The translations under genes and the position numbers were made by a program. The notes below the pieces were generated by a model. It saw only the letters and a program-made list of their open reading frames with translations, did no database searches and was not told the DNA's origin. From a virus, in IMG/VR virus record IMGVR_UViG_3300046820_000060, positions 1 to 33,656 of that record: a stretch of DNA of 33,656 bases. The stretch is one strand, 5' to 3'. Shown in pieces: positions 1-33,656 of the stretch (positions are counted from its first letter, which is position 1; the number at the start of each line of letters is the position of its first letter).

Positions 1-591
1 CATTGTGGTTTTCATACCAAGTTGATATGAAGAACCAGTTAGATACTGAGAACCTACAAAGCGAGTTGCACCCGCTGTCCATGTGCCACCAATGTCGCCT
101 GTTACTTCTAATTTTGTAGCAGGACTACTTGTACCAACACCAAAGTTAGTCCCATCAAAAGTAAGCGCAGAACCGCTTGTAACAACCTTAGAGCCGTTTA
201 AATACGCTACTCCGTTAGCAGTACCTCCAGAGAGGGTTACTGTGCTAGAAGCGGATAAAGTTGTAGCAGATACAGCCGCAGGAGTTGTAGCCCCCACAGT
301 ACCATTGATGTTAAAACTTGTTGCTGTACCAGTAATGTTAGTGCCAACCAATGCGCTTGGCGTTCCAAGTGCAGGGGTGACTAATGTTGGACTATTAGAT
401 AAAACATTGTTGCCAGTGCCTGTACTTGTACCAACACCAGTACCGCCTTTTGTGACTTTAAGCAAAGGACCCGCATCAAATAATGCGTCAATCGTGTCTA
501 GATCGGTATTGATCTTAGTACCCCAGGTATCTGTTGACGCACCAACTTCTGGTTTAGTCAGTAATAGGTTGGTCGTTGTGGAATCTGCCAT
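1..591 (-). CDS. Tail fibre/spike-type protein, N-terminal part (cut by window edge)
   Basis: The first 197 residues are visible; the gene continues beyond the left edge. The start has a good Shine-Dalgarno site (AGAGGTG, 6 bases before ATG). The N-terminus ([19 protein letters not shown], then a DTWGTKIN motif) is the kind that opens many phage tail fibre or tail appendage proteins. It is followed by [10 protein letters not shown] and a low-complexity Gly/Thr/Ser/Val region with [16 protein letters not shown] and [17 protein letters not shown]. The last motif is typical of fibre shafts that often end in an intramolecular chaperone (peptidase S74) domain, but that end is not in the window. 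It is the last gene of the leftward structural transcript seen here. The role in host attachment is inferred from the family. Base composition is more AT-rich than in the neighbouring gene. Confidence 0.8.
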
Positions 592-601
592 TTTTTCACC
601 T

Positions 602-1363
602 CTATGCGGCTATTTGCCAAGTTTCGCTATTATCCGCAATTGCTGTCCAAGATTCACTTGTATCGCTAATTGCAGTCCATGTTTCTGTTGTGTCTGTAAT
701 CGGTGTCCAGGTCTCTGAGTTATCAGAGATCGCATTCCAAGTTTCTGCCGTGTCAGACTCCGCAATCCATTTTAGATTGCCAGCAATCGTCATGGATGAC
801 TGGCAAGTGAAATTGATTGGCGTGCTTTGTCTTCTCTGGCCGTTGATCGTCATGCCAGACTGGGCTGCAATTAACACTGCCTGGTTGACAACCACACTAG
901 TGGCCACAGTCATCTGGGCAAAGTCTTCAATCAGGATTTGGACTAATGGGACCCTGATAGCCGCCACAGACATGGCGCTTTCATCCACTGATGCAAATGC
1001 ACCAATGGCCACTCTTTGTGCTGCAAAGCTGGCGCTTGATGTTGCCGCTAATGTGGACGCTGCCACCGCATAACGCAAAGCGCTTGCAGACATGCCGCTG
1101 GCGCTTGAGGCCGTGGCCGCAGCCACCGCAATGCGCTGCGCAGCAGCTGTTGTACCGCTAGATGCTGAAACCGAGAATGATGCCGTTTTAACGACATTGG
1201 CCGAGACTGTCTCTGTGCTTGAAGCTGAAACAGAAAACGCGCCTATACAGACGCGCTTTGCATTAAATGCAGCCGTGCTGGTGGCTGCAAATGTGGCTGC
1301 TCCAAGGCTTACGCCATAGGAGTAATTGCCTCCACCATAGTAGCCAGAGCCGTAGGCTGCCAT
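602..1363 (-). CDS. Repetitive Ala/Ser/Thr-rich structural protein with C-terminal ETW repeats
   Basis: 253 residues; not recognised as a named family. The N-terminus is Gly/Tyr-rich ([17 protein letters not shown]). The middle is a degenerate repeat of about 20-25 residues, rich in Ala, Ser and Val, with recurring RVAIGAF or RIAVAAA cores, which suggests a beta-rich fibrous fold. Residues 201-253 are five 10-residue units of the form D-x-x-E-T/S-W-x-x-I. The start codon follows the stop of the upstream gene by 1 base and has no clear Shine-Dalgarno site, so translation is probably coupled. Its place between a predicted fibre gene and a tail-associated gene suggests a fibre or fibre-linked virion protein. 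That role is inference. Confidence 0.75.
605..763 (-). repeat. Five tandem 30-bp coding repeats (D-x-x-E-T-W motif)
   Basis: This stretch encodes the last 53 residues of the 253-residue structural protein. Five successive 10-residue units share the pattern [ST/A]-D-[NT]-[ST]-E-[TS]-W-[TNQ]-x-I. The DNA units are similar but not identical, so the repeat is old or is kept by selection on the protein. Confidence 0.85.
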
Positions 1364-1364
1364 G

Positions 1365-1763
1365 TCATGTCAATGTGACATCAAGGTCGCCAGCTGGAAT
1401 GCGCAACACATCGCCATCATTGATGGTGCGTGCTGTGGTCAGTGGCGCCCAGGCCAATAAATTGCCACCAGTGCTTGCATCAAAGATGCCGGCCCAGCCA
1501 ATTGATCCCCAGTTGCCACCAGAAGCTGCCGCAAACTCGATTGCCGCTGCGTTTGTGGCGTTTGTAGGGCTTGTGCCGGAGACAGTAATCGTGCCAGTGG
1601 CTCTTCGCGCATAAGCATTGCCAGTCACTTCAGTGCCGCCACCAGTATCACTTGGTGCAGCCGTGAAAAGACCAACAAACCAGGCTGTGGGGCGTGTGGC
1701 CGTGTTGGTGGTTAGAAGCCAGTTTAAAACTAGATTTTCGGTGTAGTCGGTAAAAGATGACAT
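1365..1763 (-). CDS. Tail fibre-associated structural protein (uncharacterised)
   Basis: 132 residues. The sequence opens with MSSFTDYTENLVLNWLLTT, then WFVGLFTAAPSDTGGGTEV, GNAYARR and a C-terminal beta-rich part with GWAGIFDASTGGNLLAWAPL and a VLRIPAGDLDVTLT end. Small proteins with this pattern (LFTAAP, TEV, GGNLL-W) are common in phage tail/fibre modules and are usually annotated as putative tail fibre proteins; their exact role is unclear to me. A good Shine-Dalgarno site (AAGGA, 7 bases from ATG) supports the start. It sits directly after the adaptor gene in the same leftward transcript. Confidence 0.7.
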   Translation of the reverse strand: MSSFTDYTENLVLNWLLTTNTATRPTAWFVGLFTAAPSDTGGGTEVTGNAYARRATGTITVSGTSPTNATNAAAIEFAAASGGNWGSIGWAGIFDASTGGNLLAWAPLTTARTINDGDVLRIPAGDLDVTLT

Positions 1764-1772
1764 GTCCAGTCC

Positions 1773-2396
1773 TTATCCAAAAGTCTTTGCACGGGTCAGC
1801 AATGCACCACCAGAAGATGCACTTCGATCATCGGCAGTTTGTGAATCATTCAAGGCCCGCTCATAGAGTGTTGCCCATACTTGAATTCTCGCATCATCTT
1901 GCAGATATGGCGCAGCTTGAAGCAATGCTCCATACAGATAAATGTCAGGGTTTGATGTCAAAAGCCAGTTTGTCGTGTTGCTATTTGATAACTTTGACAA
2001 CTTGGCGTAATAGGTAAGCTCGGTGGTGTAGTTACTGTCTGGTGTTGGGACCAATCTAAACTGACCACCGACAATTCCAAAAAATTTAGGCTTACCGCTG
2101 CCGGTAAATTTGGTCGCTTCATTATCAAGCGCATCAATACTCAAAAATGACAATGGCGTTTGTGGATTTGTGCTGGTCAATTTAAGAGACTTTGTCTCTA
2201 AGAAGTCAGCAGGCACAGCACCATATTGCGCATCAAAAGACGCATTGGCCCTGACAATCATCTGCCTGGTGCGAAGTGTTCTTTCAACTTGCGCCTCGGC
2301 CAAAGAGATAAAGTCAGGAATGACAGCTGTCAGGTCTGATCGGTTGAGCCAGTCACCAATGGATGTCTTTAACTCTGCATAAGTGCTAAGTGCCAT
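1773..2396 (-). CDS. Head-to-tail adaptor protein, SU10 type
   Basis: 207 residues. The N-terminus MALSTYAELKTSIGDWLNR, then IPDFISLAEAQVERTLRTR, PADFLETKSL, Y and P-rich beta strands, and a helical end with LYGALLQAAPYL, is the pattern I associate with the phage adaptor family typified by SU10. This protein forms a ring between the portal and the tail nozzle. A capsid protein of the same SU10 type is encoded upstream, which agrees with this. Shine-Dalgarno GAGG lies 6 bases before the ATG. The start overlaps the end of the glycosyltransferase gene by 11 bases. Confidence 0.75.
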   Translation of the reverse strand: MALSTYAELKTSIGDWLNRSDLTAVIPDFISLAEAQVERTLRTRQMIVRANASFDAQYGAVPADFLETKSLKLTSTNPQTPLSFLSIDALDNEATKFTGSGKPKFFGIVGGQFRLVPTPDSNYTTELTYYAKLSKLSNSNTTNWLLTSNPDIYLYGALLQAAPYLQDDARIQVWATLYERALNDSQTADDRSASSGGALLTRAKTFG

Positions 2397-3048
2397 TTTT
2401 CGCCTCTTTTTCCATCTCTTCTTTCACAATCCAAGTGTGAGGGTGGCCAAACTCAAAAGTGCCAATGTGGCCAATTTCATGCGAAACATCATGGTCGATA
2501 TAAACTTTAAAGCCAAGCTCTCTGGCTTTTTTACAAAAGAAAACATCTTCCCCCATGTAGCCCCGTGTGGTCTGCCACGGCATATCAAACCATGGCTCAG
2601 ACATACCCTCAAACACCTCGCGCTTGATGAGCATTATGCCAGTGCCAATGCTTCCAACCTCTTCCAATCCCTTTGATTCTGGCATGGTGTAAACGGGAAT
2701 GCGCTTGCCGTTTTCGTCATAGTTTTGAGCTGTTGGGCCAGTAGGCATTCTGCGCCTGGCACAGTTGGCAGCCACTATTGGCTTGTCGTGGGCCAAGAGT
2801 CTTCCCACCATATCCTGTGGAAATGTCATGTCCGAGTCAATAAAGAGAATGTGTGTGCAGCCCTCGGCCATCGCATCCAAGCAAAGGTCAGCCCTTTGGT
2901 TTTGGATGATCGTGCCTTGCATCAATTTCAGACTAATTGCGTCTTCAGTGTTGAGTGTGTGATACGCCACAAGGTTAACCATACAGTAACAATAGTTGGT
3001 GTGGACCTGATCACGGGCCGGTGTGCAAACTGCAACGTAATTGCTCAT
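2386..3048 (-). CDS. Glycosyltransferase, GT-A fold (family 2-like)
   Basis: 220 residues. A hydrophobic strand ending in a DSD motif (HILFIDSDMTFP, about residues 67-77) is the metal/nucleotide-sugar binding signature of GT-A glycosyltransferases. It is followed by IVAANCARR, a GTGIMLIKREVF segment and a GEDVFFCKKARELGF acceptor-side motif, then conserved HD/H residues near the end. The length covers the catalytic domain alone, and I see no membrane segment. The start shares an ATGA overlap with the preceding gene. It lies in the head/tail module between capsid and adaptor. It could modify virion proteins, the host surface or DNA; the sequence does not say which. The enzyme class is fairly sure; the substrate is unknown. 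Confidence 0.8.
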   Translation of the reverse strand: MSNYVAVCTPARDQVHTNYCYCMVNLVAYHTLNTEDAISLKLMQGTIIQNQRADLCLDAMAEGCTHILFIDSDMTFPQDMVGRLLAHDKPIVAANCARRRMPTGPTAQNYDENGKRIPVYTMPESKGLEEVGSIGTGIMLIKREVFEGMSEPWFDMPWQTTRGYMGEDVFFCKKARELGFKVYIDHDVSHEIGHIGTFEFGHPHTWIVKEEMEKEAKNGT

Positions 3049-3362
3049 ATTTTCCCAGGTCTTGTTCTAAAAAATTGGTTGTCGGAATCGTTTAACCAGC
3101 GCTTCATGTATTCCTGGTCATCGATCTTGCCCTCGGCCTTCATCTTGTAATAAAGAGATTCGGGGATGGACGCGACCAAGTGCCACTCCCCCTTCCAGGC
3201 GGCCTTTTCGTCTTGGGCGTTATAGATGGCCTTGTTGGCCTCAATGACAGCAGTCACATCTTGCTCTGTCTGGATCGTCACATCACCGGTTTCTGGATTT
3301 TCATGCCAGTAGCGCTTGATGCCTTGATCTTTGTTTTCGCTAAATAGTCTTTTATGAATCAT
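3045..3362 (-). CDS. Uncharacterised head-module protein
   Basis: 105 residues, rich in charged and aromatic residues (MIHKRLFSENKDQGIKRYWH, then ETGDVTIQTEQDVTAVIEAN). No domain recognised. It ends WLNDSDNQFFRTRPGKI. It lies between the capsid gene and the glycosyltransferase and shares an ATGA overlap with the latter. The start is odd: the ATG is only 3 bases after the T-tract of an intrinsic terminator, and no Shine-Dalgarno site is visible. It may be expressed from read-through RNA only, at a low level. No better in-frame start is available nearby. Confidence 0.7.
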   Translation of the reverse strand: MIHKRLFSENKDQGIKRYWHENPETGDVTIQTEQDVTAVIEANKAIYNAQDEKAAWKGEWHLVASIPESLYYKMKAEGKIDDQEYMKRWLNDSDNQFFRTRPGKI

Positions 3363-3365
3363 CTT

Positions 3366-3395
3366 AAAAAAAGGGCCAAGTTACCCTGGCCCTTT
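3366..3395 (-). terminator. Intrinsic terminator after the capsid gene
   Basis: A perfect 9-bp inverted repeat (AAAGGGCCA at 3370-3378 and TGGCCCTTT at 3387-3395, 8-base loop) is followed on the minus strand by seven T (3372-3366). This is a textbook Rho-independent terminator just downstream of the capsid stop codon. It should lower expression of the genes that follow (small protein, glycosyltransferase, adaptor, fibres) relative to capsid. Confidence 0.9.
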
Positions 3396-3409
3396 CCGTT
3401 TGCTTACTA

Positions 3410-4372
3410 TTAAGAAGTAACCAAGTCTGCGGCCAAGCCGTGGGCGTTTTCAGCCAACACTTTGTGACCCCACTCAACGATCAACATGCGCTTTTCAGCG
3501 TCACCAGTCTTGGCCAATTCGACCTGGCTGTAAGGACGCAGCACAGTCATCTTGGCGTAGTCAGGATCGATCACCCATGCATCACGCTCACGCTGGAAGC
3601 GGTTTGCAATTACTTGCACATTGCCGAAATCACTGACATAAATGTCAACTGCGCCAACCAAGGTAGCAGGCTTTGCACCGCCATCAATGTTGAAACGGCT
3701 GGAAGCAATACCAGAGAAACCTGACACGCGCTGTTTGTTAACAGGACCGCACATCAGAATCTTAGGTGTACCACCAGCTGTCCACACCTTCTGAATCACA
3801 TTCTTAAGAATGGTTTCAGTAAATGTGCGCACTGTGCCATCTGTACGAGCGCTGTTTGGCAGCGTTGTGTACGATGGGTCAGCACCGCCAGAGCCTTTGT
3901 CGGTGTTTGTTTTCACAAACGCGCCCAAAGATGCGGAAGTGCGTGCAGTTGTCGAATCACCAGCAACAGCGATGGCGCCATTGAGCATGGAGAATTCTTG
4001 GTCACGTTTAATTTCCGCGCCACGCTTTGCGATTTGGTAGGCCAACTCACTGCGACGACCAGCCTTGTTCACCACTTCTTCAGTGGCTGACAAGATGATT
4101 GTCTTGCGTGAAATCTGACAGTAGTTTTGCAAACGCACAGTAGCAGTCACCGCATCAAAAGACGCGACATCGTCACCCTCAAGCTGGGCATTGGCAGCGG
4201 CTGCGGCCAATGAATCAGTCTGATACTCAAACAAACTGTTGGACACGTTCTCACGGCCAATGTTTGACATATAAGGCGTTTCTTCTGGAGAAATGTTTGT
4301 GATCACATTGCTCAAATCTTCCCGAATACCCTTTGCAGAGTAGGTCAGGAATGTGTTACTTACGATAGCCAT
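3410..4372 (-). CDS. Major capsid protein, SU10 / DUF5309 type (HK97 fold)
   Basis: 320 residues. The N-terminus (MAIVSNTFLTYSAKGIREDL, then ITNISPEETPYMSNIG) and the motif RLQNYCQISRKTIILSATEE are those I recognise from the SU10-like major capsid family (DUF5309), a version of the HK97 capsid fold. A further block, FQRERDAWVIDPDYAKM, and a C-terminal WGHKVLAENAHG agree. It builds the icosahedral head. An excellent Shine-Dalgarno site (GAGGA) precedes the ATG, the scaffold gene ends 7 bases upstream and a strong terminator follows. This order (portal, small protein, scaffold, capsid, terminator) is classical. Confidence 0.9.
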   Translation of the reverse strand: MAIVSNTFLTYSAKGIREDLSNVITNISPEETPYMSNIGRENVSNSLFEYQTDSLAAAAANAQLEGDDVASFDAVTATVRLQNYCQISRKTIILSATEEVVNKAGRRSELAYQIAKRGAEIKRDQEFSMLNGAIAVAGDSTTARTSASLGAFVKTNTDKGSGGADPSYTTLPNSARTDGTVRTFTETILKNVIQKVWTAGGTPKILMCGPVNKQRVSGFSGIASSRFNIDGGAKPATLVGAVDIYVSDFGNVQVIANRFQRERDAWVIDPDYAKMTVLRPYSQVELAKTGDAEKRMLIVEWGHKVLAENAHGLAADLVTS

Positions 4373-4379
4373 AATTTCC

Positions 4380-5360
4380 TCATTTCAATAAAAGTTCAAT
4401 TGCAGAAGCCGCATCATCGATGCGACCGGTTTTAGCAAGACGCTGCTTTGCTCGCGTACCCTCAGTTGTTGTCGAAACCCGACCAGCTGCACCAGGCTTG
4501 GCTGTTCGTGGGCCATTGTTCACCACAGGCTTAATGCCTTGACGCTTACTTACCATCTGGTCAAACAGCGCTGCTTTACGCAGCAGTAAAACCAGTCGGT
4601 GGTCGTAAACATTCTTCAAATCTTCATCGGAAAAGCCTGCTGCCTTTGCAGACTCAATCACCAGCGCCTTTTCGGCCTTTGCCTTCTTGGGGTCTTTCCA
4701 ATCCGGCAAAGCTGCTAGTAAGGCTTCTTGCTGGCTGGCAAGTTGGGCCTCCATCGCACGCTGCTGCTCATACTTGGCCACCTTAGACAATCGCTGCTGT
4801 TCAGACTGAATAGCACCGAGTTTCTCTTGTCGCTCCCGCATGACTTCCTTTTGCCTCACCCATTCGATCGGGTCTTCGTGATAAAGACGTTCCAAATCGA
4901 CTTGAGGCTCCGAAGACTGAAGTTGGGCTTGCAATGCTCCCAACAATTGAGCGTATTGCTCACGCTCGGCCCGTACTGCCTGCGTTTCTTGCTCGACTTG
5001 CTTTCGCACTTCGGCAATCTGCTGCGTTTTACGGGTGTAGTCCTGTGTCCTGGAATAGCCTTTTTGAAGCTCATCGAGCGTGACAGTAACTTCCTTGCCG
5101 TCTACTTTGACAGTGAAAGTCTGTGGCTCTTCTTGCTTCTCTTGCTCTTCCTCTTCTTCGGACTGTTCCTCTAAGGTCTCTTCATCTGGCGCGTCTTCCA
5201 CACCAGACTCATCCTCCTCAGAAGCCGCTGTCTCAGAGTCCTCTTCAGACTCCTCGACTGGCTGCGTCTCGTCAACTTGCGCTTGTCCTTCATCAGGGGC
5301 CAACATTGCCGAGATAGCACTGGTCGCATCGACCATATTCATTGCTTGTATTTCTGCCAT
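4380..5360 (-). CDS. Capsid scaffolding protein
   Basis: 326 residues. Residues about 25-75 are extremely acidic (runs of Glu and Asp). They are followed by a small beta segment, FTVKVDGKEVTVTLDELQKG, a YSRTQDYTRKTQQIAEVR motif and a long Gln/Glu/Ala-rich coiled coil. The C-terminus is basic (KPGAAGRVSTTTEGTRAKQR...). Acidic N-terminus, coiled coil and basic capsid-binding tail, placed directly before the capsid gene, are typical of phage scaffolds that guide procapsid assembly and then leave. The Shine-Dalgarno site is weak (AAGAAAA). Confidence 0.85.
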   Translation of the reverse strand: MAEIQAMNMVDATSAISAMLAPDEGQAQVDETQPVEESEEDSETAASEEDESGVEDAPDEETLEEQSEEEEEQEKQEEPQTFTVKVDGKEVTVTLDELQKGYSRTQDYTRKTQQIAEVRKQVEQETQAVRAEREQYAQLLGALQAQLQSSEPQVDLERLYHEDPIEWVRQKEVMRERQEKLGAIQSEQQRLSKVAKYEQQRAMEAQLASQQEALLAALPDWKDPKKAKAEKALVIESAKAAGFSDEDLKNVYDHRLVLLLRKAALFDQMVSKRQGIKPVVNNGPRTAKPGAAGRVSTTTEGTRAKQRLAKTGRIDDAASAIELLLK

Positions 5361-5374
5361 AGTATTTTCTTAAA

Positions 5375-5632
5375 TTAGTTTCTCTGTGATTTGCTAATAG
5401 CGTTCTGTGCAATTTTTCCGTTGTCCATAATCTTGATCAACTCTTGTCGCAAGCCATCAATGGCCTGCAACATGCACCACGCTGTTTCGCGCCTCGCAGA
5501 CTCTTCGGGTTTAGATGATCTAAATATCCAAAGTTGGTCACCTTCTAATTTTGCAATTGCTGCATTGAGGGTTTCGTCCTCAAGCAGCTGCTTGGCCTTT
5601 CGGCCTTTATTTACCTGGTCTTCATTTGTCAC
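5375..5632 (-). CDS. Small uncharacterised protein between portal and scaffold (GTG start)
   Basis: 85 residues; predicted mostly helical and charged, with a central QLWIFRSSKPEESARRETAW segment. No domain recognised. The reading frame begins with GTG directly after the portal TAA stop. An AAGGA about 11 bases upstream could serve as ribosome site. No in-frame ATG lies near the beginning, so GTG is the likely start. Small proteins at this place are common in podovirus head modules; their function is not known to me. Confidence 0.7.
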   Translation of the reverse strand: MTNEDQVNKGRKAKQLLEDETLNAAIAKLEGDQLWIFRSSKPEESARRETAWCMLQAIDGLRQELIKIMDNGKIAQNAISKSQRN

Positions 5633-7837
5633 TTACTGTGCCATTCCTTGTAGGGTTGATGGGGGCATCATCTCAGGCACTGGTGGCTGCGGCTGCGACA
5701 CAAACTGTGCCGCCTGCTGCTGGGCCAACAATGCCCGCTGACGCATTGCTTCACGATCAATACTCTGTGCGGCATCAATTTCCGCTGTACTGATCTGTGA
5801 TTTGTACTTTAACTCAATTTCATACTTTTTGAGATACATGTCTTGAGCCATTTTGTCGCGGGCCAAATCATCATCCAAAAGCATTTGTTGGCGCTTTAAC
5901 TCCAACTCAGCTGCCTTCTTTTGAATATCTGCCTTAATCGACTCAGCCTGCACCTGGGCCAAGATTTCCTCTGGTGTTGGCTTTGGTTGTGGTGTCGGTG
6001 GCACATAGTCGGCAGGGATATTCTGGAAAAAGCTGGTGGCATCTTTGAAACCAGACAGCTCCACAATCTTGCGCAAGGTATTGCTAAATTGCTGTGGCGT
6101 GACCAATGGATTCGTTGGGCCAAGCTGTTGCAAGATTTGCTCTTGCTTGGACATGATCATCATCAGCGCTTGCAGCTTCTCATTGGTATCGCCATTGCCC
6201 AAGGCAATATTGATATTGGCATCCATGCTGGTGTCCCAGAATCTTGGATCAATCTGCACCCACTCATTGCGCATACGAACCATTCTTGGCTTGTCTTGGT
6301 GTGTTGTGGCCAAGAATAAAATGCCTTTGAATAGCTTCTTCATGCCCTCAGCCAAGATGCGTGCTGTCAGCTCGATACGGCCTTGGCTGGCGCTGATCGT
6401 TGCATTCACCGCGGCCTTGGTGCTTGACTGCAATGCATCAGCATTCAAGCCCATTGCCGCCTTGCTCATGCCGGTGCGATCTTCCTTGATCTGGTCCATG
6501 TATTCCATCATCGGGAATGCAGCCTGGCCAACAAATGGGGTTGTCAGGGGTTGGACCATGCCAGGCGCACGCATACGAATGATGGCGCCTGTTTCGTTGT
6601 TCAAGACATCATCAATGTTGACCTGACCCTCGACCACCGCTGTGCGTGGGTGAATGGACTGGGCCAAGCTGTCCAATGTATTGCGAAGTATTTCCGACTT
6701 GATCTCTTGCAAATCACGGGTAATGTCAAAAATAGACATTGCCTCAAGTGGACTGGTGTGCGGCTCTGGGTCACATGGAAAGTCAGCAAATGGAATGTAG
6801 CTTGCCGGCAAATTGCGAACCACCTTGTAGCCGCCACCCATGCAGCAGACTTTTCTAAGCTCTGCAATGCCATCATTGTCAAAGTCCACACGCGAATAAG
6901 CCTCGATGTAAAGCACTCTGCGCATCATCGGGTTGGCAGCGTCATTTGTGCCAAATGTGGTGCTTAGTGGCTGGCGTGCCAAATACTCATCATTGCTGTC
7001 CAAGTCAGTCGAGGACATATTCTCTTCGATCTCATCTTGGTCATAACCCATGGCCAGCAAGTCAGCCATGGTGGCCATCTGCCGGTGGGCAATGATGGTC
7101 GACTCATCAAATGACCTAGCGCGTCTGTCCAGCAGCAGCTCCTCTGGCGGCACGGCCATGATCTTGATTCGGCCATCTTTTGTGATACGCTTAATCTGCA
7201 CATCATGGATCATTGGTGCAGGCATTGCCATTGGCGCGCCAGTCATGGGATCGACTGTCATCAGCTGCGCTTCATCAACAGCAGGGTCTGGATAAGATGT
7301 AATGATCTTGACCTCACCACCAGGCTCTTGCATCAGCATCTCTAGGGTCTGGTCATCAAGGCCGGTGTACTCCTCAATCCGCACCTTCTCCTCATCCTCC
7401 CACCAGAATTTTGCTATTCCGCATTTCCTGACTAGCGCATCCTTAAAAATTGCGTAGCTGGTCAAAAATCCGTTGTTGTCGTTTTGGAAAATGTAATTGG
7501 CATAGTCGGTGGCCTGTTGGGCCATCTTGATGTCTTCGGGTCCCCTGGGACTAAACTCGACCACATTTTCAGAGCTGAAGAAAACCCGCATCAGGCTTGG
7601 CAGCATGGCCGAGACAGTGTCCCGCACCTCCATGGCCACCACCTTGCTGTTGCCTTCGACCTCATTGCCGAATAAATCCCCACGATAGTACTCAGTACCC
7701 TTGGCGCGTGTGGGTGACAGATCACTGTCCACATAGCTAATGGCATCGGTCAGGTCTTGCGTGATGATGGCTTGCAGCTCTGCATCGTCCATTGGTTGTT
7801 TGGCTGCAATGTCGGTGCTAATTTCTAATTCGTTCAT
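5633..7837 (-). CDS. Portal protein
   Basis: 734 residues from the chosen ATG; the open frame extends 22 codons further upstream. This ATG is preferred because it has a GGAAC ribosome site and forms an ATGA overlap with the upstream gene. The N-terminal part has RAKGTEYYRGDLFG, EVRDTVSAMLPSLMRVFF and PRGPEDIKMAQQATDYANYI, a pattern I know from large podovirus portal proteins. The middle contains RTGMSKAAMGLNADAL, and the end is a long Gln/Ala/Lys helix with a Pro-rich tail. A dodecameric portal forms the DNA entry and exit channel at one capsid vertex. The length fits podoviral portals with a long C-terminal barrel. Confidence 0.88.
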   Translation of the reverse strand: MNELEISTDIAAKQPMDDAELQAIITQDLTDAISYVDSDLSPTRAKGTEYYRGDLFGNEVEGNSKVVAMEVRDTVSAMLPSLMRVFFSSENVVEFSPRGPEDIKMAQQATDYANYIFQNDNNGFLTSYAIFKDALVRKCGIAKFWWEDEEKVRIEEYTGLDDQTLEMLMQEPGGEVKIITSYPDPAVDEAQLMTVDPMTGAPMAMPAPMIHDVQIKRITKDGRIKIMAVPPEELLLDRRARSFDESTIIAHRQMATMADLLAMGYDQDEIEENMSSTDLDSNDEYLARQPLSTTFGTNDAANPMMRRVLYIEAYSRVDFDNDGIAELRKVCCMGGGYKVVRNLPASYIPFADFPCDPEPHTSPLEAMSIFDITRDLQEIKSEILRNTLDSLAQSIHPRTAVVEGQVNIDDVLNNETGAIIRMRAPGMVQPLTTPFVGQAAFPMMEYMDQIKEDRTGMSKAAMGLNADALQSSTKAAVNATISASQGRIELTARILAEGMKKLFKGILFLATTHQDKPRMVRMRNEWVQIDPRFWDTSMDANINIALGNGDTNEKLQALMMIMSKQEQILQQLGPTNPLVTPQQFSNTLRKIVELSGFKDATSFFQNIPADYVPPTPQPKPTPEEILAQVQAESIKADIQKKAAELELKRQQMLLDDDLARDKMAQDMYLKKYEIELKYKSQISTAEIDAAQSIDREAMRQRALLAQQQAAQFVSQPQPPVPEMMPPSTLQGMAQ

Positions 7838-8124
7838 TTTTTGTTCCTTGCAGATATTGCTTTGGCTTTTGCCTTTGCATCGGATTTGGAGCTTGCGCCC
7901 CATGCCTTCAATGACAGCAGCAGCCGTGTCGGCTCGCCACCCTTCATCTCAGGCCCAGGCATATTACCCATGCGTGCCAAGAATGATGCGCGCCTTGGAT
8001 TATCACCAGTCTTGACTGGCGCTTTAAGATTCATACCCTCAGCCTTGGCGCTGGCACGGCCCTTGGCGTTTAAGCCGCCTGATGGGCTTTTGCCTTCTTT
8101 ACGCTGCCAAGCTGGGGTCTTCAT
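7834..8124 (-). CDS. Small basic head-module protein (DUF6321-like)
   Basis: 96 residues, strongly basic. Motifs GGLNAKGRASAKAEGMNLKA, NPRRASFLARMGNMPGP and PTRLLLSLKAWG match a small phage family I remember as DUF6321. The end is an Ala/Lys run (SKSDAKAKAKAISARNKK). It shares ATGA overlaps with the gene on each side. Such a basic protein could bind nucleic acid or the inner head surface, which is inference. The family assignment is from memory of the motif. Confidence 0.75.
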   Translation of the reverse strand: MKTPAWQRKEGKSPSGGLNAKGRASAKAEGMNLKAPVKTGDNPRRASFLARMGNMPGPEMKGGEPTRLLLSLKAWGASSKSDAKAKAKAISARNKK

Positions 8125-8273
8125 TTTTTTGGCTTCTTTGCAGTCTTGGCTGCCGCCTTGAAGTCAGCAGCGCTTGGAGCGCCTTTGGCGCCAGGCTTGC
8201 GCATTTTCTCTTTGCTGCCAGCGGCTATGCGCTCACGTTTGGCTGCAATGTTGGCATAAAGTCCAGCTTTCAT
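8121..8273 (-). CDS. 50-residue basic microprotein (MRKPGAKGAP motif)
   Basis: A short gene reading MKAGLYANIAAKRERIAAGS, then a KMRKPGAKGAPSAADFK core and an Ala/Lys tail. Small proteins with the core R-I-x-A-G-S-x-E-K-M-R-K-P-G-x-K-G-A-P recur between terminase and portal genes in many podovirus-like phages. The function is unknown to me. It is tied by ATGA overlaps to both neighbours, which makes the start and stop secure in spite of the short length. Confidence 0.75.
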   Translation of the reverse strand: MKAGLYANIAAKRERIAAGSKEKMRKPGAKGAPSAADFKAAAKTAKKPKK

Positions 8274-8770
8274 GACTCTTCTCCCTCTTCGTAGTCTTCG
8301 CCCTCTTCCATGTCTTCACCCTCTTGCTCACCAGTGTTGGGGCCACCAACAACCCATGCATCGCAAGTTCTTGAGGCTGCACACTTGAAGTCAAAGATTT
8401 CGCAGTAGCCAAGGTCGGCCAGCTTGATCGTGCCCCATGGGTCTGCTTCCATGCCAATGCCTTGGGCAATGCACTCTTTGATGTTGTCAGAGACATTAAA
8501 AGCCGCGCAGTTACCGCACAGACTTTGCTTGGCGTCCTCGGCTGAGACATCCCACTGGTCAGCTTTCTTTTGCCAAAACGCGCTGTTTGGCAGCTTGGGA
8601 TTCTCAGGACCATAGGCCGCGCTGGTGATTGCCTTGGCTCTGTTTTTCAGATTTAAGGTAATGTCTTGCGTTGGCATGGGGCAGCTCTCGCCTGCTCCCA
8701 TGTCCTTGCCCATCTCTTCATCCATGTCCCTGTCCATGACCTGGCTCATGGTTTCTTTGATCGTAGCCAT
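8270..8770 (-). CDS. Six-cysteine putative metal-binding protein (HiPIP-like motif)
   Basis: 166 residues. The N-terminus is acidic and Met-rich, the C-terminus ends in a Glu/Asp/Gly tail, and the middle carries six cysteines: C-G-N-C, K-E-C, G-Y-C, F-K-C and R-T-C-D-A-W. The spacing, with C-x2-C at the start and C-x-A-W at the end, resembles high-potential iron-sulfur proteins, but six Cys instead of four would equally fit a zinc site. Proteins of this kind occur in head modules of podovirus-like phages. The function in the virion is unknown. The start ATG overlaps the previous stop (TAATG). Confidence 0.72.
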   Translation of the reverse strand: MATIKETMSQVMDRDMDEEMGKDMGAGESCPMPTQDITLNLKNRAKAITSAAYGPENPKLPNSAFWQKKADQWDVSAEDAKQSLCGNCAAFNVSDNIKECIAQGIGMEADPWGTIKLADLGYCEIFDFKCAASRTCDAWVVGGPNTGEQEGEDMEEGEDYEEGEES

Positions 8771-8958
8771 TATTTTTTCGCCTTATTCTTTGCTGTACGC
8801 TGGCCACGCATGGGCATCTTTGCTTCAGACATTGCAATGGCAATCGCCTGCTTGGGATTCTTGACCACTGGGCCGCCCTTGCCGCTGTGCAGCTTGCCAG
8901 CTCCAAACTCACCCATCACCTTGCCAACCTTCTTTTGCGCTTTAGACATTGATTTCAT
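8770..8958 (-). CDS. Small basic protein (DUF6496-like)
   Basis: 62 residues from the ATG with an AAGGA site 7 bases upstream; the open frame extends six codons further, but that ATG lacks a ribosome site. Motifs VGKVMGEFGAGKLHSGKGGP and VKNPKQAIAIAMSEA match a small phage/bacterial family I recall as DUF6496. The tail is Lys/Arg-rich. It is one of three consecutive small basic proteins before the portal, so a shared role in head assembly or DNA condensation is possible but unproven. Confidence 0.72.
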   Translation of the reverse strand: MKSMSKAQKKVGKVMGEFGAGKLHSGKGGPVVKNPKQAIAIAMSEAKMPMRGQRTAKNKAKK

Positions 8959-8968
8959 GGTGTTTTCC

Positions 8969-9280
8969 TTAAACAATTTGAGTGACAGAAAATGTGGTGG
9001 TTGAAGCGCATATCACCGCAACCTTGTGGCCAGGAGTGACCTCAATGTATTCCACAGTATTGGCTGGCAGGCACTCCGATGTAGTGGTGCTGGCAGTTGG
9101 GTTTGCAGCCACCTCATAGTGCAAATGGGCATTGCTTGAATTGGCCAGTCGAACAATGGTCGTGCCAGCGCCAAATGCAGTGGACTGCTGGCTTGATGTT
9201 GTGACAGAGATTACCTGGCTTGCACCAAGCCTGCCAAAGTTGCAGAGCTGGCCATTGTCATCGCGTGATAGTTTTGACAT
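8969..9280 (-). CDS. Small beta-rich protein, tandem paralogue copy 2
   Basis: 103 residues, opening MSKLSRDDNGQLCNFGRLGA and ending TTTFSVTQIV. It is clearly homologous over its whole length to the gene just upstream (about half of positions identical by eye: SKL-RDDNGQ, FGR-G-SQVI-V, TIVRLAN, NPTA-TTTS, EYI-V, VAVI, TQI). Ser/Thr-rich strands without long helices suggest a beta sandwich. The place between terminase and portal suggests a head decoration or other minor virion protein. I do not recognise the family. Confidence 0.75.
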   Translation of the reverse strand: MSKLSRDDNGQLCNFGRLGASQVISVTTSSQQSTAFGAGTTIVRLANSSNAHLHYEVAANPTASTTTSECLPANTVEYIEVTPGHKVAVICASTTTFSVTQIV

Positions 9281-9289
9281 ATCAGACCC

Positions 9290-9604
9290 TTATGTGATTT
9301 GCGTGATGCAAATGTCTGTGGCCGTTGCACCGCGAATCACCGCAATCTTGTCGCCTCCATTGACCGAAATATATTCCATTGCATTTTGGGGCAACATGGC
9401 GCTGGTCGTTGTTGTGGCCGTTGGATTTGTACCCACCGCAAAGAATAAAGGCGCTGCATTTGTATTGGCCAAACGCACAATCGTGCAATCAGCCGCCACA
9501 GCGTTTGACTGTGAGCTTGTTGCACCAACAGTGATCACTTGGCTCACGCCTGGCCTGCCAAATGTCGCCACCTGACCATTGTCGTCTCTCGTCAATTTAC
9601 TCAT
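9290..9604 (-). CDS. Small beta-rich protein, tandem paralogue copy 1
   Basis: 104 residues starting MSKLTRDDNGQVATFGRPGV. The frame is open for 41 further codons upstream, but the internal ATG is chosen because it has a GGGGAT site and aligns exactly with the start of the paralogue. The two products are alike along their whole length, so this pair arose by tandem duplication and has diverged. The function is unknown; a capsid-surface protein is one possibility. Confidence 0.75.
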   Translation of the reverse strand: MSKLTRDDNGQVATFGRPGVSQVITVGATSSQSNAVAADCTIVRLANTNAAPLFFAVGTNPTATTTTSAMLPQNAMEYISVNGGDKIAVIRGATATDICITQIT

Positions 9605-9635
9605 TTCAAATCCCCATATGGTTGTGAATGCCCAA

Positions 9636-11045
9636 TTATGCAACCCTGACAAGGTTTCTGCGCAGGGGCTGAGACCATTTGCTTGAGCCACTGCTGCCGT
9701 ACATCCCAGAGACCGCGTCACTTGCAAATGTCAGCACAAACGCATCAGCCTTGTCTGGGCTTGGCAGGCCGCGCCTCTTAATCTCGTCTTTGCCCTCAAT
9801 GGCAATCTTGCCATTACTGGTGAAACTGTACCGCACTGTGGCCAACTCACTGATCAAGACATCATCCCTTGGCATCTTGCAATCTCTGGCCTCAAGCCAC
9901 GCCCGTGCCTTATACCAAAGCTCTGCCTTGAGATTCCTGTAAGTCCCACCCATGGCTGGTGACTCAGAGACATTAATCCCTCTGGCCGGCAGCCCCAGCT
10001 CCCGCAGCCTGTCCACCACCCCAGCCCCAAGGCCAATGCTATCGACCAATATCTCTTTAGGCTGAGCACTTGGCGCCAGCGCCTGATACTCGGCCACCAC
10101 CGCACCAGTCAATTGCATCAAGTCCAAATTTTTCCATGTCCGAATATTCTCAGTCACCGCATTGCCCTGCCTTTTACAAAGCGCTGACCGGTCACTACCA
10201 AACCGCGCCACATCCAAGCCCCAAATCATGGGCGCGTACTCGCTTGGCGCCACATCCCGATTCAAGGCACTCTCCAGCAAATCCATCGCAATCACTGTGT
10301 CGTCATCACCCTTGGGGAATTCACCTATCACCCGAATCCGGTAGACATTGCTGTCCTCGCCATAGCGCATGGCCATCTCTTTGACATACTCATCCGACAC
10401 CCGTGGCGAGTCCGTACATGCCACTTGGAATGTGGTCCACTCATCACTGAGCCTTGTGTGTGTGTCGTAAAAGAACCCACTACTCCTCACCGGATTCCCA
10501 AGCAGCAGCGTCACAGCGTTATGCCCCGACATCGAGCCAGCCGCAGCCTCAAACACTTGCTCTGGCACACCACTGGCCTCATCAGCCACCAGCATCACAT
10601 TCTCACTGTGAATCCCCTGCAAAGCCTCCGGCTGCTCTGCTCTTGATGTCCTTGCACTTATGAACATCTCCGTTGGCGCAGCATTAAATTCAATCCTCTC
10701 TTGCTTAACTGTCAACAACCCCTGCAAGGGCAAAGGCATCGCATTGATCCACCTCTTCAGCTCCGCAAACATCGCGTCATACAGCTGACTGCTCGTTGGT
10801 GCAGTCACCACCACCTTGACAGGACTCCTGGTCATAAAGTACCAAAGCATGGCCCAGCTGCTGGCCGTACTCTTTCCCACCCCGTGGCCACTTCTCACAG
10901 ATATCTTGCGATCCCCTCTGGCTATCGCCTCCAAAAACTTCACTTGCCACGGGTCAGGGTCAACCCCCAGCACCTCCCGCACAAACAGCACAGGATCAGG
11001 CTGATACCTCTCCACCCACAAAGAAAACACATTGTCTTTACTCAT
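9636..11045 (-). CDS. terL: Terminase large subunit (ATPase and nuclease)
   Basis: 469 residues. The ATPase half has a Walker A motif RSGHGVGKST (residues 51-60), a coupling-type TAPTSSQL motif (81-88) and a Walker B MLVADEA (151-157). The nuclease half has the RNase H-like acidic residues: GLDVARFGSD (276-285, Asp278), LVDSIGLG (333-340, Asp335) and SPDKADA (Asp434). It cuts concatemeric DNA and pumps it through the portal. The length is normal for the family. The start shares an ATGA overlap with a microprotein gene. The small terminase gene lies upstream but is separated from it by an origin-like spacer and five small genes. Confidence 0.96.
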   Translation of the reverse strand: MSKDNVFSLWVERYQPDPVLFVREVLGVDPDPWQVKFLEAIARGDRKISVRSGHGVGKSTASSWAMLWYFMTRSPVKVVVTAPTSSQLYDAMFAELKRWINAMPLPLQGLLTVKQERIEFNAAPTEMFISARTSRAEQPEALQGIHSENVMLVADEASGVPEQVFEAAAGSMSGHNAVTLLLGNPVRSSGFFYDTHTRLSDEWTTFQVACTDSPRVSDEYVKEMAMRYGEDSNVYRIRVIGEFPKGDDDTVIAMDLLESALNRDVAPSEYAPMIWGLDVARFGSDRSALCKRQGNAVTENIRTWKNLDLMQLTGAVVAEYQALAPSAQPKEILVDSIGLGAGVVDRLRELGLPARGINVSESPAMGGTYRNLKAELWYKARAWLEARDCKMPRDDVLISELATVRYSFTSNGKIAIEGKDEIKRRGLPSPDKADAFVLTFASDAVSGMYGSSGSSKWSQPLRRNLVRVA

Positions 11046-11245
11046 GGATGCATCGTCTCATAAATGCGCCACTGCTTCTCAGGCATCGCCCACTTATGCG
11101 CATCAAGCTCATCAATCCGCACCAAGATCAACAAATGCATCGTCATGGCCAAGTCAAAATACCCACCCTCAATCGCCTCCAACATCTTGACCCGCAAGTC
11201 CACAATCACCACCTCAAGATGCAGCGCTATCAATAACTCACTCAT
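11042..11245 (-). CDS. Uncharacterised 67-residue protein
   Basis: Opens MSELLIALHLEVVIVDLRVK and ends MPEKQWRIYETMHP; hydrophobic N-terminal half, mostly helical, no cysteine. No family recognised. It is linked by ATGA overlaps both upstream and to the large terminase gene downstream, so it is very likely translated. It is one of a chain of microproteins between the second DnaA-box cluster and the large terminase gene. Confidence 0.65.
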   Translation of the reverse strand: MSELLIALHLEVVIVDLRVKMLEAIEGGYFDLAMTMHLLILVRIDELDAHKWAMPEKQWRIYETMHP

Positions 11246-11457
11246 TTCATCCCCCTCGCCTGCTTCAGATTCCTTCCCGTCTCACGATCGGTCCAGCACG
11301 ATGCACATATCCATTTGGTGGCACTCATCTCAACCCCACCCTCTGGCGGCTTCTCCTTATTGCACTTGCTGCACAGCTGCAACTTATGCGCATGGCAATT
11401 CCCATTCAGCCTCAAATGATTGTTCACAAAATTACTCTTCATTTCCTTGCCGGACAT
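11242..11457 (-). CDS. Small zinc-ribbon-like protein
   Basis: 71 residues from the chosen ATG, with a GGGGCGGGA stretch just before it; the frame is open 13 codons further. It contains C-S-K-C and C-A-S-C pairs about 24 residues apart (LQLCSKCNKEKPPEGG, then KWICASCWTDRETGR). This is a treble-clef/zinc-ribbon pattern like that of HNH-associated or recombinase-like zinc fingers. An HNH nuclease is possible in principle, because N-x-H and C-H pairs lie before the first Cys pair (NNHLRLNGNCHAHKLQ), but the protein is short. DNA binding is inferred. Confidence 0.65.
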   Translation of the reverse strand: MSGKEMKSNFVNNHLRLNGNCHAHKLQLCSKCNKEKPPEGGVEMSATKWICASCWTDRETGRNLKQARGMK

Positions 11458-11621
11458 TCCCGCCCCTGTTTGCAATCCTGATGACAGGGTGGACACTTCC
11501 TGTCAATAAAATCATATTCATTAATCCACAACCTAGAAACCAGTCCACAGCTCGGACCAGTCTCTTGCGGTAGTGGCGGCTCTTTCTTTTTAAACCAATT
11601 AAATAAATTAAACATATTCAT
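11439..11621 (-). CDS. Cysteine-containing microprotein
   Basis: 60 residues; MNMFNLFNWFKKKEPPLPQ start, GPSCGLVSRLWINEYDF middle, and a C-terminal C-P-P-C ... C ... C cluster (RKCPPCHQDCKQGRECPARK) likely to bind zinc. The start at 11621 is set by an ATGA overlap with the preceding gene. The downstream gene overlaps its end by 19 bases. No known family. The surrounding 11580-11940 DNA is clearly AT-richer than the terminase gene. Confidence 0.6.
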   Translation of the reverse strand: MNMFNLFNWFKKKEPPLPQETGPSCGLVSRLWINEYDFIDRKCPPCHQDCKQGRECPARK

Positions 11622-11779
11622 TGGATTCTCTGAATCTTATTATTATGGTGAATTAACCACTTATCACCTAATAACCTAATAGACTTAATGTATTGTCTTT
11701 GATTATGTCGGTTAGTGCTTCTCGGAACATACTCAACATTGAATAACTGACGAACCTTAGTTAATAAAGTTATATTCAT
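11618..11779 (-). CDS. 53-residue basic microprotein
   Basis: Reads MNITLLTKVRQLFNVEYVPR and continues with a basic, His/Asn/Gln-rich half containing STNRHNQRQYIKSIRLLG and ending KIQRIQ. No family recognised. Although short, it is flanked on both sides by exact ATGA overlaps, and its frame has no alternative explanation. A positively charged peptide of this kind may contact nucleic acid. Confidence 0.6.
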   Translation of the reverse strand: MNITLLTKVRQLFNVEYVPRSTNRHNQRQYIKSIRLLGDKWLIHHNNKIQRIQ

Positions 11780-11940
11780 ATTATCCCCACGATCTTATTA
11801 ATATCAACCCATGCGTGCCATGCCGTCTGGCCATCTAGGCTCATCAGCTTACAAAACACCTTGTTGTCTTTGATCTCATCAGTGTCTAAGACAATCCACT
11901 CCTGGTCATTGATGACCGCTGTCGCCTGCTTAGTTTTCAT
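11776..11940 (-). CDS. 54-residue acidic microprotein
   Basis: Reads MKTKQATAVINDQEWIVLDT and continues with EIKDNKVFCKLMSLDGQTAW to a VDINKIVGII end. The fold looks like small beta strands. No family known to me. It is the first gene after the second DnaA-box spacer, shares an ATGA overlap with the next gene, and has no strong ribosome site. The possible promoter at 11972-12001 lies about 30 bases upstream. Confidence 0.55.
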   Translation of the reverse strand: MKTKQATAVINDQEWIVLDTDEIKDNKVFCKLMSLDGQTAWHAWVDINKIVGII

Positions 11941-11971
11941 AGGTTTGTAGCGTGTAGTTGTTGGAGCTTGG

Positions 11972-12001
11972 ATTGTGAAGTGTTTTTGCGTTTTATGTCA
12001 A
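11972..12001 (-). promoter_or_regulatory. Possible sigma70-like promoter for the microprotein/terL genes
   Basis: On the minus strand a perfect -35 hexamer TTGACA (12001-11996) is followed after 18 bases by CACAAT (11977-11972), a 4/6 match to the -10 box. It would start transcription just before the gene beginning at 11940. The -10 element is weak. Confidence 0.35.
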
Positions 12002-12248
12002 CTAGTGCAATAGATTTTTAAAAAATTTTTTTTGTAGGTGTTTAGTGCCGCCACAGTCGCCCCCGCCAAACCGGCCACGGGGGGGGGCGCGGCCACCGAC
12101 CGCCAGCCACCACCCAGTTGTCCACAGCCATTTGTCCACTTCTATCCACAGATTCCTGTGCATAACTGCATCAGTAACACCAGAGCATTACTTTTTCTGT
12201 GGATATCTCCAAATCAACTTAACATAATGGTCATTGTATAAAGTGACT

Positions 12249-12264
12249 GAATGCTTCGGTATTC
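12249..12264 (+). terminator. UUCG-tetraloop hairpin (possible weak rightward terminator)
   Basis: GAATGC-TTCG-GTATTC forms a 6-bp stem closed by the very stable C(UUCG)G loop only when read on the plus strand; the G-U pair becomes an A-C mismatch on the minus strand. It is followed by GTTTATT. It lies 2 bases beyond the small terminase stop codon. The T-tract is poor. Confidence 0.3.
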
Positions 12265-12266
12265 GT

Positions 12267-12782
12267 TTATTGCGAATTGTCTATTGATACGATGCTGCGC
12301 TTGCGCAGTGCATCGAGCGCCATGCTGCCCAGGTCGATGTTGACCAATGGCTGCTGCTTGTCGCCATACTCATCTGGCGCCTGCTTAGAGGCCAGCCAGC
12401 GCCTTGTATCGACCCGCAGCTTGGCCACTTGCGCCTCTTGAGGGCTTGCATTGTCTGCAATTTCAAGGGTCTGCTCTGCTAAACTTCTCCCACCTCGCGT
12501 GCGTGCGCGTGCGAGGAGTTCTCCCCGCTTTGCATCTTTTTCGATCCATTTGTAGAAACCGCCAGTGCTGATGTCCAAAGACTTAATCACTGAATCGGTT
12601 GTTTTCCCTTGTGAGATATGGTCAAAGAGCATAGCTTCACCGCCAAAGGCGTGAATTTTCTTATTGATGCTACTCATCTCTTTGCGCTCGATGGCTGCTT
12701 GGTCGCGCAGATTGAGCTGGCGCTCTGCAATGTTGTCGGCCAGTTCGCTCAATGTGTTTGCACTCTTCTTAGGTTTTGCCAT
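12267..12782 (-). CDS. terS: Terminase small subunit
   Basis: 171 residues. A helix-turn-helix region (DHISQGKTTDSVIKSLDIST, then GGFYKWIEKD) is followed by ARTRGGRSLAEQTLEIAD and AKLRVDTRRWLASKQAPDEYGDK, the signature I know from phage small terminase proteins. It recognises phage DNA and recruits the large subunit for packaging. An AGGA site supports the start, which overlaps the end of the VRR-NUC gene by 14 bases. It is unusual that the large subunit gene begins more than 1.2 kb further on, with an origin-like spacer between them. Confidence 0.85.
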   Translation of the reverse strand: MAKPKKSANTLSELADNIAERQLNLRDQAAIERKEMSSINKKIHAFGGEAMLFDHISQGKTTDSVIKSLDISTGGFYKWIEKDAKRGELLARARTRGGRSLAEQTLEIADNASPQEAQVAKLRVDTRRWLASKQAPDEYGDKQQPLVNIDLGSMALDALRKRSIVSIDNSQ

Positions 12783-13143
12783 TCAGATAATCCTCAATTG
12801 TTTTGATTGCTTCAGCAGCTGATCTTGCGACCACTGCCATGTATCCCTTTGCGTTTAACTGCAAATTTACATCACTTTGCTTGCTTGAAACCACACCGGC
12901 CTTGGTCTTCATCTCCACAAACAAGCCATGAAACCCGTTTTTAGGCTCTAGGACGCACAAATCAGGCATCCCTGCCAAAACCCCTTCACTATGCAACCTA
13001 ACGCGCTCTGAAGCCGTTCTATCGCCTCCATTCGGTATCGCTGCAATGATGATGTCCGGATAAAACGCACGGAAGTGTTGCACCACCTTGACCTGGTCAA
13101 TGTGTTCAATGCTTTTCCTTTTGCGTTTTAAGTCAACCACCAT
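12769..13143 (-). CDS. VRR-NUC domain nuclease
   Basis: 124 residues from the ATG at 13143; the open frame extends 41 codons further but overlaps the upstream gene. The start is uncertain because the GAGG before this ATG is too close. PD-(D/E)xK family motifs are visible: AAIPNGG (34-40), a GMPDLCVL strand with the catalytic Asp (58-65) and FVEMKTKAG with Glu and Lys (75-83). The end contains the helix ARSAAEAIKTIEDYLNG. VRR-NUC enzymes resolve or nick DNA structures during replication and recombination. It sits between the replication genes and the packaging genes. Confidence 0.85.
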   Translation of the reverse strand: MVVDLKRKRKSIEHIDQVKVVQHFRAFYPDIIIAAIPNGGDRTASERVRLHSEGVLAGMPDLCVLEPKNGFHGLFVEMKTKAGVVSSKQSDVNLQLNAKGYMAVVARSAAEAIKTIEDYLNGKT

Positions 13144-13442
13144 TCCTCGGATTCTACTGCCGAGGGTTTGGTCTGGAACATGTGGCATCGGTGCTTGACA
13201 TCGGTCGGGAATGCTGCGAGGCCAGTTTTGCTGCACTGGTGTTCGGACCATGTGACAGTTGCCCATCCATTCCTAATCTTTGCCTGGTCAAACATCCACT
13301 GGAGTGGCTTTGCGTTGACCTTCCTGTGCTTTTCCATCTGATCTGCTGGCATGGACTGCTTGATGTCGACCATTTCCGCATTAGCGCAGTTTTGGCAGAA
13401 AACACGCTCATCTTCTACAAACTCTTTAATTGTGGATAACAT
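13128..13442 (-). CDS. Uncharacterised cysteine-rich protein
   Basis: 104 residues. A C-x2-C pair near residue 16 (VFCQNCANAEMVD) and further Cys/His residues (EHQCSKTG, KHRCHMF) suggest a zinc site. No family recognised. The ATG at 13442 lies inside two DnaA boxes, so the first codons (ATG TTA TCC ACA) are part of an origin-like element. The ribosome site is weak (AGAAGAAAG). It overlaps the VRR-NUC gene by 16 bases. It is the first gene after the candidate origin, in the same direction as the prim-pol gene. Confidence 0.65.
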   Translation of the reverse strand: MLSTIKEFVEDERVFCQNCANAEMVDIKQSMPADQMEKHRKVNAKPLQWMFDQAKIRNGWATVTWSEHQCSKTGLAAFPTDVKHRCHMFQTKPSAVESEEWWLT

Positions 13443-13480
13443 GTGGATAACTTTCTTCTATGTTGGACCATCTAATGCTC

Positions 13481-13533
13481 GTTTCTAATACGGAAAGCCC
13501 TTAAGGTTTTTTCCGCCTTTCCGGATTAGAAAC
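13481..13533. repeat. 17-bp-arm inverted repeat
   Basis: The left arm 13481-13497 (GTTTCTAATACGGAAAG) pairs with 13517-13533 with one mismatch, leaving a 19-base loop that itself holds CCTTAAGG. Each arm contains one copy of the 11-bp repeat. It could extrude as a cruciform or fold in RNA. Confidence 0.85.
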
Positions 13534-13563
13534 TCAAGTACCTTCCAAGCCGAGACTGGTCTG

Positions 13564-13596
13564 TGGATAAGTGGGTCTAATGACCCCACTTATCCA
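13564..13596. repeat. Hairpin with TAAT loop carrying a DnaA box
   Basis: The left arm 13564-13577 (TGGATAAGTGGGTC) and right arm 13582-13596 are complementary except for one bulged C, with the four-base loop TAAT. The outer left arm lies within a perfect TTATCCACA box, and the right arm contains a near copy (TTATCCAAC). No T-tract follows on either strand, so it is not a normal terminator. Confidence 0.85.
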
Positions 13597-13613
13597 ACAA
13601 TCCCTGCCATTGT

Positions 13614-13665
13614 CTAATACGGAATTCCGTATTAGTTCCGTATTAGTTCCGCCTTTCCGCATTAG
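13614..13665. repeat. Iteron cluster with a perfect 22-bp palindrome
   Basis: CTAATACGGAA (13614-13624) is followed directly by its reverse complement (13625-13635), giving a perfect 22-bp palindrome. A further direct copy TTCCGTATTAG lies at 13636-13646, and TTCCGCATTAG at 13655-13665. Two more copies lie outside this block at 13485-13495 (inverted) and 13519-13529 (TTCCGGATTAG). A protein dimer binding site is likely. Confidence 0.9.
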
Positions 13666-13670
13666 ACTGG

Positions 13671-15836
13671 TCATGTGAGTCTCACCCAGCCTGACAGTGG
13701 CTCATTTGGTGCAAATCTGGTGAAGATGGCTGTGCCAATGTGCTTGCGTATGTAGCCTGCGTCTGAGCCTTTGACGCTTGAAAATATCTCAGTCCAGTCC
13801 AGTTGGTATGCGTTTTGGAGTTCTTTTGGCACGACTGGCCTACCTGGTCCTCTGCGCATAATGACATCGCCTTTGTCGTTGATGATGGACTGGACCACCA
13901 TGCAGACCTCATCGCACTTGTCTTGGATTCTTTGTTCTTTGGCGCTGTCTTGCATGGACTGCTTGGCGGCCATCCTGTCTTGTTCTGACGACATGGCTGG
14001 GATAGCCACACGGCAAATGATCTCCTGCATGTCGCCATCATTGGTGAGGACTACTTCTGGGAATGTGATGGAGTTGAATTTAATCTCTCTAAATGTTGGC
14101 TCATAGCGCGTCTTGGTGAGCTTGAGGTATCTCTGGTTGTCGTCATCCATGAATAGCACGCCTGTGAGCGTTGCATCGCCTGTGAATGCTGATGCACCAC
14201 GGGCCATGGCATCTGAGTCTTGTCTGGATATGGTTTTGTTGGTATGGGTCAGAATGCACACTGGCGCTTTTTGCTGAATGAATATGGTCTGCTTAATAGC
14301 GGCAATATATGCACCGACTTCAGAGTTGTCATTCTCATTATCAATATCCATGGTGGCGTTTGCCGTGTCCAGAACCAATAATGGCTTGATGTCGTTAACT
14401 GTATGGCGCTCAATATTATGTGCAAGCCTGAGTAAATCTTTGACATTCGACCTTCTGGCATCAATAACCACAAACCAATCGTTGAGGTTATTAATCTGGT
14501 AATGCTTTGAATAAGCAAATAGAGTCCTGATTATCTGGTCACTATCTTCAGTCACGATTATTGATTTGCGTTTGTTCTTTGCATGTATCTCGCATCCGTT
14601 GACAGTAAACCCTGCCATGACCATGCACATGGACAGGACTGCTGTGGTCTTACCGACTCCTGGTTGTCCAGCCAAGATAAAGAAGCTGTGGGCCATGAAT
14701 CCCTCGATGAGGTAATCGATGGGCTTGAGACTGGTCAGGTCAAGGCTTAGTTCTGGCCATGATGGGTCTGGTGTGTCCTGTGTGACTGGTGCATTGATGA
14801 CAGCCGCAAAGTCTTCCACTGCTGATTTTCTTTCGGTCTGCTTAGTTGGTGGCTCATAGCCGCAGTCCTTGGCGTACTTGAAGAGTGTGCCAAGGCCAAC
14901 ACCTTTGCCTTGATGAAAGCTCTTCCAGTGCAGCTCGATGTCTTTTGTACCGGCAAACTTCTGGCCAGCCATAGACCATGTCATCCATGGGCCAAGGCCG
15001 GCCTCACCGAATTCGGTATGCAGCGCTTGGCCAAGCTCAATCCACTGGTCATAGTCACAGTCTGGGGAAATGTGGTGCAAAGCCTTGATAGCACGATCAA
15101 TGTCGCTGTCATCCAGTCTTGAGCCTAATTGGGTGAAGTCAAATGATTGACTCGGTGGTGCTGATGGGGCAGGCTTTGGCTCTTGCAGCTGGTGCTGCTC
15201 AATGATCCCCCAGTCCTTGAGCAAATCGTAGAGGTCTACGGCCTCTTGGAATTCACCGACCAATTGGTTGCCGCTGAGTAACACTGACTTGCCGGCACTG
15301 TTTGGCAGGCCAAATACTTCAAGTTCTTGGCCACCGCCAAGTTTGTACTTGGGCAGCACCTGGTCAGATTCTTTGGGTGGTTGCACCCATAGGAAGACAT
15401 GACGGCCACGGCCTGAGACTGACACCTCGGTCAGCATCTTGTTAGTTTTGACGTACTTGGCCATGCGCTGGATGGCCACATTGGTGGGGCCAGAAGCGTG
15501 CTTCATATCCACATCGAGACAGACCAAATAGTCGCCTGATGCGCTGATGATGGGGCGCTGCTGGACTAGGCCAAGGTATTGGCCAAATGGGCATGACTCC
15601 ATGGCCCAGACATCTTCGGCACTGTAGAGGTCAGATGGGTCGGTATCCCGTGCCACACCTTGGCCGCTTCGCTTGAATGGAATCTTTTTAGAGCCTTGCA
15701 GGGCAAAGGTACAAAAGACAGCATCAGGCGCGACAGAGCCTATCTTGCAGGCCACACTTTGGGACTGCTGGAATACATTGTTTTGGGGTGTTTCAGTTAT
15801 GATTGACACTGAAATTCCTTTAGTTTGGGGTTTCAT
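13671..15836 (-). CDS. Primase-polymerase / helicase fusion protein
   Basis: 721 residues. The N-terminal prim-pol domain shows CLDVD (106-110) and SGRGRHVFLW (141-150), the metal- and nucleotide-binding motifs of archaeo-eukaryotic-type primases. A PriCT-2-like segment follows (about 245-325: IDRAIKALHHISPD ... WIELGQAL ... WKSFHQGKGVGLGTLF). The C-terminal AAA_25/RepA-like ATPase has Walker A AGQPGVGKTT (389-398) and Walker B PLLVLDTAN (484-492). It should prime and unwind DNA at the phage origin. The ATG has an AAGG site 8 bases upstream. It lies between the nuclease gene upstream and the origin-like repeat region downstream. Confidence 0.9.
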   Translation of the reverse strand: MKPQTKGISVSIITETPQNNVFQQSQSVACKIGSVAPDAVFCTFALQGSKKIPFKRSGQGVARDTDPSDLYSAEDVWAMESCPFGQYLGLVQQRPIISASGDYLVCLDVDMKHASGPTNVAIQRMAKYVKTNKMLTEVSVSGRGRHVFLWVQPPKESDQVLPKYKLGGGQELEVFGLPNSAGKSVLLSGNQLVGEFQEAVDLYDLLKDWGIIEQHQLQEPKPAPSAPPSQSFDFTQLGSRLDDSDIDRAIKALHHISPDCDYDQWIELGQALHTEFGEAGLGPWMTWSMAGQKFAGTKDIELHWKSFHQGKGVGLGTLFKYAKDCGYEPPTKQTERKSAVEDFAAVINAPVTQDTPDPSWPELSLDLTSLKPIDYLIEGFMAHSFFILAGQPGVGKTTAVLSMCMVMAGFTVNGCEIHAKNKRKSIIVTEDSDQIIRTLFAYSKHYQINNLNDWFVVIDARRSNVKDLLRLAHNIERHTVNDIKPLLVLDTANATMDIDNENDNSEVGAYIAAIKQTIFIQQKAPVCILTHTNKTISRQDSDAMARGASAFTGDATLTGVLFMDDDNQRYLKLTKTRYEPTFREIKFNSITFPEVVLTNDGDMQEIICRVAIPAMSSEQDRMAAKQSMQDSAKEQRIQDKCDEVCMVVQSIINDKGDVIMRRGPGRPVVPKELQNAYQLDWTEIFSSVKGSDAGYIRKHIGTAIFTRFAPNEPLSGWVRLT

Positions 15837-15858
15837 GTAGTTGCCTTGAGTTGACTTC

Positions 15859-15898
15859 AGACCTGGTAGTGTTTACGCGCTGCCAGGTCTTTTCTTTT
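15859..15898 (+). terminator. Rightward intrinsic terminator upstream of the prim-pol gene
   Basis: AGACCTGG (15859-15866) and CCAGGTCT (15883-15890) form a stem that in plus-strand RNA extends to 14 pairs using G-U wobbles, with the loop UUAC, followed by UUUUCUUUU. On the minus strand the wobbles become A-C mismatches and no T-tract follows. The orientation is therefore plus, opposite to all surrounding genes. Confidence 0.65.
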
Positions 15899-15915
15899 GG
15901 CATGAGGTTTGGATT

Positions 15916-16929
15916 CTATTCCTTGGCCTTTTCTTTGGCCAATGAAGCCGCAGCACTCTTCTCACCAACTAAGTCTTCGGAAACTTCGACCCCGAGTTTT
16001 AAGACAGCACTGGGGGACTTCAGCTCCCACACTTTCAAGTTGTCTTTGAATGCTTCCATGACCAGCTTCTCATCCTTCCAGAATTTGGTCTTGCGGCCTG
16101 CACGCATGGTCCAGCCAGTGATTGCTTGGCCATTGGTCAATTGCTTCTTGGCAGCCGTCTGCACATCCTCGGCCCATGCGGCCACCAGGGCGGCGTTGTC
16201 CAGCATCTCAGGGGTGACAGTGGTGTCAGGCTTGAAATCGTTCCTAGCGACCTCTTGGACCTTCTCACGCATACTTGGGCAGATGGTCTTGGCCTTGCAG
16301 TAGCGGCAGGCATCCACGCTGGGGCTTGTAGGGGCATCTGAGGTCAGCGCCAGCTCGGCTGCGGCTTTCAGGCGCTGGCCATGGTCCAACAATTCTTGAC
16401 CAGTGACTGTCCACTTGCTGTGGCCAACACGGGGCTGAAAGATGTGCATGGTGCAATTGATGCGCTCGGGCGCTTTGAATTGCCTCATGGCGCCAAGTGC
16501 ATAGGTCAGCAGTTGCTTGTTGTCTGTGGCATCCACGGCCACACGGCCAGTCTTAAGGTCAATGACATGCAAGTGGTCGCCATCGACCAGGACAGCGTCA
16601 GCCGTGCCGCCAAGCGCTGGGTGTAGGGACTTGAGACCTTCATCTAGGTTGACCTCAATGAGCTTCTTGCGCGGATTCTCGACCAGAGCATTGATAAAGT
16701 TGGCATAACCTTGGGCCATGGATAGATGGTCGGGGTCTGTATCAACTGGTATCTCAGCACCTCGCAGAATGATTTCAGACAGCTCATGGATTGCTGTGCC
16801 AATGGCAGCCGCCTCGCCTGCTGGCTCATAGGGCATGAGGGATTCGAGTCTGTAGCTGCCTGGGCACTGCATAAATCGGTCGGTGCGGGATGCTGAGAGT
16901 CTGGCGTGTTTACGGGTTTCGTGTTGCAT
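15916..16929 (-). CDS. Cas4/RecB-like PD-(D/E)xK nuclease (DUF2800 type) with Fe-S cluster cysteines
   Basis: 337 residues. The N-terminus SASRTDRFMQCPGSYRLE has the first cluster cysteine (Cys22). GTAIHEL (44-50), GGTADAVLV (107-115, Asp111) and HVIDLKTGR (121-129, Asp124 and Lys126) are the nuclease motifs, followed by the helix KQLLTYALGA. A second cysteine group is ACRYCKAKTICPS (Cys208, Cys211, Cys217). Four cysteines in this layout hold a 4Fe-4S cluster in AddB/Cas4 proteins. Phage DUF2800 proteins cluster with single-strand-binding and helicase genes and probably act as exonucleases in recombination or replication. It has a strong AGGAG ribosome site. The C-terminus is a charged Ala/Lys/Glu helix. 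Confidence 0.9.
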   Translation of the reverse strand: MQHETRKHARLSASRTDRFMQCPGSYRLESLMPYEPAGEAAAIGTAIHELSEIILRGAEIPVDTDPDHLSMAQGYANFINALVENPRKKLIEVNLDEGLKSLHPALGGTADAVLVDGDHLHVIDLKTGRVAVDATDNKQLLTYALGAMRQFKAPERINCTMHIFQPRVGHSKWTVTGQELLDHGQRLKAAAELALTSDAPTSPSVDACRYCKAKTICPSMREKVQEVARNDFKPDTTVTPEMLDNAALVAAWAEDVQTAAKKQLTNGQAITGWTMRAGRKTKFWKDEKLVMEAFKDNLKVWELKSPSAVLKLGVEVSEDLVGEKSAAASLAKEKAKE

Positions 16930-16941
16930 GGTTTCTCCTGG

Positions 16942-18171
16942 TTAAATGATTTGTGAAATGATTTTCTGCTTGGCGATGACTTTGCCAAGAATGGTGTGAT
17001 CCAGTGATGCCCTGACTGTCAGCAAGTAGATCAATGGCTTGATGCCGTTTTTGTTAATGTTTTCGACTCGGCTGCTGGCCTGCTCCAAGGCACTGGTCTG
17101 CCAAGTTGGCTCGACAAAGACAATCGTGTCAGCAGTGGACAGATCAATGCCTTCGCCACATGAGCTGATGTTGCCAATGAAGCACTTGGTCCGACCAGAC
17201 TGGAATGCGTCAATGTTCTTTTGGCGCTGGGCCTTGGGCGTGTCACCCACCACCATGACCGGTTTGTGTTCTTTCAACCCATCAGTCAGCATGGCCACAA
17301 CTTCCTTGTGGTGCGCGAAAACCACCACCGGCTCCTCAGACTTGAGCAAGTCATCGATGAATTCAATGGCCAGTGGGGCTTTGCGAATGCCAGCCTCGCG
17401 CATGATCTCTGACAGACCCTCAAAGGCCAGCAAGGCATTGGGGTTTGCAATCAATGCGTCAGCATCAAAACTTTGCTCGCGTTTGTCCACTGCCAAGTCA
17501 AAGGTGATCAGGCTCACTTGTGGCTCTTTGTAGTCCATGAAGATGTCTTCCTTTTTGCGTCTGAGCATATGGGGCTTGACCAGGGCTTTAAGCTCTGGAA
17601 TGTTGGATGCACCAGACACATCAAGGCCGCCCCATGGTGGACTCCATGCTTTTGCGTATCTGTAAACAAAGTCAAACCAGCCGCCTCTGTAGATGCCAAG
17701 GCCGTGCAGAATCGGCCACAGCTCTGCTGGGCGGTTTGGCACGATAGTGCCGCTAAGTGCAAAGACGTAATCAATCTTCTTCATGGCCAGCATGGCAGCC
17801 TTGGTGCGTTTTGCTTTTGGGTTGGCCAGACGATGCGCTTCATCCAAGACTAGGGTCTTATATCTGTCCACTTGCGTAACACCATATTGCAACACATCGT
17901 AGTTGATGATGGTGATATCTGCTGAGTTTGGCAGTGCCGCATCCTTTTTCCCATTGATCACATACACCGAGACATTGGGCGCTAGTCTTTGAAATGCCGC
18001 CTCCCAGACTGTCTTGGCAATGGCTGGGCAGACGATAAGGGCTGGGAGGTTTTCTAGTGCAGCAGCTGCTGTGGGTAGCGTCTTACCAACACGGGGCTGG
18101 TCGGCCAGTATGGCCCTGCGCCTAGAGAGCAAGAAGAGCTTGGCCTCTTGCTGGTGCGGGAATAACTGCAT
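16942..18171 (-). CDS. SNF2-family (SMARCAL1-like) DNA helicase
   Basis: 409 residues. FPHQQEAK near the N-terminus is the Q-like motif. Walker A is QPRVGKT (25-31). Motif II is LVLDEAHR (107-114). Motif III is ALSGTIVPNRPAELW (138-152). The C-terminal helicase half has PVVVFAHHKEV, GEGIDLSTADTIVFVEPTW and LEQASSRVENINKNG (motif VI). Phage SNF2 proteins of this compact size remodel or anneal forked DNA during replication and recombination. It has a good ribosome site (GAAGGA) and is read from the minus promoter at 18200-18228. It is the first gene of the leftward replication operon. Confidence 0.92.
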   Translation of the reverse strand: MQLFPHQQEAKLFLLSRRRAILADQPRVGKTLPTAAAALENLPALIVCPAIAKTVWEAAFQRLAPNVSVYVINGKKDAALPNSADITIINYDVLQYGVTQVDRYKTLVLDEAHRLANPKAKRTKAAMLAMKKIDYVFALSGTIVPNRPAELWPILHGLGIYRGGWFDFVYRYAKAWSPPWGGLDVSGASNIPELKALVKPHMLRRKKEDIFMDYKEPQVSLITFDLAVDKREQSFDADALIANPNALLAFEGLSEIMREAGIRKAPLAIEFIDDLLKSEEPVVVFAHHKEVVAMLTDGLKEHKPVMVVGDTPKAQRQKNIDAFQSGRTKCFIGNISSCGEGIDLSTADTIVFVEPTWQTSALEQASSRVENINKNGIKPLIYLLTVRASLDHTILGKVIAKQKIISQII

Positions 18172-18199
18172 GATCGTTTCCTTCGTTTAATTTGTTGCG

Positions 18200-18228
18200 A
18201 TCATATATGGATTTGTGCTAAAGTGCAA
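18200..18228 (-). promoter_or_regulatory. Sigma70-like promoter of the leftward replication operon
   Basis: Minus strand: TTGCAC (18228-18223), a 17-base spacer, then TATGAT (18205-18200). Both boxes are near consensus with ideal spacing, and the helicase ATG is about 30 bases downstream. It overlaps the rightward promoter on the other strand, so the two directions may compete. Confidence 0.65.
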
Positions 18229-18240
18229 TTTCTGTTTAAT
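18213..18240 (+). promoter_or_regulatory. Possible sigma70-like promoter of the SSB gene
   Basis: Plus strand: TTGTGC (18213-18218), a 16-base spacer, then TTTAAT (18235-18240). This is a moderate match that would give a leader of about 45 bases containing the CCCTTAA repeats. Confidence 0.45.
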
Positions 18241-18258
18241 CGCAGAAACCGAAGTAAA

Positions 18259-18280
18259 CCCTTAACCCTTAAACCCTTAA
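18259..18280 (+). repeat. Three CCCTTAA repeats in the SSB leader
   Basis: CCCTTAA occurs at 18259-18265, 18266-18272 and 18274-18280, just before the AAAAGGA ribosome site. It may be a protein-binding element on DNA or on the leader RNA. Confidence 0.8.
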
Positions 18281-18292
18281 AAGGAAAAAACC

Positions 18293-18859
18293 ATGACACG
18301 AGTCGTAACCGGTAAAGTTCGCTTTTCTTATTTCTCAGCTTTGACAGCTCGCAAGAATGAGATGAACGGCAAAGAAGAGTTCTCAACACAAGTGCTGGTC
18401 CCAAAGACCGACACCGAAACTGTGAACCAATTGAAAGCGGCAGCCAAGGCTGCATTGACCGCCAAGTTTGGTGACAAGATTCCAAAGACTGTGCGCAATC
18501 CCTTGCGTGATGGCGACACCGAAACCAAGTCTGATGGCTCTCCATTGGGTCCAGAGTATGCGGGTCACTATTTCTTCAACACCAAGTCAACGGCAAAGCC
18601 TGGCGCTGTGGATGCTCATGGCCACGACATCATTGGCAGCCAAGACATTGTCTCTGGTGACTTTGGCCGTGTGAGTTTGAATGCATATGCGTATGACCAG
18701 GCAGGCAACAAGGGTGTGTCGTTTGGCCTGAACAACATCATGCTCTTGGCCAAGGGCGACTCTTTAGGTGGTGCAAAGCCAAGCGCTGCAAGTGACTTTG
18801 GTATTGGTGCTAGTAAGGCAGCGCCAGCTGCTGCCGAATCAGTCGACAGCGACTGGTGA
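18293..18859 (+). CDS. Single-stranded DNA-binding protein (DUF2815 type)
   Basis: 188 residues. Opens MTRVVTGKVRFSYFSALTAR with FSTQVLVPKTD, then NPLRDGD, YAGHYFFNTKS and a DIVSGDFGRVSLNAYAYD beta-rich core, the pattern of the DUF2815 phage SSB family (T7 gp2.5-like OB fold). The C-terminus is Ala-rich and ends in the acidic/aromatic tail ESVDSDW, the usual partner-binding tip of SSBs. It has a good AAGGA ribosome site. It is divergent from the helicase gene and its 3' end overlaps the convergent HTH gene by 21 bases. Partners are likely the prim-pol, the DUF2800 nuclease and the SNF2 helicase. Confidence 0.88.
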   Translation: MTRVVTGKVRFSYFSALTARKNEMNGKEEFSTQVLVPKTDTETVNQLKAAAKAALTAKFGDKIPKTVRNPLRDGDTETKSDGSPLGPEYAGHYFFNTKSTAKPGAVDAHGHDIIGSQDIVSGDFGRVSLNAYAYDQAGNKGVSFGLNNIMLLAKGDSLGGAKPSAASDFGIGASKAAPAAAESVDSDW

Positions 18860-19042
18860 TTTGTCCTCGATCAGTTTATTGAGCGCAATGTTCAATTGAT
18901 TGACTGATGTCCACAAAGGCTCCACAGTTCCAGACAGCCACCGGCTGACTTGGGACTGCTGGATGCCAGCGGCCTCGCACACCGCAGCCATGGTGATCTT
19001 GTGAGCCTTGGCCCTTGCCCTGATTGTGTGAATTGATTCCAT
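18839..19042 (-). CDS. Small HTH (XRE/Cro-like) DNA-binding protein
   Basis: 67 residues. A helix-turn-helix is clear: HKITMAAVCEAAGIQQSQVS followed by RWLSGTVEPLWTSV, the second helix with Q-Q-S-Q-V-S-R-W contacts. It is of the size of a Cro-type repressor with no other domain. It is read leftward and its upstream region also serves the rightward early genes, so it probably controls one or both. No strong ribosome site is seen. The target is unknown; the CTAATTGCGGAA just upstream of its start resembles the origin iterons. Confidence 0.82.
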   Translation of the reverse strand: MESIHTIRARAKAHKITMAAVCEAAGIQQSQVSRWLSGTVEPLWTSVNQLNIALNKLIEDKSPVAVD

Positions 19043-19157
19043 GGCCGCATTCTAATTGCGGAATATGTATAAAAACAACAGATAAAAATAATTGTTTACA
19101 GATAATTTAATTCTGTCAGACTTCGTTACTCTTATTTAACTTAAACGAAAGAAAACG
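19043..19157. promoter_or_regulatory. Divergent control region between the HTH gene and the early operon
   Basis: An AT-rich 115-bp spacer. ACAGATAA occurs twice with starts 20 bp apart (19078 and 19098), two helical turns, as expected for paired operator half-sites. CTAATTGCGGAA at 19052-19063 is an iteron-like sequence with one extra base. I could not place confident -10/-35 pairs for either direction. Confidence 0.5.
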
Positions 19158-19253
19158 ATGAAACCCTCAACCGAAACCCTCCTTGACTATTTGACTGCCT
19201 TGGCCATTGGCGTTGGCTTGGCCTGCCTGCTGGTGGCGTGGTGGTCCTCTTGA
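19158..19253 (+). CDS. 31-residue membrane microprotein
   Basis: MKPSTETLLDYLTALAIGVG then LACLLVAWWSS: one transmembrane helix from about residue 11 to 29. GAAAG precedes the ATG. It is the first gene of the rightward early block. A short gene with no family known to me; it could be an early host-membrane effector. Confidence 0.5.
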   Translation: MKPSTETLLDYLTALAIGVGLACLLVAWWSS

Positions 19254-19393
19254 ACTACTTAGGCTGCCAACCCCAAAAGCCTGATGCCAAGTGCATGAAT
19301 TGCAAGCGGCATAAGGATTCGGGGGTGGTGGTGGTCAATTCAAAAAGTAAAGCATGTGTGTACATGCCGATTTCATTACAGGAGAGAAAATGA
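19250..19393 (+). CDS. 47-residue zinc-finger-like protein with TTG start
   Basis: The frame starts with TTG overlapping the stop of the preceding gene (TTGA) and ends in an ATGA overlap with the next gene. The product has four cysteines: G-C-Q, K-C-M-N-C-K-R-H-K and A-C-V, ending MPISLQERK. C-x2-C plus further Cys is a common phage zinc-binding pattern. The TTG start is inferred from position; an internal ATG (Met before N-C-K-R) would lose two cysteines. Confidence 0.5.
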   Translation: MNYLGCQPQKPDAKCMNCKRHKDSGVVVVNSKSKACVYMPISLQERK

Positions 19394-19659
19394 AACCCAC
19401 ACCCAATTGCCCCAAAGATTTGTACCAGTTTGATTGCGACATTGAGGGTGTCGATCTGGTCTGTTTCTTGGAATACAGCCCAGCCGAAAAAGGCTCGACC
19501 GATTCCCTTGGTGCGCCCTATGAGCCTGATATTGAAGAGTCCATGACCCTCAATAACGCATACATCGCTGGCACTGATGTGGACATTGCCCACATGCTGC
19601 TGCAAAGCCTGGTTGACCACATTGAAGTGTCTGCACTGGAGAAGTTCAATGACCGATAA
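19390..19659 (+). CDS. Uncharacterised acidic early protein
   Basis: 89 residues from the ATG with AGGAG 7 bases upstream. Opens MKPTPNCPKDLYQFDCDIEG and is strongly acidic (Asp/Glu rich), with PYEPDIEESMTLNNAY and a C-terminal helix MLLQSLVDHIEVSALEKFND. No family recognised. Small acidic early phage proteins may mimic DNA or inhibit host enzymes, which is speculation. It overlaps the next gene by 11 bases. Confidence 0.65.
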   Translation: MKPTPNCPKDLYQFDCDIEGVDLVCFLEYSPAEKGSTDSLGAPYEPDIEESMTLNNAYIAGTDVDIAHMLLQSLVDHIEVSALEKFNDR

Positions 19660-19822
19660 AGAATTGCCACTGGCCCTTGATGCCTGCCTTGACCTTGTCA
19701 AAGACTTACTCTCACCAGAAGTCTTTGGCCACGCAATGCCGGATGAAGTTAAAAGCCGCGCATTCGTGGTCAGGGCCATGCTGGAGCGCTTAAAAGCCCG
19801 AATGGAGGCCAGTGATGCCTAG
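19649..19822 (+). CDS. Uncharacterised 57-residue early protein
   Basis: Starts MTDKELPLALDACLDLVKDL with a GGAG site inside the preceding gene. Helical throughout (FGHAMPDEVKSRAFVVRAML, ERLKARMEASDA). The open frame continues 24 codons upstream, but those overlap the previous gene and lack a ribosome site. Not recognised. It overlaps the next gene by 8 bases. Confidence 0.6.
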   Translation: MTDKELPLALDACLDLVKDLLSPEVFGHAMPDEVKSRAFVVRAMLERLKARMEASDA

Positions 19823-20201
19823 AGGAAATAAACCCCGTGTAAGCCCTGCCATTGAGGCGGCCTTGCAGAAAAAAGGAAACCTCTCTGACCTTGATCTGGC
19901 CAAGATGTGTTTCTGCGTGCGCAGAAGCGCAGCAAGGATTCTGTTTGATCTTCACCGCCATGAGCTGGTCCACATCTCTGGCTACACCAGAGTGAGCGCC
20001 AATGGCCAGTGGCGGCCACTGTGGTCATGGGGTGATGGCGAGGATGCAATTGCACCTGGTCCAGTGCCAGGCATCGAGCGCATCAGAAAACACCGCGAGA
20101 AAATGTCAGCAGATGACAAAGACTTTGGCTTGGCCAGACGCAGACAGAAAAGACGGGTCGTTAAACGCGACCCTCTTGTGGCTGCTTTTTTTGGGAGTTG
20201 A
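19815..20201 (+). CDS. Winged-helix DNA-binding-like protein
   Basis: 128 residues from the ATG at 19815; a GTG directly before it is possible but GGAGG fits the ATG better. Residues about 8-70 look like a winged helix: AALQKKGNLSDLDLAKMCFC, then VRRSAARILFDLHRHELVHI and a wing SGYTRVSANGQWRPLWSWG. A basic tail follows (RKHREKMSADDK, RRRQKRRVVKRD). It may act as an early transcriptional regulator or DNA-binding protein. It is part of the rightward early block with overlapping neighbours. Confidence 0.65.
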   Translation: MPRGNKPRVSPAIEAALQKKGNLSDLDLAKMCFCVRRSAARILFDLHRHELVHISGYTRVSANGQWRPLWSWGDGEDAIAPGPVPGIERIRKHREKMSADDKDFGLARRRQKRRVVKRDPLVAAFFGS

Positions 20202-20202
20202 T

Positions 20203-20394
20203 ATGAAGAAAATTATGCTTTCAGTTGGCAAAGACTTAACGTCAGACTATGCATATCTGAAAACTAGGAATGACTTACAGACACTTCCTCTTGAAGATCA
20301 GAGGAAGTTCTTTGAAGATGCCATTAAGGAAATGACGACAGCAATCCGCCGGATAGATTTCGTCTTGCAAGTTCAGCCTCATAAACAGGCATGA
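20203..20394 (+). CDS. Uncharacterised 63-residue early protein
   Basis: MKKIMLSVGKDLTSDYAYLK start with a GGGAG site 5 bases before the ATG; helical, ending IRRIDFVLQVQPHKQA. It has no recognised family. It is the last rightward gene and its 3' end runs 71 bases into the convergent 520-residue virion gene; no terminator is seen at this junction. Confidence 0.6.
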   Translation: MKKIMLSVGKDLTSDYAYLKTRNDLQTLPLEDQRKFFEDAIKEMTTAIRRIDFVLQVQPHKQA

Positions 20395-21886
20395 TTTGAT
20401 CAAGCCATTGCTGGTCAGGCATTTGGAATTGGTGAGACATTTTCACAACCCCTGCCTTTTCATCAGCGCTCAATAAATTTCCAGCCTTGTTGCGTCTCAG
20501 TCCCGCAGCTTGCCATATTGATGGAAACATATTTTGTACTGGGATTGATACAGGAAGACTTCCAGCTTCGGCGCCAATGATCCCTCGGTTGTATGTATTG
20601 TGTCCAGCAATTGGATTTAAAGACGCGCCTGGCAATCCAAAAAATGTTGACAAGCCACTTTCACCTACTCTTGCATTTGAAAGCATTGGATGATTCGCAG
20701 CTTGAATAATATCGTCATAACTTGGAAACCCAAGTTGTTCAATCCGTTTTTGCTTTGCTGCAAAAGCAATTCTTTTCCTAAGTTGTCCAGCATCTTTATC
20801 CATTATCTGGGCCATGGCGCCTGGATTGTCAAAGCCTAAGAAATTAGGGAATTTGCTTTGAACAATTGCATTTGCTTCTTTAAATGCTTGGGCAGATGGA
20901 TTCAATGCTGGAATTTGTCCCATTATTAGTTCTGAAATATGCGTACTAAAGTCGGGTGAATCTTTTGGATTCATTGAGAAAAATACACCTCTTGGTGTCA
21001 GATTTGTTTGTTGTGCTACTTTATTGAAGTGAGCTTGTTTCCCCTTTGCCGCCGAATCAAGAGACGCCCAAACATTGGGAGAGCCAATCTTGCTTTGAAT
21101 AATTGGATATTGAAATCCACCCTGCATATCTACAGGGATTGCAAGTGGCACTCCATTTATATTTGTATATTGAACACCAGCTCTTGTTGTATCCCCTGCG
21201 ACTGGAACAAGTGGCTCGCCACCTCTGTACATGTCCACTGGAGAAATTATATTTGGCGTTGTATCCGCCGTTTTTGTCATTTGAGTAGACCCAGTTTCGC
21301 GCATGATTTCTCTTGCTGCAAAGCCTGGATCGCTCATCTTTTTAATGTATCTGCTCATATTTGTTTTGTCAGGTCCTGACAAACCAGAATATGGATTATT
21401 GGAAAGCGCAATGCTTGGTTTTAAAAATGGATGCTGAATAACATTTGACCTGGTCCCTTGAGCTAAGTCGCGCAAGATATCAGCGCCAACACCACCACGC
21501 TCAAGAGTCCTTCTAACCACTGGCGCCATGGCTCTCTCAAGGTCCATGCCCCTGCGCTCTGCTTGGGCCATGTAAGCCTGTCGCGGGATTGAGCCAAGCA
21601 TTGCAGCCTCTGGCAGTATCGGTGGCAGCTTGCTTGCCTCCATGAGCTGTGCAGCCTTTTCCAAAGCCTCTTGAGCCACCCTGCCCCTTGGGGCGTAGGT
21701 GTTGCGTTCCATGAATTTCTTGGCCTCTTCCTGGGCAATGCGCACAGCTTGTGGGCTGCCATACTGACCACTGGTGATGCCTTTGTAAAGGCCGTATGGA
21801 GCGCCAACAACACCAGACAAGAGTCCAGTGCCAAGTGTGGCGCCAGTCTCGCCAATGCCTTCTAAGTAGTCCAGCAAGCCTGCCAT
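20324..21886 (-). CDS. Large internal virion/ejection-type protein
   Basis: 520 residues, last of the leftward virion block. N-terminus MAGLLDYLEGIGETGATLGT with a Gly/Ala hydrophobic segment (TGLLSGVVGAPYGLYKG), helices to about residue 135, then a different region with NTYAPRGRV before it and SPVDMYRGGEPLVPVAG, GSPNVWASLDSAAKG, PRGVFFSMNP and a C-terminal DQQWLDQIMPVYEAELARR. No enzyme motif recognised; the body may belong to the poorly described polyvalent proteins of large phage ejection proteins. DNA of the first about 135 codons is near 63% GC in a sampled 60-base line and the rest near 35%, indicating a mosaic join. Strong AAGGAG ribosome site. Confidence 0.75.
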   Translation of the reverse strand: MAGLLDYLEGIGETGATLGTGLLSGVVGAPYGLYKGITSGQYGSPQAVRIAQEEAKKFMERNTYAPRGRVAQEALEKAAQLMEASKLPPILPEAAMLGSIPRQAYMAQAERRGMDLERAMAPVVRRTLERGGVGADILRDLAQGTRSNVIQHPFLKPSIALSNNPYSGLSGPDKTNMSRYIKKMSDPGFAAREIMRETGSTQMTKTADTTPNIISPVDMYRGGEPLVPVAGDTTRAGVQYTNINGVPLAIPVDMQGGFQYPIIQSKIGSPNVWASLDSAAKGKQAHFNKVAQQTNLTPRGVFFSMNPKDSPDFSTHISELIMGQIPALNPSAQAFKEANAIVQSKFPNFLGFDNPGAMAQIMDKDAGQLRKRIAFAAKQKRIEQLGFPSYDDIIQAANHPMLSNARVGESGLSTFFGLPGASLNPIAGHNTYNRGIIGAEAGSLPVSIPVQNMFPSIWQAAGLRRNKAGNLLSADEKAGVVKMSHQFQMPDQQWLDQIMPVYEAELARRNLSGGLLSSFP

Positions 21887-21895
21887 GTTTACTCC

Positions 21896-23983
21896 TTATT
21901 GGCCAGTGACAGATTTGATCTGCTTGTAGTAGCTATCAATCGCGTCTTTCATGCCTGGCTCTGCTTGGCCAATGGCCAAGAGCTTGCCAATCTGAGCGCT
22001 CAGTGAGTTGGGATTATTGACCACGGCCCTGCTGGTATCAGACACCCAGCGAATAAACCTTGGGCTTTCCAATAACCTAGCAGCCGTGTTGCTGGTCAGC
22101 ACCAAGCCACTCAAAGCAGCTGCACCACCAAGCAATGCGCTTGTGGCATCTAGGCCGGCAGCACCGCCACCCACCATACCGCCACCACCAAGCAATGCTG
22201 ATGTCACCATCTGAGCGCCAGCAGTGTTTGATGTGTTGACCATCTTGCCTGTCTCACGCGCACCAGTTGCCACCTTGACCATATCATTCATGGCTGGGAT
22301 GATGTTGCGATAACGCTCGCCAGAGAACAATACTGTTTTGGCGCTATCGCTCAAGTTGTTCCAATTGGTCAGGAATGTTGTGGGGCTAAACTGATAACTG
22401 CTAGTCCCCATTTCAGCGCCTTCTTTGACACCAGCCTTGGCATTGCCAAGTTGTTGCCAAACTGATGCAGATACTGTGTCCCACTCATCAGGCTTAAAGT
22501 TTCTGCGTAGCAGTTGCAAACGGCCTATGCCATCTTTTGTGCCAGACAGCGCCATGTTAGCCGCTGCCACATCTAAGTCTTGGTCCACAATGCGCTGCAA
22601 TGCAGGAAGATTGACCTCTCGATTAAAACGCACATATCGGTCATGCAGCCTGATTGCTCGGCTGGCAATGTCGCCAGACTGATCAGCCGCAGCCACCACA
22701 TCTTTGCGCAATGCGTCATACAAACGGGCCAAGGCTGGGGTTTGTGTCAGGCCGGAAATATCTGGTCTGTCTAATTCTTTGCCGACAGCAGTTCGCATCG
22801 AGCGCAGGGCATCAAATGGAACACCACCAAAACCAGACTTTGCATCGGTCACAACACGCATGGCCCGATCAATGACTGGCTGTAACATGGGGCCAAATGT
22901 CTGTGGACTTCTGGCAATTTCAGCTTGAAGATCAGCCACCAATTGGGCGGTGTTTGTTGCTGCAAATCTGTTTTTTGAGCCAACTGCACTGGCCACAACA
23001 TCGTCTAATTGTTCGCGTCTTTGTGCAAAGCGCTTACCGGCAGCGTCTGCGGTTTCTTGCACAAACTTACCCAAGCCGCCTTTTTCTGTAAACATGACAC
23101 CAGGCGCGACACCTGGTCCTTTGGTTGCGCGTGAGAGTTGTTCGCCAATCTCTGTGGCGCGAGTACCCATCACATTGCCCATCTCGTCATACATGGGGCC
23201 AATGACTTGAGCGCCACCAGGCGTTTGCAATAGGCCAGCCTCAAGGCGCTGAATTGCAGGGCTTTGTGTGGCCACACCGGCAGGCAATGGAATGCCAAGA
23301 CGGGCAGCAGCTTGCGGCACACCTTGCCGAATGCCTGCAATCTTTTCTTGGATTGGGGTCAATAGCTTTGGTAGGCCGGCCTCGACCAACTGGCCAAAGC
23401 GCTGACCCAAGGCATTGACTGTAATGTCTTTGGTAACACCAGCGGCCTGCTCCATGGCTGGGCGAGTCTCTACAGTTGGGCCGCCATACTGCATACCCAT
23501 TTCGTAGATTTTCTTGAACAATGCACCGCCAGCACCAGCACCACCGACCATGGCAGCCGGAGTGAATGGGGCCATGAGACCAGCACCAAGACCAGCACCA
23601 GCAAATTCTGCAATCTCTGGTCCAGCGCCTGCAATGTCACCCATTGTTGGCAATGGAATGCCAAAGAAAACGGGATTGTTTTCGTTCATCAATGTGGGCC
23701 GTTTGGTCTTTGGGTCCGTATAGATGAAGTTGTCTTTGTCGTATTGCTGTGCATCAGGAAAGAATTTCCTGAGTGTGGCCAGTTTGTCTTCGCCAGTGGT
23801 GGCAGCGCCCACAGCTGCGCGAACACCCACTGGTGCGCCAGTGGTCTTATTGATGTCAGTGCCAGGGGGCATAGACTGAAGCATACGAATGTAATCAGCC
23901 AGCTTTTGAGCCGCTGGCTTATCACCGGCAGCGTCTGCCGCCTGCAAAGATTTATACAGTTCGTCTAGTGTTACATCAGCCAT
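21896..23983 (-). CDS. Large internal virion/ejection-type protein
   Basis: 695 residues with a very good GGAGG site. N-terminus MADVTLDELYKSLQAADAAG, then KKFFPDAQ-like and NFIYTDPKTKRPTLMNE segments, a long Gly/Ala-rich hydrophobic stretch (about 115-165: AGAGPEIAEFAGAGLGAGLM, APFTPAAMVGGAGAGGALF) that could insert in a membrane, then long helices and a second Gly-rich hydrophobic part near residue 610-650. Such a layout fits podovirus ejection proteins, which leave the head first and form a channel through the cell envelope. No lytic enzyme domain recognised. Role inferred from position and layout. Confidence 0.75.
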   Translation of the reverse strand: MADVTLDELYKSLQAADAAGDKPAAQKLADYIRMLQSMPPGTDINKTTGAPVGVRAAVGAATTGEDKLATLRKFFPDAQQYDKDNFIYTDPKTKRPTLMNENNPVFFGIPLPTMGDIAGAGPEIAEFAGAGLGAGLMAPFTPAAMVGGAGAGGALFKKIYEMGMQYGGPTVETRPAMEQAAGVTKDITVNALGQRFGQLVEAGLPKLLTPIQEKIAGIRQGVPQAAARLGIPLPAGVATQSPAIQRLEAGLLQTPGGAQVIGPMYDEMGNVMGTRATEIGEQLSRATKGPGVAPGVMFTEKGGLGKFVQETADAAGKRFAQRREQLDDVVASAVGSKNRFAATNTAQLVADLQAEIARSPQTFGPMLQPVIDRAMRVVTDAKSGFGGVPFDALRSMRTAVGKELDRPDISGLTQTPALARLYDALRKDVVAAADQSGDIASRAIRLHDRYVRFNREVNLPALQRIVDQDLDVAAANMALSGTKDGIGRLQLLRRNFKPDEWDTVSASVWQQLGNAKAGVKEGAEMGTSSYQFSPTTFLTNWNNLSDSAKTVLFSGERYRNIIPAMNDMVKVATGARETGKMVNTSNTAGAQMVTSALLGGGGMVGGGAAGLDATSALLGGAAALSGLVLTSNTAARLLESPRFIRWVSDTSRAVVNNPNSLSAQIGKLLAIGQAEPGMKDAIDSYYKQIKSVTGQ

Positions 23984-23986
23984 TTT

Positions 23987-25495
23987 TTAACCTCCAGCGC
24001 CTGGGTATCGTTTAAGTATGTCACCGATTCCTGGTGGTGTTTGATAGCGTTGAGGCATTGCCGGAACAATCGATTGCTGACCAGTTACTGGGACAGGAAA
24101 TTGCCGGTTAATCATTTGCAATTCACGCTGCGCTTTTTCTTTTAATTCTGTAATTTTTGAATATACATAATCTGGGCCGCCATATCCTTTTAGATATGAA
24201 GACAGTTGAGTTGGATTAGCCAACTGCTGAAGCAAAATTCTTTCGTCTGGACCATTCAAAACACCAAGGTTTTGCAGCTCTTTCAATTGCAAAATTGAAT
24301 CTTGGAATCTTGCTTCTTGGGTTCCTCCAGCCTTACCCATTCCACCAATCTGCATACCCTCTTGCTGAATACTGGTTTCAAGCGCATTAAGAGAACCAAC
24401 TAATTTTTCAATTGTCAGTGCTTGTTTTCTAGCGTCACCAATTTGACCTGGTGTTGGCGCGTATGGTGTTGACTTAGAGCCAGCACCTTGCAATCCACCA
24501 GGTTGAGCTTCCATTGGTCCGGCTACTGGCGCGGTTCCACCACTAGGCATTGCACCACCAGCTTGTTTTGCTGCCGGTAATTTTCCACCATAAGTCGGTT
24601 TTGCAAATGATGCTGGGATAGGCATTGGTATCTCGTAAGCAATTTTTATTGATCCATCAGGCTGCACTTTTTCAACTGGAACAGGCTGGCTTAAAGCACG
24701 ATAAGCCAAAGCATATTCTGGAGTGTTTACTTCTTTGGTCAACAAAACATCATAGGCATTGCCCTGTAATCCACCACCAAATACACCCTCATATTTGTTA
24801 AGTAACTTTGGTTCACCAGTTCTGGTATTCAATTGATATACGCTTCTAGGGTCTAGACCCATAGCTGTCACTTCTTCTTTGCTCATTGGCCTAAAAGAAT
24901 CAGTTTTTAATGATTCTTCAAAAATCTTTGGCAGCATTACCTTTGGATTGAATGCAGCAATTGCCCTTTGCTCTTGAGTCAAATTAGAAAACATTCCACC
25001 AGGTCGAGCTGCCACTGGTTGAGTTGATGTCAATTCAGTAGGTGGAATCAATGCTTGACGTTGTGGTGTTGGCCCAAAAGGACCAGCCAATTCTGGTGGC
25101 GCTGTAATAGCCTCAACACGGCCTGGTGTTTGTGGCACAACACCGCCCACAGGCTTAGGCATAAGCGCTTGTCTCATGGTTGCATTGAATGCTGCCTCTT
25201 GCTGACTTTCTTTCAGTTTTTGCTCTAAAAGCAAATCTTGAAAAGAACTGGCACGGCCTTTCTCATAAGCACCTTGACCAGCCTGCAAAGCTGATCCAAG
25301 CGCTTGGCCCAAGTTAATCGGGGTTGCACTTCGGCCACTGGCCTGGAGCAATGCACCGGCTGCCGACAGTGCAGCATTGCGGCCCAATAGCTTGCGCTGA
25401 TCTTCTGACAGCAATGCGTCTAGTCCTGATGGCACACCACCCATACCACCGCCAAACATGGCGCCTAAATTACTGAAGTCAAATCCATTAGCCAT
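23987..25495 (-). CDS. Internal virion/ejection-type protein
   Basis: 502 residues; MANGFDFSNLGAMFGGGMGG start, then PSGLDALLSEDQRKLLGRNA and ALSAAGALLQASGRSATPIN, a glutamine-rich helix, and a long Pro/Gln/Gly-rich body, with a helical coil near the end (YSKITELKEKAQRELQMINR). The N-terminal block is one I know from virion proteins of marine and freshwater podovirus-like phages. Codons 1-100 are GC-rich (65% in a sampled 60-base line), while the body is AT-rich (35% in a sampled line), like the neighbouring 520-residue protein. Good AGGTGGG ribosome site. Confidence 0.75.
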   Translation of the reverse strand: MANGFDFSNLGAMFGGGMGGVPSGLDALLSEDQRKLLGRNAALSAAGALLQASGRSATPINLGQALGSALQAGQGAYEKGRASSFQDLLLEQKLKESQQEAAFNATMRQALMPKPVGGVVPQTPGRVEAITAPPELAGPFGPTPQRQALIPPTELTSTQPVAARPGGMFSNLTQEQRAIAAFNPKVMLPKIFEESLKTDSFRPMSKEEVTAMGLDPRSVYQLNTRTGEPKLLNKYEGVFGGGLQGNAYDVLLTKEVNTPEYALAYRALSQPVPVEKVQPDGSIKIAYEIPMPIPASFAKPTYGGKLPAAKQAGGAMPSGGTAPVAGPMEAQPGGLQGAGSKSTPYAPTPGQIGDARKQALTIEKLVGSLNALETSIQQEGMQIGGMGKAGGTQEARFQDSILQLKELQNLGVLNGPDERILLQQLANPTQLSSYLKGYGGPDYVYSKITELKEKAQRELQMINRQFPVPVTGQQSIVPAMPQRYQTPPGIGDILKRYPGAGG

Positions 25496-25504
25496 ATTCC
25501 CACC

Positions 25505-25954
25505 TTATTCCAATAAACTTTTAAGACGATTCTTGACCACATCGCCTCTGCTCATCATGTTAATTGATCCGCTGTCTGGTGCAAGCAATGATGCCGCACG
25601 CATAGCGCCTCTTTCTTCACCAGGCTTGATGGCCAGCTCGGCCACCGGTGTACCAGCCCTGTCCATGGCCACAGCCACATTGTCAAAGCCCTTGGCCTGG
25701 TCATGCGCATAGCCAAACAAAGCCATTCCAACATCACGCTCAGAGCCTTGGTCAATGATCTTGACCTTGGATGGGTCACTGGTGATCACCACACCTCTGC
25801 TGGTGCGTGCCACTGTCAACCCGTCAGGGATGCGAGAGGGCATAGGTGATCCAGGCGTGATCAGGATGGTGTCTCGCTTGCTTGATGGGTCAAGCAGCGC
25901 CATGAGCTGCGCATCAGCGTAGCGTCTTGGCTCTGGCGTTGGAGTGTTGCGCAT
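25505..25954 (-). CDS. Uncharacterised virion-module protein
   Basis: 149 residues from the ATG 1 base after the upstream stop; the open frame extends 36 codons into that gene and is not used. Opens MRNTPTPEPRRYADAQLMAL, has TILITPGSPMPSRIPDGLTV and RGVVITSDPSKVKIID beta strands and a charged helical end GDVVKNRLKSLLE. No family recognised. It is between two internal virion-type proteins, so a virion component or assembly helper is likely. No clear ribosome site; coupling is likely. Confidence 0.65.
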   Translation of the reverse strand: MRNTPTPEPRRYADAQLMALLDPSSKRDTILITPGSPMPSRIPDGLTVARTSRGVVITSDPSKVKIIDQGSERDVGMALFGYAHDQAKGFDNVAVAMDRAGTPVAELAIKPGEERGAMRAASLLAPDSGSINMMSRGDVVKNRLKSLLE

Positions 25955-25955
25955 G

Positions 25956-26918
25956 TTAGATGCCAAGAGAAAGCAATGCGCCAAGACCAGCACCAGCTCC
26001 TGCGCTAAGTGTCCCTGCTGGCAACATGCCCGCCAAAGTTGCACCACCCAATGCACCACCAAGCAGGCCAGCGCCTACATTCTGGGTGTATGGGGTCTGG
26101 GTAATCATGCCAAGATTGGCTGGCTGCGCACCAAGTGCAGACTGCTGCACAGCGAGCTTTTGCAGGCCGATGTTTCTTGCCGCATCCAGTTGCTGCTGCT
26201 CAAGAGATTGACGCGCACCGCCAGCGCCCATGACTGCCTGCGCACCGCCAAGACGCAAAGCCTGCTGCTGCGCTGCAAGACTGCCAAGTTGGCCAGCGCC
26301 ACCAAGACGCAATTGAGCGCCTTGCAAGCCTGCTTGTTGGTTAGCCAGGTCGGCCTGCTGCTGGCGCGCAATGTCGGCCTGCTGCATGGCCATGGCTTGG
26401 TTGAATGCTTGCTCGTTCAATGTCGTGCCAAGATTGGCAGCCTGCTTGGCAAACCCTTGGTTAGTCAAAGCCTCGGCCACACCTTGGCGTGATCCACCGA
26501 ATGCACGGGCAGCTGTTGCACGCTCGCCTGTTTGTTGGATTGCGCCTCTTCTTGCTGCCTCCAAATCAGCCAGGGCGTTTTCTCGCACCATGCTTGTGTA
26601 TGGATTCATGTACTGGCCAATTGATCCTGGGCCAGTCATGCCTAAGTTGGATTGGCGAGCTTCAATGGCTGATGGTTGATACATACCGCCATAAGCTGCC
26701 ATTTGTGCTGCCAAGTCTGTACCGGCAATACCTGGTCCAGCAAGGGCTGTATTGACCAAAGCCTCCTCGCCAGCTTGATACATCGGGTTGAGCTGCGCAA
26801 ACTCTTGCACAGGCAATGCCCCAGCGACATTCTGTGCCTGCTGAAAATTGCCTAAGAATGCTTCTTTGATCTGTGGATCAATTGAGCTTGTTGATGTTTG
26901 ACTGCCGCCTTTAGACAT
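25956..26918 (-). CDS. Ala/Gln-rich internal virion-type protein
   Basis: 320 residues. MSKGGSQTSTSSIDPQIKEA start; QYMNPYTSMVRENALADLEA and ERATAARAFGGSRQGVAEAL are motifs I know from podovirus internal virion proteins; the middle is a long Gln/Ala helix (AMAMQQADIARQQQADLANQ, QQALRLGGAQ) and the end a Gly/Ala hydrophobic segment that may insert into membranes. Excellent GAGGA ribosome site. It is probably ejected with the DNA; this is inference from family and location. Confidence 0.78.
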   Translation of the reverse strand: MSKGGSQTSTSSIDPQIKEAFLGNFQQAQNVAGALPVQEFAQLNPMYQAGEEALVNTALAGPGIAGTDLAAQMAAYGGMYQPSAIEARQSNLGMTGPGSIGQYMNPYTSMVRENALADLEAARRGAIQQTGERATAARAFGGSRQGVAEALTNQGFAKQAANLGTTLNEQAFNQAMAMQQADIARQQQADLANQQAGLQGAQLRLGGAGQLGSLAAQQQALRLGGAQAVMGAGGARQSLEQQQLDAARNIGLQKLAVQQSALGAQPANLGMITQTPYTQNVGAGLLGGALGGATLAGMLPAGTLSAGAGAGLGALLSLGI

Positions 26919-26930
26919 TTTCTTTTCCTC

Positions 26931-28781
26931 TTAATAAAGCAAATAATTTGATGAGAGATCAAGGTCTTCTAAACCACCAAATTCATTTGCAAAGTTATTC
27001 CCATAGTCGCCACTGATACGGACAGCACCACCACCACCACCACCGCCACCGCTGAATGTCATTTCAGAGTATGGATTCAGCAGCCCCTCTGGCTGAATAA
27101 CTTCAGTTGGGCTGATGTATGGATTATTGACAAAAAATGGCTCTTCTGGCGCAGTAAATGAATCAATTGTCGGGCCAATCAAGCCTTCTGGCTGAATGTA
27201 CGGCTCAACATATGGCACTTCTGGTGGCACATATGGCTGAATGTACGGCTCAACATATGTTGGCGCTTCTGGCTGAATGTAAGGCTCAACATATGACGGC
27301 ACATACGGCTCAACATACGGCTCGACATACGGCTCGACATATGGCGCTTCTGACGGCACATATGGCTGCTGCACCACAGGCTCCACATATGGCTCCACAT
27401 ATGGCTCAACATATGGTTGTGCTACAGGCTCGACAACTGGCTCAACATATGGCTGCGCCACAGGCTCGATGTATGGCTCAACATATGGTTGTGCTACAGG
27501 CTCAACATATGACGGCACATACGGCTCGACATATGGGGCTTCTGGTTGCACCACTGGTCCAAGCAATCCTTCTGGCTCAATGTATGGCGGGACATATTGC
27601 TCTTGAGGCTGTGCAGCTTCAAAAGATGCCGTCATTTCATGAATCCTGGCCGCCTCTTCTCTGTCAATTGCTTCTTGCTCTCTGATGGCAGCTTCTGCCG
27701 CACCATTGTCCCTGGCCACGCCAGTTATTGGATCAACACCAATATCGAGCAATGACATCACAGGCTCTTGCACATCACTGACCACAGCATCTTCAATCGG
27801 AATGTTTGGATTGGCTGGCGCAGGCATAAAGCCCGAATATGTGCCAAAGTTGTCCACACCAATTGTGGCTGCATCAATGTCAGACGCACGCGCACTGTCT
27901 GCCAAGGCATTTGCGGCAATGGCTTCATCTAAATTGCCATAAGGATTCTCTTGGGCCAAGGCTTGAGACACCGCCTCATCGCGTATTTCTTGCTCATACT
28001 TGTTGATGGCATCTTGAGTTTCTTGGGCATAACGCTCAAGCTCAATAGCCTGGTCCAAGTTGCCAAATTCGTCTGTGGTTAACAGCCCTTCGGGCGTTGG
28101 CTCAACAGGGGTAATTTCTCGAATGGTGTCTTCGATTGATGCTGTCGTGCCATCGTCTGCAACATAGACAGGCTCAGTGCTAATTGTTGCGTCATCAATA
28201 TCGGAAGCTCTGGCGCTTTCTGCCAAAGCCTCATCGCGTACAGACTGCTCTAAATCGTTAATTGTTTGTTGGACTCTCTCTTCTTCGACAGCCTGCTCAA
28301 CCCTGTCAATTGCATCTTGACTCTCTTGGTCGTATTGCTCTTGCGCGACTTCGTCCTCAATCCTTTGAATTGCCTCCTCATCGCTCATTCTTTGATCTTC
28401 TAGCGCTGGAGCTTCTGGCTCAGTTATGGGATTGTTAAAAATTGGGATGCCATAACCAGTGTCAACATTGATTGCCGGCTGACTAATATCACCAACACTT
28501 CTAGGCTGCAAAGGCATGTAGGTAAACCCACCAGTCCCACCAGCTGTTGCTACTGGGACTCTTGGAGTTCCCATTCGAGCCATGATCTGCTGATAGGGCG
28601 ACAATCCATTGACTTGGGCCTCTGGGATATATTGAGCGCCAAGTGGGGTTGCTTGGTATCTGGCCAAACTACTGGCAAGTTGAGCTGGTCCAAAAAGTAG
28701 GCCGCCATCTTGCACTGGCGCAGCCATAGGCCGACTTGCATTCAGCAAATTAAAAATATCTTCATAATATTTTTTCGCCAT
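26931..28781 (-). CDS. Modular repeat virion protein with PYVEP array
   Basis: 616 residues. The N-terminal 100 are ordinary (MAKKYYEDIFNLLNASRPMA). Residues about 125-330 are acidic helical modules repeated at least twice (SARASDIDDATIS and SARASDIDAATIG; ETQDAINKYEQEIRDEAV and related). Residues about 394-532 are more than 20 units of P-Y-V/I-E/Q-P. The motif PEGLL/I-x-P recurs around the array, and the end holds eight Gly before AVRISGDYG. Ribosome site AGGA. The position between the GNAT-like gene and the ejection proteins implies a virion protein. An extended polyproline-like rod is likely from the repeat; the function is unknown. Confidence 0.72.
   Translation of the reverse strand: MAKKYYEDIFNLLNASRPMAAPVQDGGLLFGPAQLASSLARYQATPLGAQYIPEAQVNGLSPYQQIMARMGTPRVPVATAGGTGGFTYMPLQPRSVGDISQPAINVDTGYGIPIFNNPITEPEAPALEDQRMSDEEAIQRIEDEVAQEQYDQESQDAIDRVEQAVEEERVQQTINDLEQSVRDEALAESARASDIDDATISTEPVYVADDGTTASIEDTIREITPVEPTPEGLLTTDEFGNLDQAIELERYAQETQDAINKYEQEIRDEAVSQALAQENPYGNLDEAIAANALADSARASDIDAATIGVDNFGTYSGFMPAPANPNIPIEDAVVSDVQEPVMSLLDIGVDPITGVARDNGAAEAAIREQEAIDREEAARIHEMTASFEAAQPQEQYVPPYIEPEGLLGPVVQPEAPYVEPYVPSYVEPVAQPYVEPYIEPVAQPYVEPVVEPVAQPYVEPYVEPYVEPVVQQPYVPSEAPYVEPYVEPYVEPYVPSYVEPYIQPEAPTYVEPYIQPYVPPEVPYVEPYIQPEGLIGPTIDSFTAPEEPFFVNNPYISPTEVIQPEGLLNPYSEMTFSGGGGGGGGAVRISGDYGNNFANEFGGLEDLDLSSNYLLY
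27186..27600 (-). repeat. PYVEP coding repeat array
   Basis: About 415 bp of near-tandem 12-18 bp units on the plus strand (GGCTC-AACATA and GGCTC-GACATA forms), encoding P-Y-V-E-P variants. Unit order is irregular (PYVEP, PYIEP, PSYVEP, PYIQP, VAQP), as expected from slippage and unequal recombination. Confidence 0.9.
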
Positions 28782-28790
28782 CTCAATGTC

Positions 28791-29159
28791 CTAAAGTTCT
28801 TTTGCCATTACAGACCATTGGGGGCTGTAACCTTCATCTTTTAAAAATGTCTTTGACCAGCCTCTGCGGCCTGCCAAAGTCACCCTGGTGCAGCCAATAG
28901 ATTTGCCCCAAGATTCGATCAATGGTCTCATCCTTGAGAGTTCATCTAGGTCGCCACCAGCCAGAAAATAATGCAAATTCTTTAGCCTGGGGTAGACAAT
29001 GACCTCTGTCAACACCACCGAGTCTTTGGCCGGCCACAGCTGCAATCTGTGATCTTGGACCATCTGAGCAATGTCGTCAAAATTATGTGTGCCTCCAGAG
29101 TATTCTAAGGCAGCCTCCACATGCTGGCGAAGTCTCTCCAAATGTTCCTGGTCGCTCAT
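28791..29159 (-). CDS. GNAT-like small virion-module protein (T7 gp13-like)
   Basis: 122 residues. The C-terminal half, VVLTEVIVYPRLKNLHYFLA then GCTRVTLAGRRGWSKTFLKD and EGYSPQWSVMAKEL, has the beta-alpha layout of GNAT acyltransferases (the RRGW-x-x-x-F-x-x-x-GY region is like the acyltransferase motif). Similar small proteins lie before internal virion genes in T7-like phages (gp13). It may be a catalytically inactive assembly factor. The start shares an ATGA overlap with the preceding gene. Confidence 0.7.
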   Translation of the reverse strand: MSDQEHLERLRQHVEAALEYSGGTHNFDDIAQMVQDHRLQLWPAKDSVVLTEVIVYPRLKNLHYFLAGGDLDELSRMRPLIESWGKSIGCTRVTLAGRRGWSKTFLKDEGYSPQWSVMAKEL

Positions 29160-30634
29160 CTCTTACCCGATGGGACTGCATCGAGCCTCATCACCCCAAT
29201 GCGCCAGTCAGCCAACACCGCACCAGTAACTTTCACATTGACCTGGCGCGCTGCAAATCTGACATCAGTTGGATTGGCTGCCGTATATGGACCAAATGTG
29301 GATTGCGTGCCAGTTGGGTAATTGCGGGTTTTAAATGAAACCACAGCCTCACCCAGCGTTTGCTCGTCTGGAACAACTTCCCGCACACTCATAATGTTGT
29401 CGCCATTGCCCAACTGCACTGGGCCAGACTCAGCGTAAACGCTGGCGCTGTCATAAGAAAAGCCAACCTCATGCTCATAGACATAGCCATCAGTGGACAC
29501 GGCCATTGGGTTGCTAAACACACCAGCATCAGTGCCGGCAGTTCTGGCCAATAAGCCTATGTTCCAGTGGTTTTCTCTGTAGTTATAGGTGACATAGCTG
29601 TCATTCTCATTGCTTCCACTGCTTGGGTAATACCACCAAATCTCACCATATTGGCTGTTGTGGACCGCATAGACTTTGGATGATTGGTTGAAGTTGATAT
29701 TGCCAAACACATAGTCGGACACATCACTTGGCAGTGGTTTTACATATCCGTCATATATCCAAAAGCCTGATTTGCTCATCCAAATGGCAGCAGTGTCAAT
29801 GGCCGCCACAGACTGGGCTGAGATCAATCCGCAGCCACTGCCGGCCTTCTCAAAGCCATAGACGAATGGCGCGCCAACATACTGGGCCGTGTGGACATCC
29901 ACATCGGTAAACAGCAAGTTGATACCCTTAACACGCTTGCCAGCAATCAGAGTGCCAGGTGTGGCCAGCTCAAAGTCGCCTGCCTGGTTGTCGCCTGCCG
30001 GTGTCCAAACTGTATTGTTCTCCTGGTCGCACCACTGGACCTTCCTTGGATTGCCACCAGCGCCAAGTGCAAACATGATGCGCTCGGCTGTGACAAGCAC
30101 CGCCTTGTTGCTCGTTGGCGCATTGGTAATGACAGCTGCGAGTGTGGGGGTTGTGAAACCCAGTTGCCACTCATAGAGCTTGCCATCGGCATTGGAGCAA
30201 ACAATCAAATACTCACCCCATGTGTCCATGGACCATGTAGTGGCCGGAGTGACATTGCCTGTGTCTGGGCGTGCTGTGCCATAGCTGAAATTGCCATAAG
30301 TGCTGTACCCATAGCCAGTCTTAAGGACAGCATTAGCAGAGCCGGCAGTGAACCCGCTTGGCGTGATTTCTTTGATCGTGCCAGATTCGTTCATGGCATA
30401 CAGCTTGGTATGCGTGCCAATGCCAGTAAATCGTGTGGCGCTGTTGTCGCGCCAGCTCAAGAACCCTCGGCACATTCCGCTGATTTGGGTCGATGAGCGC
30501 TTTCTCCAGCCACCCATGGGCCGCAAAGTGTTCTCGTACCAGCGCACCAAGTTTGCATCAAACCATCGGCCTGCTGCCTGATATTCAGTGCCATTGCGGT
30601 AAATGCCTGGAGGTAATTTGAGTGGTATGTACAT
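29156..30634 (-). CDS. Tail nozzle/stabilisation-like beta-propeller protein
   Basis: 492 residues. The N-terminus PPGIYRNGTEYQAAGRWFDA with NLVRWYENTLRPMGGWRKRS is found in podovirus tail proteins that seal the head (P22 gp10-like DNA stabilisation protein or nozzle). Repeated W/Y/G blocks (MDTWGEYLIVCSNADGKLYE, IWMSKSGFWIYDG, GEIWWYYPS) suggest a beta-propeller. An adaptor of SU10 type is encoded elsewhere and would contact it. No strong ribosome site; it starts 2 bases after the stop of the upstream gene. Confidence 0.75.
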   Translation of the reverse strand: MYIPLKLPPGIYRNGTEYQAAGRWFDANLVRWYENTLRPMGGWRKRSSTQISGMCRGFLSWRDNSATRFTGIGTHTKLYAMNESGTIKEITPSGFTAGSANAVLKTGYGYSTYGNFSYGTARPDTGNVTPATTWSMDTWGEYLIVCSNADGKLYEWQLGFTTPTLAAVITNAPTSNKAVLVTAERIMFALGAGGNPRKVQWCDQENNTVWTPAGDNQAGDFELATPGTLIAGKRVKGINLLFTDVDVHTAQYVGAPFVYGFEKAGSGCGLISAQSVAAIDTAAIWMSKSGFWIYDGYVKPLPSDVSDYVFGNINFNQSSKVYAVHNSQYGEIWWYYPSSGSNENDSYVTYNYRENHWNIGLLARTAGTDAGVFSNPMAVSTDGYVYEHEVGFSYDSASVYAESGPVQLGNGDNIMSVREVVPDEQTLGEAVVSFKTRNYPTGTQSTFGPYTAANPTDVRFAARQVNVKVTGAVLADWRIGVMRLDAVPSGKR

Positions 30635-30636
30635 GG

Positions 30637-31284
30637 CTATATTGTTGGTAAGTTGGACACAAAGCTCATTGTCGCAATAAGTGATGCCGTTGACGGGTAA
30701 TTTCCTGATGCAGCATAAGCCTGGATGCTGATTGCAGTGTTCTCAGTTTCCCACCAAAGCTCAACATAACTATTTGCATTTAAGCTCAAAAAGTAATTCC
30801 ATCCGACCAATGCATGGCCATTAATAGAGCCATGCTTGCTTGGAATTGAAATAAAGCCAGTCGATCCAGTCACCACAGTCCCATTGATCTTGAGCCAGAC
30901 CCGCACATCATGGTCCTGTGAGTCTGTATTCTCAAACTGGCCAGACCATTGCAGATTCCAAATGCCACCATCAGCCACTGTGATGCGTGAATTGCTTGCG
31001 ACACTCACGCCATTGGCGTAGTCGACAGTATTCAGTGTCATGGCATAGGCCGTGTTGGCCGCTGCCGCTGTTTGGTCAATTGTGCTTTGAAAAGCCCCAT
31101 AGGGGTTATTCATAAACTTGCCACCGCGTGGTCCAAACAAAGACCCCAGCACTGTTGTCACTTTTCTAAAGTAACCATTCAAAGCGCTGTAATTCTCATT
31201 CAAGTGCCTGCGCTCATACGCTTCTGGGGGGAAACCCAGACTCGGTATGGATGGGGACTCTAATTGTTGCTTGACATTGGCCAT
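30637..31284 (-). CDS. Virion protein with jelly-roll (C1q/TNF-like) domain
   Basis: 215 residues. N-terminal part MANVKQQLESPSIPSLGFPP and YFRKVTTVLGSLFGPRGG, then about 150 residues with TLNTVDYANGVSVASNSRIT, GGIWNLQWSGQFEN, WLKINGTVVTGST and SYVELWWETENTAISIQAY, a pattern of beta strands like phage C1q/TNF-like receptor-binding or head/tail decoration domains. It follows the endolysin gene and precedes the nozzle-like gene. The exact virion place is unknown. Confidence 0.72.
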   Translation of the reverse strand: MANVKQQLESPSIPSLGFPPEAYERRHLNENYSALNGYFRKVTTVLGSLFGPRGGKFMNNPYGAFQSTIDQTAAAANTAYAMTLNTVDYANGVSVASNSRITVADGGIWNLQWSGQFENTDSQDHDVRVWLKINGTVVTGSTGFISIPSKHGSINGHALVGWNYFLSLNANSYVELWWETENTAISIQAYAASGNYPSTASLIATMSFVSNLPTI

Positions 31285-31290
31285 GTCTAA

Positions 31291-31884
31291 TTATGTCAGG
31301 ACAGACAGCGCATGGTTGATATGTTTGATCCTGTCATCTAAGCCAATAAAGCCGCCATTGATCTTTTTGGTCATGGTCCGGTAGTCCTGGTTGTCTGCAT
31401 ACTGGTTGAGCTTGTGGGTGCTCCAAAACCAGCCGGCAGTCAGCGCAGCATACTGGGGCGTGGCCACCAGCTCCGGTTGCATGATCAGGTCCACGCCAAG
31501 GGCTTTACCGGCATGGTGGTAGTTGGCTGACCCTGTGAGCTGTATGCAGCCACGGCCTCGGAATCTGTAGCCATCACCACTTGCCTCATCCCTGTTGCCC
31601 ATTCGGCTGCTGTAGACAGTGTTTGCAATGAGCTTTGGATTCCTGGCACACATCTGAGCCTTGGCAGCGTCAAAGCGCTTAGGCCAGAGCTTTTGCAAAG
31701 CCTCGGCCCTGTAATTTAAGTTCTCTTCAAGTATTCTGAAATTGCCACACTCATGGCCACACTGGCCAATAAATGCAGCCTGGCGCAATGGCGTTGAAAT
31801 GTCGAATCTTTCAAATGTGGCATTGAGTGCATCGACCCATTCTGGACCAATGTGCAGCCGTGCCAGTTGCTCACTATTGACCAT
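31291..31884 (-). CDS. Endolysin, glycoside hydrolase family 19 (chitinase-like lysozyme)
   Basis: 197 residues. AAFIGQCGHECGNF (residues 36-49) carries the first catalytic Glu (Glu45) after H, and LEENLNYRAEAL (52-63) the region of the second acid. YRFRGRGCIQLTGSANY (106-122) is the GH19 hallmark. AGWFWSTHKLNQYADN follows and a KKINGGFIGLDDR end is typical of phage GH19 endolysins. No signal peptide is seen, so a holin should release it. Excellent GAGGAG site. It overlaps the Rz gene end by 11 bases. Confidence 0.93.
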   Translation of the reverse strand: MVNSEQLARLHIGPEWVDALNATFERFDISTPLRQAAFIGQCGHECGNFRILEENLNYRAEALQKLWPKRFDAAKAQMCARNPKLIANTVYSSRMGNRDEASGDGYRFRGRGCIQLTGSANYHHAGKALGVDLIMQPELVATPQYAALTAGWFWSTHKLNQYADNQDYRTMTKKINGGFIGLDDRIKHINHALSVLT

Positions 31885-32350
31885 TGACTATGCTCCTCAC
31901 TTCGTTGTAGGCGCTGACGCAGGCGTTGAGCTTGGTGATGGCTTTGTCTCCTTCGGCTGCGAGGTCGATAAGAGTTGCAATAGTCTGTCGCTCAAGTTCG
32001 CTTGCATCGGCTTGCTCGGGTCTGATATCTCCAGTGGGAGCGCTGGCACTTGCACTGGCTTGTGGACAACTTGGGGCTGGGAGGCGCAGCCGGCCAGTGC
32101 GAGCAAGCTCATGCATAGCAGACTGTTTCTTGACAATATCATCTTGGGCCTTTCTAAGTTTTGCTTCCTGATCTTGTAACTTCTCGCCAAGCTCTTGTTC
32201 TTTGGCTCGGGCCTCATCATTCTTTTTGGCAATGGCAATCTTCATATCATTGTCCCTGTCTTGCCAACCAAAGTGATACCCGCCTCGGTAAGTACCAAAC
32301 AAGGTTATGCACAGACCAACCAAAATCCATGGAAGTGGGATTCCAAACAT
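31874..32350 (-). CDS. Rz-like inner-membrane spanin
   Basis: 158 residues. An N-terminal anchor (MFGIPLPWILVGLCITLFGT, then YRGGYHFG) is followed by a charged coiled coil (residues about 32-85, rich in Lys/Glu/Gln) and a C-terminal part with further helices. This is the i-spanin layout. It pairs in the periplasm with the Rz1-like lipoprotein encoded inside it in another frame, and disrupts the outer membrane at lysis. GGAG precedes the start, which overlaps the holin-like gene stop (TAATG). Confidence 0.85.
   Translation of the reverse strand: MFGIPLPWILVGLCITLFGTYRGGYHFGWQDRDNDMKIAIAKKNDEARAKEQELGEKLQDQEAKLRKAQDDIVKKQSAMHELARTGRLRLPAPSCPQASASASAPTGDIRPEQADASELERQTIATLIDLAAEGDKAITKLNACVSAYNEVRSIVNGQ
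31897..32142 (-). CDS. Rz1-like outer-membrane lipoprotein spanin, nested in Rz
   Basis: 81 residues in a different frame, wholly within the Rz-like gene. MILSRNSLLCMSLLALAGC is a lipoprotein signal with lipobox L-A-G-C; the mature part is Pro/Ser-rich (VVHKPVQVPALPLEIS, KPSPSSTPASAPTTK), typical for Rz1. The start has AAGG 6 bases upstream; longer upstream forms lack such a site. Nested spanin genes are established in many phages of Gram-negative hosts. Confidence 0.87.
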   Translation of the reverse strand: MILSRNSLLCMSLLALAGCASQPQVVHKPVQVPALPLEISDPSKPMQANLSDRLLQLLSTSQPKETKPSPSSTPASAPTTK

Positions 32351-32910
32351 TATTGTGACTCCTGCCTGGCTGCGGCCAGCTGCACACGCTCATGGTCATC
32401 CTCAAGATGGTCCGGTGGCGTGTCTGGTGGTGGGCCAGGTGTCCATGACTCATCAAGCTCTGGATTGGTCCATGTTGGCATCGCACCAAATGGCTGACCT
32501 GGCAGTCCATTGCTGCTAGGTGTAAAGCCATGGTTGTTTGAGTATCCAGTCGTGGGGCTTAAGTATCCGGTGGGATATCCACCCGCCATGGGTTGCATCA
32601 TCATGGGCTGCATTGGTGGCTGAATTGGTGGTGGTGCGCCAAAAGCCTTTGCAGCAGACCCGACAGCCTTTTTACCCATCACCGCACCAATGCCGCCAAC
32701 AATCAGCAGCACGATGTCGTTCAGCATCTTTGTGTATGCCTGGTCAATTGGCGCCATGGACTTGATGGGCTGAGTGACAAAAGTCACAGAGTACAAAAGC
32801 GCCACCACAATGAAGCAAAGAATGCAAGTGACTGAAATCACCACAAAGCCCCAGACTCTGACCTCGATCTCGTCAGGGGTTAGATTTGGCTTCTGGTTGC
32901 TGTGTTGCAT
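32350..32910 (-). CDS. Two-helix membrane protein, holin-like
   Basis: 186 residues from the ATG with GGAG 10 bases upstream; 29 further open codons overlap the lipoprotein gene. Two transmembrane helices are clear, at about 19-45 (WGFVVISVTCILCFIVVALL) and 62-79 (MLNDIVLLIVGGIGAVMG), followed by a K-K-A and a Pro/Met/Gly/Asn-rich tail of about 100 residues. The gene lies between membrane proteins and Rz/endolysin, so a holin role is plausible. The long disordered cytoplasmic tail is unusual for a holin. Confidence 0.65.
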   Translation of the reverse strand: MQHSNQKPNLTPDEIEVRVWGFVVISVTCILCFIVVALLYSVTFVTQPIKSMAPIDQAYTKMLNDIVLLIVGGIGAVMGKKAVGSAAKAFGAPPPIQPPMQPMMMQPMAGGYPTGYLSPTTGYSNNHGFTPSSNGLPGQPFGAMPTWTNPELDESWTPGPPPDTPPDHLEDDHERVQLAAARQESQ

Positions 32911-33079
32911 TGACTTGTTTCTCCAAGATTGGTGCGACCAGATACTCTGGACACTGCTGAGTGAATAGACACTTTGGCTTTTGGCACTCTGGTGCATGAA
33001 AGTGGTCAGGATTCTGGCACTTGTACCGGTAGCGGTCTTCGCAGCCAGTCAGCAGCAACAGAAGCAGTAAATATTTCAT
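32873..33079 (-). CDS. Cysteine-rich small lipoprotein
   Basis: 68 residues. MKYLLLLLLLTGCEDRYRY has a lipobox (L-T-G-C), so the mature protein begins at Cys13 with E-D-R. The mature part contains four more Cys: KCQNPDHFHAPECQKPKCLF, then QQCPEYLVAPILEKQV. A small lipoprotein of this kind occurs in lysis or superinfection-type modules of other phages. Disulphide formation in the periplasm is likely. The start forms an ATGA overlap with the upstream gene. The function is unknown; outer-membrane receptor blocking is a possibility. Confidence 0.72.
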   Translation of the reverse strand: MKYLLLLLLLTGCEDRYRYKCQNPDHFHAPECQKPKCLFTQQCPEYLVAPILEKQVNATQQPEAKSNP

Positions 33080-33231
33080 TTGCCCAATCCTATTCTACCA
33101 AGCAGTAGATTGACGATCCGGTCCGACAAGTCATCAGGCAAGAACTTCAAAAAGCCTAGAAACCACCACGCCACCAACATATAAATGAAGACCTTTAGAA
33201 ACATATCAAATTGTTTCTGGTACTCGTTCAT
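33076..33231 (-). CDS. 51-residue single-helix membrane protein
   Basis: MNEYQKQFDMFLKVFIYMLV, a W-W-F-L-G-F-L-K-F membrane end, then a DDLSDRIVNLLLGRIG tail. One transmembrane helix at about 11-30. It is tied by exact ATGA overlaps to both neighbours. It may be a small holin, antiholin or envelope protein; it is not recognised further. Confidence 0.65.
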   Translation of the reverse strand: MNEYQKQFDMFLKVFIYMLVAWWFLGFLKFLPDDLSDRIVNLLLGRIGLGK

Positions 33232-33656
33232 CTTCCGCACCCGCCTTTAGGACAAAGACTCATCAATTCGTTGATTCCAATAAAGACGAGAAGCAAAACA
33301 AAAGCAATGCCACCAATAATGATTGCCCACTCTTGCATTTCTTCCTCTCGCTCTTTGGCTTTCTTTTCCTCGGCTCTTAACGCTGCCACTTCCTTGGCAT
33401 CATCTCTGTCCATTTCAGCTTGTCTAGCTTTAATCTTGTTCCAGACATCTATCTTGCCAGTAACCATGAATAGCTGTTTTAACTCCTCCTCAAACGCTCT
33501 GGCTTGTTCTAGTGCCATCTCGATTTGAAGCGCAGTACCCATGTTAGAACCCTTCTTAGAGTTCTTGGCTTGAAGCATTGCCTTAGTTGCTTGACTCTTA
33601 GCGTCAAACATCTTGCCTAGCATGGGCGCTAGAGAGCCTAAATCATTGGCGACCTT
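33228..33656 (-). CDS. Coiled-coil protein with C-terminal membrane anchor, 5' end outside window
   Basis: 142 residues visible, the frame being open to the right edge. The ATG at 33623 has no ribosome site, so the real start is likely outside. SQATKAMLQAKNSKKGSNMG is followed by a long Glu/Ala/Lys coiled coil (LQIEMALEQARAFEEELKQL; RDDAKEVAALRAEEKKAKER) and a transmembrane segment (WAIIIGGIAFVLLLVFIGIN) with a short tail ELMSLCPKGGCGR. No family recognised. It precedes the lysis-type membrane genes with an ATGA overlap. Confidence 0.65.
   Translation of the reverse strand, partial: KVANDLGSLAPMLGKMFDAKSQATKAMLQAKNSKKGSNMGTALQIEMALEQARAFEEELKQLFMVTGKIDVWNKIKARQAEMDRDDAKEVAALRAEEKKAKEREEEMQEWAIIIGGIAFVLLLVFIGINELMSLCPKGGCGR

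Follow-up and report, generated by a model that had tools for sequence, protein, structure and literature searches.

In iteron plasmids such as P1, F, RK2 and pSC101 the origin combines iterons for the initiator with boxes for host DnaA, and small winged-helix Rep proteins recruit host DnaB and primase. The origins of PICIs lie immediately 3' of the initiator gene and contain two iteron sets (PMC6092414). In PICIs and SaPIs the primase and the helicase/initiator are sometimes fused, and the C-terminal domain recognises the iterons (PMC6092414, PMC7581432). The alpha protein of P4 and its cognate site are cited in the same context (PMC6092414), and alpha has a Toprim primase (PMC4234260). ORF904 of pRN1 joins an AEP prim-pol, a helicase and a C-terminal winged helix; its origin lies directly 3' of the gene, and in systems of this type the stem-loop structure is kept while its sequence changes (PMC4234260).

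The stretch of DNA analysed here, called the window, is an IMG/VR phage record of 33,656 bases. Its site A (13443-13670) lies directly past the prim-pol stop codon, in the window and in all readable relatives, and contains two iteron arrays, both of which recall PICIs and SaPIs. In PICIs, however, an AT-rich stretch separates the iteron sets, whereas in the phage this stretch is 48% GC and contains a hairpin with a DnaA box. The phage protein has a helicase part of the AAA_25/RecA-fold kind, and is likened to PICI Rep by working scheme. Furthermore, PICIs are satellites, whereas the window phage has its own portal, head, scaffold and terminase genes and is not one. A working scheme like that of P4 alpha and ori may be proposed for the phage site (PMC4234260), but alpha has a Toprim primase and the phage primase is of the AEP prim-pol kind, with DnaA boxes kept. 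With pRN1 ORF904 the phage shares an AEP prim-pol, a helicase and a predicted C-terminal winged helix, a candidate origin 3' of the gene and a stem-loop conserved in structure; ORF904 differs in its SF3 helicase, large stem-loop and lack of iterons, where the phage has iterons, a short hairpin and DnaA boxes. Iterons and DnaA boxes occur together in the iteron plasmids as well, but the presumed phage initiator carries helicase and primase domains of its own. No published description of this origin was found in the open-access literature searched, which does not prove its absence.

We conclude, with a probability of roughly 0.8, that window positions 13374-13670 are the initiator-binding part of a phage replication origin, served by the C-terminal domain of the prim-pol/helicase and by host DnaA. 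A sequence-only reading of this DNA had proposed an origin combining a phage initiator with host DnaA, and the conserved position and layout in relatives and a switch in GC skew argue for that proposal.

Repeats and boxes at site A and in relatives

The minus strand carries the replication, packaging and virion genes of the window. A glycosyltransferase-like protein (2386-3048; Pfam Anp1, 1.4e-8) is encoded in the midst of the virion genes. Site A fills the gap from the 3' end of prim-pol to the following gene in the same orientation (13128-13442), which encodes a small cysteine-containing protein with no family assigned. The sequence TTATCCACA occurs exactly three times in the whole window, always on the minus strand (shuffled windows: mean 0.18, maximum 2), and exact TTCCGNATTAG occurs seven times (shuffled windows: 0.01 per window). 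All of these sites are confined to 13374-13665 (292 bp), with none elsewhere in the window (Table 1). Two truncated 8-bp units, TTCCGCCT, are conserved in relatives. Read with prim-pol, array 1 consists of 11-8-11-11-inverted-11 bp iterons; the hairpin with its DnaA box follows, then array 2 (11-8-spacer-inverted-11), the tandem DnaA boxes and a single iteron inside the next gene. Two facing iterons form an inverted repeat with 17-bp arms (13481-13497/13517-13533), and 13614-13635 is a perfect 22-bp palindrome. The 12-bp arms of the hairpin lie at 13564-13575/13585-13596, and one of them holds most of DnaA box 1. The DNA between the arrays (13530-13613) is not AT-rich, with 48% GC against 50% for the genome.

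These results bear out the three perfect DnaA boxes and the strong inverted repeats of the sequence-only reading. Its six 11-bp repeats are present too, but the total is seven, the copy at 13374 lying just outside the interval first described. Its list of features was thus right but short: besides the seventh iteron it had missed the two 8-bp units and a cluster of DnaA boxes after terS.

Table 1. Features of the prim-pol gene, site A and site B in window coordinates.
Feature	Position	Strand	Remark
Prim-pol/helicase gene, proposed initiator	13671..15836	-	AEP-type by motif, PriCT-2, AAA_25 (RepA/DnaB-type RecA fold), C-terminal domain
Prim-pol residues 626-721, C-terminal domain predicting iteron class	13674..13961	-	Seven columns with mutual information equal to class entropy; distances separate
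Predicted recognition helix, residues 694-708	13713..13757	-	AlphaFold2 model, pLDDT 86; holds lineage-2 separating column
Iteron 1, array 1	13655..13665	+	Exact TTCCGNATTAG
Truncated 8-bp unit TTCCGCCT, array 1	13647..13654	+	8-bp unit of local iteron class kept in relatives
Iteron 2, array 1	13636..13646	+	Exact TTCCGNATTAG
Iteron 3, array 1	13625..13635	+	Exact TTCCGNATTAG
Inverted iteron closing array 1	13614..13624	-	22-bp palindrome with iteron 3
Hairpin with DnaA box in arm	13562..13600	-	Compensatory changes in both lineages
DnaA box 1 (TTATCCACA)	13562..13570	-	Exact in 71/75 relatives
Iteron, array 2	13519..13529	+	Exact TTCCGNATTAG
Truncated 8-bp unit, array 2	13511..13518	+	Conserved
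Inverted iteron closing array 2	13485..13495	-	Exact TTCCGNATTAG
DnaA box 2, tandem pair	13442..13450	-	Pair at 11-bp spacing in 74/75 relatives, near-exact pattern
DnaA box 3, tandem pair	13431..13439	-	As pair, 74/75 relatives
Iteron inside next gene (13128-13442)	13374..13384	+	Class changes with arrays in most relatives
Site B, second conserved noncoding element after terS, 1.3 kb from site A	11995..12260	.	Conserved in 56 sequences
Site B AT-rich tract	12011-12040		17% GC
Site B GC-rich tract	12041-12116		76% GC
Site B DnaA-like boxes	12118-12126, 12142-12150, 12157-12165, 12198-12206		

The tandem DnaA boxes overlap the start of the next gene. In many relatives that gene starts upstream and the boxes are translated (in L041, for example, as MVQQITQLSTGYPQ...); in the window that upstream frame is interrupted, and the gene starts only at the second DnaA box. 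Rfam and tRNA searches gave no match. The arrays lie upstream of a gene start and some iterons are palindromic, as operators are, so that the prim-pol C-terminus or another protein might use them to repress a VRR-NUC/terminase promoter, with the origin elsewhere. We regard this as decidedly unlikely: a search of site A in the window gave no sigma-70-like promoter (lineage 2 does have TTGACA hexamers there), and operators would leave unexplained the 5-6 full copies plus two 8-bp units, the copy within the gene, the exact DnaA boxes and the skew switch.

A scan with the prim-pol protein gave 80 loci at 73-100% identity, with the region readable in 75; one locus with 100% identity (L003) may be the same phage as the window. 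In all, the site could be read in about 110 relatives of three lineages, and its position and layout beside prim-pol were kept in every one. Position, spacing and DnaA boxes were conserved in register in 75/75 readable close relatives, the boxes lying at closely similar offsets past the prim-pol stop (counts of exact or near-exact boxes, 71 to 75 of 75). Across 18 long relatives, 70/73 exact boxes fell at site A or B, the others being G018:16166 and two unplaced in G016. The DnaA boxes are matches to the consensus.

The iteron sequence, by comparison, varied. TTCCGNATTAG is absent from about half of the close relatives, and another 11-mer occupies the same places. Read with prim-pol, the classes are CTAATNCGGAA (34 phages, including the window), GTAATNCGGTA (8) and GTAAANCGGTA (36). 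Positions 1, 5 and 10 define the class, and copies inside one phage agree there apart from some mosaics: the inverted copy at the end of array 1 has C at position 1 whatever the class, and L035 and L048 are exceptions as well. The copies of a phage change together, in most phages including the one inside the next gene, and unit lengths are kept across classes (11-8-11-11-inverted 11, then 11-8-spacer-inverted 11). The circular record MW202879, with a prim-pol 52% identical, and 32 IMG/VR relatives share this layout but use an unrelated iteron, GTCGGAGATAC, and variants of it. A MAG contig with a 59% identical prim-pol has CTAATACGGTA-type units, again in the same layout; its name, Acidimicrobium, was rejected as a pointer to the host, as it is possibly a mis-binned phage contig. 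The architecture is therefore kept while the recognition sequence varies, the pattern expected where a site and the protein that reads it evolve together. The sequence-only reading had staked its proposal on the repeats standing at this place in close relatives; position, spacing and DnaA boxes held in 75/75 of these, and the layout also in the lineages at 59% and 52%.

Pairing in the hairpin was kept through double substitutions in both lineages, with three such pairs in each; when the partner arm was slid as a control, zero to two double-change pairs were obtained.

Use of the iteron outside the lineage was considered and rejected. Other contigs carry two copies, mostly at 30-bp spacing and perhaps in repetitive coding DNA; they have no relative of the window proteins and no comparable array, and therefore look like chance matches. 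Five unrelated contigs (L083, L106, L119, L120 and L129) have TTCCGNATTAG at exactly 30-bp spacing, perhaps from periodic coding repeats. A 37 kb relative, contig 3300027804_000015 (L209-L210), is classed as linear and is probably a complete genome because it has a 91-bp terminal direct repeat.

The prim-pol/helicase and its match to the iterons

The prim-pol protein matches PHROG DNA polymerase/primase families and Pfam PriCT_2 (1.8e-18) and AAA_25 (2.7e-17). It contains the AEP-like motifs LDVDMK, SGRGRHVFL and QELEVFG, and D108, D110, H146, E171 and E173 are invariant in 32 prim-pol proteins. The Pfam Prim-Pol model gave no hit on it, and the AEP assignment draws on the motifs and PHROG names; no match to a Toprim (DnaG-like) primase was found in the protein. 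With AEP motifs, PriCT-2 and a RecA-fold helicase in one chain, the protein is, as judged from its sequence, an AEP prim-pol/RepA-type helicase fusion. The replication genes (13671-18859) also encode a PD-(D/E)XK exonuclease, an SNF2-type helicase and, on the plus strand (18293-18859), an Enc34/Gp2.5-like ssDNA-binding protein. No replicative DNA polymerase was recognised among the scanned proteins of these genes, a subset of the ORFs, and prim-pol may be the sole polymerase of the phage.

The C-terminal domain has no convincing family in PHROG or Pfam and no match in a PDB sequence search; a 36-residue stretch matched only PPR proteins in the PDB, which was judged spurious. In an AlphaFold2 model of the domain (pLDDT 86) the elements follow one another as helix-strand-strand-helix-helix-strand, as they should in a winged helix. 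Its best VIA matches include winged-helix chains (CUL4B, Cdt1, MukE and CodY), all weak (Z at most 4.6), and Foldseek returned no significant hit for the model. A winged-helix fold is likely from this model, not established. The model of the whole protein was discarded (pLDDT 51).

Mutual information (MI) between iteron class and alignment columns was calculated for eight proteins: prim-pol, the exonuclease, the SNF2-type helicase, the gene next to the array, VRR-NUC, terS, terL and the HTH protein. Columns that fully predict iteron class were found in prim-pol only, all within residues 626-713. For the helicase, exonuclease, VRR-NUC, terS, terL and HTH proteins the maximum was 0.43, out of 1.34-1.39 bits; the gene beside the array gave a partial signal of 1.07 that fell to 0.36 within about 40 codons. 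The correlation of iteron distance with protein distance was 0.97 for residues 626-721, 0.83-0.89 for 341-625 and about 0 for 1-340, and among the segments compared only 626-721 had every between-class distance larger than every within-class distance. Natural chimeras were also found. In the GTT class two prim-pol bodies (residues 561-625, 53-61% identical) share residues 626-721 at 95-97%, and one phage (L052) joins a diverged body (residues 1-300, 54-70%) to a CTA-type C-terminus and CTA iterons.

Lineage 2 was tested separately. One of 735 columns splits its two iteron subclasses in 32/32 proteins; this is residue 707 (window residue 700 by alignment), inside the predicted recognition helix. 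Between the codon of residue 707 and the array no position exceeded 0.68 of 0.93 bits. Full separation of the classes was also seen at the third position of codon 669. The best tree needs seven class switches, but only two independent ones rest on well-supported branches, and for that reason a sign test cannot reach significance.

These findings point to the C-terminal ~95 residues of prim-pol as the part that would recognise the iterons. The sequence-only reading had offered prim-pol or the HTH protein as initiator. Its first candidate is favoured by the C-terminal domain that predicts class, and the second is disfavoured: the HTH protein (18839-19042) belongs to a family found in all relatives searched, but its sequence does not track the iteron class (MI no higher than 0.43 of 1.36 bits). 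The arrays lie next to the prim-pol C-terminus, and part of the association may therefore be physical linkage. Iteron class might even follow the C-terminus entirely by neighbourhood, as one inherited block, with another protein or DnaA alone recognising the site. The two sequences do lie within about 50-600 bp, the correlation in lineage 1 reaches residue 341, and in lineage 2 codon 669 shows full association at its third position and well-supported switches are few. We nevertheless think this unlikely: in the gene on the other side, which is just as close, the signal is lost within about 40 codons, the lineage-2 association is complete at residue 707 and weaker at all positions nearer the array, and C-terminal similarity ranks as iteron similarity does.

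GC skew, site B and proposed initiation

Four-fold GC skew was strongly negative in the co-oriented genes before site A (helicase -0.34, exonuclease -0.41, prim-pol -0.40), weak between sites A and B (VRR-NUC -0.05, terS -0.15) and positive past B (terL +0.31). In 1-kb bins aligned on site A and read on the prim-pol strand (nine genomes, sd about 0.02), skew switched from -0.014 just before the site to +0.095 just after. On the plus strand the terL region of the window (10001-11500) has a GC skew of about -0.35, the steepest in the window. The switch agrees with an origin at A-B that may have two start points, and transcription could contribute to it.

Site B contains at least one exact TTATCCACA in 47/56 sequences, and an exact inverted pair 56 bp apart in 34/56. 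Its boxes are degenerate in the window itself, and relatives mostly carry exact ones. It may be a second part of the origin or a packaging site. One possible arrangement, which we think somewhat unlikely, is that site A binds the initiator and DnaA while opening and forks occur at site B, the two being parts of one origin or sending a leftward fork from A and a rightward fork from B. The conservation of site B (at least three DnaA-like boxes in 56/56, the AT tract in 53/56) and the two steps of the four-fold skew, at A and at B with values near zero between, are in its favour, and P4 requires a second cis site for replication. Against it, site B showed no iterons, its window boxes are degenerate, and a packaging site would be expected at just such a position beside the terminase genes.

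A role of site A or B in packaging (cos/pac) or partition is very improbable. They flank the VRR-NUC and terS genes, and the GC-rich run of site B is of a kind common at cos sites; the contigs of relatives, however, do not visibly tend to start or end at A or B, and no role in packaging is known for DnaA boxes or initiator-matched iterons.

For the origin at 13374-13670 we infer the following order of events. The winged-helix-like C-terminal domain of the neighbouring prim-pol/helicase would bind the 11-bp iterons of the two arrays, and host DnaA would bind the hairpin box and the tandem boxes. Together they would open the DNA, either within the hairpin and arrays or 1.3 kb away, in the AT-rich tract of site B; the RecA-fold helicase ring would then be loaded on the opened DNA and the prim-pol domain would prime. 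Two points run counter to this. It is not obvious what a phage that encodes a helicase and a primase would need DnaA for, and the skew steps again at site B. A bolder scheme, which we consider doubtful, is a dual-initiator origin in which a prim-pol/helicase with an exchangeable C-terminal domain and host DnaA act at A and B, with a leftward fork from A and a rightward fork from B; iteron and domain would be swapped as a cassette, giving mutually blind replicons among near-identical phages.

Finding a phage origin from sequence is difficult, and natural variation seldom exposes the recognition code of an initiator. At the site described here, over 100 phages provide at least four iteron classes, with initiator tails to match, natural chimeras included. 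These natural classes and chimeras make a protein-DNA specificity code directly testable. They also prompt one to ask why host DnaA boxes are so consistently retained in a phage that encodes its own helicase and primase.
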